Positions 1 to 64,000 of a DNA stretch of 64,000 bases are shown here, piece after piece. The position numbers were made by a program, and so were the translations under genes. The notes below the pieces were generated by a model. It searched no databases, was not told the DNA's origin, and saw only the letters and a program-made list of their open reading frames with translations. This DNA is from [Erwinia] mediterraneensis. Lineage in GTDB: Bacteria; Pseudomonadota; Gammaproteobacteria; Enterobacterales; Enterobacteriaceae. The stretch covers positions 3,544,013 to 3,608,012 of the forward strand of contig NZ_LR026978.1 in NCBI RefSeq assembly GCF_900604315.1, in the 5' to 3' direction. Within the stretch, counting starts at the first letter, position 1; the number at the start of each line of letters is the position of its first letter.

Positions 1-824
<824 letters not shown>

Positions 825-1004
825 CAGTAAAAATCCGCCTTCATAGAAGGCGGCTTTGATTGTACCCCATAGGGGTGTACCAAAAACCTTAAAAAGCAGT
901 TTCTGCCTGTTCCGTAAGATTCAAATCCAGAGACGATACGGCAGAGCCAAAAACTTATTGATGACCACGCCCGCAGGACGTGGTTTTAAGCTGGCAATAA
1001 AAAA
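825..1004. repeat. Dispersed ~180-bp element, copy R1
   Basis: This stretch is nearly identical (about 7 mismatches in 180 positions by eye) to 60989-61190. Read on plus it holds a hairpin CCGCCTT/AAGGCGG (835-853), a CCCC..GGGG hairpin around 865-880, a TCTGCC..GGCAGA long-range pair, and a strong ACCACGCC/GGACGTGGT-type hairpin (about 963-983). Its right end is the A-run that serves as the T-tract of the topA terminator on the minus strand. There is no transposase, no evident terminal inverted repeat and no obvious target duplication. It could be a non-autonomous mobile element, with hairpin ends as in IS200/IS605 derivatives, or a structured RNA. The family is unidentified. Confidence 0.8.
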
Positions 1005-1022
1005 GCCAGCCCGAAGGCTGGC
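999..1022 (-). terminator. topA terminator
   Basis: Stem GCCAGCC/GGCTGGC with a CGAA loop (1005-1022), followed on the minus strand by six T residues. It lies 28 bases after the topA stop. The T-tract is also the end of repeat R1. GCTGGC at 990-995 inside the repeat can pair with the GCCAGC of this stem. Confidence 0.85.
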
Positions 1023-1049
1023 CTGATAAGGAAAATATAAGGCGTTAGC

Positions 1050-3647
1050 TTATTTTTTCACTTCCTGCCAGCGGCCGTCGATATAGAAGACGGACCAGCC
1101 TGTCGCTTTACCCTCTTTTTCCGAGGCGACATATTGCTGACGGGTTTTACGACTGAAGCGTACCAGCGTTTTATTGCCCTCCGGATCGACGGCAGGCGCC
1201 TCTGCCAGATACTTCAGTTTTTCCGGCAAACGATCGCTGAAGCGTTGCAACTCTTCCACCAGCGGCGCGCGGGTTTCACGCGATTTCGGGAAGGTGTTGG
1301 CAGCCAGGAACACCCCGGCAGCGCCATCGCGCAGAACAAAGTAAGCATCCGACTTCTCGCACGGCAGTTCCGGTAACGGCACCGGATCTTCTTTCGGCGG
1401 TGCGACTTCACCGTTGCGCAGGATCTTACGCGTATTTTTACAGTCGTCGTTGGTGCAGGCCATATACTTGCCGAAACGTCCCATTTTCAGGTGCATTTCT
1501 GAGCCGCATTTCTCACACTCCACCACCGGACCGTCATAACCTTTGATGCGGAATTCGCCCTGCTCAATTTCGTAACCTTCGCATTCCGGGTTGTTACCAC
1601 AGACGTGCAGTTTACGCTGGTTATCGATCAGATAACTGTCCATCGCCGTGCCGCATTTGCCGCAACGACGGCGGGCACGCAGAGCGTTAGTTTCAGCATC
1701 ATCCCCTTCCAGCACGTTCAGGACTTCGTTTTCCGGAATCAGGTTGATGGTCTGCTTACAACGCTCTTTCGGGGCCAGCGCATAGCCTGAACAACCAAGG
1801 AACACACCGGTGCTGGCAGTACGGATCCCCATTTTGCGCCCGCAGGTCGGGCAATCAATGGAGGTCAGCACCATCTGGTTGGGCTGCATGCCCCCCTCTT
1901 CCGGATCCTTTTCCGCCTGGCTCAGCTGCTGGCTGAAATCGGCAAAGAAGTTATCCAGGACCGCTTTCCACTCCGCATGATTATTCGCTACCTGGTCGAG
2001 GCTGTCTTCCATGTGCGCGGTAAAGTCGTAATTCATCAGATCGCGGAAATTTTCTTCCAGACGATCGGTGACAATTTCCCCCATCTTCTCAGCATAGAAG
2101 CGGCGGTTTTCAACCCGCACATAGCCACGATCCTGAATGGTAGAAATAATCGACGCATAGGTAGACGGACGGCCAATGCCACGCTTTTCCAGTTCACGCA
2201 CCAGCGAAGCTTCGCTGAAACGGGCCGGTGGTTTGGTGAAGTGCTGGCTCGGCACCAGTTGCTGCAGGTCGAGCTGTTCACCCACATTGACCGGCGGCAA
2301 GGTACGATCTTCATCATTTTTGCGCAGCGCAGGCATTACGCGGGTCCAGCCATCAAAACGCAGCGTACGGCCTTTTGCCTTCAGGCGGAAGTCGGCGGCG
2401 GCGACCGTCAGCGTGGTGGAATCATATTGCGCCGGCACCATCTGACAGGCCACAAACTGACGCCAGATCAGCTGATAGAGCTTCTGCGCGTCCGCTTCCA
2501 TATCTTTCAGTTTTTCCGCCTGCACATTCACATCAGAAGGACGGATCGCTTCGTGCGCTTCCTGAGAGTTCTCTTTGCTGGCGTAGGTGTTCGCCGATGA
2601 CGGCAGATATCTGGCGCCAAAGTTTTCATCTATATAGCCACGCGCCATTGCGATGGCATCCTGGCTCAGGTTTGTGGAATCGGTACGCATATAGGTGATA
2701 TGCCCCGCTTCGTATAACCGCTGCGCCATCATCATGGTTTTCTTTACGCCAAAGCCCAGGCGGGTACTGGCCGCCTGCTGCAGCGTAGAGGTAATAAAGG
2801 GAGCGCCAGGCTTGCTGCTGGTCGGTTTATCTTCCCGATCCACTACCTCGAAACGCGCTTTTTGTAACAGCGCCACGGCCGCCTGCGTTTGTTCGCCATT
2901 CACCGGACGGAACGCTTTCTCGCCCTGGTGAGTGACCTGCATCGGCAGCGCGTCTCCCTGCGGCGTAGTGAGCTCGGCATTCAGTTCCCAGTACTCTTCC
3001 GGAACGAAGGCTTTGATTTCACGTTCGCGTTCCACCACCAGTCGCACAGCGACCGACTGAACGCGGCCCGCAGAAAGGCCACGGGCAATTTTCTTCCACA
3101 GCAGGGGCGAAACCATATAGCCCACCACGCGGTCCATAAAGCGTCGTGCCTGCTGCGCATTAACACGGTCAATGTTCAGCTCGCCGGGCTGTTCAAACGC
3201 CTGACGAATCGCATTTTTGGTGATTTCGTTAAACACCACGCGGCTGAAGCGTTTGTCATCGCCGCCGATCACTTCCCGCAGGTGCCAGGCAATGGCTTCC
3301 CCTTCGCGGTCAAGGTCGGTAGCGAGATAGATGTGGTCGGCGCTGGCGGCCAACGCTTTCAGTTCAGAGACCACCTTTTCTTTACCCGGCAGAATCTGAT
3401 AATTCGCCTGCCAGCCATGATAGGGATCAACGCCCATACGACTGACCAGCGCCGCTTTTTCATCTTTTTTAACTTTTTTACCCGCTTTTCCGGGTGCCGC
3501 ATCAGCACTCTTTTTGGCGGTTGAACCACTGGTCGGCAAATCCCGGATATGACCGACGCTGGATTTCACCACGTAGTCATTGCCGAGGTATTTATTGATT
3601 GTTTTGGCTTTTGCCGGGGACTCAACGATAACGAGTGCTTTACCCAT
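1050..3647 (-). CDS. topA: DNA topoisomerase I
   Basis: Type IA topoisomerase that relaxes negative supercoils. Its 865 residues equal the E. coli length. The TOPRIM domain is at the N-terminus ([22 protein letters not shown], then the acidic [13 protein letters not shown]). The catalytic tyrosine lies in [12 protein letters not shown] near residue 320. The C-terminus has three four-cysteine zinc fingers (beginning [18 protein letters not shown] and CEKCGSEMH) and a basic tail. A lysine-rich insert (about residues 45-65) follows the first strand, as in relatives. The ATG at 3645-3647 is preceded by a purine-rich AAAGG site. A terminator directly follows the gene. Confidence 0.98.
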
Positions 3648-4253
3648 AATAACCTTTACCTAATGAAAACGTCCTGATAAACGGGAGTGGATTAGATACC
3701 CAAAAACCCATCGGGTTCAATATTGCTGCGCCACTTTACTTTTTCAAGGCAGCAGGGTAAATCTCAGGCCAGATTGCATAAGCTTATGCAACTTTTTGAT
3801 TACAATCGCGTTTTCTATCTGACTTTATCACGCATCCTGGCGTAATCTCCCCAAATTCTGAATCGCCCACACTCTACCTGATAAAATACGTTACGCAACT
3901 TAATTAGCACTCTGTTTAATTTTTCGCCACTTTTTATCGTCAGAAGTTCAATTCAGCACAGGGAGCAACTGGCATGTAATATAGAAAGGTTTCGTCTGGT
4001 GTCAAAAAATGTTGAGCACTGTAAAGTTAAAACGAAGCCATTTGCACACCAGATTTAACTGGAAAATTCCCTGCGCCTGAAAAAATAATACCAATTATTT
4101 TATCGCTTTTCCCTCAGATAAGATGATGTAAAAACAAACCCTGAGGGACGTTTCACAACTTCGCTTTTCCTTAATAAAAGCCGTTACTGAAAACGATAAA
4201 CGCGCCCCTGTTTACCCGCTCTGTTTGCAGCATTCGCCGCTGACGTGCAGAGA
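3648..4253. other. topA upstream region, no gene seen
   Basis: About 600 bases between topA and the sohB terminator. E. coli carries the small gene yciN between these genes; no comparable ORF is present here. The stretch is A+T-rich and presumably holds the topA promoters, though I cannot assign one with confidence. It contains a perfect 18-bp palindrome at 3774-3791 and a CCCTCAG/CTGAGGG inverted repeat around 4111-4147. Confidence 0.6.
3774..3791. promoter_or_regulatory. Perfect 18-bp palindrome upstream of topA
   Basis: TTGCATAAGCTTATGCAA is a perfect inverted repeat without a loop, 127-144 bases upstream of the topA start. It is followed on plus by CTTTTTG. It could be an operator for a dimeric regulator. 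No family consensus I know fits well enough to name one. Confidence 0.4.
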
Positions 4254-4279
4254 TAAAAAAACCCGGCCAGAGCCGGGTT
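4254..4279 (-). terminator. sohB terminator
   Basis: Stem ACCCGGC/GCCGGGT with a short loop, followed on the minus strand by a run of seven T. It begins four bases after the sohB stop. Confidence 0.9.
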
Positions 4280-4283
4280 TGCA

Positions 4284-5330
4284 TTACGGCAGCGGCTTCT
4301 CGCCGCGCTGCCAAAATTTCAATACCAGCCGTTCTGCTACCGCCCCCATACTGTGGGTAAAGCGATCGATCATTTTTTTGCGTCGGGCATAACGCACGCC
4401 CAGCACATTATATGTTGCCATCTGGCTGATGATCAGTTCATCGCTGGTGCCAATCTCGTCGATCAGCCCCTTCGCCAGCGCCTGGCGGCCGAACCAGTAT
4501 TCCCCGGTCGCGACCTCCTCAATATTCAGCCCCGGCCGCATCTGATGGACAAAATCTTTAAACAGCACATGGGTTTCATTCAGATTTTCGCGGAATTTTT
4601 CCCGGCCTTCTTCCGTGTTCTCACCAAACATCGTCAGGGTACGCTTGTACTCGCCTGCCGTGTGCAGCTCAACCTCAATATCGTTGCGCTTCAGCAGCCG
4701 GTTGAAGTTAGGGATCTGCGCGACCACGCCGATGGAGCCGATGATGGAGAAAGGCGCAGCCACAATGCGGTCCGCGACACAGGCCATCATATAGCCGCCA
4801 CTGGCGGCCACTTTATCCACGGCCGCCGTCAGGCGTAACCCGTGGTCACGCAGACGCTGCAGCTGCGAGGCCGCCAGGCCGTAGCCATGTACGACGCCGC
4901 CCGGGCTCTCCAGACGCAGCAGCACCTCATCGCCAGGGACAGCCACGGCGAGCACTGCCGAAACCTCTTCGCGCAGCGAGGCGACTTCTGCCGCATCCAC
5001 GCTGCCGCGAAAATCGAGCACATAAAGCGTGGGCCGGGCTGCAGGAATGATCCCCTGCTTTGCCTGCAGTTTCTCCGCTTTCGTCCGCTCTTTTTCCTCT
5101 TTTTTATGCCGTTTAAGCCACTCTTTTTGCTCGTGCGGCTTCATCTTCGCCAGCAGAAGATCATCCTTCATATGCTGATACTCTTCGCCCAGATGGCTCA
5201 GCCGTAGCTGGCCGCTCTGACTGCGTTTACGCTGACTCAGGTTAACGATAATGAGCGCGATAGCGGCAATCGCCACCACCAGTGTTACCGCCTTCGCCAG
5301 AAATAATCCATACTGAAACAGTAAATCCAT
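4284..5330 (-). CDS. sohB: SohB, inner-membrane S49 family peptidase
   Basis: Signal-peptide-peptidase-like protease. In E. coli, multicopy sohB suppresses loss of HtrA/DegP. An N-terminal membrane anchor (residues 5-30) is followed by a charged Lys/Glu-rich linker (about 65-95) and then the S49 domain. The catalytic serine is S178 in AASGGYMM; the likely catalytic lysine is near 229 in GEYKRTL. Its 348 residues match the family length. It is monocistronic, with its own terminator. Confidence 0.95.
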   Translation of the reverse strand: MDLLFQYGLFLAKAVTLVVAIAAIALIIVNLSQRKRSQSGQLRLSHLGEEYQHMKDDLLLAKMKPHEQKEWLKRHKKEEKERTKAEKLQAKQGIIPAARPTLYVLDFRGSVDAAEVASLREEVSAVLAVAVPGDEVLLRLESPGGVVHGYGLAASQLQRLRDHGLRLTAAVDKVAASGGYMMACVADRIVAAPFSIIGSIGVVAQIPNFNRLLKRNDIEVELHTAGEYKRTLTMFGENTEEGREKFRENLNETHVLFKDFVHQMRPGLNIEEVATGEYWFGRQALAKGLIDEIGTSDELIISQMATYNVLGVRYARRKKMIDRFTHSMGAVAERLVLKFWQRGEKPLP

Positions 5331-5507
5331 TCCGCCGCCTTATTAAACAGTGAATTAGAGCAAGCCGTTAGTTTACCGGCTTCACAGCCATTCGTCGCCT
5401 GAATTGCCAGCAGCTGGCACAGAATGCGCCTGCCGGTGATTGCACCTGAAGAAGAAATCAGGCATAAAGCCCCAAAGTATCTCAGACCTTTGTTAAAGGA
5501 TATCGCT

Positions 5508-6269
5508 GTGCACTATCAACCAAAAAGCGATCTGCTTACCAATCGCATCATCCTCGTGACCGGTGCTTCCGACGGCATTGGCCGTGAAGCCGCGCTGACC
5601 TACGCCCGTTATGGCGCCGAGGTCATCCTGCTGGGACGAAACCTGGAAAAACTGCAGGCGGTCGAACGTGCCATCAGTCAGTTAAACGCGCGTCCGGCGC
5701 GCAGCTTTACTCTGGATCTCTCCAGCGCCACGCCGGAGAGCTGTCAGCAGCTGGCGCAGGCGATTGGCGACCAGGTGCCCCGTCTTGATGGTGTGCTGCA
5801 CAACGCCGGTATTCTGGGCGATATCGTTCCGCTGGCGGAACTGGATCCCCGGGTCTGGGGCGAAGTGATGCAGATCAACCTTGATGCGACCTTTTACCTT
5901 ACCCAGGCCCTGCTGCCTCTGCTACTCAAATCCGCTGCCGGCTCGCTGGTTTTCACCACCTCCAGCGTTGGTCGCGAAGGACGTGCGGGCTGGGGAGCGT
6001 ACGCGGTGTCGAAATTCGCTACCGAAGGCATGATGCAGGTGCTGGCCGATGAGTATAAAAATCGCCATTTACGGGTGAACTGCATTAACCCGGGCGGTAC
6101 ACGCACCAAAATGCGCGCCAGCGCCTTCCCGGAAGAGGATGCCAGCAAGCTGAAAACGCCAGCGGATCTGATGCCCCTTTATCTCTATCTGATGGGCGAT
6201 GACAGCCGACGCAAGACGGGCATCAGCTTTGATGCGCAGCCCGGCAGAAAACCGGGGCCCGCTGAATAA
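5508..6269 (+). CDS. yciK: YciK, short-chain dehydrogenase/reductase
   Basis: Predicted NAD(P)-dependent oxidoreductase of the SDR family; substrate unknown. The nucleotide-binding motif TGASDGIG is at residues 18-25, NAG in VLHNAGILG, and the active-site YxxxK in WGAYAVSKF. I place the start at GTG 5508. That gives a 253-residue protein beginning VHYQPKSDLL, matching E. coli YciK (MHYQPK), with an AAAGGA site seven bases upstream. The longer in-frame ORF from 5424 adds 28 unconserved residues. The stop overlaps the btuR ATG by one base, so the two genes are translationally coupled. Confidence 0.93.
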   Translation: MHYQPKSDLLTNRIILVTGASDGIGREAALTYARYGAEVILLGRNLEKLQAVERAISQLNARPARSFTLDLSSATPESCQQLAQAIGDQVPRLDGVLHNAGILGDIVPLAELDPRVWGEVMQINLDATFYLTQALLPLLLKSAAGSLVFTTSSVGREGRAGWGAYAVSKFATEGMMQVLADEYKNRHLRVNCINPGGTRTKMRASAFPEEDASKLKTPADLMPLYLYLMGDDSRRKTGISFDAQPGRKPGPAE

Positions 6270-6859
6270 TGCAGGATGATCGCCATAAGCAGCGCCAGCA
6301 GCGGCTGAAAGAACAGGTGGATGCGCGCATCGCTGCCGCTGATCAACAGCGCGGCATCATGATGGTATTTACCGGAAACGGCAAAGGGAAAACCACCGCC
6401 GCCTTTGGCACTGCTCTGCGTGCGGTGGGACATGGCAAGAAAGTCGGCGCGATTCAGTTTATCAAAGGGGAATGGCCCAACGGGGAGCGTAACCTGCTGG
6501 CGCAGCACGGCGTCGAGTTTCAGGTAATGGCGACAGGTTTTACCTGGGAAACCCAGAACCGGCAGAGTGACACCGAGGCCTGTCTGGCGGTGTGGCAGCA
6601 TGCCGAACGCATGCTGGCCGATGCCGATCTCGATCTGGTAATCCTGGATGAAATTACCTATATGGTCACGATGGATTACCTGCCGCTGGAGCGGCTGATG
6701 GCGGCACTCAGCCAGCGCCCGGCGCAGCAAAACGTAATTCTGACTGGCCGCGGCTGTCACCGGCAATTAATGGAGATGGCGGATACGGTCACTGAGATGC
6801 GTCCGGTTAAGCACGCGTTTGATGCAGGCATTCAGGCACAACAGGGCATTGACTGGTAG
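6269..6859 (+). CDS. btuR: BtuR, corrinoid adenosyltransferase
   Basis: Cob(I)yrinic acid a,c-diamide adenosyltransferase (CobA/CobO type). It transfers the 5'-deoxyadenosyl group of ATP to cobalt in cobamide synthesis and salvage. The P-loop GNGKGKT is at residues 36-42 and the acidic VILDEITYMV follows in the middle. Its 196 residues equal E. coli BtuR. It overlaps the yciK stop (TAATG), as in E. coli, so the two are one operon. Confidence 0.96.
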   Translation: MQDDRHKQRQQRLKEQVDARIAAADQQRGIMMVFTGNGKGKTTAAFGTALRAVGHGKKVGAIQFIKGEWPNGERNLLAQHGVEFQVMATGFTWETQNRQSDTEACLAVWQHAERMLADADLDLVILDEITYMVTMDYLPLERLMAALSQRPAQQNVILTGRGCHRQLMEMADTVTEMRPVKHAFDAGIQAQQGIDW

Positions 6860-6868
6860 CAGGAAACT

Positions 6869-6891
6869 GCGCAGCCGTCTGGCGGCTGCGC
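6869..6891. terminator. Hairpin between btuR and rluB
   Basis: Nine-base-pair stem GCGCAGCCG/CGGCTGCGC with a five-base loop between convergent genes. There is no good T-run on either side, so termination strength is uncertain. Confidence 0.55.
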
Positions 6892-6898
6892 GGCCTCG

Positions 6899-7765
6899 TT
6901 AGCTGCGTTTACTGCTGCGGCGCGCCCCGCTCACCTGGCTGTGACGTTTCACGGCCCGACGAATCTGGTTCGCTTTGGTACGACGACGATCTTTTTCCAC
7001 CGCCAGTTTGGTCACGGTCTCTTCTTTCATCTCCACCAGGGTGCGTAAATAGTTCACCGCAGCGAGATCCAGCTCCATCCAGCCGCCACGCGGCAGTCCT
7101 TTTGGCAGAGAGATATCCCCGTAGCGTACACGGATCAGTCGGCTCACCTGCACGCCCACCGCTTCCCACAGACGACGCACTTCACGATTACGTCCTTCGG
7201 TCAGTGTCACATTATACCACTGGTTGATGCCTTCGCCGCCGCCAAACTTAATAGTTTTGAACGCCGCCGGACCATCTTCCAGCTGCACGCCACGGCTGAG
7301 CTGACGCACTTTGTCGTTATCCACTTCGCCAAATACGCGTACCGCATATTCACGTTCAACTTCCCGACTCGGGTGCATCAGACGGTTGGCCAGTTCGCCA
7401 TCGGTGGTGAACAGCATCAGACCGCAGGTATTCACGTCCAGACGTCCTACCGCAATCCAGCGTGAACCACGCAGTTTTGGCAGGCGATCAAACACCGTGG
7501 GGCGTCCTTCCGGATCGTTACGCGTACAGAGTTCGCCTTCCGGTTTGTAATAGGCCAGCACGCGGCACACTTCGGTGGCGGATTCCGCAATTGATACCAG
7601 ATGACCGTCGATACGGATTTTCAGGGACTTGCTGGGTTCGATACGATCGCCCAGGGTGGCGAGTTTGCCATCCACACTGACACGACCCGCAGAAATCATC
7701 GCTTCGATTTCGCGACGCGAGCCGTGACCGGCGCGCGCTAAAACTTTTTGTAATTTTTCGCTCAT
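6899..7765 (-). CDS. rluB: RluB, 23S rRNA pseudouridine(2605) synthase
   Basis: Isomerises U2605 of 23S rRNA. An S4 RNA-binding domain lies at residues 3-60 ([18 protein letters not shown]). The RsuA/RluB catalytic domain carries the nucleophile D110 in [10 protein letters not shown], and RNREVRRLW follows further on. The C-terminus is a basic tail. Its 288 residues match E. coli YciL/RluB. It converges on btuR, as in E. coli. Confidence 0.96.
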
Positions 7766-8409
7766 TGAGCTGCCTCGCTGTCGCCTTCACAGGCGTCGTG
7801 GTAATGAACAGAGTTGTCAGGGATTACCAGCCCCTGACCAGATAATCGGCATGGCTGATGCGCGTGGCACCGGCAAATGCGAGTTGACCGGCTATTCTAC
7901 ACCACTCCTTCCGCTTCTGGACATCTTTTCCTGAGATTGTCGCTGAGATAAATCGGCCAGGCAGGTTCACGTTAACCCAGTCTGCGCCGAAAAAGCTGGA
8001 CATCCTCTGCCATTTCCCGCTACATCAGTATTTTATCTGGCACATTTCCGTTAGATCATGGCTGATACAGCGGTATAAATAAATTACCCCGTTTTTTCAC
8101 ATCGGGATTGAATTAAGGCGCTATTTTTTGTGTTATTTAATCGCCGCCGCCTGCCCTTAATTGTCTGGTTATAAAAGTTGTGTAGAATTCTTTTCCATGC
8201 CAAAGGTCGCGCCTGAATATGACTCAGTCATGCTTTAGCGCATACCTAAAATAAAGGCTTTGATCCTTAAGGTTAAATTTAAAATTTATTCTAAAAACAA
8301 GCGGCGTATAACGGACGCCTGCGCCACTCCTGCTTAGGGATGAGCTGGCATTAGTATGTCAATTTCTTCACCAGGAAATTTAACGACATGCTTATTAAAA
8401 GTTAATATC
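7766..8409. other. Intergenic region between rluB and the lipoprotein gene
   Basis: About 640 non-coding bases whose second half (8080-8400) is clearly more A+T-rich than its surroundings. It separates divergent genes, so both promoters should lie here. A weak candidate for the plus gene is TTGATC near 8260. ATGACTCAGTCAT (8219-8231) is a 13-bp palindrome of unknown meaning. The rluB-yciO adjacency of E. coli is interrupted here, so the stretch may have come with the accessory gene. Confidence 0.5.
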
Positions 8410-9057
8410 ATGAAAAAAATCGCTTTATTATCAGCGCTCGCGGTGCTGGCGCTGAGCGGTTGCTCTGTGGGCCAGACCCGCTACAGCCGGGATGCGCTGC
8501 AGCATGTCGACATGAGCGTAACCGGCATTCCGACGATTTTAGGTCTGGGCACCCTGGGCACCAGCATTCCTGTTACCCCGCAATATAGTCTGACCGCTGC
8601 GCATGTGGCGAAATATGCCGTTCAGCGCGTTAAAGCCTGGCACCCTTATTGCGATATCGCCCTTATTTATCATAAAAATGATGCTGATACTCTGGCCCGA
8701 TTTCGCAGCAGTGAGATCGGCGATCGGGTAAAGATGTATGGTTACAGTTTTATTTCCGCCCTGCCGGTTGAATCGTCGGGCGTTAATCTGGCGCGCACCG
8801 CTATTCGCAATCGCTGGAATAAAAGCCCTTGCCTGGCGATGGCGTCAAATGCGGGGGTGGTACAGGGCATGTCGGGCGGCGGCGTTTATAACGCAGACGC
8901 AACGCTGAGCGGAGTGATTGTCGGCTACAGCAACGAGATTAAGCAGCGCCGCAACGGGAAAGTAATATTGAAAGATGTCTCGCTCTATATTCCCTACGCC
9001 GATTTCAAAAACTGGCTGGAAGAGAATCTCGGTCAGACACCCGCCACAGGTGTCTGA
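8410..9057 (+). CDS. Trypsin-like serine protease lipoprotein (unnamed)
   Basis: Predicted secreted, lipid-anchored protease of the chymotrypsin (S1) fold; substrate unknown. From ATG 8410 the signal peptide MKKIALLSALAVLALSGC ends in a lipobox with C18. Serine at +2 suggests the outer membrane. A complete triad is visible: H65 in LTAAHV, D82 in CDIAL and S155 in GMSGGG. At 215 residues it is a minimal protease domain with no PDZ. I prefer this start because it opens the lipoprotein signal; the ORF extends to 8356 with no recognisable signal. The ribosome binding site is poor. The gene sits between rluB and yciO, which adjoin in E. coli, so it is an accessory insertion. Confidence 0.75.
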   Translation: MKKIALLSALAVLALSGCSVGQTRYSRDALQHVDMSVTGIPTILGLGTLGTSIPVTPQYSLTAAHVAKYAVQRVKAWHPYCDIALIYHKNDADTLARFRSSEIGDRVKMYGYSFISALPVESSGVNLARTAIRNRWNKSPCLAMASNAGVVQGMSGGGVYNADATLSGVIVGYSNEIKQRRNGKVILKDVSLYIPYADFKNWLEENLGQTPATGV

Positions 9058-9058
9058 C
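9032..9058. terminator. Hairpin overlapping the protease gene's 3' end
   Basis: Ten-base-pair stem GTCAGACACC/GGTGTCTGAC with a seven-base loop. Its right arm contains the TGA stop of the lipoprotein gene. No T-run follows; it lies between convergent genes. Confidence 0.5.
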
Positions 9059-9066
9059 TGCAAACA

Positions 9067-9687
9067 TCACTGGAAGGGGCGCGTGTCTCCGACACCGGCA
9101 CGCACGATCACCGGCGAGTCATCGGTCAGATCCACCACCGTGGTGGGTTGCTGACCGAGCGTCCCGCCATGCATGATCAGATCGACCTGTTTGCCGATAC
9201 TCATCTGGATCTCCTCCGGGTCCGACTCGGTAAAGTCATTGCCCGGCAGCATCAGCGAGGTCGACATCATAGGCGCATTCAGCGCCTCCAGCAGCGCCAG
9301 CGCGACCGGGTTGGAGGGCACGCGCAGACCGATCGTTTTACGCTTCTCGTTCATCAGACGGCGCGGTACTTCTTTGGTCGCCTTCAGGATAAAGGTGTAG
9401 CTGCCTGGGGTATTGTTTTTAATCAGACGGAAAGCGCTGTTGTCGACGTGAGAATAAATGGACAATTCCGACAAATCACGACACATCAGCGTGAAATTAT
9501 GCTGTTCATCCAGCTGGCGAATACGGCAGATACGCTCCATGGCGTTTTTTTCTTCAAGCCGACAACCCAGCGCATATCCCGAATCGGTCGGATAGACAAT
9601 CACACTGCCTTTGTTCAGATAATCCACCGCCTGTTTGATCAGGCGCGGTTGGGGATTATCGGGATGGATATGAAATAATTGACTCAT
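9067..9687 (-). CDS. yciO: YciO, YrdC/Sua5-like protein
   Basis: Paralogue of the L-threonylcarbamoyladenylate synthase TsaC; its exact cellular substrate is uncertain. The YrdC fold signature is visible (GSVIVYPTDSGYALGC near residue 28; RTIGLRVPSN-like KTIGLRVPSNP). Its 206 residues equal E. coli YciO. The gene follows trpH by 12 bases on the same strand, so the two are probably co-transcribed, divergently from the trp operon. Confidence 0.93.
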   Translation of the reverse strand: MSQLFHIHPDNPQPRLIKQAVDYLNKGSVIVYPTDSGYALGCRLEEKNAMERICRIRQLDEQHNFTLMCRDLSELSIYSHVDNSAFRLIKNNTPGSYTFILKATKEVPRRLMNEKRKTIGLRVPSNPVALALLEALNAPMMSTSLMLPGNDFTESDPEEIQMSIGKQVDLIMHGGTLGQQPTTVVDLTDDSPVIVRAGVGDTRPFQ

Positions 9688-9699
9688 AAAAACCTCGTG

Positions 9700-10584
9700 T
9701 CACCTTTCCGTGTCGTTGATAGCCGGTGCCAGCGCAGGAAAACGTTCCCAAATCGGCTCGACGCCCGCCGGTAACCAAAGCTTGCGGCCCAGTTCGATCC
9801 ACGGGCAGGGTTGATGAAAATCGGACCCCTGGGAAGCGGCAAGTCCATTGTCGCGTGCATACTGCGCCAGCTGACGACGCTCATCAGGCGCCTGCTGACA
9901 TTGCGCCACTTCCATGGCATCTCCGCCGACCTCTTTGAAATGCGCGATCAGGCGCTTCAGCCATTTCGCCGAGAGGCCATAGCGCCCCGGGTGCGCCAGT
10001 ACCGCATAGCCGCCAGAATGATGAATTGCATCAATGGCTTGTTTAATTGTACACCATTGCGGCGGCACATAACCGGTTTTGCCCCGGGCGAGATAATGTT
10101 TGAATACCTGCGCCATGTTCCCAGCGCGGCCGATCTCGATCAGGTAACGGGCAAAGTGACCACGCGTCAGAATGCCGCCTGCCGCCAGACGCTGTGCCCC
10201 TTCCAGCGCATCAGGGATCTGCGCTTTCGCCAGACGTTCTGCAATCAATACGGCACGTGCCTGCCGCGCCGCGCTCTGCGCCGCCAGAAAACTGACCATC
10301 GCCGGGTGAGCCGTAGCGATATTTAAGCCCACAATATGGATTTCATGATTTTCCCAGCAGGTGGAGGCTTCAATGCCAGGCACAATGCTGAGCGGTAGCG
10401 CCAGACGCGCCACGGCTTCCTGAGCCGGGGCCACCCCCGCCACGCAGTCATGATCGGTAATCGCCAGCACCCCGACCCGCATCGTCACTGCGCGTTGTAC
10501 CAGTGCTTCCGGGGTCAATAATCCGTCGGATGCCAGGGTATGGCTGTGTAAATCATAAAGAGGAAAACGTGAAATTTCCGTCAA
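9700..10584 (-). CDS. trpH: TrpH/RNase AM, PHP-domain phosphoesterase
   Basis: PHP-family enzyme (E. coli YciV). It is reported to act as a 3',5'-nucleoside bisphosphate phosphatase and as a 5'-3' exoribonuclease in rRNA 5'-end maturation. Metal-binding motifs are present: DLHSHT near residue 11, AITDHD, HPGRYGLSAKW and GSDFHQP. The start appears to be TTG at 10582-10584: GGGAG stands five bases upstream, and the distance to DLHSHT equals that in E. coli. 294 residues. It diverges from trpL. Confidence 0.93.
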   Translation of the reverse strand: MTEISRFPLYDLHSHTLASDGLLTPEALVQRAVTMRVGVLAITDHDCVAGVAPAQEAVARLALPLSIVPGIEASTCWENHEIHIVGLNIATAHPAMVSFLAAQSAARQARAVLIAERLAKAQIPDALEGAQRLAAGGILTRGHFARYLIEIGRAGNMAQVFKHYLARGKTGYVPPQWCTIKQAIDAIHHSGGYAVLAHPGRYGLSAKWLKRLIAHFKEVGGDAMEVAQCQQAPDERRQLAQYARDNGLAASQGSDFHQPCPWIELGRKLWLPAGVEPIWERFPALAPAINDTER

Positions 10585-10651
10585 GATAACTCCCGCTGAA
10601 TAATATTCTGTCGGGCATGATAACGATTTTGCCTTTCGGTGAAAAAGAGTA

Positions 10652-10687
10652 TTGACTTTTTGCCGCTGAACCAGTTAACTAGTACAC
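10652..10687 (+). promoter_or_regulatory. trp promoter and TrpR operator
   Basis: TTGACT (10652-10657), 17-base spacer, TTAACT (10675-10680). The -10 box lies inside a CCAGTTAACTAGT palindrome, nearly the E. coli trp operator core ACTAGTTAACTAGT. TrpR with bound tryptophan would therefore block polymerase directly, as in E. coli. Confidence 0.88.
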
Positions 10688-10719
10688 AAGTTCAGTTCAC
10701 GGGCAACGGGTATTTCATC

Positions 10720-10803
10720 ATGACAACGCTTAATTCACTGTTAATGGGTTGGTGGCGCGGCTCTCCCGATATCGGGCGACGCTGTCGTGCACAATTTGCT
10801 TAA
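10720..10803 (+). CDS. trpL: trp operon leader peptide
   Basis: A 27-codon ORF starting MTTLNSLLMGWWRGSP. Tandem TGG TGG codons at 10750-10755 act as the tryptophan sensor: a ribosome stalled there favours antitermination. It is nearly twice the length of the 14-residue E. coli leader, extending through the region that forms the early hairpins. It lies 18 bases before the attenuator stem. Confidence 0.9.
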   Translation: MTTLNSLLMGWWRGSPDIGRRCRAQFA

Positions 10804-10821
10804 ACGCTGTGCAGATACCTG

Positions 10822-10849
10822 AGCCCGCCATTAAAGCGGGCTTTTTTTT
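10822..10849 (+). terminator. trp attenuator
   Basis: Stem AGCCCGC/GCGGGCT with a seven-base loop, followed by about eight T. It lies between trpL and trpE and is the 3:4 terminator of the attenuation system. Confidence 0.92.
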
Positions 10850-10872
10850 GAGCGAAATTCAGAGAATTCATC

Positions 10873-12435
10873 ATGGCTAATGCGACACCAGGATTGAAGT
10901 TGATTACCGGCACCGCGCCTTACCGCGAAGATCCGGCAGCAGTATTTCATCAGTTATGCGGATCACGTCCGGCTACCCTGTTGCTGGAATCTGCGGATAT
11001 CGACAGCAAGCGCAACCTGAAAAGCCTGCTGATCGTTGACAGCGCGCTGCGTATTACCGCACTGGGCAATTGCGTCACGGTGCAGGCACTGACGGAAAAT
11101 GGCCGCGCCCTGCTGCCGCTGCTGGATGCGGCGTTGCCGCAGAGCGTCAGAACTGAAGCACGTCCCGATGGCCGTGAGCTCTATTTTCCCCAGACCGAAA
11201 GCGTACAGGATGAAGATTCACGTCTGCAATCGCTGTCAGTATTTGATGCACTGCGCCTGATCCCCACGCTGGTAAGAGTGCCCGAGGATGAGCGTGAAGC
11301 GATGCTGCTGGGTGGACTTTTTGCCTACGACCTGGTGGCGGGTTTTGAAGAGCTGCCTGCGCTGAAAAATGAGCAGAACTGCCCGGATTACTGCTTTTAT
11401 CTGGCAGAAACCTTACTGGTGATCGATCACCAGCAACGCAGCGCCCGTCTGCAGGCCAGCTTGTTTGTGCCTTCAACCAGCGAGTTTCAGCGTTTGCAGG
11501 GCCGCATTGAACAGCTGCACGGCCAGATGCAGCAGCCTGCGCCGGCGCTGCCGGTACAGACCATGGAGCAGATGACGCTGAGCTGTAACCAGAGCGACGA
11601 AGCGTTTGGCCAGATTGTGCGTCGTATGCAAAACGCCATTCGTGTGGGAGAAATCTTCCAGGTGGTGCCGTCGCGTCGTTTCTCGCTGCCCTGTCCTTCG
11701 CCGCTGGCTGCCTATGAGACGCTGAAACACAGCAACCCCAGCCCGTACATGTTCTTTATGCAGGACCGCGACTTCTCCCTGTTCGGCGCCTCGCCCGAGA
11801 GTTCGCTGAAATATGACGCAACATCCCGTCAGATTGAAATCTACCCTATCGCCGGTACCCGTCCACGCGGTCGCCACGCGGATGGCACGCTGGATCGTGA
11901 CCTTGACAGCCGTATTGAACTGGAAATGCGTACCGATCATAAAGAGCTGGCGGAGCATTTGATGCTGGTGGATCTGGCGCGTAACGATCTGGCGCGCATC
12001 TGCGAGCCGGGCAGCCGTTATCTGGCGGACCTGACCAAGGTTGATCGCTACTCCTTTGTCATGCATCTGGTGTCGCGCGTGGTAGGCAAACTGCGTGCGG
12101 ATCTTGATGTACTGCACGCTTACCGCGCCTGCATGAACATGGGCACGCTGAGCGGTGCACCGAAAGTCCGCGCCATGCAGCTGATTGCTGAAGCCGAAGG
12201 TACGCGGCGCGGCAGTTATGGCGGCGCAGTGGGCTATTTCACCGCGCACGGCGATCTGGATACCTGCATCGTGATTCGCTCTGCCTGGGTAGAAAATGGC
12301 GTTGCCACCGTACAGGCGGGTGCCGGTGTGGTGCTTGACTCTGAACCACAGGCGGAAGCGGACGAGAGCCGCAATAAAGCGCGTGCCGTGCTGCGTGCCA
12401 TCGCCACGGCGCACCACTGTAAGGAGATGTTCTGA
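10873..12435 (+). CDS. trpE: Anthranilate synthase component I
   Basis: Converts chorismate to anthranilate using ammonia delivered by TrpG. 520 residues, as in E. coli. The tryptophan feedback site LLLESAD is at residues 36-42; catalytic-domain blocks include [28 protein letters not shown] and [12 protein letters not shown]. It begins 24 bases after the attenuator, and its TGA overlaps the trpG ATG by one base, coupling synthesis of the two subunits. Confidence 0.98.
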
Positions 12436-13016
12436 TGGCCGATATCCTGCTGCTCGATAATTTCGACTCTTTTACCTATAACCTGGTTGATCAGCTGCGC
12501 ACCTTTGGTCACAACGTGGTGATCTACCGTAATAACGTGCCCGCTGACACTCTGATTGCGAAGCTGGAGAGCATGGAAAATCCGGTACTGATGCTCTCCC
12601 CTGGCCCTGGCGCACCGGCAGATGCGGGCTGTATGCCGGCGCTGCTGCAGAAAATCCGTGGCCGCCTGCCGGTTATCGGTATCTGCCTCGGGCATCAGGC
12701 GATTGTGGAAGCCTATGGCGGTCAGGTCGGCCAGGCGGGCGAAATTCTGCATGGTAAAGCGTCGGCGATTACCCACGATGGCGCCGCGATGTTTGCCGGG
12801 CTGAGCAATCCGCTGCCGGTCGCCCGCTATCACTCGCTGGTCGGCAGCGATATCCCCGCCGGACTGACGGTAAACGCCAGCTTTAACGGCATGGTGATGG
12901 CCGTACGCCACGAGGCCGACCGGGTCTGTGGCTTCCAGTTCCATCCGGAATCCATTCTTACCACTCAGGGCGCACGACTGCTGGAGCAGACGCTGGCCTG
13001 GGCGCTGGCGAAATAA
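12435..13016 (+). CDS. trpG: Anthranilate synthase component II (glutamine amidotransferase)
   Basis: Class I glutaminase that supplies ammonia to TrpE. The nucleophile is C84 in GICLGHQA, with H170 and E172 in FQFHPES completing the triad. It ends at residue 193 as a free-standing protein. In E. coli and Salmonella this domain is fused to TrpD; here a stop and a separate TrpD start intervene, as in Serratia and as I recall for Erwinia/Pantoea. Confidence 0.97.
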
Positions 13017-13029
13017 CAGAGATATGCAC

Positions 13030-14028
13030 ATGCAACCGATACTGGAAAAGCTTTATCAGGCACAGACGCTGAGTCAGGCAGAAAGCCATCAATTGTTCAG
13101 CGCTATTATTACCGGACAACTGGAACCCACACAGCTTGCCGCCGCGTTAATCGCCATGAAAGTGCGTGGCGAGCGCCCGGAAGAGATCGCCGGTGCCGCT
13201 TCGGCGCTGCTGGAAGATGCGAAACCTTTCCCGCGCCCCGATTATGCCTTTGCGGATATTGTCGGCACTGGCGGCGACGGCAGCAACAGCATTAATATCT
13301 CTACCGCCAGCGCCTTTGTGGCCGCCACCTGCGGTCTGAAAGTGGCCAAACACGGCAACCGCAGCGTCTCCAGCAAGTCGGGCTCCTCCGATCTGCTGGC
13401 GGCGTTCGGTATCGATCTCGATATGCCCGCAGAACAGGCACGCCGCGCGCTGGATGAACTTAACGTCTGCTTTCTTTTCGCGCCGCAGTACCACAGCGGT
13501 TTCCGTCATGCGATGCCAGTACGCCAGCAGCTGAAAACGCGTACGCTGTTTAATGTGCTCGGCCCACTGATTAACCCGGCTCGCCCGCCGCTGGCGGTGA
13601 TCGGCGTTTATCATCCGGAACTGGTGCTGCCGATTGCCCAGACCTTGAAAGTGCTCGGCTATCAGCGTGCGGCGGTAGTGCATGGCGGCGGTATGGATGA
13701 AGTGGCGCTACACAGCAACACTCAGGTGGCGGAACTGCGCGAAGGGGAAATCACCAGTTACCAGCTCTCGCCGGAAGATTTCGGTCTTAACTTCCATCCC
13801 AAAGAGGCGCTTGCGGGCGGTACACCGGAAGAAAATCGTGACATTCTCAGCCGTTTGCTCCAGGGTAAAGGCCAGCAGGCGCACGAGGAAGCGGTCGCTA
13901 TCAATGTTGCGATGCTTCTGAAAGTATTCGGTAATGAGGATTTGCGAGACAACGCACAGCGCGCGCTGGCGGCTATTCGTAGCGGTCAGGCATACGAGCG
14001 TGTGGTTGCACTGGCAGCACGAGGATAA
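13030..14028 (+). CDS. trpD: Anthranilate phosphoribosyltransferase
   Basis: Transfers phosphoribosyl from PRPP to anthranilate. The PRPP motif GTGGDG is at residues 79-84, followed by [14 protein letters not shown] choose ATG 13030 because AGAGA lies seven bases upstream and the resulting 332 residues match Serratia TrpD. ATG 13024, two codons earlier, is possible. The open frame reaching back to 12928 overlaps trpG and is not conserved. Confidence 0.95.
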
Positions 14029-14030
14029 CC

Positions 14031-15392
14031 ATGCAGGAAACCGTACTTCACAAAATTGTTCAGGATAAAGCGGTGTGGGTCGCAGCGCGCAAAGCGCAAC
14101 AGCCGCTGGCCACCTTTCAGGATAAGGTAGAACCTGCCACGCGCAGCTTCTACGCGGCACTGCAGGGACCCCGCACGGCCTTTATTCTGGAGTGTAAAAA
14201 AGCGTCACCTTCGAAAGGGGTGATCCGCGAAGATTTCGATCCGGCGGCCATCGCGGCAGTGTATCGTCATCATGCCTCTGCGGTTTCCGTTCTGACAGAT
14301 GAGAAATATTTTCACGGCAGCTTCGACTTTTTGCCCATCGTCAGTGCAGCCCTGACCCAGCCGGTATTGTGCAAAGATTTTATTATCGACCCTTATCAGA
14401 TCTACCTGGCGCGTTACTATCAGGCGGATGCCATTCTGCTGATGCTGTCGGTGCTGGATGATGAACAGTATCGCGCGCTGGCTGCCGTGGCGCACAGCCT
14501 GAAAATGGGCGTGCTGACCGAAGTCAGCAACGAAGCGGAGCTGGAGCGCGCCATTGCGCTGGAAGCGAAAGTGGTGGGTATCAATAACCGCGATCTGCGT
14601 GACCTCTCCATCGATCTGGAACGTACGCGTCAGCTGGCGCCGCGCCTCTCCCACGGCGTGACGGTGATTAGCGAATCCGGTATTCACAGTTACGCCCAGG
14701 TGCGTGAGCTGAGCCATTACGCCAACGGTTTTCTTATCGGCTCGGCGCTGATGGGCGAAAACGATCTCAACCTGGCAGTGCGCCGTGTTCTGCTGGGTGA
14801 TAACAAGGTCTGCGGCCTGACCCGTGCGGAAGATGCGCGTGCAGCACACGAAGCGGGCGCTATTTATGGCGGTCTGATCTTTGCTGCCGGGTCGCCGCGC
14901 CAGATTACGCTGGAGCAGGCGCAGAGTGTGGTGGCTGCCGCGCCGCTGAACTATGTTGGCGTAGTGCGCAACGCAGAAATCAGTGACGTTGTCACTCTTG
15001 CTGAGACGCTGGCGCTGACAGCGGTGCAGCTGCACGGCGACGAAGACCCTGCATATGTCGCTGCGTTACGTGCGGCGCTGCCTGCTCAGGTAGAGATCTG
15101 GAAAGCGTTGAGTATTGACTCAGCGCTGCCTGCGCGCGACTGGCCGCATGTGGATCGTTATATCTTTGACAACGCCCGGGGTGGTAGCGGTCAGCGTTTT
15201 GACTGGTCGCTGCTGCAGGGGCAGGATTTAAGCAATGTGATGCTGGCAGGCGGACTCAGCGCCGCTAACTGCGTGGAAGCGGCACGGCTGGGCTGTGCGG
15301 GCCTGGATTTTAACTCCGGGGTGGAGTCTGCGCCAGGCATTAAAGATGGCAGCAAACTCGCGGCGGTATTCCGCTCCCTGCGCGCTTATTGA
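14031..15392 (+). CDS. trpCF: Bifunctional indole-3-glycerol phosphate synthase / PRA isomerase
   Basis: Two TIM barrels in one chain, as in E. coli. The N-terminal TrpC half (about residues 1-255; ECKKASPSKGVI, LCKDFIIDPYQI, VGINNRDL) makes indoleglycerol phosphate. The C-terminal TrpF half (KVCGLTRAEDA, VQLHGDED, FDNARGGSGQRFDW) isomerises phosphoribosylanthranilate. 453 residues. It starts two bases after the trpD stop. Confidence 0.98.
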   Translation: MQETVLHKIVQDKAVWVAARKAQQPLATFQDKVEPATRSFYAALQGPRTAFILECKKASPSKGVIREDFDPAAIAAVYRHHASAVSVLTDEKYFHGSFDFLPIVSAALTQPVLCKDFIIDPYQIYLARYYQADAILLMLSVLDDEQYRALAAVAHSLKMGVLTEVSNEAELERAIALEAKVVGINNRDLRDLSIDLERTRQLAPRLSHGVTVISESGIHSYAQVRELSHYANGFLIGSALMGENDLNLAVRRVLLGDNKVCGLTRAEDARAAHEAGAIYGGLIFAAGSPRQITLEQAQSVVAAAPLNYVGVVRNAEISDVVTLAETLALTAVQLHGDEDPAYVAALRAALPAQVEIWKALSIDSALPARDWPHVDRYIFDNARGGSGQRFDWSLLQGQDLSNVMLAGGLSAANCVEAARLGCAGLDFNSGVESAPGIKDGSKLAAVFRSLRAY

Positions 15393-15437
15393 TTGGCAGG
15401 CCCGTCTGTGGCGGGCCGGAAACAGGAAAATGAAAAA

Positions 15438-16628
15438 ATGACCTTACTCAATCCCTATTTTGGCGAATTTGGCGGGATGTATGTCCCGCAGATCCTGATG
15501 CCAGCCTTACAGCAGCTGGAAGAAGCCTTTGTCAGCGCGCAGCGTGACCCGGAATTTCAGGCGGAGTTTGCCGATCTGCTGAAAAACTACGCCGGACGTC
15601 CCACGGCGCTGACGCTCTGCCGTAACCTGACCAAAGGCACCAAAACGCGTCTTTACCTGAAGCGTGAGGATTTGCTACATGGTGGCGCGCATAAAACCAA
15701 CCAGGTGCTGGGTCAGGCTTTGCTGGCTAAACGCATGGGCAAAAATGAGATTATCGCTGAAACCGGTGCCGGTCAGCACGGGGTGGCTTCTGCGCTCGCC
15801 AGCGCCCTGCTGGGCATGAAATGCCGCATCTATATGGGTGCGAAAGATGTGGAGCGCCAGTCGCCCAACGTCTTCCGAATGCGTCTGATGGGTGCTGAGG
15901 TGATCCCGGTACACAGCGGCTCCGCCACGCTGAAAGATGCCTGTAACGAAGCCCTGCGCGACTGGTCAGGCAGCTACGAAACCGCACACTATATGCTGGG
16001 CACCGCCGCCGGTCCGCACCCCTATCCCACCATTGTGCGCGAGTTTCAGCGCATGATCGGGGAGGAGACCAAAGCGCAGATTCTCGGCAAAGAGGGCCGC
16101 CTGCCAGATGCGGTGATCGCCTGTGTTGGTGGCGGCTCTAATGCTATCGGGATGTTTGCCGACTTTATTGACGAAACCGCAGTGGGCCTGATTGGCGTTG
16201 AACCGGCGGGCCACGGTATCGAAACCGGCGAGCACGGGGCGCCACTGAAACATGGCCGCGTAGGTATCTATTTCGGCATGAAAGCGCCGATGATGCAGAC
16301 CGAAGAAGGCCAGATTGAGGAATCTTACTCCATCTCCGCCGGTCTCGATTTCCCGTCCGTGGGGCCACAGCACGCTCACCTCAACAGCACAGGCCGCGCC
16401 GAGTATGTTTCCATCACCGATGATGAAGCAATGGCGGCCTTTAAAGAACTTTGCCGCAGCGAAGGGATCATCCCGGCGCTGGAGTCTTCCCATGCGCTGG
16501 CCCACGCCCTGAAGATGATGCGTGAGAACCCGGACAAAGAGCAGTTGCTGGTGGTTAACCTCTCCGGTCGCGGAGATAAAGACATCTTTACCGTTCACGA
16601 TATCTTAACAGCGAAGGGAGAAATCTGA
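15438..16628 (+). CDS. trpB: Tryptophan synthase beta chain
   Basis: PLP enzyme that condenses indole with serine. The PLP lysine is K86 in [17 protein letters not shown] and the phosphate-binding GGGSNAIG follow. ATG 15438 gives 396 residues starting [13 protein letters not shown], as in E. coli, with AGGA ten bases upstream. The frame also opens at 15393 but adds only an unconserved tail. Its stop overlaps the trpA start by one base. Confidence 0.97.
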
Positions 16629-17431
16629 TGGATCGTTATGATCGCTTGTTTCAACGTTTAGCGGCCAACAAAGAAGGCGCTTTTGTGCCTTTCGTTACCC
16701 TTGGCGATCCCTCTCCCGCGCTCTCCCTGCAGGTTATTGACGCCCTGGTGGAAGGCGGCGCGGATGCGCTGGAACTGGGAATTCCCTTCTCCGATCCACT
16801 GGCGGACGGCCCTACTATTCAGAGCGCCACGCTGCGTGCTTTCGCGGCCGGTACTACCACGGCGCAATGCTTCGAAATACTGGCGGCGGTGCGGGAAAAA
16901 TATCCGGAATTACCCATTGGCCTGCTGATGTATGCCAACCTGGTGTTCAATAAGGGGATCGACAACTTTTATGCTCAGTGCGCTGCGGTCGGCGTGGACT
17001 CTGTGCTGGTTGCCGATGTGCCGGTGGAAGAGTCAGCGCCCTTCCGTCAGGCGGCGATGCGCCACCAGATTGCGCCTATCTTTATCTGCCCGCCTAACGC
17101 TAATGACGATCTGTTGCGGGAAATCGCTTCTCATGGCCGTGCTTACACCTACCTGCTGTCGCGCGCCGGGGTAACCGGTGCCGAGAATCGCGCCAGCATG
17201 CCATTACAGCATCTGGTTACCAAACTGCGTGAATACCATGCCGCGCCGCCGTTGCAGGGCTTTGGTATCTCTGAACCCGGTCAGGTGAAAGAGGCAGTGG
17301 CGGCCGGTGCAGCGGGTGCGATTTCCGGCTCTGCAATTGTGAAGATCATTGAACGTCACCATAACCAGCCGGACGTGATGCTGGCTGAGCTGAAAAACTT
17401 TGTCAGCACCCTGAAAGCAGCTACGCGCTGA
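16628..17431 (+). CDS. trpA: Tryptophan synthase alpha chain
   Basis: Cleaves indole-3-glycerol phosphate to indole, which is channelled to TrpB. Catalytic E49 ([11 protein letters not shown]) and D60 are present, and the phosphate-binding GFGISEPGQ lies further on. 267 residues. It is coupled to trpB by a TGATG overlap and is the last gene of the operon. Confidence 0.97.
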
Positions 17432-17438
17432 GTTCCCG

Positions 17439-17476
17439 ATGCCTTACCTGCGGGTAAGGCATGATTTTTCTGCTTT
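17439..17476 (+). terminator. trp operon terminator
   Basis: Ten-base-pair stem ATGCCTTACC/GGGTAAGGCAT with a TGC loop, followed by TTTTT and a second T-run, eight bases after trpA. Confidence 0.88.
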
Positions 17477-17575
17477 TTTACAGCTCCGGTTTGTACATTT
17501 CCTCTCTTCTGCACCACACTTTAAGCGCGCCGTTATGGTGACGACGCACGACATTGTGAGACAGGGAGAAAAGCC

Positions 17576-17890
17576 ATGAAATTATTCAAAGTCTTTGCAG
17601 GTATGCTGGCTGCGGCAGTGATGGCGCTGACGCTGAGTGCCTGTGCCCCCACCTCAACGCAGGAAGGTACCGGTGGCTATATTGATGACACCGTGATTAC
17701 AACCAAAGTCAAAGCTGAACTGCTGAAAGAGGATACGTTGAAATCGACAGAAATTAACGTGGAAACCTTTAAAGGACGTGTGCAGCTGAGCGGTTTTGTC
17801 TCTTCACCGCAGATGGCGAGCCGTGCGGTAGAAGTGACCCGTCAGGTGAAAGGCGTAAAAGCCGTAACCAATAATATGCAAATCAAGTAA
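17576..17890 (+). CDS. BON-domain lipoprotein
   Basis: Small envelope lipoprotein of 104 residues. The signal peptide ends in LTLSAC (lipobox, Cys near residue 23). A single BON domain follows (IDDTVITTKVKAELL, VQLSGFVSSPQMASRAVEV, VKGVKAVTNNMQ). BON domains bind phospholipid or envelope surfaces, and relatives such as OsmY are stress-induced, so an osmotic or envelope-stress role is plausible but inferred. A GGGAG site precedes the ATG. It occupies the trpA-ompW interval, where E. coli has yciEFG. Confidence 0.85.
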   Translation: MKLFKVFAGMLAAAVMALTLSACAPTSTQEGTGGYIDDTVITTKVKAELLKEDTLKSTEINVETFKGRVQLSGFVSSPQMASRAVEVTRQVKGVKAVTNNMQIK

Positions 17891-17896
17891 GCCTCC

Positions 17897-17925
17897 AGCC
17901 GGGCCGGCGCTGCACCGGCCCGGCT
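17897..17925. terminator. Bidirectional hairpin between the BON lipoprotein gene and ompW
   Basis: Eleven-base-pair G+C stem AGCCGGGCCGG/CCGGCCCGGCT with a seven-base loop, centred between convergent genes. T-runs are weak. Confidence 0.6.
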
Positions 17926-17934
17926 GTTGTCCCC

Positions 17935-18573
17935 TCAGAAACGATAGCCCGCGCCAAAAAAGAATACCCAGGGATCAATACGCGTATTGATATTCTGCTG
18001 CTGGCCGTTCGCTTTGAATTTCACTTCCGTATCGATATCCATATACCAGAGCGAGGCGTTCAGCATCCAGTCGCGGTTAATCTGATAGTCCAGCCCCACC
18101 TGTCCGGCAACGCCCCAGGAATCCTTCACGCTGAGGTCGCTCAGGCCAGCATCACGCCCGGTCTGGTTAAAGTCGCTGTCAAAGAAGGTGGTGTAGTTAA
18201 TCCCGACGCCCACATAGGGACGTACCGCGCTGCGGCTGTCAAAAAAGTAGTACTGCGCCATCAGGGTCGGCGGCAGCTGGCGCACCGTGGCCAGGGTACC
18301 GGTGGCAGCCAGTCCCACTTTATGGCGGAACGGCGTGGCGGCCAGCAGCTCAACGCCGATATTGTCGGTCGCCATATAGGTAAAGGTTAAGCCGAGCTGG
18401 GTATTGTTGCTGACGTCAAATCCCCCCAGCCCCAATACATTGTCAGAGCCTTCCGTGGGCCGGACCGTGGCAGAGCCCGCACGCATAAAGAAATCGCCGG
18501 CCTGGTGCGCCAGTGCCATACCCGGTAAAAGCAGCGCTATCGCGGCCGCCAGTGCAGTCCTTTTCATATTCAC
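17935..18573 (-). CDS. ompW: Outer membrane protein OmpW
   Basis: Eight-stranded beta-barrel outer-membrane channel for small hydrophobic compounds. 212 residues with a signal peptide ending ALA-HQAGDFFMRAGSATVRP. The barrel has the family LMAQYYFFDSRSAVRPYVGVGINYT and the C-terminal aromatic GAGYRF. An exact FNR box lies 114 bases upstream, in keeping with known anaerobic induction of E. coli ompW. Confidence 0.96.
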   Translation of the reverse strand: MNMKRTALAAAIALLLPGMALAHQAGDFFMRAGSATVRPTEGSDNVLGLGGFDVSNNTQLGLTFTYMATDNIGVELLAATPFRHKVGLAATGTLATVRQLPPTLMAQYYFFDSRSAVRPYVGVGINYTTFFDSDFNQTGRDAGLSDLSVKDSWGVAGQVGLDYQINRDWMLNASLWYMDIDTEVKFKANGQQQNINTRIDPWVFFFGAGYRF

Positions 18574-18686
18574 CCCTTGTCAGAGAAAATGGAGATTACG
18601 CTAAAAAATTCTGGCGACAGATTTAACGCGAAACGCGGCAAAAATCACGCAGAACATCCTGCATAAAAGGTTTAATAAACAGTGGG

Positions 18687-18700
18687 TTGATTTAGATCAA
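18687..18700 (-). promoter_or_regulatory. FNR box upstream of ompW
   Basis: TTGATTTAGATCAA matches the FNR consensus TTGAT-N4-ATCAA exactly. If it is a class II site at -41.5, ompW transcription would start near 18652, about 80 bases before the ATG. Confidence 0.75.
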
Positions 18701-18812
18701 CGTTGCCAGATCTCAGGGTTGAAAAAATCCGCTTGCGCAGATTCAGCGGCTTGATTATTTTGCTGTTCCCCGGTGATTTTGGTTCGATGCCTCAGGAGTG
18801 GCGGGCGATCAA

Positions 18813-19229
18813 ATGAGCAATAACCTTAACCCTTGTATGAGCTGTGGCGCCTGCTGCGCCCACTTTCGTGTTTCTTTCTACTGGGCTGAAGCGGATGATG
18901 CTGGCGGGAAGGTCCCTGCTGCGCTGACGGAGCCGCTGAACCTGTTTATGCGCAATATGCGCGGCACAAACGCGTCTACACCGCGCTGTGTCGCGCTGCA
19001 GGGCGAGGTGGGCGGCTGCGTCTCCTGTGGCATTTATGATCAGCGTCCCACGCCCTGTCGCGATTTCATGATGTCTGGCGAAAACGGTGTTCACAACGAC
19101 GCCTGCGATCGTGCCCGCGCGCGTTATGGCCTGCCGCCGCTGTCTGCCGCCTCTCTGCCTGTCATAACTGAAAGTTATGTAAGTCTGGGTGCCAGCAGCC
19201 CACCAGAACATGTACAATCGCCGGGTTAA
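18813..19229 (+). CDS. YkgJ-family cysteine-cluster protein
   Basis: Small protein of about 138 residues with a family-typical cysteine pattern: [17 protein letters not shown] at the start, then [25 protein letters not shown] and NDACDRAR. The family is predicted to chelate zinc or iron-sulfur; the function is unknown. I choose ATG 18813 because conservation begins there. The AGGAG at 18794 is 14 bases away, so GTG 18798 cannot be excluded. The stop codon lies inside the following terminator palindrome. Confidence 0.85.
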
Positions 19230-19242
19230 TTAACCCGGTTTT
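19221..19242 (+). terminator. Terminator containing a stop codon
   Basis: CCGGGTTAATTAACCCGG is an 18-bp perfect palindrome followed by TTTT. The TAA stop of the cysteine-cluster gene (19227-19229) is inside it, so the terminator shares sequence with the last codons. Confidence 0.75.
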
Positions 19243-19257
19243 CCTCAAGGAGTGTAC

Positions 19258-19992
19258 ATGTCTATCACGGCAAGCTCGTTATACCGTGACACAGGAAATT
19301 TTTTGCGTCATCAGCTGGTTACTATTGTGCTGATGTCGTTAGTGGCCTCTTTCATTACGGTCATTATCGGCCATGCGCTGACCCCTGACGCCGGGCAGCT
19401 CTCCGTGCTGAGTCAAAGCGATGGAAGCGCCTCGTCACTGTTTGAACTGGTGCAGAATATGTCGCCAGAGCAGCAGCGTGTTCTGCTGCGCGCCTCTGCG
19501 GCGGGCACGCTTGCCGCGCTGATCGGCAATACGCTGCTGCTGGGTGGCATGCTGTGCCTGATCCCGATGGTATCTGCCGGTCAGCGCGTCAGTGCACTGC
19601 GCGCCATCGGCGCTTCCGCCCCGCAGTTGCCTAAGCTGCTGATCCAGACCTTCCTGATCACCCTGCTGGTACAGCTGGGCTTTATGGTGCTGATGCTGCC
19701 GGGCGTGCTGCTCGCCATTCTGCTTGCGCTGTCGCCGGTGATGCTGGTCAGTGAGAAGATGGGCGTGATGGGGGCAATGCGTGCCAGTGTGCGTATGGCG
19801 TGGAAGAATATGCGGCTGATCGCGCCAGCAATTGTGCTCTGGCTGCTGGCAAAAATCGTGCTGATGTTTTTCTTCTCGTCGTTTACGGTATTGCCCGCGA
19901 CAGTAGCCTCAATCGTGCTGAATGCCCTGGGTAATCTGGTTTCAGCCATATTGATTATCTATCTGTACCGGCTTTATATGCTGTTACGTTAA
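19258..19992 (+). CDS. yciC: YciC, UPF0259 inner-membrane protein
   Basis: Polytopic membrane protein of unknown function, about 244 residues with five or six hydrophobic segments. It contains the conserved [24 protein letters not shown] and [23 protein letters not shown] stretches of E. coli YciC. ATG 19258 has AGGAG five bases upstream; GTG 19252 lies within that site. It is followed by yciB, as in E. coli. Confidence 0.94.
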
Positions 19993-20055
19993 AGGTCTGT
20001 GCGCCTGAATGATCAGGCGCACCGGCTTAACGCTCCTGCCCTGACTGGAATTATT

Positions 20056-20592
20056 ATGAAGCAGTTACTCGATTTTCTTCCGCTGGTGGTTTTTTTCATT
20101 TTTTACAAGCTGTACGACATCTTTGTCGCCTCCGGCGCGCTGATCGTCGCGACCGGGCTGGCCCTGGTGGTGAGCTGGGTGCTCTACCGTAAGCTGGAAA
20201 AGATGACCATTTTTACTTTCGTGCTGGTCGCGGTGTTTGGCACCCTGACGCTGGTGTTTCACAATGATGAGTTCATCAAGTGGAAAGTCACGGTGATCTA
20301 TTCGCTGTTTGCGCTGGCGCTGCTCTACAGCCAGTGGTGGATGAAACAGCCGCTGATTCAGAGCATGTTGGGTAAAGAGCTGCAGCTGCCGGAAGGTGCC
20401 TGGCGCCGCCTGAATATTGCCTGGGCGCTCTTTTTCCTGCTCTGCGGCCTGGCGAATATCTACGTCGCCTTCTGGCTGCCGCAGGCGGTATGGGTGAACT
20501 TCAAAGTATTTGGCCTGACGGCGCTGACGTTGCTGTTTACGCTGTTCAGTGGCTTCTATATCTGGCGACAGATGCCACAACAGGAAAAGTAA
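20056..20592 (+). CDS. yciB: YciB (IspZ), inner-membrane septation protein
   Basis: Five-helix membrane protein implicated in cell-envelope synthesis and septation, with links to the divisome and elongasome. 178 residues from ATG 20056 ([14 protein letters not shown]), as in E. coli. The frame back to 19999 is unconserved. In E. coli yciA follows; here a terminator and then convergent tonB follow directly, so yciA is missing at this site. Confidence 0.95.
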
Positions 20593-20596
20593 GCGG

Positions 20597-20624
20597 AAAA
20601 AAGGCGGTCATCTGACCGCCTTTT
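20597..20624. terminator. Bidirectional terminator between yciB and tonB
   Basis: AAGGCGGTCA/TGACCGCCTT stem flanked by an A-run and a T-run, serving both convergent genes. Confidence 0.9.
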
Positions 20625-20625
20625 G

Positions 20626-21375
20626 TCATTCCATACTGGTGCCGTTGATCCGGAACACAATATTCATGGTCAGGTTCTGCCCTGGCCGTCCACTCTGATA
20701 ACGCCATTTCTTCATCGCCTGCTTCACTTCGCGCTCAAACATGTTGCGCGGTTCGGCGGAGAGAATACGGATATTATCCACGCGCCCCGATCTGTCCACG
20801 TCGAACTGTACCCGCACACGTCCCTCTATACGCAAAGCGAACGCGCGTTGCGGATAGCCGGGTTTACTGACGCTGAGCGCTTTCGGACCATTCGACACCG
20901 TGGTTTGCGCAGGCGCTGTTGACGGTTTTGGCGCAGTCGCAGGTCGGTTCTGCGTCACGGGCACGCTATGATCAAACGGATTGGCCTGCTGACGCGGCTC
21001 CTGACGCGGTTTGACTTCGCGCTTCGGCGACTCCTGCTTTTTCACCGGTTTCGGTTTGGGCTTCGGCCTGGGTTTGGGCTGCGGTAGCGGCACCGGTACC
21101 GGCTCCGGCTTCGGTGGCTCTGCCACAGGTTCCGGTTCCGGAGTGGGTTCTGGCTGCGGCTCCGGTTCCGGAGGCGGCTGCACGGCCGGTGCCGGCTCTG
21201 GCTGAACTTCCGGAGCCACCAGGGAAACGCTAATCGGTTGCGACGCTTTTGGCACTTCAATAACCTGATGAAACGAGGCGTAAAGTAAACCGGCAATGGC
21301 TGTACCGTGCAGGATAACGGAAAGCAATAAAGATACAGGCGCACGTTTTGGAAAAGGAGTAGTCAGCGTCGTCAT
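20626..21375 (-). CDS. tonB: TonB energy transducer
   Basis: Couples the proton-motive force (through ExbB-ExbD) to outer-membrane receptors for siderophores and cobalamin. From ATG 21373-21375 it is 249 residues. A cytoplasmic tip and one membrane helix ([22 protein letters not shown]) are followed by a long Pro-Glu/Pro-Lys rigid spacer (about residues 60-130) and a C-terminal receptor-contact domain ([20 protein letters not shown]). The ORF extends upstream to 21453 without conservation. A Fur-like site precedes it. Confidence 0.96.
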
Positions 21376-21412
21376 AACAATCGTGTTAATTGAGTGAGGC
21401 GTCAATATTAAA

Positions 21413-21427
21413 TGCAAATAGCAATCA
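21413..21427 (-). promoter_or_regulatory. Possible Fur box upstream of tonB
   Basis: On minus, TGATTGCTATTTGCA matches the 7-1-7 Fur consensus TGATAATNATTATCA at 9 of 14 positions, 38-52 bases before the tonB ATG. Iron control of tonB is established in E. coli; the site itself is inferred. Confidence 0.45.
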
Positions 21428-21577
21428 ATTACAATAACAGGCGAAATCACCACCGCATAAAAACCCTTTCTTTAGCCCTTTATGCGTCAGCATCGGTCAG
21501 TTTGATGTTTCGTTTGCACTTCGATTAACAATCACATAACGTGTGGGCAAAATCAGAAAGCTAACGGGAGTGCTAAC

Positions 21578-21874
21578 GTGCTTTATGTCATTTATGCGGA
21601 AGACAATGCCGATTCACTGGAAAAACGGACGGCCGTGCGCCCTGCCCATCTGGCGCGCCTGCAGATGTTACAGGATGAAGGTCGTTTAATCGTCGCCGGG
21701 CCGATGCCCGCAGTAGACAGTAACGATCCGGGCGCAGCGGGTTTTACCGGCTCAACCATTATCGCAGAGTTTCCTTCACTGGAAGCGGCGCAAGCCTGGG
21801 CAGAAGATGACCCTTATATTGCCGCCGGGGTGTATAAACAAGTTTCGGTGAAGCCGTTCCGCCGCACCTTTTAA
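21578..21874 (+). CDS. yciI: YciI family protein
   Basis: Small ferredoxin-like (dimeric alpha-beta barrel) protein of 98 residues, identical in length to E. coli YciI; function uncertain. It carries conserved [29 protein letters not shown] and the His/Asp pocket residues. It starts at GTG 21578 with GGGAG eight bases upstream, and diverges from tonB. Confidence 0.93.
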
Positions 21875-22117
21875 TGCCACCTCCCGCAATCATCTTTTAG
21901 CGGGTCTGACTGCCATGAACAGGGCGAAAAGACCCGCGCTTCCCGCCCTTTCTTCCTTGCCTTGCCTGCTGTGGCGTTTCCCGTAACCTCATTGCCCTGT
22001 CACGCCGGACCGCAGACGCCACCGAAAACCGATAAAATTTATCAATGTAAATTTTTTGACCATTCGGCAATTTTGCTCTTGACTTAGAAGTGTATCCGCA
22101 AGGAAAGGAGAGAGGAA

Positions 22118-22183
22118 ATGGTTGAATTAATGCATATTTTATCTGTCAGCGTCATGGTCGGCGGCCTGTACCTGATTATGTAA
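22118..22183 (+). CDS. Possible 21-residue membrane small protein
   Basis: ATG 22118 follows a very strong ribosome binding site (AAGGAGAGAGGAA). It opens a 21-codon ORF that is almost wholly hydrophobic (starts MVELMHILSV, ends GGLYLIM), enough for one short membrane helix. TTGACC and TTGACT lie upstream (about 22055 and 22079) but I see no good -10 box. I do not recognise it. It could be a real small protein, or a leader for something not evident downstream. Confidence 0.45.
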   Translation: MVELMHILSVSVMVGGLYLIM

Positions 22184-22287
22184 TTACCCTGTGCAGTTAG
22201 CCAGGATAGTGTAACAATCATTCAGTTCCACTTTGGTAATGTACCAGAAAGGGAGTTAACCTGACGCCTGAGAAGTTGTATGCGCGT

Positions 22288-22476
22288 TTACGCGCAAACG
22301 GGTGTGTTATGTGCCATGCTGACAGCCGACCGGGGGCTTGCCTTCATCACTGATTTACAGAAGATGCAGACTGCGCCATGGGGATTGTTGCGGGAGACGT
22401 CGAACACGGAGAGGCGATACTGATGACCGTGACAGCACGGGCATTTGAATTTTACGTTTAAGATAAAAACCTTCAT
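22288..22476 (-). CDS. YmcF-like small cysteine protein
   Basis: 62 residues with FKCPCCHGHQYRLSVFDVSRNNPHGAVCIFCKS. The paired C-x-x-C knuckles and this spacing match the small cold-shock protein YmcF/YnfQ of E. coli. It probably binds zinc; function unknown. No strong ribosome binding site precedes ATG 22474-22476. In E. coli these genes lie beside cspG and cspB; no csp gene is near here. Confidence 0.65.
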   Translation of the reverse strand: MKVFILNVKFKCPCCHGHQYRLSVFDVSRNNPHGAVCIFCKSVMKASPRSAVSMAHNTPVCA

Positions 22477-22551
22477 TTTGTTGCTGTAAGAAAATCCACC
22501 TTAACACCTTTTTCGCCTGCCGTCTGTTTTATCTTGCGAAAAAGCGTACAG

Positions 22552-22587
22552 CCAGCCTTGCCCGCAATGTGTTGCAGGCAAGGCTGG
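22552..22587. terminator. Long hairpin downstream of yciY
   Basis: Eleven-base-pair perfect stem CCAGCCTTGCC/GGCAAGGCTGG with a 14-base loop, directly after another 11-bp hairpin. There is no T-run on either strand, so it may be an mRNA end-stabilising or processing structure rather than a terminator. Confidence 0.4.
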
Positions 22588-22596
22588 CCACAGAAC

Positions 22597-22625
22597 AAAC
22601 GAAGGCACCGACTGTGCCTTCGTTT
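22597..22625 (-). terminator. yciY terminator hairpin
   Basis: Eleven-base-pair perfect stem AAACGAAGGCA/TGCCTTCGTTT. Its right arm ends at the last base of the yciY stop codon, so it begins immediately after the gene. Confidence 0.65.
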
Positions 22626-22798
22626 TACAGATGTTGGGTGGTAAACAGAATCGAGCGACGCTGCTGCTGAGCCAGTTGATGACGAATCGCGTGGATCCGC
22701 TTGTAGCGGCGTGATTGACCTTCCAGCCAGCGGGCGCGACGCCGCGTAGCCTGACGCAACATTCTCCAGCGGGCAACTTCATTTCTGCTACGTCTCAT
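22625..22798 (-). CDS. yciY: YciY, small Arg-rich protein
   Basis: 57 residues, very basic (MRRSRNEVARWRMLRQATRR, WLEGQSRRYKRIHAIR), matching E. coli YciY in length and sequence; function unknown. The start at ATG 22796-22798 is set by that match and a GAGGATG ribosome binding context. The frame continues to 22831 without conservation. It diverges from clsA, as in E. coli. Confidence 0.85.
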   Translation of the reverse strand: MRRSRNEVARWRMLRQATRRRARWLEGQSRRYKRIHAIRHQLAQQQRRSILFTTQHL

Positions 22799-22958
22799 GA
22801 CATCCTCTTTTGCTGCATTTACGCGGCGCATTATAGAACGCCGCGGCGTAATGCCAAGTCGGATTTCTTATCGATAACGTGCGACGATTAAGGGTTTCGT
22901 TGCTGCGCGTCTGCACGTACACTTTCTCCATCAAAGCGCGAACAGGATGTCCACTTAC

Positions 22959-24419
22959 ATGACCACATTTTACACGCTTGTCAGCTGGTTGCTGGTGTTC
23001 GGATACTGGTTACTGATTGCCAGTATTACGTTGCGCATCCTGATGAGGCGGCGTGCAGTGACGTCGGCCATGGCCTGGCTGTTAATTATCTACATCCTGC
23101 CGCTGGTGGGGATTATCGCTTACCTCTCCTTTGGCGAACTGCATCTGGGTAAGCGCCGCGCCGAGCGGGCGCGTACCATGTGGCCCTCAACCGCGCGTTG
23201 GCTGAATGAGCTAAAGCAGTGCCGCCATATCTTCGCCACTGAGCACAGCGATGTGGCGCGTTCGCTGTTTCAGCTCTGCCAGCACCGGCAAGGCATCGCG
23301 GGCGTGAAAGGCAATCAGCTGCAGCTGCTGACCAGTGCCGATGACGTACTGCTGGCGTTGATCCGCGATATTCAGCTGGCACGCCACAACATCGAGATGG
23401 TGTTTTATATCTGGCAGCCGGGCGGGCTGGCGGATGAAGTGGCCGAAGCGTTGATGGCGGCGTCACGGCGCGGCGTCCATTGCCGCCTGCTGCTGGACTC
23501 AGCGGGCAGCGTCGCCTTTTTCCGCAGTCCCTGGGCGGGCATGATGCGTAACGCCGGTATCGATGTGGTCGAGGCGCTGAAAGTCAGTCTGCTGCGTGTG
23601 TTTCTGCGCCGCATGGATCTGCGTCAGCACCGCAAAGTGGTGCTTATCGACAACTATATTGCCTATACCGGCAGTATGAATCTGGTGGATCCGCGTTTCT
23701 TCAAGCAGGAGGCGGGCGTTGGTCAGTGGGTCGATTTAATGGCGCGCATGGAAGGACCGGTTGCGACCACCATGGGGATTGTGTACGCCTGCGACTGGGA
23801 GATTGAAACCGGCAAACGTATTTTACCGCCGCCGCCGGACAGCAACATTATGCCGTTTGAGCAGGAGAGCGGCCATACCATCCAGGTGATCGCCTCCGGC
23901 CCGGGTTTTCCGGAAGATATGATCCATCAGGCGCTGTTGACCGCGGTCTATTCCGTGCGCGAGCAACTGATTATGACCACGCCCTATTTTGTGCCCAGCG
24001 ACGACCTGTTACATGCGATCTGTACGGCAGCGCTGCGCGGCGTGGATGTCAGTATTATTGTGCCACGACATAATGATTCCCTGCTGGTGGGCTGGGCCAG
24101 CCGGGCGTTCTTTAGCGAGCTGCTGGAGGCGGGGGTGAAAATCTATCAGTTTGAAGGCGGTTTGCTGCATACCAAAAGCGTGCTGGTTGACGGGCAGCTG
24201 AGCCTGATCGGCACCGTTAACCTGGATATGCGCAGCCTGTGGCTCAATTTTGAGATTACGCTGGTGGTGGATGATGCCGGTTTTGGCAGCGATCTTGCGC
24301 GCGTTCAGGACGATTATATTGCGCGTTCACGCCTGCTGGACGCCCGGCGCTGGGCGAAACGTGCCTGGTGGCAACGTATCGTTGAACGACTGTTTTACTT
24401 CTTCAGTCCTTTGCTGTAA
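22959..24419 (+). CDS. clsA: Cardiolipin synthase A
   Basis: Condenses two phosphatidylglycerols to cardiolipin at the inner membrane. Two N-terminal membrane helices (residues 3-60) precede a phospholipase D fold with two HKD motifs: HRKVVLID near residue 225 and HTKSVLVD near 400. ATG 22959 ([17 protein letters not shown]) gives 486 residues, as in E. coli; ATG 22947 would add four. yciU follows at close distance. Confidence 0.96.
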
Positions 24420-24466
24420 AACGAGCGAAATTGTTAAATGCCCGCAAGCGGCGTACAGGACAGATC

Positions 24467-24790
24467 ATGGATTTAAATAATCGCCTTACTGAAGATGAAA
24501 CCCTGGAACAGGCTTACGATATTTTTCTTGAGCTGGCAGGCGATAATCTCGATCCGGCAGATATCATCCTTTTCAACTTACAGTTTGAAGAGCGTGGCGG
24601 TGCCGAGCTGTTTGACCCGTCAGAAGACTGGCAGGAGCATGTTGATTTCGACATCAACCCTGACTTTTTCTCAGAAGTGGTGATTGGTCTGGGCGAAGCA
24701 GACGGCGAACCGATCACCGATGTGTTTGCCCGTATCCTGCTCTGCCGCGAGAAAGACCATAAGCTGTGCCATATTCTCTGGCGCGAATAA
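24467..24790 (+). CDS. yciU: YciU, UPF0263 family protein
   Basis: Acidic 107-residue protein, nearly identical to E. coli YciU ([20 protein letters not shown]). The family includes HI1450, a structural mimic of double-stranded DNA, so DNA-mimic behaviour is possible but unproven. ACAGGA stands six bases before ATG 24467. It is probably co-transcribed with clsA, whose stop is 47 bases upstream. Confidence 0.92.
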
Positions 24791-24795
24791 CGCAG

Positions 24796-24817
24796 AACGG
24801 GCATGCTGCCCGTTTTT
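24796..24817 (+). terminator. clsA-yciU terminator
   Basis: Stem AACGGGCA/TGCCCGTT followed by TTTTT, six bases after yciU. Confidence 0.9.
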
Positions 24818-24847
24818 CCGCCTTGTGAATAAGTCACGCCTTTGCGT

Positions 24848-24906
24848 CCTTCTCCCTCACGGGAAAGCCGCACACGCCATTCCCCTCTCCTGCCGGGTGA
24901 GGGAAA
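24848..24906. repeat. Imperfect palindrome of intergenic-repeat type
   Basis: CTTCTCCCTCACGGG and CCGGGTGAGGGAAAG form an interrupted inverted repeat around a CCCCTCTCC core. It resembles the CCCTCACCC/CCCTCTCCC repeats often seen between convergent genes in enterobacteria. Only one copy is in the window, so repeat status is inferred. Confidence 0.4.
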
Positions 24907-24928
24907 GGTCAGGGAAAGAAGTGATGTG

Positions 24929-24958
24929 AAAAAGCCGGGTTATCCACCCGGCTTTTTT
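24929..24958 (-). terminator. opp operon terminator
   Basis: AAAGCCGGGT/ACCCGGCTTT stem with flanking A- and T-runs, eight bases after the oppF stop. It works in either direction. Confidence 0.9.
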
Positions 24959-24965
24959 CTGCCCG

Positions 24966-25963
24966 TTATAATGGATCAACCTTCAGACAGGAGACCGCGT
25001 GACGGAAGCTCCCTTCCAGCAGCGGTCGGGTTTTCGCACATTCCGGTCCGGCAATCGGACAGCGCGTACGGAAAACGCAGCCGGATGGCGGATTGATCGG
25101 TGACGGCAGTTCCCCTTCCAGCAGCTGAATTTGCTTGTTCTTTTCCAGATCGGGATCGGGAATCGGCACCGCCGACATCAGCGCACGGGTATAAGGATGC
25201 TGCGGGTCGTTATAGACCGCGTCATAGGTCCCCAGCTCAACCGCATGACCGAGATACATCACCAGCACGCGATCGGAGATATGCTTCACCACCGCCAGGT
25301 CGTGAGCAATAAAAATCAGCGACAGCCCCATTTCGCGTTGCAGTTGCTGCAGCAGGTTCACCACCTGCGCCTGAATCGACACATCGAGCGCCGACACCGG
25401 CTCATCACAGATAATCAGTTTCGGCTCAAGGATCAGCGCGCGGGCAATCCCGATACGCTGGCACTGGCCGCCGGAAAACTCATGGGGATAGCGGTTGATC
25501 AGGTTGGGCAGCAACCCCACCTTCATCATCATCGCTTTGACGCGATCTTTGACCTCCTGACGCGACATCTCCGGATGGTAGGTACGCAGCGGTTCGGCAA
25601 TGATGTCGCCGATGGTCATCCGCGGATTCAGCGAGGCCAGCGGATCCTGGAAAATCATCTGGATATCGCTACGCGCCTTACGCCACTCTTCGGCGCTCTG
25701 CCCGAGCAGGTCGCGTCCGAGCCAGGCCACGCGGCCATCCGTCGCCTTCACCAGACCAATAATAGCGCGCGCCAGTGTGGATTTCCCGCAGCCCGACTCC
25801 CCGACGACGCCCAGCGTCTCGCCCTCATACAGGCGCAGGCTGACGCCATCCACGGCCTTCAGGGTTTTGGCTGGCTGCCAGAACCACTGTTTGCCATCTT
25901 TGATATCGAAATGCACTTTCAGATCGGCGATTTCGAGCAATACTTTTTTCTCAGCTGTGGCGT

Positions 25964-25967
<4 letters not shown>
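24966..25967 (-). CDS. oppF: Oligopeptide ABC transporter ATPase OppF
   Basis: One of the two ATPases driving oligopeptide import. Walker [10 protein letters not shown], signature [15 protein letters not shown], Walker [13 protein letters not shown], and the C-terminal oligopeptide-type extension with Cys cluster ([16 protein letters not shown]), which in this subfamily can hold an iron-sulfur cluster. 333 residues. It overlaps the oppD stop by four bases. Confidence 0.97.
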
Positions 25968-26977
<1,010 letters not shown>

Positions 26978-26988
26978 CGGGAAACTCC

Positions 26989-27897
26989 TTAACGATCTTT
27001 CGGGTCGAGGGCATCACGCAGGCCATCGCCAATAAAGTTGAAACAGAACAGCGTAACCACCAGGAAAGCGGCCGGGAACAGTAGCAACCATGCCGAGACT
27101 TCCATAGAGTTAGCGCCGTCGCTGAGCAGTGCGCCCCAGCTGCTCAGGGGTTCCTGGGTGCCGAGTCCCAGGAAGCTGAGAAAAGATTCAAACAGAATCA
27201 TGCTCGGCACCAGCAGCGAGGCGTAAACCACCACCACGCCCAGTACATTGGGTACGATATGGCGCAATACGATACTGGCGGTAGTGACGCCCCCTACCTG
27301 CGCCGCTTCGATGAACTCTTTACGCTTCAGACCAAGAGTTTGCCCGCGCACAATACGCGCCATATCCAGCCAGGAGACCATGCCGATGGCGACAAAAATC
27401 AGCAGAATGTTGCGGCCAAAAAAGGTCACCAGCAGGATTACGAAGAACATAAAGGGAAAGGAGTTCAGGATCTCCAGAATACGCATCATCACCGAATCGG
27501 TTTTGCCGCCGAGGTAGCCGGCAACCGACCCGTAGAGGGTGCCGACAATCACCGCGATCAGCGCCGAAGCGATACCAACCATCAGCGAAATGCGTCCGCC
27601 AATGGCGACACGTACCAGCAGGTCGCGCCCGGACGAATCCGTACCAAACCAGTGACCCGAGGTGGTATCCGGCGGCGCAGACATCATGCCCCAGTCGGTA
27701 TCGTCATAGGCAAAGGGCGATAACAGCGGCGCCAAAATCACAAACAGCGTAATCAGCAGCAGCACCAGCAGGCTGATCAACGCCGCACGGTTATGGATAA
27801 AACGACGACGTGCGTCCTGCCACAGGCTACGCCCTTCGACTTCCAGCTTTTCACTAAAAGCATCAAGAGCTTCGCTGTTTTTCTTACTCAGTAGCAT
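26989..27897 (-). CDS. oppC: Oligopeptide ABC transporter permease OppC
   Basis: Inner-membrane permease subunit with six predicted helices. The EAA loop that docks the ATPases is visible ([21 protein letters not shown]). 302 residues starting [14 protein letters not shown]. It lies 14 bases after oppB in the same operon. Confidence 0.96.
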
Positions 27898-27911
27898 GGC
27901 GAGCTCCAGAA

Positions 27912-28832
27912 TCAGTAACGAATTTTCGGATCGATCACCGCGTACAGGACGTCGACAATCGCGTTAAACAGAATGGTCAGGACCCCCACCAGAATGGTCA
28001 GGCTCATCACCAGTGAATAGTCGCGGTTCAGGGCGCCATTCACGAAGAGCTGACCAATGCCTGGCAGACCATAAATGGATTCAATCACCATGGAGCCGGT
28101 AATAATGCCAACAAAAGCCGGGCCCATATAAGAGATCACCGGCAGCAATGCGGGTCGCAGCGCATGGCGCAGCACGATGCGGCGCAGCGGCAAGCCTTTG
28201 GCTCGCGCGGTACGAATAAAGTTCGAGTGCATCACTTCAATCATGGAGCCGCGGGTGATACGCGCGATACTGGCGATATAAGCCAGGGAGAGCGCCACCA
28301 TCGGCAGCAGCATAAACTGCCACTGTCCGCCGTTCCAGCCGCCTCCGGGCAGCCAGCGCAGACTGATAGAAAAAATCAGCACCAGTAACGGCGCCACGAC
28401 AAAACTGGGGATCACCACCCCGGTCATCGCCACCCCCATCACCATATAATCCCAGAGGCTGTTTTGCCGCAGCGCAGCGATCACTCCCGCAGTGACGCCG
28501 AGAACCACCGCCAGGATAAAGGCTGCCAGCCCCAGTTTGGCGGAAACCGGAAACGCATGGCCGACCAGATAGTTAACGGAATAATCTTTGTATTTAAACG
28601 ACGGGCCGAAATCGCCATGCGCCAGCTGAATCAGATAGTCAACATACTGTTTGCCGATGGGATCGTTCAGATGATATTTGGCTTCGATATTGGCCATCAC
28701 TTCTGGCGACAGCGTACGTTCCCCGCTGAACGGGCTGCCCGGTGCCAGACGCATCATAAAGAACGAGATGGTAATCAGAATAAAGAGCGTCGGAATCGCT
28801 TCCAGAAGACGACGCAGAATGAATTTTAACAT
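27912..28832 (-). CDS. oppB: Oligopeptide ABC transporter permease OppB
   Basis: Second permease subunit, nearly identical to E. coli OppB (LRRLLEAIPTLFILITISFF; EAA-type IRTARAKGLPLRRIVLRHAL). I choose ATG 28830-28832, giving 306 residues as in E. coli. AGGT stands six to seven bases upstream of it, but directly abuts the alternative ATG at 28838. A hairpin between oppA and oppB probably lowers expression of oppBCDF relative to oppA. Confidence 0.96.
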   Translation of the reverse strand: MLKFILRRLLEAIPTLFILITISFFMMRLAPGSPFSGERTLSPEVMANIEAKYHLNDPIGKQYVDYLIQLAHGDFGPSFKYKDYSVNYLVGHAFPVSAKLGLAAFILAVVLGVTAGVIAALRQNSLWDYMVMGVAMTGVVIPSFVVAPLLVLIFSISLRWLPGGGWNGGQWQFMLLPMVALSLAYIASIARITRGSMIEVMHSNFIRTARAKGLPLRRIVLRHALRPALLPVISYMGPAFVGIITGSMVIESIYGLPGIGQLFVNGALNRDYSLVMSLTILVGVLTILFNAIVDVLYAVIDPKIRY

Positions 28833-28876
28833 TGCCATACCTACCAGGCCGTTGTTTCACCTATGTGAAAAGAGCG

Positions 28877-28899
28877 AAAAGGCGGCGCGAGCGCCGCCA
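28877..28899 (-). terminator. oppA-oppB intercistronic hairpin
   Basis: Stem GGCGGCGC/GCGCCGCC followed on minus by TTTT. Placed between oppA and oppB, it should act as a leaky terminator or 3'-end stabiliser, giving excess binding protein over transporter. Confidence 0.8.
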
Positions 28900-28921
28900 G
28901 TGTCAATAAGCCCGTCTGCTA

Positions 28922-30562
28922 TTAATGCTTAATGATATACAGGTTCTTGTCATAGACGTTATCGAGCGGATCTTTCCCGGTGTAACCGCCTACCCAGGGT
29001 TTCACCAGGCGCGCGTTCACATAGTAATAGACCGGTACGATAGCGGAATCTTTATCCAGAATCTGCTCAGCCTGCTGATAGTCAGCCGCACGCGCTTTAT
29101 CGTCTGCTGCGCCCAGCGCAGCGTGCAGCGCTTTATCAAAGGCGTCGCTCTTATAATGCGAGGTGTTGTTGCTGCTGTCAGAAAGCATGGTATTCAGGAA
29201 CGAAGTGGGTTCGTTATAGTCTGCACACCAGGCGGCACGCGCCACATCAAAGTTGCCCTGATGACGGGTATCCAGATAGGTTTTCCACTCCTGGTTTTCC
29301 AGTTTAACGTTAACGCCCAGATTTTTCTTCCAGATGGAAGAAGCCGCAATCGCCAGCTTTTTATGCAGATCTGAGGTGTTATAGAGCAGGTTAAAGGTCA
29401 GCGGCTTGTCAGCCGTGTAGCCCGCTTCCGCCAGCAGCTTTTTGGCTTCTTCGTTACGTTTTTCCTGTGACCATTTGAACCAGTCCGGCGGCAGTAGCTC
29501 TATCCCGTCAGTAGCAGGCGGCGTATAGCTGTAGGCAGGCACCTGGCCCTGGGCTAGCACTTTATTTACGATGATGTCACGATCGATACCCAGCTTCAGT
29601 GCCGCACGCACGCGCGGATCGGTGAACGGCGCTTTCTGGTTATTGATTTCGTAATAATAGGTGCAGAGATAAGGATCAACATGCAACTCTTTACCGTTGT
29701 CGCGCTGCAGCTTTTTGAACAGCTCGATCGGCATATTGTTGTAGGTCATATCGCTGCCGTTATCTGAGAAGTAACGGTTGACGTCACTGACCTCAGACGG
29801 GATCGGCAGAAAGGTGACTTTATCCAGCACGGTATGTTCGTTGTCCCAGTATTGCGGGTTACGCACCAGCACAATACGTTCGTTAATCACGTGCGATTCC
29901 AGTTTAAAGGCGCCGTTACCCACCCAGTTTTGCGGCTGCGTCCATTGATCGCCCGCTTTCTCAATGGCAGGTTTGTAGACCGGCGACATGGAAGGATGGA
30001 TCAACAGTTTAAAGAAATAAGGCACCGGCTCGCTCAGCGTCACTTCCAGCGTGTGATCGTCAATGGCTTTGACGCCCAGTTCAGAAGGCTTTTTCTTGCC
30101 GCTGATGATGTCATCCACATTCAGCAGATGACCATATTGCAGATAGCTGGCATAGGGGGATGCGGTTTTCGGATCCGCCAGACGCTGCCAGCTGTAAACG
30201 AAGTCCTGCGCGGTGACCGGCTCGCCGTTCGACCATTTGGCATTTTTGCGCAGATGGAAAGTCCAGACTTTGAAATCTTTATTGTCCCAGCTTTCCGCCA
30301 CGCCCGGTACCGGATGCCCTTGCGTGTTGCTGATCACCAGCCCTTCCAGCAGATCGCGGTTTACATTTGATTCCGGCACGCCCTCAATTTTATGCGGGTC
30401 CAGCGACTGAATTTCATCGCCGTTGCCCTTCACCAGTTCCTGCTTTGCTGCCAGTTCCACGCCAGCGGGAACGTCCGCGGCCAGAACAGGGTTGCCTGCC
30501 AGGGTGCTCAGCGCCGCCATAACGCCGACGGCCAGCAGGCTCTTTTTCGTGATGTTGGTCAT
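28922..30562 (-). CDS. oppA: Periplasmic oligopeptide-binding protein OppA
   Basis: Binds di- to pentapeptides of almost any sequence and delivers them to OppBCDF. Sec signal peptide ending NPVLA-ADVPAG; family signature in the region QSLDPHKIEGVPESNVNRDL; C-terminus GKDPLDNVYDKNLYIIKH close to E. coli. 546 residues. GGAG lies before the ATG at 30560-30562, and two hairpins sit in the leader just upstream. In E. coli oppA is repressed by the small RNA GcvB and is Lrp-linked; I did not confirm a GcvB site here. Confidence 0.97.
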   Translation of the reverse strand: MTNITKKSLLAVGVMAALSTLAGNPVLAADVPAGVELAAKQELVKGNGDEIQSLDPHKIEGVPESNVNRDLLEGLVISNTQGHPVPGVAESWDNKDFKVWTFHLRKNAKWSNGEPVTAQDFVYSWQRLADPKTASPYASYLQYGHLLNVDDIISGKKKPSELGVKAIDDHTLEVTLSEPVPYFFKLLIHPSMSPVYKPAIEKAGDQWTQPQNWVGNGAFKLESHVINERIVLVRNPQYWDNEHTVLDKVTFLPIPSEVSDVNRYFSDNGSDMTYNNMPIELFKKLQRDNGKELHVDPYLCTYYYEINNQKAPFTDPRVRAALKLGIDRDIIVNKVLAQGQVPAYSYTPPATDGIELLPPDWFKWSQEKRNEEAKKLLAEAGYTADKPLTFNLLYNTSDLHKKLAIAASSIWKKNLGVNVKLENQEWKTYLDTRHQGNFDVARAAWCADYNEPTSFLNTMLSDSSNNTSHYKSDAFDKALHAALGAADDKARAADYQQAEQILDKDSAIVPVYYYVNARLVKPWVGGYTGKDPLDNVYDKNLYIIKH

Positions 30563-30589
30563 TATTACACTCCAGTTTTTTTATAATCA

Positions 30590-30631
30590 CCGCAGCCAGT
30601 CGCGCTGCGGCGTCCCCCGTTTCCGGGACGC
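30590..30631 (-). promoter_or_regulatory. Double hairpin in the oppA 5' leader
   Basis: Two adjacent stems, CCGCAGC/GCTGCGG (30590-30610) and GCGTCCC/GGGACGC (30610-30631), lie 28-69 bases upstream of the oppA start. In the mRNA they would stack just ahead of the ribosome binding site. They might affect stability or small-RNA access; function inferred. Confidence 0.5.
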
Positions 30632-31315
30632 TTACTGCTGTGTTACACAGGAAGCGTATTAACCCCTGCAGGGGTCTTGCCATCACAACGTGCATCCTGG
30701 CTGTCTCGTCAGGTATGCCCGTCGCGTAAAGTTACCTGATCTGTCCGCTTGTCGAACGGCTCTCTCCCCGCAACGCACGCCGGATCTCGCTGCCTGCCCT
30801 GCGCTTTATCCATGGCACCAGGGAGAGGCGGTGAGCAGAGCATTCAGTGATAAACAGGGATTACGCTGCCGCTGCGGTTTTATGTAAAGGAGAGCGTTGT
30901 CGCGCGTTTCGCCATCTCATTAAAAAAACGCCAGGCTTTAAACACCATCCAGAAAGTAAGTAAGCAAAATCCGTACTCGTTTTACTTTCTACCCTGAAAA
31001 ATTTCAGTGCGGAGAAAATTAACAGAACATTTCCCTGGGTAGCAAAACAAAAATAACCATAATGTTAACTAATTCTCTTTTATCACGACTTTTGTCAGGG
31101 GGAAAGTGTTAATTTTCGCACCAAAATATCAGTTAACACATTGATTTTTAGGCGTTGGTTTTAACCAGTACCCGGCAGACAGACAGGCAGCTTTGTGACC
31201 CCTGATTTGTTCACATAATGTTTTCACATGAGGGATATTCATCATAAAAAAACCGTCATTTCAGGCATCCGGCGCTAAATACGCCAGATGATTCCTGGAA
31301 AGTAGCATTTTATCT

Positions 31316-31331
31316 TGTGATAATTATCACA
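31316..31331. promoter_or_regulatory. CRP-type palindrome upstream of oppA
   Basis: TGTGATAATTATCACA is a perfect 16-bp palindrome and an exact match to the CRP consensus TGTGA-N6-TCACA. It lies 754 bases upstream of oppA and 178 bases beyond the ychE stop. The only downstream gene it could serve is the opp operon. Confidence 0.6.
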
Positions 31332-31422
31332 TTGTCAGGCGCAAGATGACGCCAGGGGAGGCACGCCAGTAATGGCGCTGATAATGACATCGCGCTATTA
31401 AGCAACGTGAATAGTGTCCTTG

Positions 31423-31457
31423 TTATGGTGCATCAGTTTGCCCTGATTGCACCATAA
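31423..31457 (-). terminator. Hairpin downstream of ychE
   Basis: Stem TTATGGTGCATCAG pairs with CTGAT-T-GCACCATAA, with one bulged T and a six-base loop, about 50 bases after the ychE stop. There is no T-run of note, so termination is uncertain. Confidence 0.45.
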
Positions 31458-31508
31458 AGGGTCAAAATAAGATTTGTAAGAAAAAATAAGTGGAGCTACC
31501 CAGCCGGT

Positions 31509-32171
31509 TTAATTCAGCAAACCGGGGAAGGTGGCTTTTATGCCGGTGACCACAAATTCAATGCCCAACGCCATCAACAATAATCCCATGATACGCGTAA
31601 TGACGTTAATGCCCGTCTGGCCCAGTACCCGTACCATCAGCGGAGCAGCGCGGAAAAGCAGCCAGCAGCAAAAGGCAAAAATAGCGATAGCCAGACTGAA
31701 ACCCAGCAGATTCAGCCAGCTATGGTAACGCGTGCTCCAGACAATGGTCGAGCTGATAGCTCCCGGTCCGGCCATCAATGGCAGTGCCAGAGGCACCACG
31801 CCAATGCTTTCACGAATGGCCGTCTCCGATTTCTCCTGTTTATTCTGTTTATCTTCACCCAGTTTACCGCTGATCATCGACATGGCGATGGTGACCACCA
31901 GAATACCTCCGGCGATGCGGAAAGAATCTATCGAGATGCCAAACAGGCGCAGAATAGCATCGCCTAAAAACAACGAGGTCCAGAGAATGATGGCGACGGC
32001 AAGGTTCGCCGTCATGTTGGTTTTATTTCTTTCGGCGACCGCCTGATAGCTGGTCATGCTGATGAAAACCGGAATAATGCCCACCGGGTTAACCAGTGCA
32101 AACAGGCCGATAAAAAACTTAATGTAACCTGATAAATCCAGAATAGCTGGGTTCAAAGAGAGCTCCGTCAC
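31509..32171 (-). CDS. ychE: YchE, MarC-family inner-membrane protein
   Basis: Polytopic membrane protein of the MarC/UPF0056 family; its transport role is unproven. 220 residues with six hydrophobic segments and the family motif GLFALVNPVGIIPVF near the N-terminus. MAGPGAISSTIV follows the central loop, which is charged (GKLGEDKQNKQEKSE). It is divergent from adhE, as in E. coli. Confidence 0.93.
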   Translation of the reverse strand: MTELSLNPAILDLSGYIKFFIGLFALVNPVGIIPVFISMTSYQAVAERNKTNMTANLAVAIILWTSLFLGDAILRLFGISIDSFRIAGGILVVTIAMSMISGKLGEDKQNKQEKSETAIRESIGVVPLALPLMAGPGAISSTIVWSTRYHSWLNLLGFSLAIAIFAFCCWLLFRAAPLMVRVLGQTGINVITRIMGLLLMALGIEFVVTGIKATFPGLLN

Positions 32172-32555
32172 GCCAGGAAATTTCGCGCATAATGTAGTGC
32201 AAAAGCGGCAGTCGAGCCAGCACCATTGTTAAAACAGAGTGAAATGCCCTGCTTAATTTTCGCTCTGCTCGCTGTTGTTGCCACCTTGCTTTGCTGAGCA
32301 CAATCCCCCGCTTCGCCTCGTGAAAAAACCGCAACTGAAACGAGTCAGCTTGCACAAAAATTGATCTACATCAAGCTCCCCCACAGCTAAACCCGATACT
32401 CTTTTTGTAACGAAAACGTTTCAGGCGCAATTTCCATGCTGACGAGCCGCAAACCCTTTCAGTAAACGGAAAACTTTCCCGCCCTCCTGTTATGCAATGT
32501 GACGACTGAGCGGGCATGTTTACTAAAAGAGTTTAATTTCCTTCAGGAGAGCATC
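32172..32555. other. Divergent ychE-adhE regulatory region
   Basis: 384 non-coding bases between divergent genes. They contain an exact FNR box (32361-32374) and a CTTTTTGTAACG stretch downstream that may hold a promoter. The adhE ATG is preceded by a good TCAGGAGAG site. E. coli adhE is controlled from a long upstream region by Cra, Fis, NarL and others; I did not find individual sites for these. Confidence 0.55.
32361..32374 (+). promoter_or_regulatory. FNR box upstream of adhE
   Basis: TTGATCTACATCAA is an exact TTGAT-N4-ATCAA match, 182-195 bases upstream of adhE. It suits an anaerobic fermentation gene. It might alternatively act on ychE, whose start is 190 bases away on the other side. 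Confidence 0.65.
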
Positions 32556-35243
32556 ATGGCCGTTACAAATGTCGCTGAACTTAATGCGCTGGTTGAACGT
32601 GTGAAACATGCCCAGCGTGAGTATGCCAGCTTCACTCAGGAACAGGTTGATAAGATTTTCCGCGCGGCAGCCCTCGCCGCTGCCGATGCCCGTATTCCTC
32701 TGGCGAAAATGGCGGTTGCCGAATCCGGCATGGGGATTGTGGAAGACAAGGTCATCAAAAACCACTTCGCTTCCGAATATATCTATAACGCCTATAAAGA
32801 TGAGCAGACCTGCGGCGTGCTGGCCAGTGACGATACCTTCGGCACCCTGACCATCGCCGAGCCGGTAGGGGTCATTTGCGGCATTGTGCCGACCACCAAC
32901 CCCACTTCTACCGCTATTTTTAAAGCGTTGATCAGCCTGAAAACCCGTAATGCTATCATTTTCTCCCCGCACCCGCGCGCCAAAAACGCCACCAACAAAG
33001 CCGCTGACATTGTACTGCAGGCTGCCGTCGCTGCTGGCGCGCCGAAAGATATTATCGGCTGGATCGATGAGCCCTCCGTTGAACTGTCAAATCAACTGAT
33101 GCACCATCCGGATATCAATCTGATCCTGGCCACAGGTGGCCCGGGCATGGTGAAAGCGGCCTACAGTTCCGGTAAGCCCGCAATAGGCGTTGGTGCCGGT
33201 AATACGCCGGTGGTGATTGACGAAAGCGCCGACATCAAACGGGCCGTGGCGTCGATTCTGATGTCCAAAACCTTTGATAATGGCGTGATCTGCGCCTCTG
33301 AACAATCAGTGATTGTGGTGGATAGCGTCTACGATGCTGTTCGCGAGCGTTTCGCCGGTCATGGCGGTTATCTGCTACAAGGACAGGAATTACAGGCGGT
33401 GCAGAATGTGATCCTGAAAAACGGCGCGCTTAACGCAGCGATTGTCGGTCAGCCTGCGATAAAAATCGCGGCGCTGGCAGGCATCAGCGTGCCGGATACC
33501 ACAAAAATTCTGATCGGTGAAGTTGAACGGGTTGACGAGTCGGAGCCCTTTGCCCATGAAAAGCTGTCGCCGACGCTGGCGATGTATCGCGCCACCACCT
33601 TTGAAGATGCCGTTGAGAAAGCGGAAAAACTGGTTGCGATGGGCGGTATCGGCCATACCTCCTGCCTTTATACTGACCAGGATAATCAGCGCGAGCGCGT
33701 GCATTACTTTGGCGACAAAATGAAAACCGCGCGTATTCTGATCAATACCCCGGCCTCACAGGGCGGCATTGGCGACCTGTATAATTTCAAACTGGCCCCT
33801 TCGCTGACGCTGGGTTGCGGCTCCTGGGGCGGCAACTCCATTTCTGAAAACGTCGGCCCGAAACACCTGATCAATAAGAAAACCGTGGCCAAGCGAGCTG
33901 AAAATATGTTGTGGCACAAACTCCCGAAATCGATCTATTTCCGTCGTGGCTCCCTGCCCGTCGCGCTGGAGGAAGTGGCCAGCGATGGCGCAAAACGTGC
34001 CTTTATCGTTACTGACCGTTTCCTCTTTAATAATGGCTATGCGGATCAGGTGACGCGCGTGCTGAAGGCGCACGGCATCGAAACAGAGGTGTTCTTTGAG
34101 GTGGAAGCCGATCCCACCCTGAGCATCGTACGTAAAGGGGCCGCCCAGATGCACAGCTTTAAGCCTGATGTGATTATCGCGCTGGGTGGCGGCTCGCCGA
34201 TGGATGCCGCGAAAATTATGTGGGTGATGTATGAACATCCTGAAACCCATTTTGAAGAGTTGGCGCTGCGCTTTATGGATATCCGTAAACGCATCTATAA
34301 ATTCCCAAAAATGGGCGTGAAGGCACGTCTGATTGCCATCACAACGACTTCCGGCACCGGCTCTGAAGTTACCCCCTTCGCGGTGGTGACCGATGATGCT
34401 ACCGGCCAGAAATATCCGCTGGCGGATTATGCCCTGACGCCTGATATGGCCATCGTTGATGCCAATCTGGTAATGAACATGCCGCGTTCCCTGTGCGCCT
34501 TTGGCGGTCTGGATGCGGTCACCCATGCACTTGAGGCTTATGTGTCGGTATTAGCGAATGAGTATTCTGATGGACAGGCATTACAGGCGCTGAAACTGCT
34601 GAAAGAGAACCTGCCCGCCAGCTATCGGGATGGTGCAAAAAATCCGGTAGCGCGCGAACGCGTGCATAACGCCGCAACCATTGCCGGTATCGCTTTTGCC
34701 AACGCCTTCCTGGGAGTGTGTCACTCCATGGCGCACAAGCTGGGCTCAGAATTTCATATCCCGCACGGTCTGGCCAATGCCCTGCTGATTGCCAACGTCA
34801 TTCGCTACAATGCTAACGACAACCCGACCAAGCAGACCGCGTTCAGTCAGTATGATCGCCCGCAGGCGCGCCGCCGTTATGCCGAAATTGCAGATCACCT
34901 GGGTTTAAGCGCCCCTGGCGATCGTACCACACAGAAAATCGAGAGACTGCTGGCATGGCTGGAGGAGATGAAAACCGCGCTGGGAATTCCGCAATCAATC
35001 CGTGAAGCAGGCGTGCAGGAAGCGGATTTTCTGGCGAAGGTCGATAAACTGGCGGATGACGCCTTTGATGACCAGTGTACCGGCGCCAACCCGCGCTATC
35101 CGTTAATTACCGAGCTGAAACAGATTATGCTGGACAGCTTTTACGGGCGGAAATTTGTCGAGCCCTTTGCGACTGAAGCTGAGGTTGCTCTTGTCCCGCC
35201 GGTAAAGCGCGAAAAAGCGGACAAAAACACCACCAAAGCGTAA
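32556..35243 (+). CDS. adhE: AdhE, bifunctional acetaldehyde-CoA/alcohol dehydrogenase
   Basis: Reduces acetyl-CoA to acetaldehyde and then ethanol in fermentation. It forms helical spirosomes. The N-terminal aldehyde dehydrogenase half has its catalytic Cys in NGVICASEQS near residue 246. The C-terminal iron-dependent alcohol dehydrogenase half has GGGSPMDAAK and iron ligands in DAVTHALEAY and HSMAHKLGSEFHIPHG. 895 residues from ATG 32556 (MAVTNVAELN), which has GGAGA upstream; the ORF opens further back without conservation. Confidence 0.97.
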   Translation: MAVTNVAELNALVERVKHAQREYASFTQEQVDKIFRAAALAAADARIPLAKMAVAESGMGIVEDKVIKNHFASEYIYNAYKDEQTCGVLASDDTFGTLTIAEPVGVICGIVPTTNPTSTAIFKALISLKTRNAIIFSPHPRAKNATNKAADIVLQAAVAAGAPKDIIGWIDEPSVELSNQLMHHPDINLILATGGPGMVKAAYSSGKPAIGVGAGNTPVVIDESADIKRAVASILMSKTFDNGVICASEQSVIVVDSVYDAVRERFAGHGGYLLQGQELQAVQNVILKNGALNAAIVGQPAIKIAALAGISVPDTTKILIGEVERVDESEPFAHEKLSPTLAMYRATTFEDAVEKAEKLVAMGGIGHTSCLYTDQDNQRERVHYFGDKMKTARILINTPASQGGIGDLYNFKLAPSLTLGCGSWGGNSISENVGPKHLINKKTVAKRAENMLWHKLPKSIYFRRGSLPVALEEVASDGAKRAFIVTDRFLFNNGYADQVTRVLKAHGIETEVFFEVEADPTLSIVRKGAAQMHSFKPDVIIALGGGSPMDAAKIMWVMYEHPETHFEELALRFMDIRKRIYKFPKMGVKARLIAITTTSGTGSEVTPFAVVTDDATGQKYPLADYALTPDMAIVDANLVMNMPRSLCAFGGLDAVTHALEAYVSVLANEYSDGQALQALKLLKENLPASYRDGAKNPVARERVHNAATIAGIAFANAFLGVCHSMAHKLGSEFHIPHGLANALLIANVIRYNANDNPTKQTAFSQYDRPQARRRYAEIADHLGLSAPGDRTTQKIERLLAWLEEMKTALGIPQSIREAGVQEADFLAKVDKLADDAFDDQCTGANPRYPLITELKQIMLDSFYGRKFVEPFATEAEVALVPPVKREKADKNTTKA

Positions 35244-35297
35244 AGCGCCTGCAGTAGCCCCCCAGCGTCAGGGGGAGGCTCTTCCTGGCGCTCCCCG

Positions 35298-35319
35298 AAC
35301 CCGGCACTGCCGGGTTTTG
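35298..35319 (+). terminator. adhE terminator
   Basis: Stem AACCCGGC/GCCGGGTT followed by TTTTGT, 55 bases after the adhE stop. Confidence 0.85.
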
Positions 35320-35419
35320 TCTGTAGAGGCGCGCTTTACCGCAGCAGAGCGCGCCTGTCTGCTCCTCTTTCTGCCCACTCGCCCGTCCGCATCACTGCGG
35401 CGTTGCACGCCGTAGCTCG

Positions 35420-36052
35420 TCAGCCCTGTTCACCGGAAGTAGAGACGCCGGCACTGTGAACCGGCTGCAAACTGCCCTCTTCTATGGCCTGCTTATAGTG
35501 TTTGCGGCAGACGGAAATATAACGCTCATTACCCCCGATCACCACCTGCTCCCCCTCGCTGAAGGGTTTGCCCTCACTGTCGAGACGCAGAACCATGGTC
35601 GCCTTACGTCCGCAATGACAGATGGTTTTGAGTTCAACCAGTTTATCTGCCCACGCCAGAAGATAATGGCTGCCGGTAAAGAGCTCGCCGCGGAAATCGG
35701 TACGTAAACCGTAACAGAGCACGGGAATATCGAGTTCATCCACTACGTCGGAAAGCCCTTTTACCTGCTCACGAGTAAGAAACTGACTCTCATCAACCAG
35801 CACGCAATGAACGCTCTGGTGCGCATGCGCTGCGGCAATGTCAGCGGCAATATCTGTGGCGCTATTAAAAAGCGATGCCGGAGAAGAAAGGCCAATACGC
35901 GAACTGACTTTGCCGCTACCGAATCGGTCGTCAATTTCGGCCGTATAGACCAGCGTGCGCATGCCCCGTTCCTGATAATTATAAGAAGACTGCAATAAAG
36001 CCGTTGATTTACCGGCGTTCATCGCGGAGTAATAAAAATACAGCTGTGCCAT
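35420..36052 (-). CDS. tdk: Thymidine kinase
   Basis: Type II thymidine kinase of the salvage pathway. P-loop SAMNAGKST at residues 9-17, Walker B-like VLVDESQFL, lasso region SGCHY-equivalent ISVCRKHY, and zinc cysteines in CHCGRKA and the C-terminal pair. 210 residues. It converges on adhE and diverges from hns, as in E. coli. Confidence 0.96.
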
Positions 36053-36512
36053 CGCGCAACGCTCTCATTGAGATGTATAAATTTGTTGGCACGAAGTTTA
36101 TCATAAAGCGCAGCGCACGCCGGAGTGCTTTATTCACGAAGAAACGCACAAAAGAGAAGCAAAACAGCAAGGTTAGCGCACGGTTTTTCTGTCACCAGCC
36201 AGAAAGTTAATGAATACCCACAAAAAAAATATGCCAGCACGTTGTTTTTTTCATCACTATTTTCTGAATTACTGCCGCCCGCCTTTAATTCCCCCCCTGA
36301 TTTTCACTATCACTCACGCCTCAGCACTTAAAAGAAAAAGGCAGAGATAACTAATAAATGTTAGTTGTAAATTTTCATAAAATAGCGGGCGCTGTTTACT
36401 CTTTTTGCGCTTTTTACTTTCCCGCCCACTTAACTATTGAAGTTCTTTTATGCCACCACTATTATTAGCGGGCAGAACAATTCTCCCACCATAATATTCA
36501 GAGATTAGGACA
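36053..36512. other. tdk-hns divergent intergenic region
   Basis: 460 bases, strongly A+T-rich, no gene seen. The hns promoter lies at the right end (36437-36465). Curved A/T tracts such as those around 36225-36260 and 36350-36385 would suit H-NS autoregulation, which is known in E. coli; binding here is inferred. Confidence 0.55.
36437..36465 (+). promoter_or_regulatory. hns promoter
   Basis: TTGAAG (36437-36442), 17-base spacer, TATTAT (36460-36465), then a G+C discriminator TAGCGGGC. The start codon is 48 bases beyond the -10 box. Confidence 0.6.
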
Positions 36513-36920
36513 ATGAGCGAAGCACTTAAAATTCTTAATAATATCCGTACATTGCGCGCGCAAGCCAGAGAATGTTCACTGGAAACGCTGGAAGAAATGC
36601 TGGAAAAACTTGAAGTCGTGGTTAATGAACGCCGCGAAGAAGAGTCTCATGCTCAGGCAGAAAATGAAGAGCGCATTCGTAAATTAGCCCAGTATCGTGA
36701 AATGCTGATTGCTGACGGAATCGATCCCAACGAATTACTGCAGTCATTAGCTGAAACCAAAACCACCACCAAAGCGAAACGTGCTGCGCGTCCGGCGAAA
36801 TATCAGTACACCAACGAAAATGGTGAAACGCAGACCTGGACCGGTCAGGGCCGTACTCCCGCAGTGATTAAAAAAGCAATCGAAGAGCAAGGTAAAAAGC
36901 TGGAAGACTTCCTGCTGTAA
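36513..36920 (+). CDS. hns: H-NS nucleoid-associated silencer
   Basis: Global repressor that coats A+T-rich DNA. 135 residues: an N-terminal coiled-coil oligomerisation domain (residues 1-65), a flexible linker ([15 protein letters not shown]), and a C-terminal DNA-binding domain with [15 protein letters not shown], where QGR is the minor-groove hook. TTAGGAC precedes the ATG. Context (tdk, galU) is that of hns rather than the paralogue stpA. Confidence 0.97.
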
Positions 36921-36993
36921 ACCTGCCAGTCATGTGCTTCATCAGGTCAGCTTAGCCAGGGAGAGGTTTTGACATGTTGTCGTTAACATCAGG

Positions 36994-37023
36994 AAAAAAA
37001 GGAAGCCTCAGGCTTCCTTTTTT
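36994..37023. terminator. Bidirectional terminator between hns and uge
   Basis: GGAAGCC/GGCTTCC stem with seven A on one side and six T on the other, serving hns on plus and the galU-ugd-uge cluster on minus. Confidence 0.92.
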
Positions 37024-37031
37024 ACGTCACG

Positions 37032-38039
37032 TTAAACATGGTAGAACTGACGATACCAGTCGACAAAGCGTTGTACACCCTCTGCTACGCTGGTTTGCGG
37101 CCTGAAGCCGATAGCGTTGTATAACGCCTGGGTATCAGCACTGGTTTCCAGCACATCGCCCGGCTGCATGGGCAGCATATTTTTTTTCGCTGTGGTTCCC
37201 AGCGCCTTTTCCAGAGCTTCAATATAAGCCATTAAGGTCACCGGTTGACTGTTACCAATGTTATAAACCCGATATGGTGCCGAACTGGTTGCCGGTGAAC
37301 CCGTTTCAACCGTCCAGTTTTCATCTTTTTGTGGGATCACATCCTGTAATCGCACTATCGCTTCGGCAATATCATCAATATAGGTAAAGTCGCGCTTCAT
37401 TTGCCCGTTGTTATAAACGTCGATGTTTTCTCCTGCGATTATCGCACGAGTAAATTTAAACAACGCCATATCCGGACGGCCCCAGGGACCATAGACAGTA
37501 AAGAAACGTAATCCGGTGGTGGGCAAATTATAAAGATGTGAGTAAGTGTGCGACATCAATTCATTGGCTTTCTTTGTCGCTGCATAAAGTGATACCGGGT
37601 GATCCACACTGTCATCAGTCGAAAAAGGCATTTTACGATTCAGGCCATAAACCGAGCTGGAAGAGGCGTACAGTAAATGCTCGACTTTATGCTGGCGACA
37701 CCCTTCCAGAATATTCAGATGCCCGATGAGATTAGCATCTGCATAGGCGTGCGGATTATCAATGGAATAGCGTACCCCTGCCTGCGCGCCTAAATGGATA
37801 ACACGCTGAATCGGGTATTGCTGAAACAGGGAAGCGATCGCCTGACGATCGGCTAAGTCAGCATGAACGAAGTGGAAGTCGGGATAGTGGCTAATCTGAT
37901 CCAGACGGGCTTGTTTAAGCGTAACGTCGTAATAATCATTCAGGTTGTCGAGACCAACAACCTGGTGACCGGCGGCCAACAGACGTTGGCTGACATGAAA
38001 ACCAATAAATCCTGCGGCGCCGGTTACCAGAAAGTTCAT
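37032..38039 (-). CDS. uge: UDP-glucuronate 4-epimerase (NAD-dependent)
   Basis: Extended SDR epimerase of 335 residues. NAD motif TGAAGFIG at 7-14, HLGAQAGVRYSI, substrate-contact SSSSVYG, catalytic YAATKKANE, and GPWGRPDMALFKF, which is typical of UDP-glucuronate epimerases rather than GalE. It converts UDP-GlcA to UDP-GalA. It lies 14 bases after ugd, whose product is its substrate. The specific activity is inferred from family and context. The symbol follows Klebsiella usage. Confidence 0.85.
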   Translation of the reverse strand: MNFLVTGAAGFIGFHVSQRLLAAGHQVVGLDNLNDYYDVTLKQARLDQISHYPDFHFVHADLADRQAIASLFQQYPIQRVIHLGAQAGVRYSIDNPHAYADANLIGHLNILEGCRQHKVEHLLYASSSSVYGLNRKMPFSTDDSVDHPVSLYAATKKANELMSHTYSHLYNLPTTGLRFFTVYGPWGRPDMALFKFTRAIIAGENIDVYNNGQMKRDFTYIDDIAEAIVRLQDVIPQKDENWTVETGSPATSSAPYRVYNIGNSQPVTLMAYIEALEKALGTTAKKNMLPMQPGDVLETSADTQALYNAIGFRPQTSVAEGVQRFVDWYRQFYHV

Positions 38040-38053
38040 AAATCCCTCATCAA

Positions 38054-39394
38054 TTATGCAATATTAATGGACGCTCCGCGGCCGATTGCATAATAAACGA
38101 ATCCGCGTCTGCTCATACGCTCTGGATCATACAGGTTACGACCATCAAAAATCACGGGTTCTTTCAGTGAGTTTTTAACAATGTCGAAATCAGGCGCACG
38201 GAAATTCTGCCATTCCGTACAGATTACCAGACCGTCTGCACCCTGCAGCGCTGCCTCTTTCGTTCCCATCAGCTTAAGATCGCTGCGATGACCATAGATA
38301 CGCTGCGCTTCATCCATCGCTTCCGGATCGAACGCCTGTACGGTTGCACCTGCTTGCCACAGCGCTTCCATCAGCACGCGACTTGAAGCTTCACGCATAT
38401 CGTCCGTATTGGGTTTAAAGGCCAGTCCCCACAGCGCAAAGGTCTTTCCGCTCAGGTCTTCGCCAAAATGACGCTTGATAAACTCAGGCAGCTTGTTTTT
38501 CTGGCTGTCATTGACATCTTCTACAGCCTGTAGCAAGCGTGGCTTGTAGCCAATCGATTCAGCAGTACGAATTAACGCCTGCACATCTTTCGGGAAGCAG
38601 GAGCCCCCGTAGCCGCAGCCAGGATAGATGAAGTGATAGCCGATACGGGAGTCTGAACCGATGCCCTGACGCACCTTTTCAATATCCGCACCCAGACGCT
38701 CTGCCAGATTAGAAATCTCATTCATAAAGCTGATTTTGGTTGCCAGCATGCAGTTAGCCGCATACTTGGTGAGCTCAGCACTACGAATATCCATCAGGAT
38801 CATACGATCGTGGTTACGGTTAAACGGCTCGTAAAGCTCACGCAGCAGCTCAACCACCTCTTCGTTGTCCGTACCTACCACGATACGCTCAGGACGCATG
38901 CAGTCATTAACCGCAGCCCCTTCCTTGAGGAATTCCGGGTTAGAAACCACATCGAAGCTGATGTTGGCATCGCGCGCGCGCAGGGTTTCATTCATTACCG
39001 TACGCACTTTATCTGCGGTGCCAACCGGAACCGTAGATTTATCGATCACCACTTTATGGCTGTCCATGTGCTGCGCGATTGTACGCGCCACCGCAGTGAC
39101 ATATTTGAGGTCAGCGGAGCCATCCTCATCAGGCGGCGTACCCACGGCGATAAACTGCATCACGCCGTGCTTCACCCCTTCTTCCGCATTGGTAGTGAAC
39201 TGCAGGCGACCCGCTTCATAGTTAGACATCACAAGCGGTGTCAGGCCTGGTTCGTAAATCGGGATGATGCCTTTTTTCAGGTTCTCGACTTTATTTTCAT
39301 CGACATCAATACAGAGAACGTCATGTCCGACTTCGGCCAACACCGCAGCCTGAACCAGACCGACATAGCCGATACCAAATACAGTGACTTTCAT
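38054..39394 (-). CDS. ugd: UDP-glucose 6-dehydrogenase
   Basis: Oxidises UDP-glucose to UDP-glucuronate with 2 NAD+. N-terminal Rossmann motif GIGYVGLV, catalytic Cys in [14 protein letters not shown] near residue 260, second Rossmann-like domain ([16 protein letters not shown]). At 446 residues it is the longer class, unlike the 388-residue E. coli Ugd of the LPS/colanic acid pathway. It lies 23 bases after galU and feeds exopolysaccharide, LPS or aminoarabinose synthesis. Confidence 0.94.
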
Positions 39395-39417
39395 TAAGTT
39401 ATCCTGTTTTTAATGAG

Positions 39418-40326
39418 TTACTTTTTGCTGTCGACCGTGCTTTCGAGCCACTGCGTAAAATCTTTGCCCAGCACCGGGTGACGCACGCCGTACTCAACAA
39501 AAGCCTGCATGTAGCCGAGTTTGTTACCACAGTCGTGGCTGACACCTTTCAGGTGATAGGCCTCAACCGTTTCTTTTTCCATCAGCATGGCGATAGAGTC
39601 GGTTAACTGAACTTCGCCGCCAGCTCCCGGAGGCGTTTTCGCCAGCAGTGGCCAGATATCCGCAGAGAGAACATAACGTCCAACCACGGCGAGGTTAGAA
39701 GGTGCTTCTGCCGCTTTCGGTTTTTCAACCACGCCAACCATCGGCGCGCTGTCGCCAGGATTCAGCTCTGCGCCCTGGCAGTCAACCACACCATAGGCGG
39801 TGACATCGGCAACCGGCTCAACCATGATCTGGCTACGGCCCGTCTCTTCAAAACGGGAAAGCATCTCCGCCAGGTTGTCTTTGGTGGGATTGGATTCATA
39901 TTCATCAATGATCACATCGGGCAGGATCACCGCGACCGGCTCATCGCCAACCAGCGGATGCGCGCACATAACAGCGTGACCAAGACCTTTTGCGATGCCC
40001 TGACGAACCTGCATAATGGTGACGTGCGGCGGGCAAATAGACTGAATTTCGTCCAGCAGCTGGCGCTTAACGCGTTTTTCCAGCATCGCTTCCAGTTCAA
40101 AACTGGTATCAAAATGGTTTTCAATCGAGTTTTTCGACGAGTGTGTAACCAGCACAATCTCATTAATACCCGCGGCGATACATTCGTTAACGACATACTG
40201 AATTAACGGCTTATCAACCAGCGGTAACATTTCTTTAGGAATAGCTTTGGTAGCGGGCAGCATACGCGTACCCAAACCTGCTACCGGGATTACCGCTTTT
40301 TTTACTTTAGACTTATAGGCAGACAT
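39418..40326 (-). CDS. galU: UTP-glucose-1-phosphate uridylyltransferase
   Basis: Makes UDP-glucose from UTP and glucose 1-phosphate. Nucleotidyltransferase signature [21 protein letters not shown] near the N-terminus and [19 protein letters not shown] further on. ATG 40324-40326 ([10 protein letters not shown]) has GAGAGG upstream; the codon before it is TTG. 302 residues, as in E. coli. First gene of the three-step galU-ugd-uge cluster. Confidence 0.97.
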
Positions 40327-40519
40327 CAAGATACCTCTCTCATAGGCCGTTCAAGTTACTACTTGATATGTCGATTTAAAAAACGAAATGAGTATATCAG
40401 TTACCATCAGACGGATTTATCCTGGATGGACTTAATCCGTCGAATTTAAGACTATTACCCAAGTGTAAAGCGTAGAATTGGCCCTGTCTCCAGCACGTCA
40501 GTAAATAAAAGTTTTTTGC

Positions 40520-41536
40520 TTAAGATTCAGCCGATAACATCAGTCGCAGCCTGCCCCCGGCACCCCAGACATGACATTGCCAGTTGTCAGCGCGCTGACT
40601 GATTTGATTAAGATAGGTGTTCCCCATAGTACCGAGCGGAACGCCATTACTGAGTTGAATCTGCTGTGCATTAATGTGCAACGTGGCGTTTAAACCGGCG
40701 GAAACTAAAATCAGATTTTTTGTACCGCGATGGTAATAACCGACCAGTAAGGGAAACTGACCCTTGAGGTTGGCCTGACGCAATAATAAATTTACCTGAC
40801 GCAATAAACCGTTTAATTCCGGCAGGCGCTGTTTTTGTCCCGACAGCTGCTCCTGCAACAGACCATTAAACAGCGCGCGCAGCAGCAAAGCGGCGAGAAC
40901 GCCGTTATCGCCAGCACGCGTGACGTCGAGGCAGTAGAACGCGAGATCTTTTTCTGACAATGCGGCAATATCCAGCACCAGGCCCGGCTGTTCCGCCATG
41001 GTTAACTGCCGGTAGTTGACGCGACAGCTGGCAATGGTCTGTTGCACCGGGGGTTGTAACTGCTTCAACAGCTTCGCGGCGGCGGTAGGATCGCGCACCA
41101 GCGCGTCCCAGTCCTGAAAGAGTTGCTCATCCTCTTCCACTTTGGAAGTAAACATCGAAGGATAAAGGCACTCATAGACCGCTTCACGGAAGCGTTCGAG
41201 ATTTTTGAGCGGTTTGAGCAGGACATCCTGCACTCCCAGACGCAGCACATACGCAATATCAGCCATGTTTTGCGTGGCTGAGATCACCAGGATCGGCACA
41301 CTGTTGCCCCGGGTGCGAATATGCTCAACAAACTTGATGCCGTTCATGCGCGGCATTTCAAGATCGCAAATGACCAGGTCTACTGCCGTCGTCTGCAACC
41401 GGGCGATGGCTTCCAGACCATCCCCGGCTAACAGCGTGGTTGCGCCCAACGCCAGTAGAAAATTTTCCAGTAATGAACGGAAAATGGCCTCATCTTCGAC
41501 AATGAGTATCTTTTTGCCGATTAGTGGTTTTTCCAT
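40520..41536 (-). CDS. rssB: RssB (Hnr), RpoS adaptor protein
   Basis: Response-regulator-type adaptor that delivers sigma-S to ClpXP. Receiver domain at residues 9-125 with the phosphoacceptor D58 in VICDLEMPRMNG and K in LLKPL. The C-terminal PP2C-like domain has no obvious catalytic set, as in E. coli RssB. 338 residues. It lies about 100 bases after rssA on the same strand. Confidence 0.94.
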   Translation of the reverse strand: MEKPLIGKKILIVEDEAIFRSLLENFLLALGATTLLAGDGLEAIARLQTTAVDLVICDLEMPRMNGIKFVEHIRTRGNSVPILVISATQNMADIAYVLRLGVQDVLLKPLKNLERFREAVYECLYPSMFTSKVEEDEQLFQDWDALVRDPTAAAKLLKQLQPPVQQTIASCRVNYRQLTMAEQPGLVLDIAALSEKDLAFYCLDVTRAGDNGVLAALLLRALFNGLLQEQLSGQKQRLPELNGLLRQVNLLLRQANLKGQFPLLVGYYHRGTKNLILVSAGLNATLHINAQQIQLSNGVPLGTMGNTYLNQISQRADNWQCHVWGAGGRLRLMLSAES

Positions 41537-41635
41537 TCTTTCCCCCTGCGTACCAGATAAATCAATAGTGGTTCATAAAACGCAGTTGCGCCTTTCAGAA
41601 TCAACTGAACAAATCTCCGTGAATGAACAACCTGT

Positions 41636-42541
41636 TTATCTGTTACGGACCAGCGGTAATAGTTCATCCATTTTTTTCTCAACGGCAGCCATGCCAGCCG
41701 CGATCGCCTCTTCAGCACGATGAAAGTCCAGCGTCGAGATTTGCGGACAAAAAGGCTGAATAAGCACATCGGGTGGGTCGCCTGCCATACGGTTGCGTTT
41801 CAGGCGATTTTCCAGTACCTGAATCGAAGTGGTCATGATTTCCATCGCTCCAGGGGTTTGATAAACGCGGCGTTGTGTTAAGCCAGTCAGCCGCTGGCGG
41901 ATCTTTTTCCCCCAGCTGAACGCCGCGGCCGTTGCGGCCTCTTCATCACTCTGTGGAGTCACGGAGAGGAGATCCTGCTGCATCAGATGCGCATCGTGCT
42001 GCAGGTCAACAGCAATCACGATATCGGCACCCAGCGCGCGCGTCAGTGAAATGGGCACAGGATTAACGACAGCACCATCGACAAGCCAATAACCATTGTA
42101 GCCAACTGGCGGCAATAAGCCTGGCATACTGCAGGACGCGCGTACCGCCTGGTGCAGGTCTCCTTCGGTGAGCCACAGCTCACGTCCGGTACTGAGATTG
42201 GTGGCTACAACCCCAAAGGGTTTATCGCACGCTTCAAGGTTGTCATGAGGAATCAGTTGACGCACATGGTTGAATACGCGTTCGCCGCGTAACAGGCCAC
42301 CACGTTGCCAGGAGAGATCCATCAGGCGGATAACATCCCAATAGCGGAAAGCTTTAACCCATTTTTCCATGGGATCGAGGCGTCCGTTGACGTAAGCCGC
42401 GCCTACCAGCGCGCCGACGGAACAGCCAGCAACCACATCGATTTCAATCCCCGCACGCTCCAGTGCAGCGATCACACCGATATGTGCCCATCCTTTGGCG
42501 GCACCCGATCCCAGTGCCAGTCCAATTTTAACCTGTCTCAT
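41636..42541 (-). CDS. rssA: RssA, patatin-like phospholipase family protein
   Basis: Patatin-fold protein. GxSxG nucleophile site GCSVGAL near residue 43, oxyanion motif GSGAAKGWAHIG, and DGA in WLVDGAVVNP. Natural substrate unknown. ATG 42539-42541 (MRQVKIGLALGSG) gives 301 residues, as in E. coli; the ORF upstream to 42628 is unconserved. Forms rssAB with rssB. Confidence 0.93.
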   Translation of the reverse strand: MRQVKIGLALGSGAAKGWAHIGVIAALERAGIEIDVVAGCSVGALVGAAYVNGRLDPMEKWVKAFRYWDVIRLMDLSWQRGGLLRGERVFNHVRQLIPHDNLEACDKPFGVVATNLSTGRELWLTEGDLHQAVRASCSMPGLLPPVGYNGYWLVDGAVVNPVPISLTRALGADIVIAVDLQHDAHLMQQDLLSVTPQSDEEAATAAAFSWGKKIRQRLTGLTQRRVYQTPGAMEIMTTSIQVLENRLKRNRMAGDPPDVLIQPFCPQISTLDFHRAEEAIAAGMAAVEKKMDELLPLVRNR

Positions 42542-42638
42542 TTTACCTCTGGTGTCGGCTGCAACACGTAGCGTCACTACACCGAGTCCGCTACCATAGC
42601 CGCAATAGTACGTAACTTTACTACTCACAGGAGCGAAT

Positions 42639-43094
42639 GTGTCAGAAAAATGCCCATGCTGCAGCGGAAAGCAGTATAGCCTATGTTGTGAACCCTATCT
42701 TTCCGGTGCTGAGCTGCCTGTCAGTGCAGAGGCGCTGATGCGCTCCCGCTATACCGCTTATGTGCAGAAAAAGGCGGCTTATCTGGTTTCTACCTGGTAT
42801 CCCGGCCAGCGCGTACCGGAGATGGAACAGTTATTATCTGAAAGTTTTCACGATACGCAATGGCTGGGGTTGACTGTAACCTGTTGTAATCATGGAAGCC
42901 AAGAGAATGAAGCTTTTGTAACTTTTTTTGCGCGATACCTCGAAAAAGAGCGTCCCGCGGCTTTGTATGAGCGTTCGCGCTTTCTTCGTGAGGATCAACG
43001 CTGGTACTATGTTGATGGTACCTCGCCTGAAGTGGGGCGAAATGATCGCTGTCCCTGTGGCTCCGGGAAGAAATACAAAAAATGTTGTGGCTAA
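42639..43094 (+). CDS. ychJ: YchJ, SEC-C motif protein
   Basis: 151 residues of the UPF0225 family with a cysteine-rich SEC-C zinc motif at each end: [18 protein letters not shown] at the start and [15 protein letters not shown] at the very C-terminus. Function unknown. The start is GTG 42639 with AGGAG five bases upstream; ATG 42637 is in another frame. It diverges from rssA and precedes purU, as in E. coli. Confidence 0.93.
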
Positions 43095-43149
43095 GGCCTC
43101 CTTTGCCCAACGGCACTACCATTATTGCTTTGACAGGACTCTGATCGAG

Positions 43150-43998
43150 ATGCAAGCGCAAACTATACAAAGAAAAGTTTTACGAACCATTTGCCCTGAC
43201 GCGAAAGGGTTGATCGCAAAAATCACTAACATTTGTTACAAACACGAACTGAATATCGTGCAAAACAATGAATTTGTTGATCATCGTACGGGCCGCTTCT
43301 TCATGCGCACAGAACTGGAAGGAATTTTCAACGACACTACCTTGCTGGCGGATCTGGACAGCGCCTTGCCTGCGGGCTCGGTGCGTGAACTGAACAGCGC
43401 GGGTCGTCGTCGCGTGGTGATTCTGGTAACCAAAGAGGCGCACTGCCTGGGCGATCTGCTGATGAAAAGCAGCTTTGGCGGTCTGGATATGGAAATTGCT
43501 GCCGTGATCGGCAACCACGATACCTTACGTTCGCTGGTTGAGCGCTTTGATATTCCTTTTGTGCTGGTCAGCCATGAAGGCCTGTCGCGCGAAGAGCACG
43601 ATAATAAAATGGCCGATGAAATTGACCGTTACCAGCCCGATTACGTGGTGCTGGCTAAATACATGCGCGTGTTAACGCCCGCCTTTGTGCAGCGCTACCC
43701 GAACCAGATTATTAATATTCATCACTCCTTCCTGCCAGCCTTTATTGGTGCTCGCCCTTATCATCAGGCTTATGAGCGTGGCGTTAAAATTATCGGCGCG
43801 ACGGCGCACTATGTGAACGATAATCTGGATGAAGGTCCGATCATCATGCAGGACGTGATTAATGTCGATCACAGCTATACCGCAGAAGAGATGATGCGTG
43901 CCGGACGTGACGTAGAGAAAAACGTGCTGAGCCGCGCACTGTATAAGGTGCTGGGCCAGCGCGTGTTTGTTTACGGCAACCGGACGATCATTTTGTAA
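43150..43998 (+). CDS. purU: Formyltetrahydrofolate deformylase
   Basis: Hydrolyses 10-formyl-THF to formate and THF, balancing one-carbon pools and supplying formate to PurT. N-terminal ACT domain (RTICPDAKGLIAKITNIC), C-terminal hydrolase domain related to PurN with NIIHHSFLPAF-type IINIHHSFLPAF and GATAHYVN. ATG 43150 gives 282 residues, two more than E. coli. The frame upstream to 42928 overlaps ychJ and is spurious. Confidence 0.95.
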   Translation: MQAQTIQRKVLRTICPDAKGLIAKITNICYKHELNIVQNNEFVDHRTGRFFMRTELEGIFNDTTLLADLDSALPAGSVRELNSAGRRRVVILVTKEAHCLGDLLMKSSFGGLDMEIAAVIGNHDTLRSLVERFDIPFVLVSHEGLSREEHDNKMADEIDRYQPDYVVLAKYMRVLTPAFVQRYPNQIINIHHSFLPAFIGARPYHQAYERGVKIIGATAHYVNDNLDEGPIIMQDVINVDHSYTAEEMMRAGRDVEKNVLSRALYKVLGQRVFVYGNRTIIL

Positions 43999-44003
43999 TC
44001 TTT

Positions 44004-44040
44004 CCGGGGCGCGACATTGTCTGACAATGCAGCGCCCCGG
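44004..44040 (+). terminator. Hairpin after purU
   Basis: Stem CCGGGGCGC/GCGCCCCGG enclosing an inner CATTGTC/GACAATG pair, six bases after purU. No T-run follows, so it may be a stabiliser or a Rho-associated end. Confidence 0.5.
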
Positions 44041-44081
44041 GCAAAAAGTGGACAAACAGGTCACTATTTTCTTTTCAGTGC

Positions 44082-44109
44082 TTTACACCCTGGTTTCATT
44101 TGGTATGAT
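44082..44109 (+). promoter_or_regulatory. tRNA-Tyr promoter
   Basis: TTTACA (44082-44087), 16-base spacer, TATGAT (44104-44109), then a G+C discriminator GCGCCCGC. Both boxes match the E. coli tyrT promoter, and the discriminator is the type associated with stringent and growth-rate control. Confidence 0.85.
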
Positions 44110-44143
44110 GCGCCCGCTTTCAGGCATAATGATTCAGGCCAGT

Positions 44144-44228
<85 letters not shown>

Positions 44229-44274
44229 TCTGAATTCATTCCCCTGTTCGCATCCGCATAGCAATAATATCCCT

Positions 44275-44359
<85 letters not shown>

Positions 44360-44560
44360 TCCTGAGATAACTCCCTGTCCCACGTCCCAATATGTTCTCT
44401 CTGCCTGCATATAGCTGATGGAGAAGGATGAGAACCTTCGATAAGGTTAGTATCGGGCAACGCGAGACAACGCCTTACTTTTCCCGCAACCCAGTCGATG
44501 ACTTTTCTGCGGAAAACCGCTACCATCCTGCCACTCTTTTTTCCGACAGTGACTGGCCAT

Positions 44561-45367
44561 ATGAAATTTGTTTCATTTAATATCAACGGGTTGCGCGCAC
44601 GCCCTCATCAACTTGAAGCACTTGTCGAACAGCATCAGCCCGACGTTATTGGCCTGCAGGAAACCAAAGTCCACGATGATATGTTTCCGCTCGAAGAGGT
44701 AAGCAAACTGGGCTACAACGTTTTCTACCATGGGCAAAAAGGCCACTATGGCGTCGCGCTGTTAACGAAAGCGACACCGGTGATGGTACGGCGTGGTTTT
44801 CCTGGTGACAGCGAAGAAGCGCAGCGTCGCCTTATCATGGCGGAAATTCCCAGTCCGATGGGGGATATTACCGTCATCAATGGCTATTTCCCGCAGGGCG
44901 AGAGCCGTGACCATCCGACAAAATTCCCGGCAAAAGCGAAGTTTTATCAGGATCTGCAAAGCTATCTGACCGAACATCTGACAGCTGATAAACCGGTGCT
45001 GATTATGGGCGATATGAATATCAGTACCACCGACAGCGATATCGGTATCGGTGAAGAGAGCCGTAAACGCTGGCTGCGCAGCGGGAAATGTTCTTTCCTG
45101 CCGGAAGAGCGTGAGTGGATGGATCGCCTGCTAGGCTGGGGACTGGTTGATACCTGGCGCGCGCAGCATCCGCACACCACGGATCGCTTCTCCTGGTTCG
45201 ATTACCGCTCTAAAGGTTTTGATGACAACCGCGGTCTGCGCATCGATCTGATCCTCGCCAGCCACTCTCTCGCCGCCTGCTGTACAGAGAGCGGTATTGA
45301 CTACGATATTCGCGCCATGGAAAAACCTTCTGACCATGCGCCGATCTGGTCGACGTTCGCCTTCTGA
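44561..45367 (+). CDS. xthA: Exonuclease III
   Basis: AP endonuclease and 3'-5' exonuclease of base-excision repair. Metal-binding E34 in [35 protein letters not shown], and the catalytic His in SDHAPIW. ATG 44561 gives 268 residues, as in E. coli; upstream frame to 44498 is unconserved. In E. coli this gene is at about 39 min, far from purU-tyrTV, so the two blocks are joined here. Confidence 0.97.
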
Positions 45368-45373
45368 ATGACG

Positions 45374-45392
45374 GCGTGGCGCTATGCCACGC
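45374..45392. terminator. Hairpin between xthA and ynjH
   Basis: Seven-base-pair stem GCGTGGC/GCCACGC with GCTAT loop between convergent genes, then TGCTGTTT on plus. Modest support. Confidence 0.45.
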
Positions 45393-45398
45393 TGCTGT

Positions 45399-45692
45399 TT
45401 AGCGCACAATTTTCCAGATCAGGTTATTGGTGCCCAGCGACTGTTCATCGCGTGCGCACTGCAGCAGCACCCCTTCCGCCCTGACCACTGCCCCTTCCGT
45501 GTAGCTGCGATTTTCATAGATGCAGCAGCGCGGGCAGTTAACCTGTCGGTTCTGCCCCTGCGACCAGACTTCGGCAGGCATCTCTACCATCACATCCGGC
45601 GTGCTGCTGCTCACTTCTTCCTGATGTCGCCCCGCCTGCGTGGATGTCGCGAGTAAGGTTAAGATCAGTATCGCTGCGTATTTGTATCCCAT
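45399..45692 (-). CDS. ynjH: YnjH, DUF1496 periplasmic protein
   Basis: 97 residues: signal peptide (KYAAILILTLLATSTQA), then VEMPAEVWSQGQNRQVNCPRCC, YTEGAVVRAEGVLLQC and NLIWK, which fit the DUF1496 family of E. coli YnjH. Three cysteines suggest disulfides or metal binding; function unknown. The ATG overlaps the topB stop (TAATG), so it is coupled to topB. Confidence 0.8.
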   Translation of the reverse strand: MGYKYAAILILTLLATSTQAGRHQEEVSSSTPDVMVEMPAEVWSQGQNRQVNCPRCCIYENRSYTEGAVVRAEGVLLQCARDEQSLGTNNLIWKIVR

Positions 45693-47608
45693 TATTCGGT
45701 CTCCTTGATCTTGCGTCTGGCTGATTTGCCTGCCCGCTTCTGCCTGGCGGCAGGCAGTCCGTGAAACGCGCGCGCAGTGGGTTGCTGGCGCGCCTGATGA
45801 ATCAAATCGGTCAGGGTGGACACCAGCGGCTGCATAAAATCATCATAGCGACACGCTTTTTCACTGATACGCGTCAGGGTCGATTCCCAGTGCGCCGTCA
45901 TATCCGGGCGTGCCGCCATTTCCGGCAGCGAGTGGATAAGCGCGCGCCCTGCTTCGCTGGCGTGAATATAGCGCCCTTTTTTCACCAGAAAGGTGCGGCG
46001 GAAAAGCAGTTCAATAATTCCCGCACGCGTGGCTTCCGTTCCTAAACCATCGGTTGCACGCAGCACTTTCTTTAGCTCTTTATCCTGAACAAAACGGGCG
46101 ATGCCGGTCATGGCCGAGAGCAGCGTAGCATCAGTGAAGTGCCGGGGCGGCTGCGTTTGCTTTTCCACCACCTCCCCCCGTTCACAGAGGAGTTCATCTC
46201 CTTTTGCCACCACTGGTAAAGGCGTACCCTCATTCTCTTCATCGCGCTCTTTATTACCCAACAGTGCGCGCCAGCCCGCTTCGGCAAGAAAACGCGCTTT
46301 GGCCACAAACTTACCGCCAGCGATATCGAGCTCGATCACGCATTTGCGGAATACCGCATCCGGGCAAAACTGCATCAGATACTGGCGGGCAATCAGCGCA
46401 TAAATTCGCGCTTCATTTTCCGTCAGATTAGCGCTGCTGCTGCGCGCGGTGGGAATAATGGCATGGTGTGCATCCACTTTCTTGTCATCCCAGCAGCGAT
46501 TTTTCTGCTGCGGGTTAAAGTCGGCAGGCAGCGCCAGATCGCGCTGATGCGCCTGGATGGCTTTCAGCACCGCATGACGGCCCGCATAGTGCTCTTCCGG
46601 CAGATAGCGGCAATCGGAGCGCGGATAGGTGATCAGCTTATGGGTTTCATACAGGCGCTGACAGGTGTCCAGCACCGTTTGCGCGCTGAGACCGTAACGT
46701 TTCGCCGCCTCGATCTGCAGGCTGGAAAGCGAGAACGGCAAAGGGGCAATTTCATTCTCCCGCTTATCGTTGTAACCGGTGACCTGGGCCGGTTTGCCGT
46801 TAATACGTTCAACCACATGGTCGGCCAGCGGACGGTGCAGCAGACGCCCTTCCTCATCCTGCCAGGGCTCGCACGCTTCACTGGGGATCCAGGAGGCGAT
46901 AAAACGCTCCTGCTTTGGCGTGACGATATGCGCTTTAACCTCAAAATAATCTTTGGGAATAAAGTTTTCGATCTCCTCATCCCGGCGCACCACCAGCCCG
47001 AGCACCGGCGTCTGTACCCGGCCCACGGACAGCACCCCATCGTACCCAGCATTACGCCCCAGCAGGGTCCAGGCACGGGTCATATTGATCCCGTAAAGCC
47101 AGTCGGCGCGCGCCCGCGCCAGCGCAGAGACACAAAGAGGAATAAACTCGCGATTCTCACGCATCCGACTGACGGCACGCTCAACCGCCTGGGGGTTGAG
47201 ATCGTTAATCAGGCAGCGCTGCACTTTTTCGCGCTTTGCCGCAGGAAGCTGCAGATAATCGAGCACTTCATCCACCAGCAATTGCCCCTCACGATCCGGG
47301 TCTCCTGCATGGACAATTTCGCTGGCCTTTTTCAGCAGGCCCTCAATCACCTTCAGCTGTTTTGCCACTGAGGGGCGCGGCTGTAAGCGCCATTTATCCG
47401 GGATGATCGGCAGATCGGCCAGTGACCAGCGCGCATAGCGGCTGTCGTAGCTGTCCGGTTGAGCCTGCTCCAGTAAATGCCCCACGCACCAGGTCACGAC
47501 CTGGTCATCGCCACAGGCGATATAGCCCTCTCCACGCCGGTGCGGTTTGGGTAAGACATCAGCAATAGCACGCCCCAGACTGGGCTTTTCCGCAATAAAC
47601 AAACGCAT
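45692..47608 (-). CDS. topB: DNA topoisomerase III
   Basis: Type IA topoisomerase that decatenates and resolves recombination or replication intermediates. TOPRIM motifs [20 protein letters not shown] and [16 protein letters not shown]; active tyrosine in [16 protein letters not shown] near residue 325; [14 protein letters not shown]. 638 residues, slightly shorter than E. coli, with a basic tail. selD, which neighbours topB in E. coli, is absent; ynjH is coupled downstream. Confidence 0.97.
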
Positions 47609-47787
47609 GGATGGTGATAATCCTTTACTTCAGGCAATAAGGGTAATGCACGGTGATGGCGCTATGTTAGCCTGGCAGGAAGAATGGCGTAAGCACTGGC
47701 AGAGAGGTTCTCGATCTTTCGCACAATGCGCCATCAATCAGCAGGGTCAGCCCTTGCCGCCCTGCCGGCAGCGTGATGAAAAGTCGG

Positions 47788-48339
47788 TCAGAAATAACTG
47801 ACAAAGGAGCGGGTGTCGGGCGGCAATACCGTGGTGCTCGATTTCAGCTGCGGCGTGCCCAGATAGAGGAAGCCGACAATCGCATCCTGTTCGCGACAGT
47901 TAAACGCCGCGCGCACTTTTTCATGATCGGTCCAGGGACCGCTGCGCCAGATACCGTTAAAGCCCTGCGCCAGCGCCGCCATCTGCATCGCCATCACGGC
48001 ACAGCCAGCTGACACCACCTGCTCCCAGCGCGGCACCTTGGGATGCGCCTCGCAGTGTGCAACCACGGTAATAATCATCGGGGCGCGGAAAGGCGACTGG
48101 GTGGCTTTTTCAATGGCTTTCTCATCCAGACCATCTTCGCGCGCCGCCTGCTCCAGCAGCTGACTGAAGCGTTCACGTCCGTCGTTCTCAATAATAATGA
48201 AGCGCCAGGGCTGCAAAGTGCCGTGATCGGGCGCACGCATACCGGCACGCAAAATGTTCTCCAGTGCTTCGCCAGCGGGAGCCGGGGCCGCTAAGCGTGA
48301 TGCGGAACGACGATTAACCAGTAATTCAAGTGCATCCAT
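47788..48339 (-). CDS. ydjA: YdjA, nitroreductase family protein
   Basis: FMN-dependent minimal nitroreductase of 183 residues. FMN-contact NRRSASRL near the start, [16 protein letters not shown], and [11 protein letters not shown] with GTPQ near the end. Physiological substrate unknown. E. coli has selD between topB and ydjA; here the gap of 180 bases holds no gene I can support. Confidence 0.94.
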
Positions 48340-48514
48340 TTTTATCTCCTGATAGTACAGCGCATTTTCTTTAATCCTGGCACAAGCGTTTTTTTTGTAA
48401 CAGTGCAGCGTGATTTCCTGCTGACTTTTACTACGCTGCTCTTTAGGATGATGGCGTGAACGAGGTGCGGCCTGTCAGGGCGTGTCACCTCAGTTAAGTG
48501 AATACGGAGATACT

Positions 48515-50374
48515 ATGCGCACATTGTGGCGAATCATCGCAGGACTGTTTAAATGGTCCTGGCGGGTGCTGAATTTCATCAGGGAATTTATTCTCAATCT
48601 GTTTTTGATTTTGTTGGTACTGGTCGGTGTAGGGATCTGGTTGCAGATCAGCGGTTCAGACTCCTCCTCTACGCTGCAGCAAGGCGCATTACGCGTTGAC
48701 CTCACTGGTGTGCTGGTTGATAAACCCTCCGTCAGCCATAAACTGAGCAAACTGGGACGTCAGTTGCTGGGCACCAGCAGCGATCGTCTGCAGGAGAACT
48801 CGCTGTTTGATGTGGTTGATGCCATACGCCAGGCTAAAAATGATAAAAACATCACCGGTATGGTGCTGGATCTGCGCGATTTTGCCGGCGGCGATCAGCC
48901 TTCCCTGCAATATGTTGGTAAGGCGCTGCGCGAATTTCGTGACAGCGGCAAGCCGATCTATGCGCTGGGCGACAGTTACAGCCAGGCGCAATATTATCTT
49001 GCCAGCTACGCCAACAAAATTTATCTGTCGCCACAGGGTACTGTCGATCTGCACGGCTTCGCCACCAACGGCCTCTATTACAGGACGCTGCTGGAAAAGT
49101 TAAAGGTGACCTCGCACGTTTTCCGGGTTGGCACCTATAAATCGGCGGTAGAGCCGTTCCTGCGTGATGATATGTCCCCTGCGGCCCGTGCCGCCGACAG
49201 CCGCTGGGTCGGCCAGCTGTGGCAGAATTACCTGAATACCGTTTCCGCTAACCGGCAGTTAACGCCAGAACAGCTGTTCCCCGGCGCGCAGGGCATTATC
49301 GCCGGTCTGCAGGCCGTTCAGGGTGACACGGCGCAATATGCGCTGAACAACAAGCTGGTGGATGCACTGGCGGCACGCGCCAGCGTTGATCAGTTGCTGA
49401 TTAAGCAGTTTGGCTGGGATAAGCAGAATAACGATTATCATAACGTCAGTATTTACGATTATCCGGTTAAGCCGCAGCAGTCGCAGAACAATGGCAACAT
49501 CGCTGTCATTCTGGCGAACGGCGCCATTATGGATGGTGAGGAAACACCCGGAAATGTGGGTGGCGATACCACCGCTGCGGAGATCCGCGACGCGCGCCTG
49601 GACGCCAGCATCAAAGCGATTATTTTGCGCGTCAACAGCCCGGGGGGCAGCGTAACGGCATCAGAAGCGATTCGTGAAGAACTGGCCGCCGCCCACGCAG
49701 CAGGGAAACCGGTGGTGGTTTCCATGGGCGGTCTGGCGGCGTCCGGGGGCTACTGGATCTCGACACCGGCAGATTATATTGTGGCAAACCCCAGCACCCT
49801 TACCGGCTCCATCGGCATCTTCGGCGTGATTAATACCCTGGAGAAGAGCCTGGATGCACTGGGCGTCCATACCGATGGCGTTGCCACCTCGCCGCTGGCC
49901 GATCTCTCGGCAACCAAAGCGCTGCCGCCGGAAGTGCAGCAGATGATGCAGATCAGCATTGAAAATGGCTACCGTAATTTTATCGGTCTGGTGGCGGCCT
50001 CGCGTCATAAAACCCCGGCGCAGATCGATGCCATTGCGCAGGGACGCGTCTGGACCGGCAGTGATGCCAAAGCCAATGGTCTGGTTGATGCGCTGGGCGA
50101 TTTTGATGACGCGGTGAAGAAAGCTGCCGAACTGGCGAAAATTGCTACGCCTCAGCTGAACTGGTATCAGGATGATCCCGGTTTTATCGATCTGATGCTG
50201 AATAAAGTGAATCTTTCCGCCAGCGCGCTGCTGCCAGAAACGCTGAAAGCGCTGCTCCCGTCGCCGCTGCGCAGTGCACTGGTGACGCTGAATCAGCAGC
50301 CTGGCTTATTTAACAGCTTTAACGATCCGCAAAACCGCTACGCCCTGTGTCTTAACTGCGGCGACGTGCGATAG
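48515..50374 (+). CDS. sppA: Signal peptide peptidase SppA (protease IV)
   Basis: Inner-membrane serine protease that degrades cleaved signal peptides. N-terminal membrane anchor (residues 20-45), tandem S49 domains; general-base lysine in GTYKSAVEPF near residue 209 and nucleophile serine in GLAASGGYWIS near 409, as in E. coli. ATG 48515 (MRTLWRIIAGLFKW) with CGGAGA upstream gives 619 residues. Second S49 protease in the window besides sohB. Confidence 0.96.
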   Translation: MRTLWRIIAGLFKWSWRVLNFIREFILNLFLILLVLVGVGIWLQISGSDSSSTLQQGALRVDLTGVLVDKPSVSHKLSKLGRQLLGTSSDRLQENSLFDVVDAIRQAKNDKNITGMVLDLRDFAGGDQPSLQYVGKALREFRDSGKPIYALGDSYSQAQYYLASYANKIYLSPQGTVDLHGFATNGLYYRTLLEKLKVTSHVFRVGTYKSAVEPFLRDDMSPAARAADSRWVGQLWQNYLNTVSANRQLTPEQLFPGAQGIIAGLQAVQGDTAQYALNNKLVDALAARASVDQLLIKQFGWDKQNNDYHNVSIYDYPVKPQQSQNNGNIAVILANGAIMDGEETPGNVGGDTTAAEIRDARLDASIKAIILRVNSPGGSVTASEAIREELAAAHAAGKPVVVSMGGLAASGGYWISTPADYIVANPSTLTGSIGIFGVINTLEKSLDALGVHTDGVATSPLADLSATKALPPEVQQMMQISIENGYRNFIGLVAASRHKTPAQIDAIAQGRVWTGSDAKANGLVDALGDFDDAVKKAAELAKIATPQLNWYQDDPGFIDLMLNKVNLSASALLPETLKALLPSPLRSALVTLNQQPGLFNSFNDPQNRYALCLNCGDVR

Positions 50375-50381
50375 CGCGCAC

Positions 50382-50408
50382 AGCCCGGCCGCTGGTCGGG
50401 CTGCTTTT
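50382..50408 (+). terminator. sppA terminator
   Basis: Stem AGCCCGGCC/GGTCGGGCT with a GCT loop, then GCTTTT, eight bases after sppA. Confidence 0.75.
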
Positions 50409-50457
50409 CCCCCGCTTTCCTCTTATACTGCCTTTTTACGGCAAGCTTGAGTTTTCC

Positions 50458-51471
50458 ATGAAAAAGAAAAATATTTACGTTGCTTATACGGGTGGGACCA
50501 TCGGTATGCAGCGTTCTGCGCAGGGCTATATTCCGGTTTCAGGCCATCTGCAGCAACAGCTGGCAACTATGCCGGAGTTTCATCGCCCTGAAATGCCTGC
50601 GTTTACCATTCACGAGTATCAGCCGCTGATTGATTCCTCGGATATGACGCCAGCAGACTGGCAGGCCATCGCGGAAGATATCCGTCAGAACTACGACAAT
50701 TATGACGGCTTCGTGATCCTGCACGGCACAGATACCATGGCGTTTACCGCCTCTGCGCTCTCATTTATGCTGGAGAATCTGGCGAAGCCGGTTATTGTTA
50801 CAGGGTCACAAATCCCGCTGGCAGAACTGCGTTCAGATGGGCAGCAAAACCTGCTTAATTCGCTTTATGTGGCCGCCAACTACCCGGTCAATGAGGTGAC
50901 ACTGTTTTTCAATAACAGCTTATATCGCGGCAACCGTACCACTAAAGCTCATGCCGATGGCTTTAATGCCTTTGCCTCCCCGAACCTGATGCCGTTGCTG
51001 GAAGCGGGCATCCATATTCGTCGGCTGAATACGCCAGCAGCACCGCAAGGAACGGGGCCGTTAAAGGTGCATACCATTACGCCGCAGCCGATTGGCGTGG
51101 TGACGCTCTATCCTGGCATTTCAGCTGATGTGGTGCGCAATTTTTTGCGTCAGCCAGTAAAAGCGCTGATTCTGCGCTCTTATGGTGTGGGTAATGCGCC
51201 GCAAAATGCGGAGTTTCTGGCGGAACTGAAGCAGGCCTGCGAGCGCGGCATCGTGGTGGTTAATCTGACCCAATGTATGTCGGGCAAAGTCAATATGGGC
51301 GGCTACGCTACGGGGAATGCCCTTGAGCACGCTGGCGTCATCAGTGGTTTCGATCTCACGGTGGAAGCCGCCCTGACAAAATTGCATTTTTTGCTGAGCC
51401 AGGATCTTAATAGCGCACAAATTCGTGCCAGAATGCAGCAGAATCTGCGTGGTGAACTCACCGACGGATAA
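50458..51471 (+). CDS. ansA: Cytoplasmic L-asparaginase I
   Basis: Low-affinity asparaginase, asparagine to aspartate and ammonia. Both catalytic threonine motifs are visible: AYTGGTIGM near residue 10 and LHGTDTMAFTA near 90. GSQIPLAELRSDG and NRTTKAHADGFNAF are family blocks. 337 residues, no signal peptide. pncA follows after 13 bases, as in E. coli. Confidence 0.96.
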   Translation: MKKKNIYVAYTGGTIGMQRSAQGYIPVSGHLQQQLATMPEFHRPEMPAFTIHEYQPLIDSSDMTPADWQAIAEDIRQNYDNYDGFVILHGTDTMAFTASALSFMLENLAKPVIVTGSQIPLAELRSDGQQNLLNSLYVAANYPVNEVTLFFNNSLYRGNRTTKAHADGFNAFASPNLMPLLEAGIHIRRLNTPAAPQGTGPLKVHTITPQPIGVVTLYPGISADVVRNFLRQPVKALILRSYGVGNAPQNAEFLAELKQACERGIVVVNLTQCMSGKVNMGGYATGNALEHAGVISGFDLTVEAALTKLHFLLSQDLNSAQIRARMQQNLRGELTDG

Positions 51472-51484
51472 AATGGAGCGTAAC

Positions 51485-52093
51485 ATGAAGCGGGCCCTGA
51501 TACTGATTGATATCCAGAATGACTTCTGCCCCGGCGGTGCCATGGGCGTTCATGAAGGCGACAAGGTGGTTGCTGTAGCGAATCGCTATGCGCAGGAATT
51601 TCATGCCCGTGGCGAGCCGGTGCTGGCGCTGCAGGACTGGCATCCTGCTAATCATGGCAGCTTCGCCTCAGTGTCAGGCGAACCGGCCTTTACCTGCGGC
51701 GAGCTGAATGGACTGGCGCAAATCTGGTGGCCCGATCACGCTATCCAGCACTCCGCTGGCGCTGACTTTCATCCTGAGCTTGATCGCTCGCTGATCGATG
51801 CGGTTTTTCATAAAGGGGAAGATGCGCAGGTGGATAGCTACAGCGCATTTTTTGATAACGGCCACCGGCGGCAAACTGCCCTGGACAGCTGGCTACGTGC
51901 ACATGCCATCACCCATTTAGTGATGCTGGGACTGGCGACCGATTACTGCGTGAAATATAGCGTGCTGGATGCGCTGGAGCTGGGCTATCAGGTTGAAGTG
52001 ATCCGCGCAGGCTGCCGTGGCGTCAACCTTAACGCCGACGACAGCGCAATCGCCTTCGCCCGGATGGCAGCACAGGGCGCAGTGGTGATCTGA
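51485..52093 (+). CDS. pncA: Nicotinamidase
   Basis: Hydrolyses nicotinamide to nicotinate in NAD salvage; also activates pyrazinamide. Isochorismatase-fold enzyme with catalytic D9 (ALILIDIQNDF), a lysine in VFHKGED, and Cys in GLATDYCVKYSV; metal ligands in QDWHPANHGSF. ATG 51485 has GGAG six bases upstream; 202 residues. Co-transcribed with ansA, both releasing ammonia from amides. Confidence 0.95.
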   Translation: MKRALILIDIQNDFCPGGAMGVHEGDKVVAVANRYAQEFHARGEPVLALQDWHPANHGSFASVSGEPAFTCGELNGLAQIWWPDHAIQHSAGADFHPELDRSLIDAVFHKGEDAQVDSYSAFFDNGHRRQTALDSWLRAHAITHLVMLGLATDYCVKYSVLDALELGYQVEVIRAGCRGVNLNADDSAIAFARMAAQGAVVI

Positions 52094-52099
52094 ACTCCG

Positions 52100-52120
52100 G
52101 GGCTGGCGCAACGCCAGCCC
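52100..52120. terminator. Hairpin between pncA and yeaC
   Basis: Nine-base-pair stem GGGCTGGCG/CGCCAGCCC with a CAA loop between convergent genes, then GTATCATTTTC. Confidence 0.65.
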
Positions 52121-52129
52121 GTATCATTT

Positions 52130-52411
52130 TCAGTGCAGATTAATGCGGGTGACGTCCGGTTCAATCCCGAACTCTTCCTTTAACTGCCGTTTCGATTTCG
52201 TCACCATTTCACCGCCTTTGGCGATAGTCATATGTTGTGGCGTCTCGTTATGCTGTGCCTGCCACAGCATCACCAGCTGCAGACAGTGTTCCCGCTGCTC
52301 TGGCGTCAGTGCCACGCCATCTGGCCATTTACCGGTTTCGACGGCGGTCGCGAGGCGTTGGTAAACCTCAGGCGTCATCGCCGTCAGCAGGGCGTCGAGT
52401 TCCTGTTTCAT
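52130..52411 (-). CDS. yeaC: YeaC, DUF1315 family protein
   Basis: 93 residues matching E. coli YeaC (MTPEVYQRLATAVETGKWPDG, LQLVMLWQAQHN, KSKRQLKEEFGI). Function unknown. It starts three bases after msrB ends, so the two form an operon; ydjE, which lies between pncA and yeaC's neighbourhood in E. coli, is not here. Confidence 0.88.
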   Translation of the reverse strand: MKQELDALLTAMTPEVYQRLATAVETGKWPDGVALTPEQREHCLQLVMLWQAQHNETPQHMTIAKGGEMVTKSKRQLKEEFGIEPDVTRINLH

Positions 52412-52414
52412 CGC

Positions 52415-52825
52415 TTATCCTTTTACCTGTGCGCCGTTCTCATCGGTGAAACTCAGCGATGCGGAGTTGACGCAATAGCGTTCGCCGGTAGGCTGTGGCC
52501 CATCGGGGAAAACGTGTCCCAGATGCGCGTCGCAGTTGCCACAGCGGATTTCAATGCGCTGCATACCATGGGAATTATCTTCCAGATAGCGAATCGCATC
52601 GTCCTTAAGCGGCTGATAAAAGCTTGGCCAGCCACAGCCAGAATCGTATTTGGTTTCTGAAAGGAACAGCGGTGCATTACAAACCAGACAGTGATAAATG
52701 CCCTCCTGCTTGTTATGCAACAGTGCCCCGCTAAACGGCGGCTCGGTGCCGCGCTGCTGCGTCACATAGCGCTGCATCTCTGTCAGCTGGGCAATTTTCG
52801 CGTCGGGTGTGGTTTCTTTAGCCAT
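52415..52825 (-). CDS. msrB: Peptide methionine-(R)-sulfoxide reductase B
   Basis: Repairs R-methionine sulfoxide in proteins. 136 residues: zinc cysteines C46/C49 (CLVCNAP) and C95/C98 ([10 protein letters not shown]), catalytic C118 in [11 protein letters not shown], and the substrate pocket SGCGWPSF. It diverges from gapA, as in E. coli. Confidence 0.96.
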
Positions 52826-54168
<1,343 letters not shown>

Positions 54169-54187
54169 GCATTCATACGCAATAATC

Positions 54188-54213
54188 AAGGGCGACTAAG
54201 GTCGCCCTTTTTT
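54188..54213 (+). terminator. gapA terminator
   Basis: Nine-base-pair stem AAGGGCGAC/GTCGCCCTT followed by TTTT, 20 bases after gapA. Confidence 0.92.
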
Positions 54214-54242
54214 ATGCTGGTCAGCTAAAAAGAGGGTCTTTT

Positions 54243-55118
54243 ATGCAAGATAAGCTTTTTTCGCTACCCGTTGTCGAACAACTTTCCCCCTACCTTTCCC
54301 GACGCCAGGCGGGCGAATTGCCGGTGCTGGTGATTAATCATCCACGCCTGCGTGCGGCTGTCGCGCTGCAGGGCGCGCAGCTGTTAGCCTGGCAGCCAGG
54401 CGGTGAGCAGCCGGTGATCTGGCTGAGCGATAAAACCCCGCTGGCCTCTGGCAAAGCGATTCGCGGAGGCGTGCCCATCTGCTGGCCCTGGTTCGGCCCG
54501 GCCGGAGAACCGTCTCATGGCTTTGCCCGCACCCAGCCCTGGGTTTTGTCCGCCCATGACGAAAATGACGAGGGCGTGATCCTGACGTTTGTGCTGGAGA
54601 GTAACGCGCAGACGAAAAAACTCTGGCCCCATGACTTTACCCTGTTTGCCCGTTTCCGCCTGAGTCAGCACTGTGAAATTGAGCTGGAAGCCCATGGCGA
54701 CTTTGAAGCTACCGGCGCGCTGCACAGCTACTTCCAGGTTGCGGATATCAGTCAGGTTGAGGTCAGCGGCTTAGGCACCGATTTTATCGATAAGGTGAAC
54801 AACGGCGTGCAAGGCCAGCTGACAGGCAAACAGACCTACCCCGGCCGTATCGATCGCATTTTTACCCACCCGGAAGATTGCTCGCTGATCAGCGATAACG
54901 GCGGACAACGCTGCATAGAAGTGTATCACCATTATCACAGTGACGTTGTCACCTGGAACCCGGGTGCCGAACTGGCCTGTAGCATGAGCGATATGGCGAA
55001 CGAAGGTTACAAAACAATGGTGTGCGTTGAAACGGCGCGTATTTCGCAGGCGATGACCAGCGCCGGGGAACAACCTGCCCGTCTGGCCACCACCTTCCGC
55101 ATCCGTAAAAAAAGCTGA
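54243..55118 (+). CDS. yeaD: YeaD, D-hexose-6-phosphate mutarotase
   Basis: Galactose-mutarotase-like aldose-1-epimerase acting on glucose 6-phosphate anomers. 291 residues with the family GAQLLAWQP, GGVPICWPWFGP, GALHSYFQVADI and VVTWNPGAELACSMSDM blocks. It follows gapA after its terminator, as in E. coli. Confidence 0.93.
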   Translation: MQDKLFSLPVVEQLSPYLSRRQAGELPVLVINHPRLRAAVALQGAQLLAWQPGGEQPVIWLSDKTPLASGKAIRGGVPICWPWFGPAGEPSHGFARTQPWVLSAHDENDEGVILTFVLESNAQTKKLWPHDFTLFARFRLSQHCEIELEAHGDFEATGALHSYFQVADISQVEVSGLGTDFIDKVNNGVQGQLTGKQTYPGRIDRIFTHPEDCSLISDNGGQRCIEVYHHYHSDVVTWNPGAELACSMSDMANEGYKTMVCVETARISQAMTSAGEQPARLATTFRIRKKS

Positions 55119-55124
55119 GTTTCT

Positions 55125-55143
55125 ACGGCGCGCTCTGCGCCGT
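55125..55143. terminator. Hairpin between yeaD and yeaE
   Basis: Seven-base-pair stem ACGGCGC/GCGCCGT with a GCTCT loop. It touches the last base of the yeaE stop codon. Confidence 0.5.
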
Positions 55144-55998
55144 TACACCACATCCAGCGGCTGTTTGCCGCTCGGGGCCGGAAACGCCTGCTCAATGCGG
55201 GCCAGTTCCTCCGCGCTGAAAGCGATCGTCAGGGCTCGGGCATTCTCTTCCACATGCGCTACAGTGCTGGCTTTGGGAATTGCCAGCACGCCGGGATGCC
55301 GAATCACCCAGGCCAGCAGCAGCTGCGCTACGCTAATGCCCCTTTGTTGTGCAATGTCGCGCAGCGTGGCGTCGCTCATCAGGGTGTGCCGCAGTCGCCC
55401 GGCCTGCGCCAGCGGACAGTAAGCCATCAACGGCAGATGGTGCTGCTGGCACCAGGGCAACAGATCATATTCAATGCCGCGCGAGGCCAGATGATAAAGC
55501 ACCTGATTCGTGGCGCAGCCTTCCCCGCCCGGTAACTGCCACAGGCGCTGCATCTCATCGCTGTCGAGGTTGGACACTCCCCAGTGCCGGATTTTGCCCT
55601 GCTGCTGCAGTTTTTCCATGGCTCGCACGGTCTCGTCCAGTGGTAGGTTGCCGCGCCAGTGCAGCAGATAAAGATCGAGATAATCAGTCTGTAAACGGCG
55701 CAGGCTGCGCTCGCAGGCTTTGCCTGCCTCTGCCTCTCCGGCATTCCAGGGGTAGACTTTGGATACCAGCCAGGCAGTGTCGCGACGTCCTTTTAACGCC
55801 GCGCCGACCACCTCTTCTGCGCCGCCATCCGCATACATTTCTGCCGTATCGATGACTTTCAGACCCTGTTCCAGTCCGACCTGCAGCGCGCGCACCTCCT
55901 GCTGACGTTGCGCCTGGTTTTCTCCCATATACCAGGTGCCCTGGCCAATGGCCGGAAGCGGCTGCGACTCTCCGGGAAAAAATAATGCTGTGAGCCAT
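55143..55998 (-). CDS. yeaE: YeaE, aldo/keto reductase with an N-terminal frameshift
   Basis: Aldo/keto reductase, reported in E. coli to act on methylglyoxal. The continuous frame (55143-55928, 261 codons from an internal ATG) has the active-site DTAEMYADGGAEEVVG, VSKVYPWN, YLLHW and LPAIPKAS-type motifs. It lacks the first ~24 residues. The expected start is ATG 55996-55998, with AAGGAG five bases upstream; it encodes MAHSIIFS and then leaves frame. Removing one base from the GGG at 55974-55976 (CCC on minus) restores GESQPLPAIGQGTWYMGEN, as in E. coli YeaE. This is therefore a one-base frameshift, real or a sequencing error. Confidence 0.8.
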
Positions 55999-56036
55999 AA
56001 CCTCTCCTTGCATCATCATGAGGCAGTCAAAAAAGC

Positions 56037-56060
56037 AGAGGGCAAGAATTGCCCTCTTTT
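56037..56060 (-). terminator. mipA terminator
   Basis: Nine-base-pair stem AGAGGGCAA/TTGCCCTCT with a GAA loop, T-rich on both sides, 19 bases after mipA and just before yeaE. Confidence 0.8.
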
Positions 56061-56078
56061 AATGCAGACCTGACGCGA

Positions 56079-56828
56079 TCAGAAACTGTAGCTGATGCCT
56101 GTCCAGAGGGCTGTCTGACCGCTTTTATCCACCATCGGGCTGTCTTTGATTTCATCATCAAAGCGGGTATAGCGCCCGATCAGAGAAGCATTCCACTGCG
56201 CGTTAATGCGATAATTCACGCTTAACTCCACATAGGGCGACCAGCTGTCATCGGGGCGGTAACCACGGATACCGGTACGAGCGGCCTCATGTCCTGACAC
56301 GCCATAGTAATAGCGGTTTTGATTTGCGCTGTTCCATGTGGCACCAATGCCTGGCGTCACGCTGAACTGCCCGAAGTCGAGACGATAGAGCCAGGCGAGA
56401 TCCCAGACGATACCGTTACTGTTGTTCAGCACATCGCCCAGCAGCCCGGTACGCAGGATGCCCCACTCCGCTTCATGACGGTAACTGACGCCGCCCATTA
56501 ATGTCATACGCCGCTTGTCGAGTTCTTTCATGTCACCCAAATCGTTATCATCGGGATCGTACTGCTGCGGCGAACCTGACAGGGTTAGCGAGAGGCGGTT
56601 TTGCGAATCTTTCCACAGGTAATAGCCTCCCTGCAGACTACGCAACCAGAACTTTTCTCCTTCGTAGTTAATAACCGGAACGGGAAGATAGCGATCCTGG
56701 CCGCCCCGATACGGAGACTGGGCATAAATCACCGAGGCTCCCAGGGAGAGCGGTTCCGCTTCTACGCCACACACCGCAAAACAGCCAGGTAAAAAAGCAG
56801 CAACGACCTTAAGTTTGAATTGGTTCAC
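56079..56828 (-). CDS. mipA: MipA/OmpV family outer-membrane protein
   Basis: Beta-barrel protein; E. coli MipA scaffolds the murein hydrolase MltA and PBP1B. 249 residues with a signal peptide (about 1-24), PVPVINYEGEKFWLRSLQGGYYLW, NSNGIVWDLAWLYR, YYYGVSGHEAARTGIRGYRPDDSWSPY in parts, and C-terminal SYSF. The start appears to be GTG 56826-56828; the ribosome binding site is weak. A TACCGAATTCGGTA palindrome lies 41-54 bases upstream. Confidence 0.9.
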   Translation of the reverse strand: MNQFKLKVVAAFLPGCFAVCGVEAEPLSLGASVIYAQSPYRGGQDRYLPVPVINYEGEKFWLRSLQGGYYLWKDSQNRLSLTLSGSPQQYDPDDNDLGDMKELDKRRMTLMGGVSYRHEAEWGILRTGLLGDVLNNSNGIVWDLAWLYRLDFGQFSVTPGIGATWNSANQNRYYYGVSGHEAARTGIRGYRPDDSWSPYVELSVNYRINAQWNASLIGRYTRFDDEIKDSPMVDKSGQTALWTGISYSF

Positions 56829-57235
56829 AATTTATTCATTCCATAAATATAACAATCACCGCTGAGTCTACCGAATTCGGTATCGGGTTTACATTATAAG
56901 GTATCAGCGAAAAAGCAAAGGCCTTGCCGATCAGTCGTCCGCAGGCCTGAGCTCCTCTCACAAGCGCGCTGGCTGCGCTTATCTGACTTTGTTATTGATA
57001 TATCGCTAAATAAGGAGGTGTCGCGGAGGTAAATTCTTAAATGCCTTCTACAGTTAAAAGTAAGACGAGACTTTTTGTTCGAGCAGAGTAACCATAACAA
57101 TTGTGTATCCCGATATAAAATCGTCAGGTTGGCATAAGGGTTGCTGTACTCAAAAGAGAATATCTTCCGGGAGCTGCATGAGCATCTGAATTACGCTCCT
57201 TTACCTGTGCTAAAAACGAAAGGACGGGCATTGCT
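56829..57235. other. mipA-yeaG divergent intergenic region
   Basis: About 400 bases between divergent genes. They hold a 14-bp perfect palindrome TACCGAATTCGGTA (56869-56882) near mipA and a sigma-54 promoter match (57129-57145) before yeaG. I found no clear NtrC site. The ORFs drawn across it look spurious. Confidence 0.55.
57129..57145 (+). promoter_or_regulatory. Sigma-54 promoter of yeaG
   Basis: TTGGCATAAGGGTTGCT fits the -24/-12 consensus TGGCAC-N5-TTGC: GG at 57131-57132 and GC at 57143-57144, exactly ten bases between them. Transcription would start near 57156, about 80 bases before yeaG. E. coli yeaG is reported to be induced by nitrogen starvation through NtrC and sigma-54. Confidence 0.7.
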
Positions 57236-59170
57236 ATGAATATATTCGATCACTATCGTCAGCGTTATGAAGCTGCCAAGGACGAAGAGTTCACACTGCA
57301 GGAATTTCTTACCATCTGTAAGCAGGATCGCAGTGCATACGCTAACGCCGCAGAGCGACTGTTGATGGCCATCGGTGAGCCAGTAATGGTCGATACGGCT
57401 CAGGAGCCACGCCTTTCCAGACTATTCTCTAACCGTGTTATCGCACGCTATCCGGCTTTTGAAGAGTTTTATGGTATGGAGGATGCGATTGAGCAGATCG
57501 TCTCCTATCTGAAACATGCCGCTCAGGGGCTGGAAGAGAAGAAACAGATCCTCTATCTGCTCGGACCGGTGGGCGGTGGTAAATCCTCGCTGGCCGAACG
57601 GCTGAAATCGTTGATGCAGCGCGTGCCTGTCTACGTGCTGAGTGCCGATGGGGAACGCAGCCCGGTCAACGATCACCCGCTCTGCCTGTTTAACCCTCAG
57701 GAAGATGCCCATATCCTTGAAAAGGAGTACGGTGTGCCGCGGCGCTATCTCGGCACCATTATGTCGCCCTGGGCAGCAAAACGGCTGCATGAATTTGGCG
57801 GCGATATTACCCGCTTTAAAGTGGTAAAAGTCTGGCCTTCCATTCTGGAACAGCTGGCGATCGCTAAAACCGAACCGGGTGATGAAAACAACCAGGATAT
57901 CTCCGCGCTGGTAGGTAAAGTGGATATCCGTAAACTGGAGAACCATGCTCAGAACGATCCGGACGCCTACGGCTATTCCGGTGCGCTCTGCCGGGCTAAC
58001 CAGGGCATTATGGAATTCGTCGAGATGTTTAAAGCGCCTATCAAGGTGCTGCATCCGCTGCTGACCGCCACCCAGGAGGGTAACTACAACGGTACTGAAG
58101 GGATTTCCGCCCTGCCGTTCAACGGTATTATTCTGGCGCACTCCAACGAATCAGAATGGGTACAGTTCCGTAATAATAAAAACAATGAGGCGTTCCTTGA
58201 CCGCGTCTATATCGTCAAAGTGCCTTATTGCCTGCGTGTCTCTGAAGAGATCAAGATTTACGAGAAGCTGCTGAACCACAGTGAGCTGGCTACTTCGCCC
58301 TGTGCGCCGGGTACCCTGGAAACCCTGGCGCGCTTCTCCATCCTGTCGCGTCTGAAAGAGCCGGAAAACTCCAGCATCTATTCAAAAATGCGCGTCTATG
58401 ATGGGGAGAGCCTGAAAGACACCGATCCCAAAGCGAAATCCTGGCAGGAGTACCATGATTACGCCGGCGTTGATGAAGGTATGAACGGTCTTTCTACCCG
58501 TTTCGCCTTTAAAATTCTTTCACGCGTGTTTAACTTTGATCATACCGAGGTCGCGGCTAACCCGGTACACCTGTTTTATGTGCTGGAACAACAGATTGAA
58601 CGTGAGCAGTTCCCGCAGGAACAGGCAGAAAAATATCTTGAGCACCTGAAAGGCTATCTGATCCCGAAATATGCGGAGTTTATCGGCAAAGAGATTCAGA
58701 CCGCCTATCTGGAGTCCTACTCTGAATATGGACAAAACATTTTTGACCGCTATGTGACCTACGCTGACTTCTGGATTCAGGATCAGGAGTATCGAGATCC
58801 CGATACCGGACAGCTGTTTGATCGCGAATCACTGAATGCCGAGCTGGAGAAAATCGAGAAACCTGCCGGGATTAGCAACCCGAAAGATTTCCGAAACGAA
58901 ATTGTGAACTTTGTGCTGCGTGCCCGCGCTCAGAACAACGGACGCAATCCGAACTGGACCAGCTATGAGAAACTGCGCACGGTCATTGAGAAAAAAATGT
59001 TCTCGAATACCGAAGAGTTACTGCCGGTGATTTCGTTCAATACTAAAACCTCAACGGACGAACAGAAGAAACATGACGATTTTGTCGATCGCATGATGGA
59101 GAAAGGCTATACCCGCAAGCAGGTGCGCCTGCTGTGCGAATGGTATCTGCGTGTGCGTAAATCGTCATAA
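57236..59170 (+). CDS. yeaG: YeaG, PrkA-type serine protein kinase
   Basis: AAA+/PrkA-domain kinase linked in E. coli to nitrogen-starvation and stationary-phase adaptation. Walker A LGPVGGGKSS at residues 109-118, PSLAERLK context, and a C-terminal PrkA kinase domain. 644 residues, as in E. coli. AAAGGA stands upstream of ATG 57236. yeaH follows in an operon, separated by a strong palindrome. Confidence 0.96.
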   Translation: MNIFDHYRQRYEAAKDEEFTLQEFLTICKQDRSAYANAAERLLMAIGEPVMVDTAQEPRLSRLFSNRVIARYPAFEEFYGMEDAIEQIVSYLKHAAQGLEEKKQILYLLGPVGGGKSSLAERLKSLMQRVPVYVLSADGERSPVNDHPLCLFNPQEDAHILEKEYGVPRRYLGTIMSPWAAKRLHEFGGDITRFKVVKVWPSILEQLAIAKTEPGDENNQDISALVGKVDIRKLENHAQNDPDAYGYSGALCRANQGIMEFVEMFKAPIKVLHPLLTATQEGNYNGTEGISALPFNGIILAHSNESEWVQFRNNKNNEAFLDRVYIVKVPYCLRVSEEIKIYEKLLNHSELATSPCAPGTLETLARFSILSRLKEPENSSIYSKMRVYDGESLKDTDPKAKSWQEYHDYAGVDEGMNGLSTRFAFKILSRVFNFDHTEVAANPVHLFYVLEQQIEREQFPQEQAEKYLEHLKGYLIPKYAEFIGKEIQTAYLESYSEYGQNIFDRYVTYADFWIQDQEYRDPDTGQLFDRESLNAELEKIEKPAGISNPKDFRNEIVNFVLRARAQNNGRNPNWTSYEKLRTVIEKKMFSNTEELLPVISFNTKTSTDEQKKHDDFVDRMMEKGYTRKQVRLLCEWYLRVRKSS

Positions 59171-59210
59171 TCCATACCTGTAAGCTGGCCGGCGCATGGG
59201 TGTCGGATAA

Positions 59211-60542
<1,332 letters not shown>

Positions 60543-60580
60543 CGTTGCCTGGCGCCGTTTAACGCCGGATAAACCAGTCA

Positions 60581-60603
60581 AAAGCAGCCTGCACGGCTGC
60601 TTT
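60581..60603 (+). terminator. yeaGH terminator
   Basis: Nine-base-pair stem AAAGCAGCC/GGCTGCTTT with a TGCAC loop, followed by GTTATTT, 39 bases after yeaH. Confidence 0.75.
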
Positions 60604-60686
60604 GTTATTTCCGGTTGCGCTACCCCACTGCGCAAAAGGTGTTGCCGCCGTGCAAGCGCGAGAACAGGAAGCGACTGCAGAAAGTG

Positions 60687-60971
60687 ATGACGATTAATGA
60701 CACCGAAAAACAGCAGCTGATAGAAAAACTCCAGATACGCATCAGTGATTACCAGACACAACTGACGCGTCAGTGTGCATTAAGCGAAGAAGAGAGGTTT
60801 GATTATTACACTTGTTGTTTCGCTCTTGCCGCGCTGACTGCGCCGCCGGTTCTTTTGCCTTACTGCAGCGCCAGCCCGGTGTGCGAAATCGAAGCGGGTT
60901 ATGCCAGTGGCGTGAATGACTGTAAAGAAGCGATACGTCGGGCAGGTTATCCCATTGAAGGCGATGACTGA
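60687..60971 (+). CDS. Hypothetical small protein
   Basis: 94 residues from ATG 60687 (MTINDTEKQQLIEKLQIRIS). The acidic, probably coiled N-terminal half is followed by YYTCCFALAALTAPPVLLPYC and a C-terminal part with two more cysteines and GVNDCKEAIRRAGY. I do not recognise the family. The ribosome binding site is weak. It sits in an accessory patch between yeaH and the repeat, so it may be acquired. Confidence 0.55.
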   Translation: MTINDTEKQQLIEKLQIRISDYQTQLTRQCALSEEERFDYYTCCFALAALTAPPVLLPYCSASPVCEIEAGYASGVNDCKEAIRRAGYPIEGDD

Positions 60972-60988
60972 GAGCAGCCTGCCGCGCA

Positions 60989-61190
60989 CAGTAAAAATCT
61001 GTCTTCATAGAAGGCGGCTTTGATTGCACCCCATAGAGGGGTACCAAAAACCTTAAAAAGCAGTCTCTGCCTGTTCCGTAAGATTCAAATCCAGAGACGA
61101 TAAGGCAGAGCCAAAAACTTATTAAGGCAGAGCCAAAAACTTATTGATGACCACGCCCGCAGGACGTGGTTTTAAGCTGGCAATAAAAAA
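60989..61190. repeat. Dispersed element, copy R2
   Basis: Second copy of the element at 825-1004 in the same orientation, about 96% identical by eye. It is 22 bases longer because of an internal tandem duplication (61102-61145). The ACCACGCC..GGACGTGGT hairpin and the CTCTGCCT..AGGCAGAG pairing are retained, the latter longer than in R1. Its right end falls in the A-run of a terminator, exactly as in R1. No coding sequence can be supported. Confidence 0.8.
61102..61145. repeat. 22-bp tandem duplication inside R2
   Basis: Two perfect, adjacent 22-base units (61102-61123 and 61124-61145), each starting AAGGCAGAGCC and ending ACTTATT. Copy R1 has one unit. A recent slippage or recombination event would explain it. 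Confidence 0.9.
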
Positions 61191-61211
61191 CCGGTGACAG
61201 CACCGGTTTTT
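61186..61211. terminator. Terminator after the antirepressor gene
   Basis: Eleven-base-pair stem AAAAACCGGTG/CACCGGTTTTT with an ACAG loop. It terminates the minus-strand gene and its A-run is shared with the end of R2. It should also work on plus. Confidence 0.88.
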
Positions 61212-61236
61212 AACAGAGCACCTGACTTGCCGCGCT

Positions 61237-61944
61237 TCAGGCGGCAGCCCCTTTCGGCTGGGAGGCAAGATGGCCCGCCCAGAGACTGGCTACCCATTTT
61301 ACCCCTTTAGCGGTAAAACGCGCCTGCGAAAAGGCGTGCAGATTTTCACCCACCCCCGCGCGCAGCGTAAAGTAGCCGGCCTGCAGATGGTGTTGCTGAG
61401 GCGTCAGTACACCATTAGCGCGATACATAATATTGCGCTCCAGCAGGAACTGGCGGAACTCTGGCTCTTTTACCTTGAGCATTTTGCACAACTGGCGAAA
61501 GCCCATCGACTCTTCAACCTGCACGAAGCGGTCAAAGAACTCGGCCTTTGGGGCCGACAGGGCCAGCTGCTGCTCAGCGGCCTGACGCTGTTCAAACTGT
61601 TCAGCCCAGGCACGCGCCGCTGCCGCCGGATTGGTAAAATCGGGCAGATTGGTATGCTTCTCACGTTCCTGCCAGCGATCCAGAGCTTCGGCGGTAAAAC
61701 CCGGAGAAAGGCGTGCAACAGCAAGCAGCGAATCACGCTTATTCAGGCAATACTCCTGGCGCATCTCACCATCAATTTCATAGACGCTGGTGTTCAGCGG
61801 CTGCGAAAGACGTTGCGCCGTTTCAAGACTTTTAATCAAACGTTTCACTTCGCCGTGGGTTATGCCTGTCATTTTGGCAATTTCACGGCTGCTCATTGTG
61901 ACCGATTGATTCAGCGAATTCAGGTTTTCTGTCGAAATCATCAT
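61237..61944 (-). CDS. Phage-type antirepressor, Rha plus KilA-C domains
   Basis: About 235 residues. The N-terminal Rha-like winged-helix region has TMSSREIAKMTGITHGEVKRLI, EYCLNKRDSLLAVARLS and ALDRWQERE. The C-terminal KilA-C (phage antirepressor) domain has MGFRQLCKMLKVKEPEFRQFLLERNIMYR and FTAKGVKWVASLW. Such proteins relieve repressors in temperate phages. No other phage gene is adjacent, so it is either a prophage relic or a domesticated regulator. I prefer ATG 61942-61944 (a second ATG follows); GTG 61956 is possible. Confidence 0.8.
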   Translation of the reverse strand: MMISTENLNSLNQSVTMSSREIAKMTGITHGEVKRLIKSLETAQRLSQPLNTSVYEIDGEMRQEYCLNKRDSLLAVARLSPGFTAEALDRWQEREKHTNLPDFTNPAAAARAWAEQFEQRQAAEQQLALSAPKAEFFDRFVQVEESMGFRQLCKMLKVKEPEFRQFLLERNIMYRANGVLTPQQHHLQAGYFTLRAGVGENLHAFSQARFTAKGVKWVASLWAGHLASQPKGAAA

Positions 61945-62189
61945 AGGCTTCACCACTTACTTACCAACAGCGTTCACCCGATTGGGCAGTAGAAATAGTA
62001 TACAGCCACCTGTTTAAATATCCAGTGTTTTTTTTAGCCAGTTAGGTAAAACTACGTTGTAACAACAAAAAGAATTTTGTGGTGATAAGCGCTGACAAGC
62101 TGTTGATTAAGCGTTATCTTTTGACAAGTGAAGCGCTAATGCAACACACTGTTCTAAGCCATCACCCTCAGCTCGCAGGAGTAAGCGTC

Positions 62190-63917
62190 TTGAATGCCAG
62201 CATGATTTACAGTCTTTTCATCATCGGTTCTGTGCTGGTTGCAGCAAGTATCCTGCTAAGTTCCCTCTCCTCACGCCTTGGTATTCCAATTCTGGTCATC
62301 TTTCTCGCACTGGGGATGCTAACGGGTATTGATGGCATCGGCGGCTTTGCGTTCGACAACTATCCACTGGCCTATCTGGTTTCTAACCTGGCGCTGGCGG
62401 TCATTTTGCTTGATGGTGGTATGCGCACCAAAGCCAGCTCTTTTAAAGTTGCGCTCGGGCCAGCGCTCTCGCTGGCTACGGTGGGCGTGTTAATCACCGC
62501 CGGTCTGACCGGGCTGGCGGCCGCCTGGCTGTTCCGGCTGGATTTGATGCAGGGATTTTTGATCGGCGCCATCATCGGTTCCACCGACGCCGCGGCGGTC
62601 TTCTCCCTGCTGGGCGACAAAGGCCTTAACGAACGCGTTAACTCCACGCTGGAGATCGAGTCGGGCAGTAATGATCCGATGGCGGTCTTCCTGACTATTA
62701 CCCTGATTGAGATGATCCAGCAGGGGCAAACCGGATTGAGCTGGATGTTCCTGGTGCATCTGGTACAGCAATTTGGTCTCGGTATTGTGCTGGGTCTGGG
62801 CGGCGGCTGGGCATTACAGCAACTTATCAACCGCATCTCGCTGGCGAATGGCTTATATCCACTGCTGGCGGTAAGCGGCGGTATCCTGGTTTTTGCCTTA
62901 ACTACCGTGCTGGAAGGAAGCGGTATTCTGGCCGTCTATCTTTGTGGTTTCCTGTTAGGTAACCGGCCGATTCGCAACCGCCATGGAATTCTGCAAACCT
63001 TTGACGGTATGGCCTGGCTCAGCCAGATTGGCATGTTTATCGTCCTTGGTCTGCTGGTTACGCCATCAGACCTGTGGCACATTGCCGTTCCGGCCATGAT
63101 CCTGTCCCTGTGGCTGATCCTGATCGCCCGCCCTCTCTCTGTTCTGATAGGACTGCTGCCGTTCCGTGGGTTTAATGGACGCGAACGCTTTTTTATCAGC
63201 TGGGTTGGCCTGCGCGGCGCGGTGCCGATTATTCTGGCGGTATTCCCGATGATGGCGGGTCTGGAAAACGCCTCGCTCTATTTTAATATCGCCTTCTTTG
63301 TCGTGCTGGTTTCTCTGATGCTGCAGGGCACATCCCTGGGTTTTGCCGCCCGGAAAGCCAGGGTCATTGTACCGCCGCTGGCCTCGCCGATTAGCCGCGT
63401 AGGACTGGATATCCATCCGGAAAACCCATGGGAACAGTTTGTCTATCAGCTCAGCGCGGATAAATGGTGTATCGGCGCCGCGCTGCGCGACCTGAAAATG
63501 CCGCGCGAGACACGCATTGCGGCCCTGTTCCGTGACAATGCGCTGATGCACCCCAGCGGCAATACGCGCCTGAAAGAAGGGGATGTGATCTGCGTGATCG
63601 GACGCGAACGCGATTTGCCGGCGCTGGGGAAAATGTTTAGCCAGACGCCGCCGGTGTCGCTCGATCAGCGCTTCTTCGGGGACTTTATTCTTGATGCCGA
63701 TGCACGCCTGCGTGACGTCGCCCAAATCTACGGGCTGGAACTGAATGATGCGACAAATGACCTGCAGTCGCTGGGGCAACTGATTATGGGACTGTTAGGC
63801 AGTACCCCGGTTGTGGGTGATCAGGTAGAGTGGAATCATTTAATCTGGACGGTAGCGGAAAAAGAGGATAACAACATTATTAAAATTGGCGTGCGTGTAG
63901 CGGAACAGAAGGAATAA
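62190..63917 (+). CDS. cvrA: K+/H+ antiporter CvrA (NhaP2 type)
   Basis: CPA1-family cation/proton antiporter involved in cell-volume control. About twelve membrane helices (residues 5-390) carry [12 protein letters not shown] and [13 protein letters not shown], which contain ion-site acids. A cytoplasmic TrkA-C-like region follows ([20 protein letters not shown]). The start is TTG 62190: AGGAG lies eight bases upstream, and its position aligns with the E. coli start ([15 protein letters not shown]). 575 residues. The ORF reaching back to 62079 is unconserved. In E. coli cvrA is not near yeaH. Confidence 0.93.
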
Positions 63918-63993
63918 TCCTGACGCGTGAACTCGATATTCCTCCCATAACAACTATGATTTCTATTTAGCCCAGAGCTTACGGGAGGAAATA

Positions 63994-64000
63994 ATGGGTC
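63994..64000 (+). CDS. Start of a further gene, cut by the window end
   Basis: ATG 63994 follows an excellent ribosome binding site (GGGAGGAAATA) and only seven bases remain in the window, so the product cannot be named. The 76 bases after cvrA show no strong terminator. Confidence 0.4.

Follow-up and report, generated by a model that had tools for sequence, protein, structure and literature searches.

The closest known kind of element to the one described here is the haloarchaeal PATEs, relatives of IS605-type elements that, in the part of their description drawn on here, are short and non-coding, carry IS200/IS605 ends with near-terminal palindromes, produce no target duplication and arise in some cases by core deletion (PMC3119063). 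For the IS200/IS605 family itself, the sections of two accounts used here describe a TnpA that binds end hairpins, with cleavage sites selected by a tetranucleotide guide 5′ of each hairpin (PMC7290912, PMC8266576). The REP/RAYT system combines a related Y1 HUH enzyme, TnpAREP, with palindromes bearing a guide motif; in the excerpts used, REPs measure 21–65 nt and TnpAREP forms a separate, domesticated family, unlike the element here (PMC6006769, PMC8266576). Group IIC introns (bacterial class C) share with our element their place of insertion, which a passage of PMC8919778 gives as directly after rho-independent terminators, sparing genes. These introns are retroelements with a ribozyme and a reverse transcriptase, machinery unrelated to that of the element. 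An inverted-repeat-type target is likewise used by IS1630 of Mycoplasma fermentans (IS30 family), which differs from the element in its DDE transposase and leaves variable target duplications.

The window (the whole 64,000-nucleotide stretch of DNA that was analysed) holds two copies of a short repeat that share their orientation and are separated by 60 kb, as the sequence-only reading had noticed. Its count of two holds for the window and not for the genome (4.28 Mb, 4 contigs), where BLAST returned 34 match places with E down to 1e-89, so the repeat is not due to chance. Four half-matches among these places are both ends of two 641-bp elements, and the genome thus contains 30 short copies (one truncated) and 2 full-length parents, 32 elements in all. 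Short copies are mostly 167–172 bp long, typically about 169 bp, on the tnpA strand, and three of them are 100% identical, which suggests recent movement. On this strand the element runs from GCCAGC (or ACCAAC) to ATTTTTACT, and the bases after its 3′ end are variable.

Copy 1 is complete, spans 826–995 (170 bp) with its tnpA orientation on the minus strand, and has its 5′ GCCAGC at 995 and its 3′ ATTTTTACT at 826. Its left-end subterminal hairpin CCACGTCCTGCGGGCGTGG (965–983, minus strand), identified by single-stranded DNA folding and by paired changes across lineages, has the putative guide AAAA directly 5′. The right-end hairpin CCGCCTTCTATGAAGGCGG (835–853, minus strand), identified by terminator scan, covariation and folding, is terminator-like, has the putative guide AAAG directly 5′ and is followed by ATTTTTACT; hairpins at both ends had been proposed beforehand. 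The adjoining T-tract TTTTTTATT (996–1004, minus strand) belongs to the host terminator and not to the element, as the empty site in the relative G008 indicates, and the stem of this intrinsic terminator, downstream of topA, lies at 1003–1024 on the minus strand (−14.6 kcal/mol); the terminator scan detected both this stem and that at 835–853. Copy 2, delimited by BLAST matches and end reading, occupies 60990–61181 (minus strand) and is 192 bp long because 22 bp are tandemly duplicated (61102–61145, read from the sequence). Its right-end hairpin lies at 60999–61017 (minus strand; entered by the terminator scan on the plus strand), its target T-tract, again TTTTTTATT, at 61182–61190 (minus strand, sequence reading), and the host terminator stem, ACCGGTGCTGTCACCGGT on the minus strand, at 61190–61207 (sequence; folding −10.8 kcal/mol). 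The consensus terminator scan at copy 2 found only the element's own hairpin and missed this target stem. Several earlier estimates accordingly change: the limits 825–1004 and 60989–61190 become those given above, and the identity of about 96% judged by eye becomes 86% for copy 2 by BLAST, counting the 22-bp duplication as a gap. An element ending in the shared A-run is rejected, since 996–1004 is the T-tract plus ATT of the target terminator; tandem copies have ACT rather than ATT at this position, and empty sites show the target's ATT.

The two parents that share the ends of the short element measure 641 bp each, agree at 629 of 641 bases and carry a tnpA ORF apiece. Their TnpA is intact and is an IS200-type Y1 HUH transposase (PF01797, 3.8e-37; NF033573, NCBIfam transpos_IS200, 1.2e-41), matches solved IS200/IS605-type transposases at 8e-22 to 3e-17, including the ISHp608 transposase, and retains H62 and H64 (HUH) and the catalytic Y127, which do not vary among 14 aligned TnpAs. 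Among the matches listed, the nearest named full-length TnpAs are those of Mixta tenebrionis (92%) and Pectobacterium brasiliense (90%), and Pragia fontium TnpA fragments are 90–95% identical. The parents are members of the IS200 group (tnpA only) of the IS200/IS605 family, with which they have in common TnpA, perfect subterminal hairpins and the absence of terminal inverted repeats and of target duplication, the last being read from the empty sites of two short copies. In a BLAST comparison of the short-copy consensus with the parent, positions 1–56 and 112–169 match at 88%, and no convincing source for the ~55-bp middle was found in the parent; the short element thus consists of a ~56-bp left end and a ~58-bp right end of the parent around this middle. 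Non-coding, with IS200/IS605 ends and dispersed copies, it can be classed as a PATE-type non-autonomous derivative of IS200, and the derivation that the sequence-only reading had proposed, for an element it took to be mobile and non-coding, is borne out by dispersed copies, empty sites and two resident parents with the same ends and an intact TnpA. Unlike the PATEs, the element occurs in Enterobacterales, stems from a tnpA-only IS200 and has near-homogeneous copies, and the copies of its own genome all lie at terminators, with tandem self-insertion.

Subterminal hairpins are present at both ends of the parents, and the short copy folds likewise, its single-strand fold being strong (z −5.8). 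In hand-chosen sequences, 98.3% of cells pair in the left hairpins of 15 elements, with 9 double changes, and 97.3% pair in the right hairpins of 14 elements, with 16 double changes; none of 500 shuffles was as high on either measure, which marks the element ends as constrained DNA hairpins. As predicted from the sequence-only reading, no terminal inverted repeats join the two tips, the inverted matches being either the subterminal hairpins or 10–15 bp long. Furthermore, AAAA at the left end goes with TTAT and AAAG at the right end with TTAC, so that, on sequence evidence, the base that differs between the two putative guides has its counterpart in the cleavage sites.

Relatives without the element show what belongs to the target. 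At the topA site the element is absent from all 15 relatives read, most of which have another tail after the hairpin; G008 reads hairpin-TTTTTTATT|GCCTTATA where our genome reads hairpin-TTTTTTATT|element|GCCTTATA. At a second site the junction in G008 is identical in sequence to our flanks (GGCGTTTTTATT|GTTTTCAACATGG); G075 and G068 also align across it without a gap. Three further sites have T-run plus ATT before the junction in at least one relative, other relatives having ACT, GCT or different tails, and at two sites (L009 and L017) no relative aligned across the junction. Because the relatives' empty sites already carry hairpin, T-run and ATT, the tail is the target's, and at the two sites with a readable junction nothing was duplicated or lost, in agreement with the earlier claim that the target is not duplicated. 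At the terminator of the second site, which in our genome is occupied by the copy L002, the genome G025 carries a 74%-identical relative (L253, G025:C46:21318-21493), which reflects either an old common insertion or a repeat strike on one target.

The proposal that the target is the T-tract after a terminator hairpin was confirmed across the genome. Scored with RNA parameters, the T-run has beside it a hairpin at or below −9 kcal/mol at all 29 independent sites (the weakest about −9.4), and the bases before the element are hairpin, 4 to 7 T and ATT at 28 of the 29 and CATT at one, with six T at 17. The three further copies lie head-to-tail directly behind another copy's right-end hairpin and ATTTTTACT. 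The control set comprised all TTTTATT occurrences in 464 kb of this genome, 142 in number, from which 3 were removed as element junctions to leave 139; coding sites were those within ORFs of at least 100 codons. Such a hairpin was found at 30/139 of all sites (Fisher P = 2e-16 against 29/29), 9/50 non-coding sites (P = 5e-14), 7/23 non-coding sites with at least five T (P = 2e-8) and 5/10 with at least six T (P = 4e-4), the last a small set of which half already has a hairpin. Among 97 terminator-like background sites, 11 have ATT behind the T-run. The T-tract is on the lagging-strand template at 22/29 sites compared to 57/97 background sites, occupied ones included (binomial P = 0.043, Fisher P = 0.07; strand assigned from the GC skew of 20 samples and the window), a count unchanged over nine placements of origin and terminus; this weak bias is suggestive only. 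Insertions at other sites may have been lost by selection.

The terminator habit extends to full-length IS200s in other genomes. In G233, whose TnpA is 39% identical, 12 of 13 copies lie at terminators by eye (11 scored by script), as do 4/5 full-length copies in G041, 3/3 in G192 and all seven single loci fetched from the element's own clade (six by script; L263, whose short upstream sequence kept it outside the 98-locus test below, by eye). A tnpA match occurs in 17 E. coli records, of which seven were read at one place each; five of these loci were at terminators by eye, four reaching the cut-off, and the two negatives are frameshifted. A clear hairpin is likewise absent at L101 (G041), L250 (G233) and L189 (one of two Pragia loci), and L169 and L175 have T-run plus ATT with a weak hairpin. 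Terminator use is absent in G049a (TnpA 72% identical; 0/3), G049b (0/5) and G038 (0/2), which rules it out as a property of all IS200s. Across 98 chosen IS200 loci, several of them copies in one genome, a strong hairpin plus T-run occupied the left boundary at 43, compared to 14/429 control windows further upstream; the scored window may overlap the element where the left end is long, and adding four loci left out (L172, L189 and L199 with none, L186 with −16.1) gives 44/102. The two hairpin scorings took in 55 and 57 of at least 80 named TnpA loci. In one locus (L257, G050:C11:77068-78119) two IS200s stand in tandem, the second, which has one in-frame stop, directly behind the right end of the first.

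A TnpA tree of 71 rows (21 near-duplicate or flawed and 7 short translations dropped, L109 added) places our element in a clade of 16 rows (support 95/73), 15 of them at terminators; the 16th is L101, one copy of a lineage otherwise at terminators. Sister rows to this clade, Paraburkholderia and G049a, are without terminators, and a second terminator cluster appears among Bacillota and Pasteurellaceae-like rows. The terminator label, mostly one locus per row at the −9 kcal/mol cut-off with L139 (−7.2) and L109 labelled by hand, requires 14 changes compared to about 24 when shuffled, and confinement of the habit to one clade is ruled out. Terminators may have been missed in some of the negative rows from AT-rich genomes, and some positive Bacillota rows may be chance, given the 14/429 control, or internal hairpins of long left ends (e.g., L205 and L211). 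The circumstances named beforehand as fatal to the original interpretation do not obtain: the genome has 32 elements instead of two, relatives are present in other genomes, and a hairpin adjoins every one of the 29 independent copies. That interpretation is thus supported with two refinements: the A/T-run is the target's, and the terminator habit is that of IS200 lineages, not of the derivative alone.

Taken together, the short element is most probably an internal-deletion derivative of the resident 641-bp IS200, moved in trans by TnpA and directed to a target of hairpin, T-run and ATT. Movement by the single-strand “peel and paste” of IS200 TnpA is well supported by the anatomy, and common ends and an intact parent suggest that the resident enzyme would mobilize the short copies. 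TnpA would bind both subterminal hairpins of the tnpA strand, and the AAAA (left) and AAAG (right) guides would pick the cleavage sites TTAT(T) and TTAC(T), respectively, as their potential pairing suggests. The excised strand would then be joined just 3′ of the target TTAT(T), with no duplication. For the IS200 lineage concerned, a bare tetranucleotide would not suffice as target; the target would be a rho-independent terminator, a hairpin with a ~9-nt tail made up of T-run and ATT. The right end of the element is itself a hairpin plus 9 nt (ATTTTTACT), and the commonest target a hairpin plus 9 nt (TTTTTTATT); we hypothesize that a single-stranded terminator mimics the right end and is accepted by TnpA for that reason. 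Insertion would keep the host terminator, add a terminator-like hairpin and probably be nearly harmless, and each insertion would create a new target and hence head-to-tail tandems. The tandems fit the idea of mimicry, as they show the right end itself to be a target, but a sister lineage without terminator use has a similar right-end tail (8 nt), so that mimicry is not singled out. We therefore put forward tentatively, at somewhat less than even chances, the wider proposal that across a large share of the IS200 group, in Enterobacterales, Pasteurellaceae-like genomes and Bacillota alike, TnpA selects targets by DNA shape and takes a terminator hairpin with a 9-nt T-rich tail for its own right end.

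A simpler account, in which TnpA reads T-run plus ATT by guide pairing alone and terminators are enriched through non-genic T-runs and purging of insertions elsewhere, could draw on the guide-like AAAA of the left end, on L101, L169 and L175, where T-run plus ATT lacks a strong hairpin, and on the 5/10 non-coding ATT sites with at least six T that already have one. The 29/29 sites nonetheless exceed the non-coding controls (7/23 with at least five T, 5/10 with at least six), and the T-run is accompanied by a hairpin at each of the 32 elements of this genome; we regard guide pairing alone as somewhat unlikely. It is also possible that a pause of RNA polymerase at the terminator leaves the non-template T-tract as the most accessible single-stranded DNA; the tnpA strand is the terminator's non-template (T) strand at the sites read, but the element's own right end, which may be untranscribed, is also a target in three tandems, and we consider such transcription-coupled exposure unlikely.

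Explanations without this kind of transposition fare far worse. That the repeat is a structured regulatory RNA or 3′-UTR element under selection, the alternative kept by the sequence-only reading, would suit the strong single-strand fold (z −5.8), yet it leaves unexplained the empty sites, the near-identical copies at unrelated genes and the full-length parents with the same ends, and Rfam at gathering score gave three matches in the window, none at the element; we judge it highly improbable. Membership in ERIC or YPAL/RU-2, the small repeats known from enterobacteria, has a next to negligible chance of being correct: YPAL/RU-2 is of similar size (168 bp) with a target near dyad symmetry in the portion of PMC2229807 used, but YPAL reportedly makes duplications of 3–26 bp, none of which occurs at our two empty sites, the RU-2 sequence printed in an excerpt of PMC2759123 is unlike the element when compared by eye alone, and the terminal inverted repeats and TA duplication given for ERIC in the extracts used are both lacking here. 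Elsewhere in the window, Rfam places a Trp operon leader (RF00513), an ordinary attenuator, at 10744–10849, and two tRNA genes of equal score lie close together at 44144–44225 and 44275–44356.

The new point is the target: hairpin, T-run and ATT here compared to the tetra- and pentanucleotides reported for IS200/IS605 elements in the section of PMC7290912 used, together with the reading of a terminator as a right end, which we infer from the likeness of the two. We found no prior report of terminators as IS200 targets in the open-access papers searched. If whole IS200 lineages do land behind intrinsic terminators, this would account for their persistence without harm to the host and for the inclusion of IS200, in a large survey, in the list of families enriched between convergent genes (PMC9208149, passages used); it would also mean that a single-strand integrase reads a structured DNA target. 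Under the wider proposal above, intrinsic terminators would offer the simplest known transposons and their miniature derivatives a safe harbour throughout the genome, and IS200s would converge with group IIC introns. The miniature family would furthermore supply ready-made terminator-like hairpins to the 3′ ends of genes. In Salmonella, two sRNAs just upstream of IS200 copies were explained, in the excerpt of PMC2515195 used, as read-through into the IS terminator; terminators at the IS200 insertion sites may offer another explanation.

Sequences related to the short element over its entire length, its middle as well as its ends, are present in G068, G025, G390 and G236, on one Salmonella plasmid and in E. 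coli, where 27 of 5,426 genomes match, 22 at 80% coverage or more; no match was found among 50,697 phage records. Nine of the 27 E. coli records were read: in three of them the relative lies at a porin locus, and in six it lies within a P2-like prophage. By eye, the seven sites outside our genome divide into those with a clear hairpin (G068, G390 and the E. coli P2 prophage), a weak one (G025 and the Salmonella plasmid) and none (the E. coli porin locus and G236). Matches to the ends alone adjoin tnpA matches in G313, G301, G192, G311, G235 and G173. In the same-genus draft G024, six contigs (L036, L038–L040, L044 and L045) carry a right-end match at a distance of 69 bases from the contig start; repeats of the element may break this assembly, making draft copy numbers too low. 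At L271 and L294–L298, which are in E. coli P2-like prophages, the relatives have a virion morphogenesis gene on one side and HNH/AAA cargo genes on the other, and P2-like prophages are a possible vehicle for the spread of the short element.
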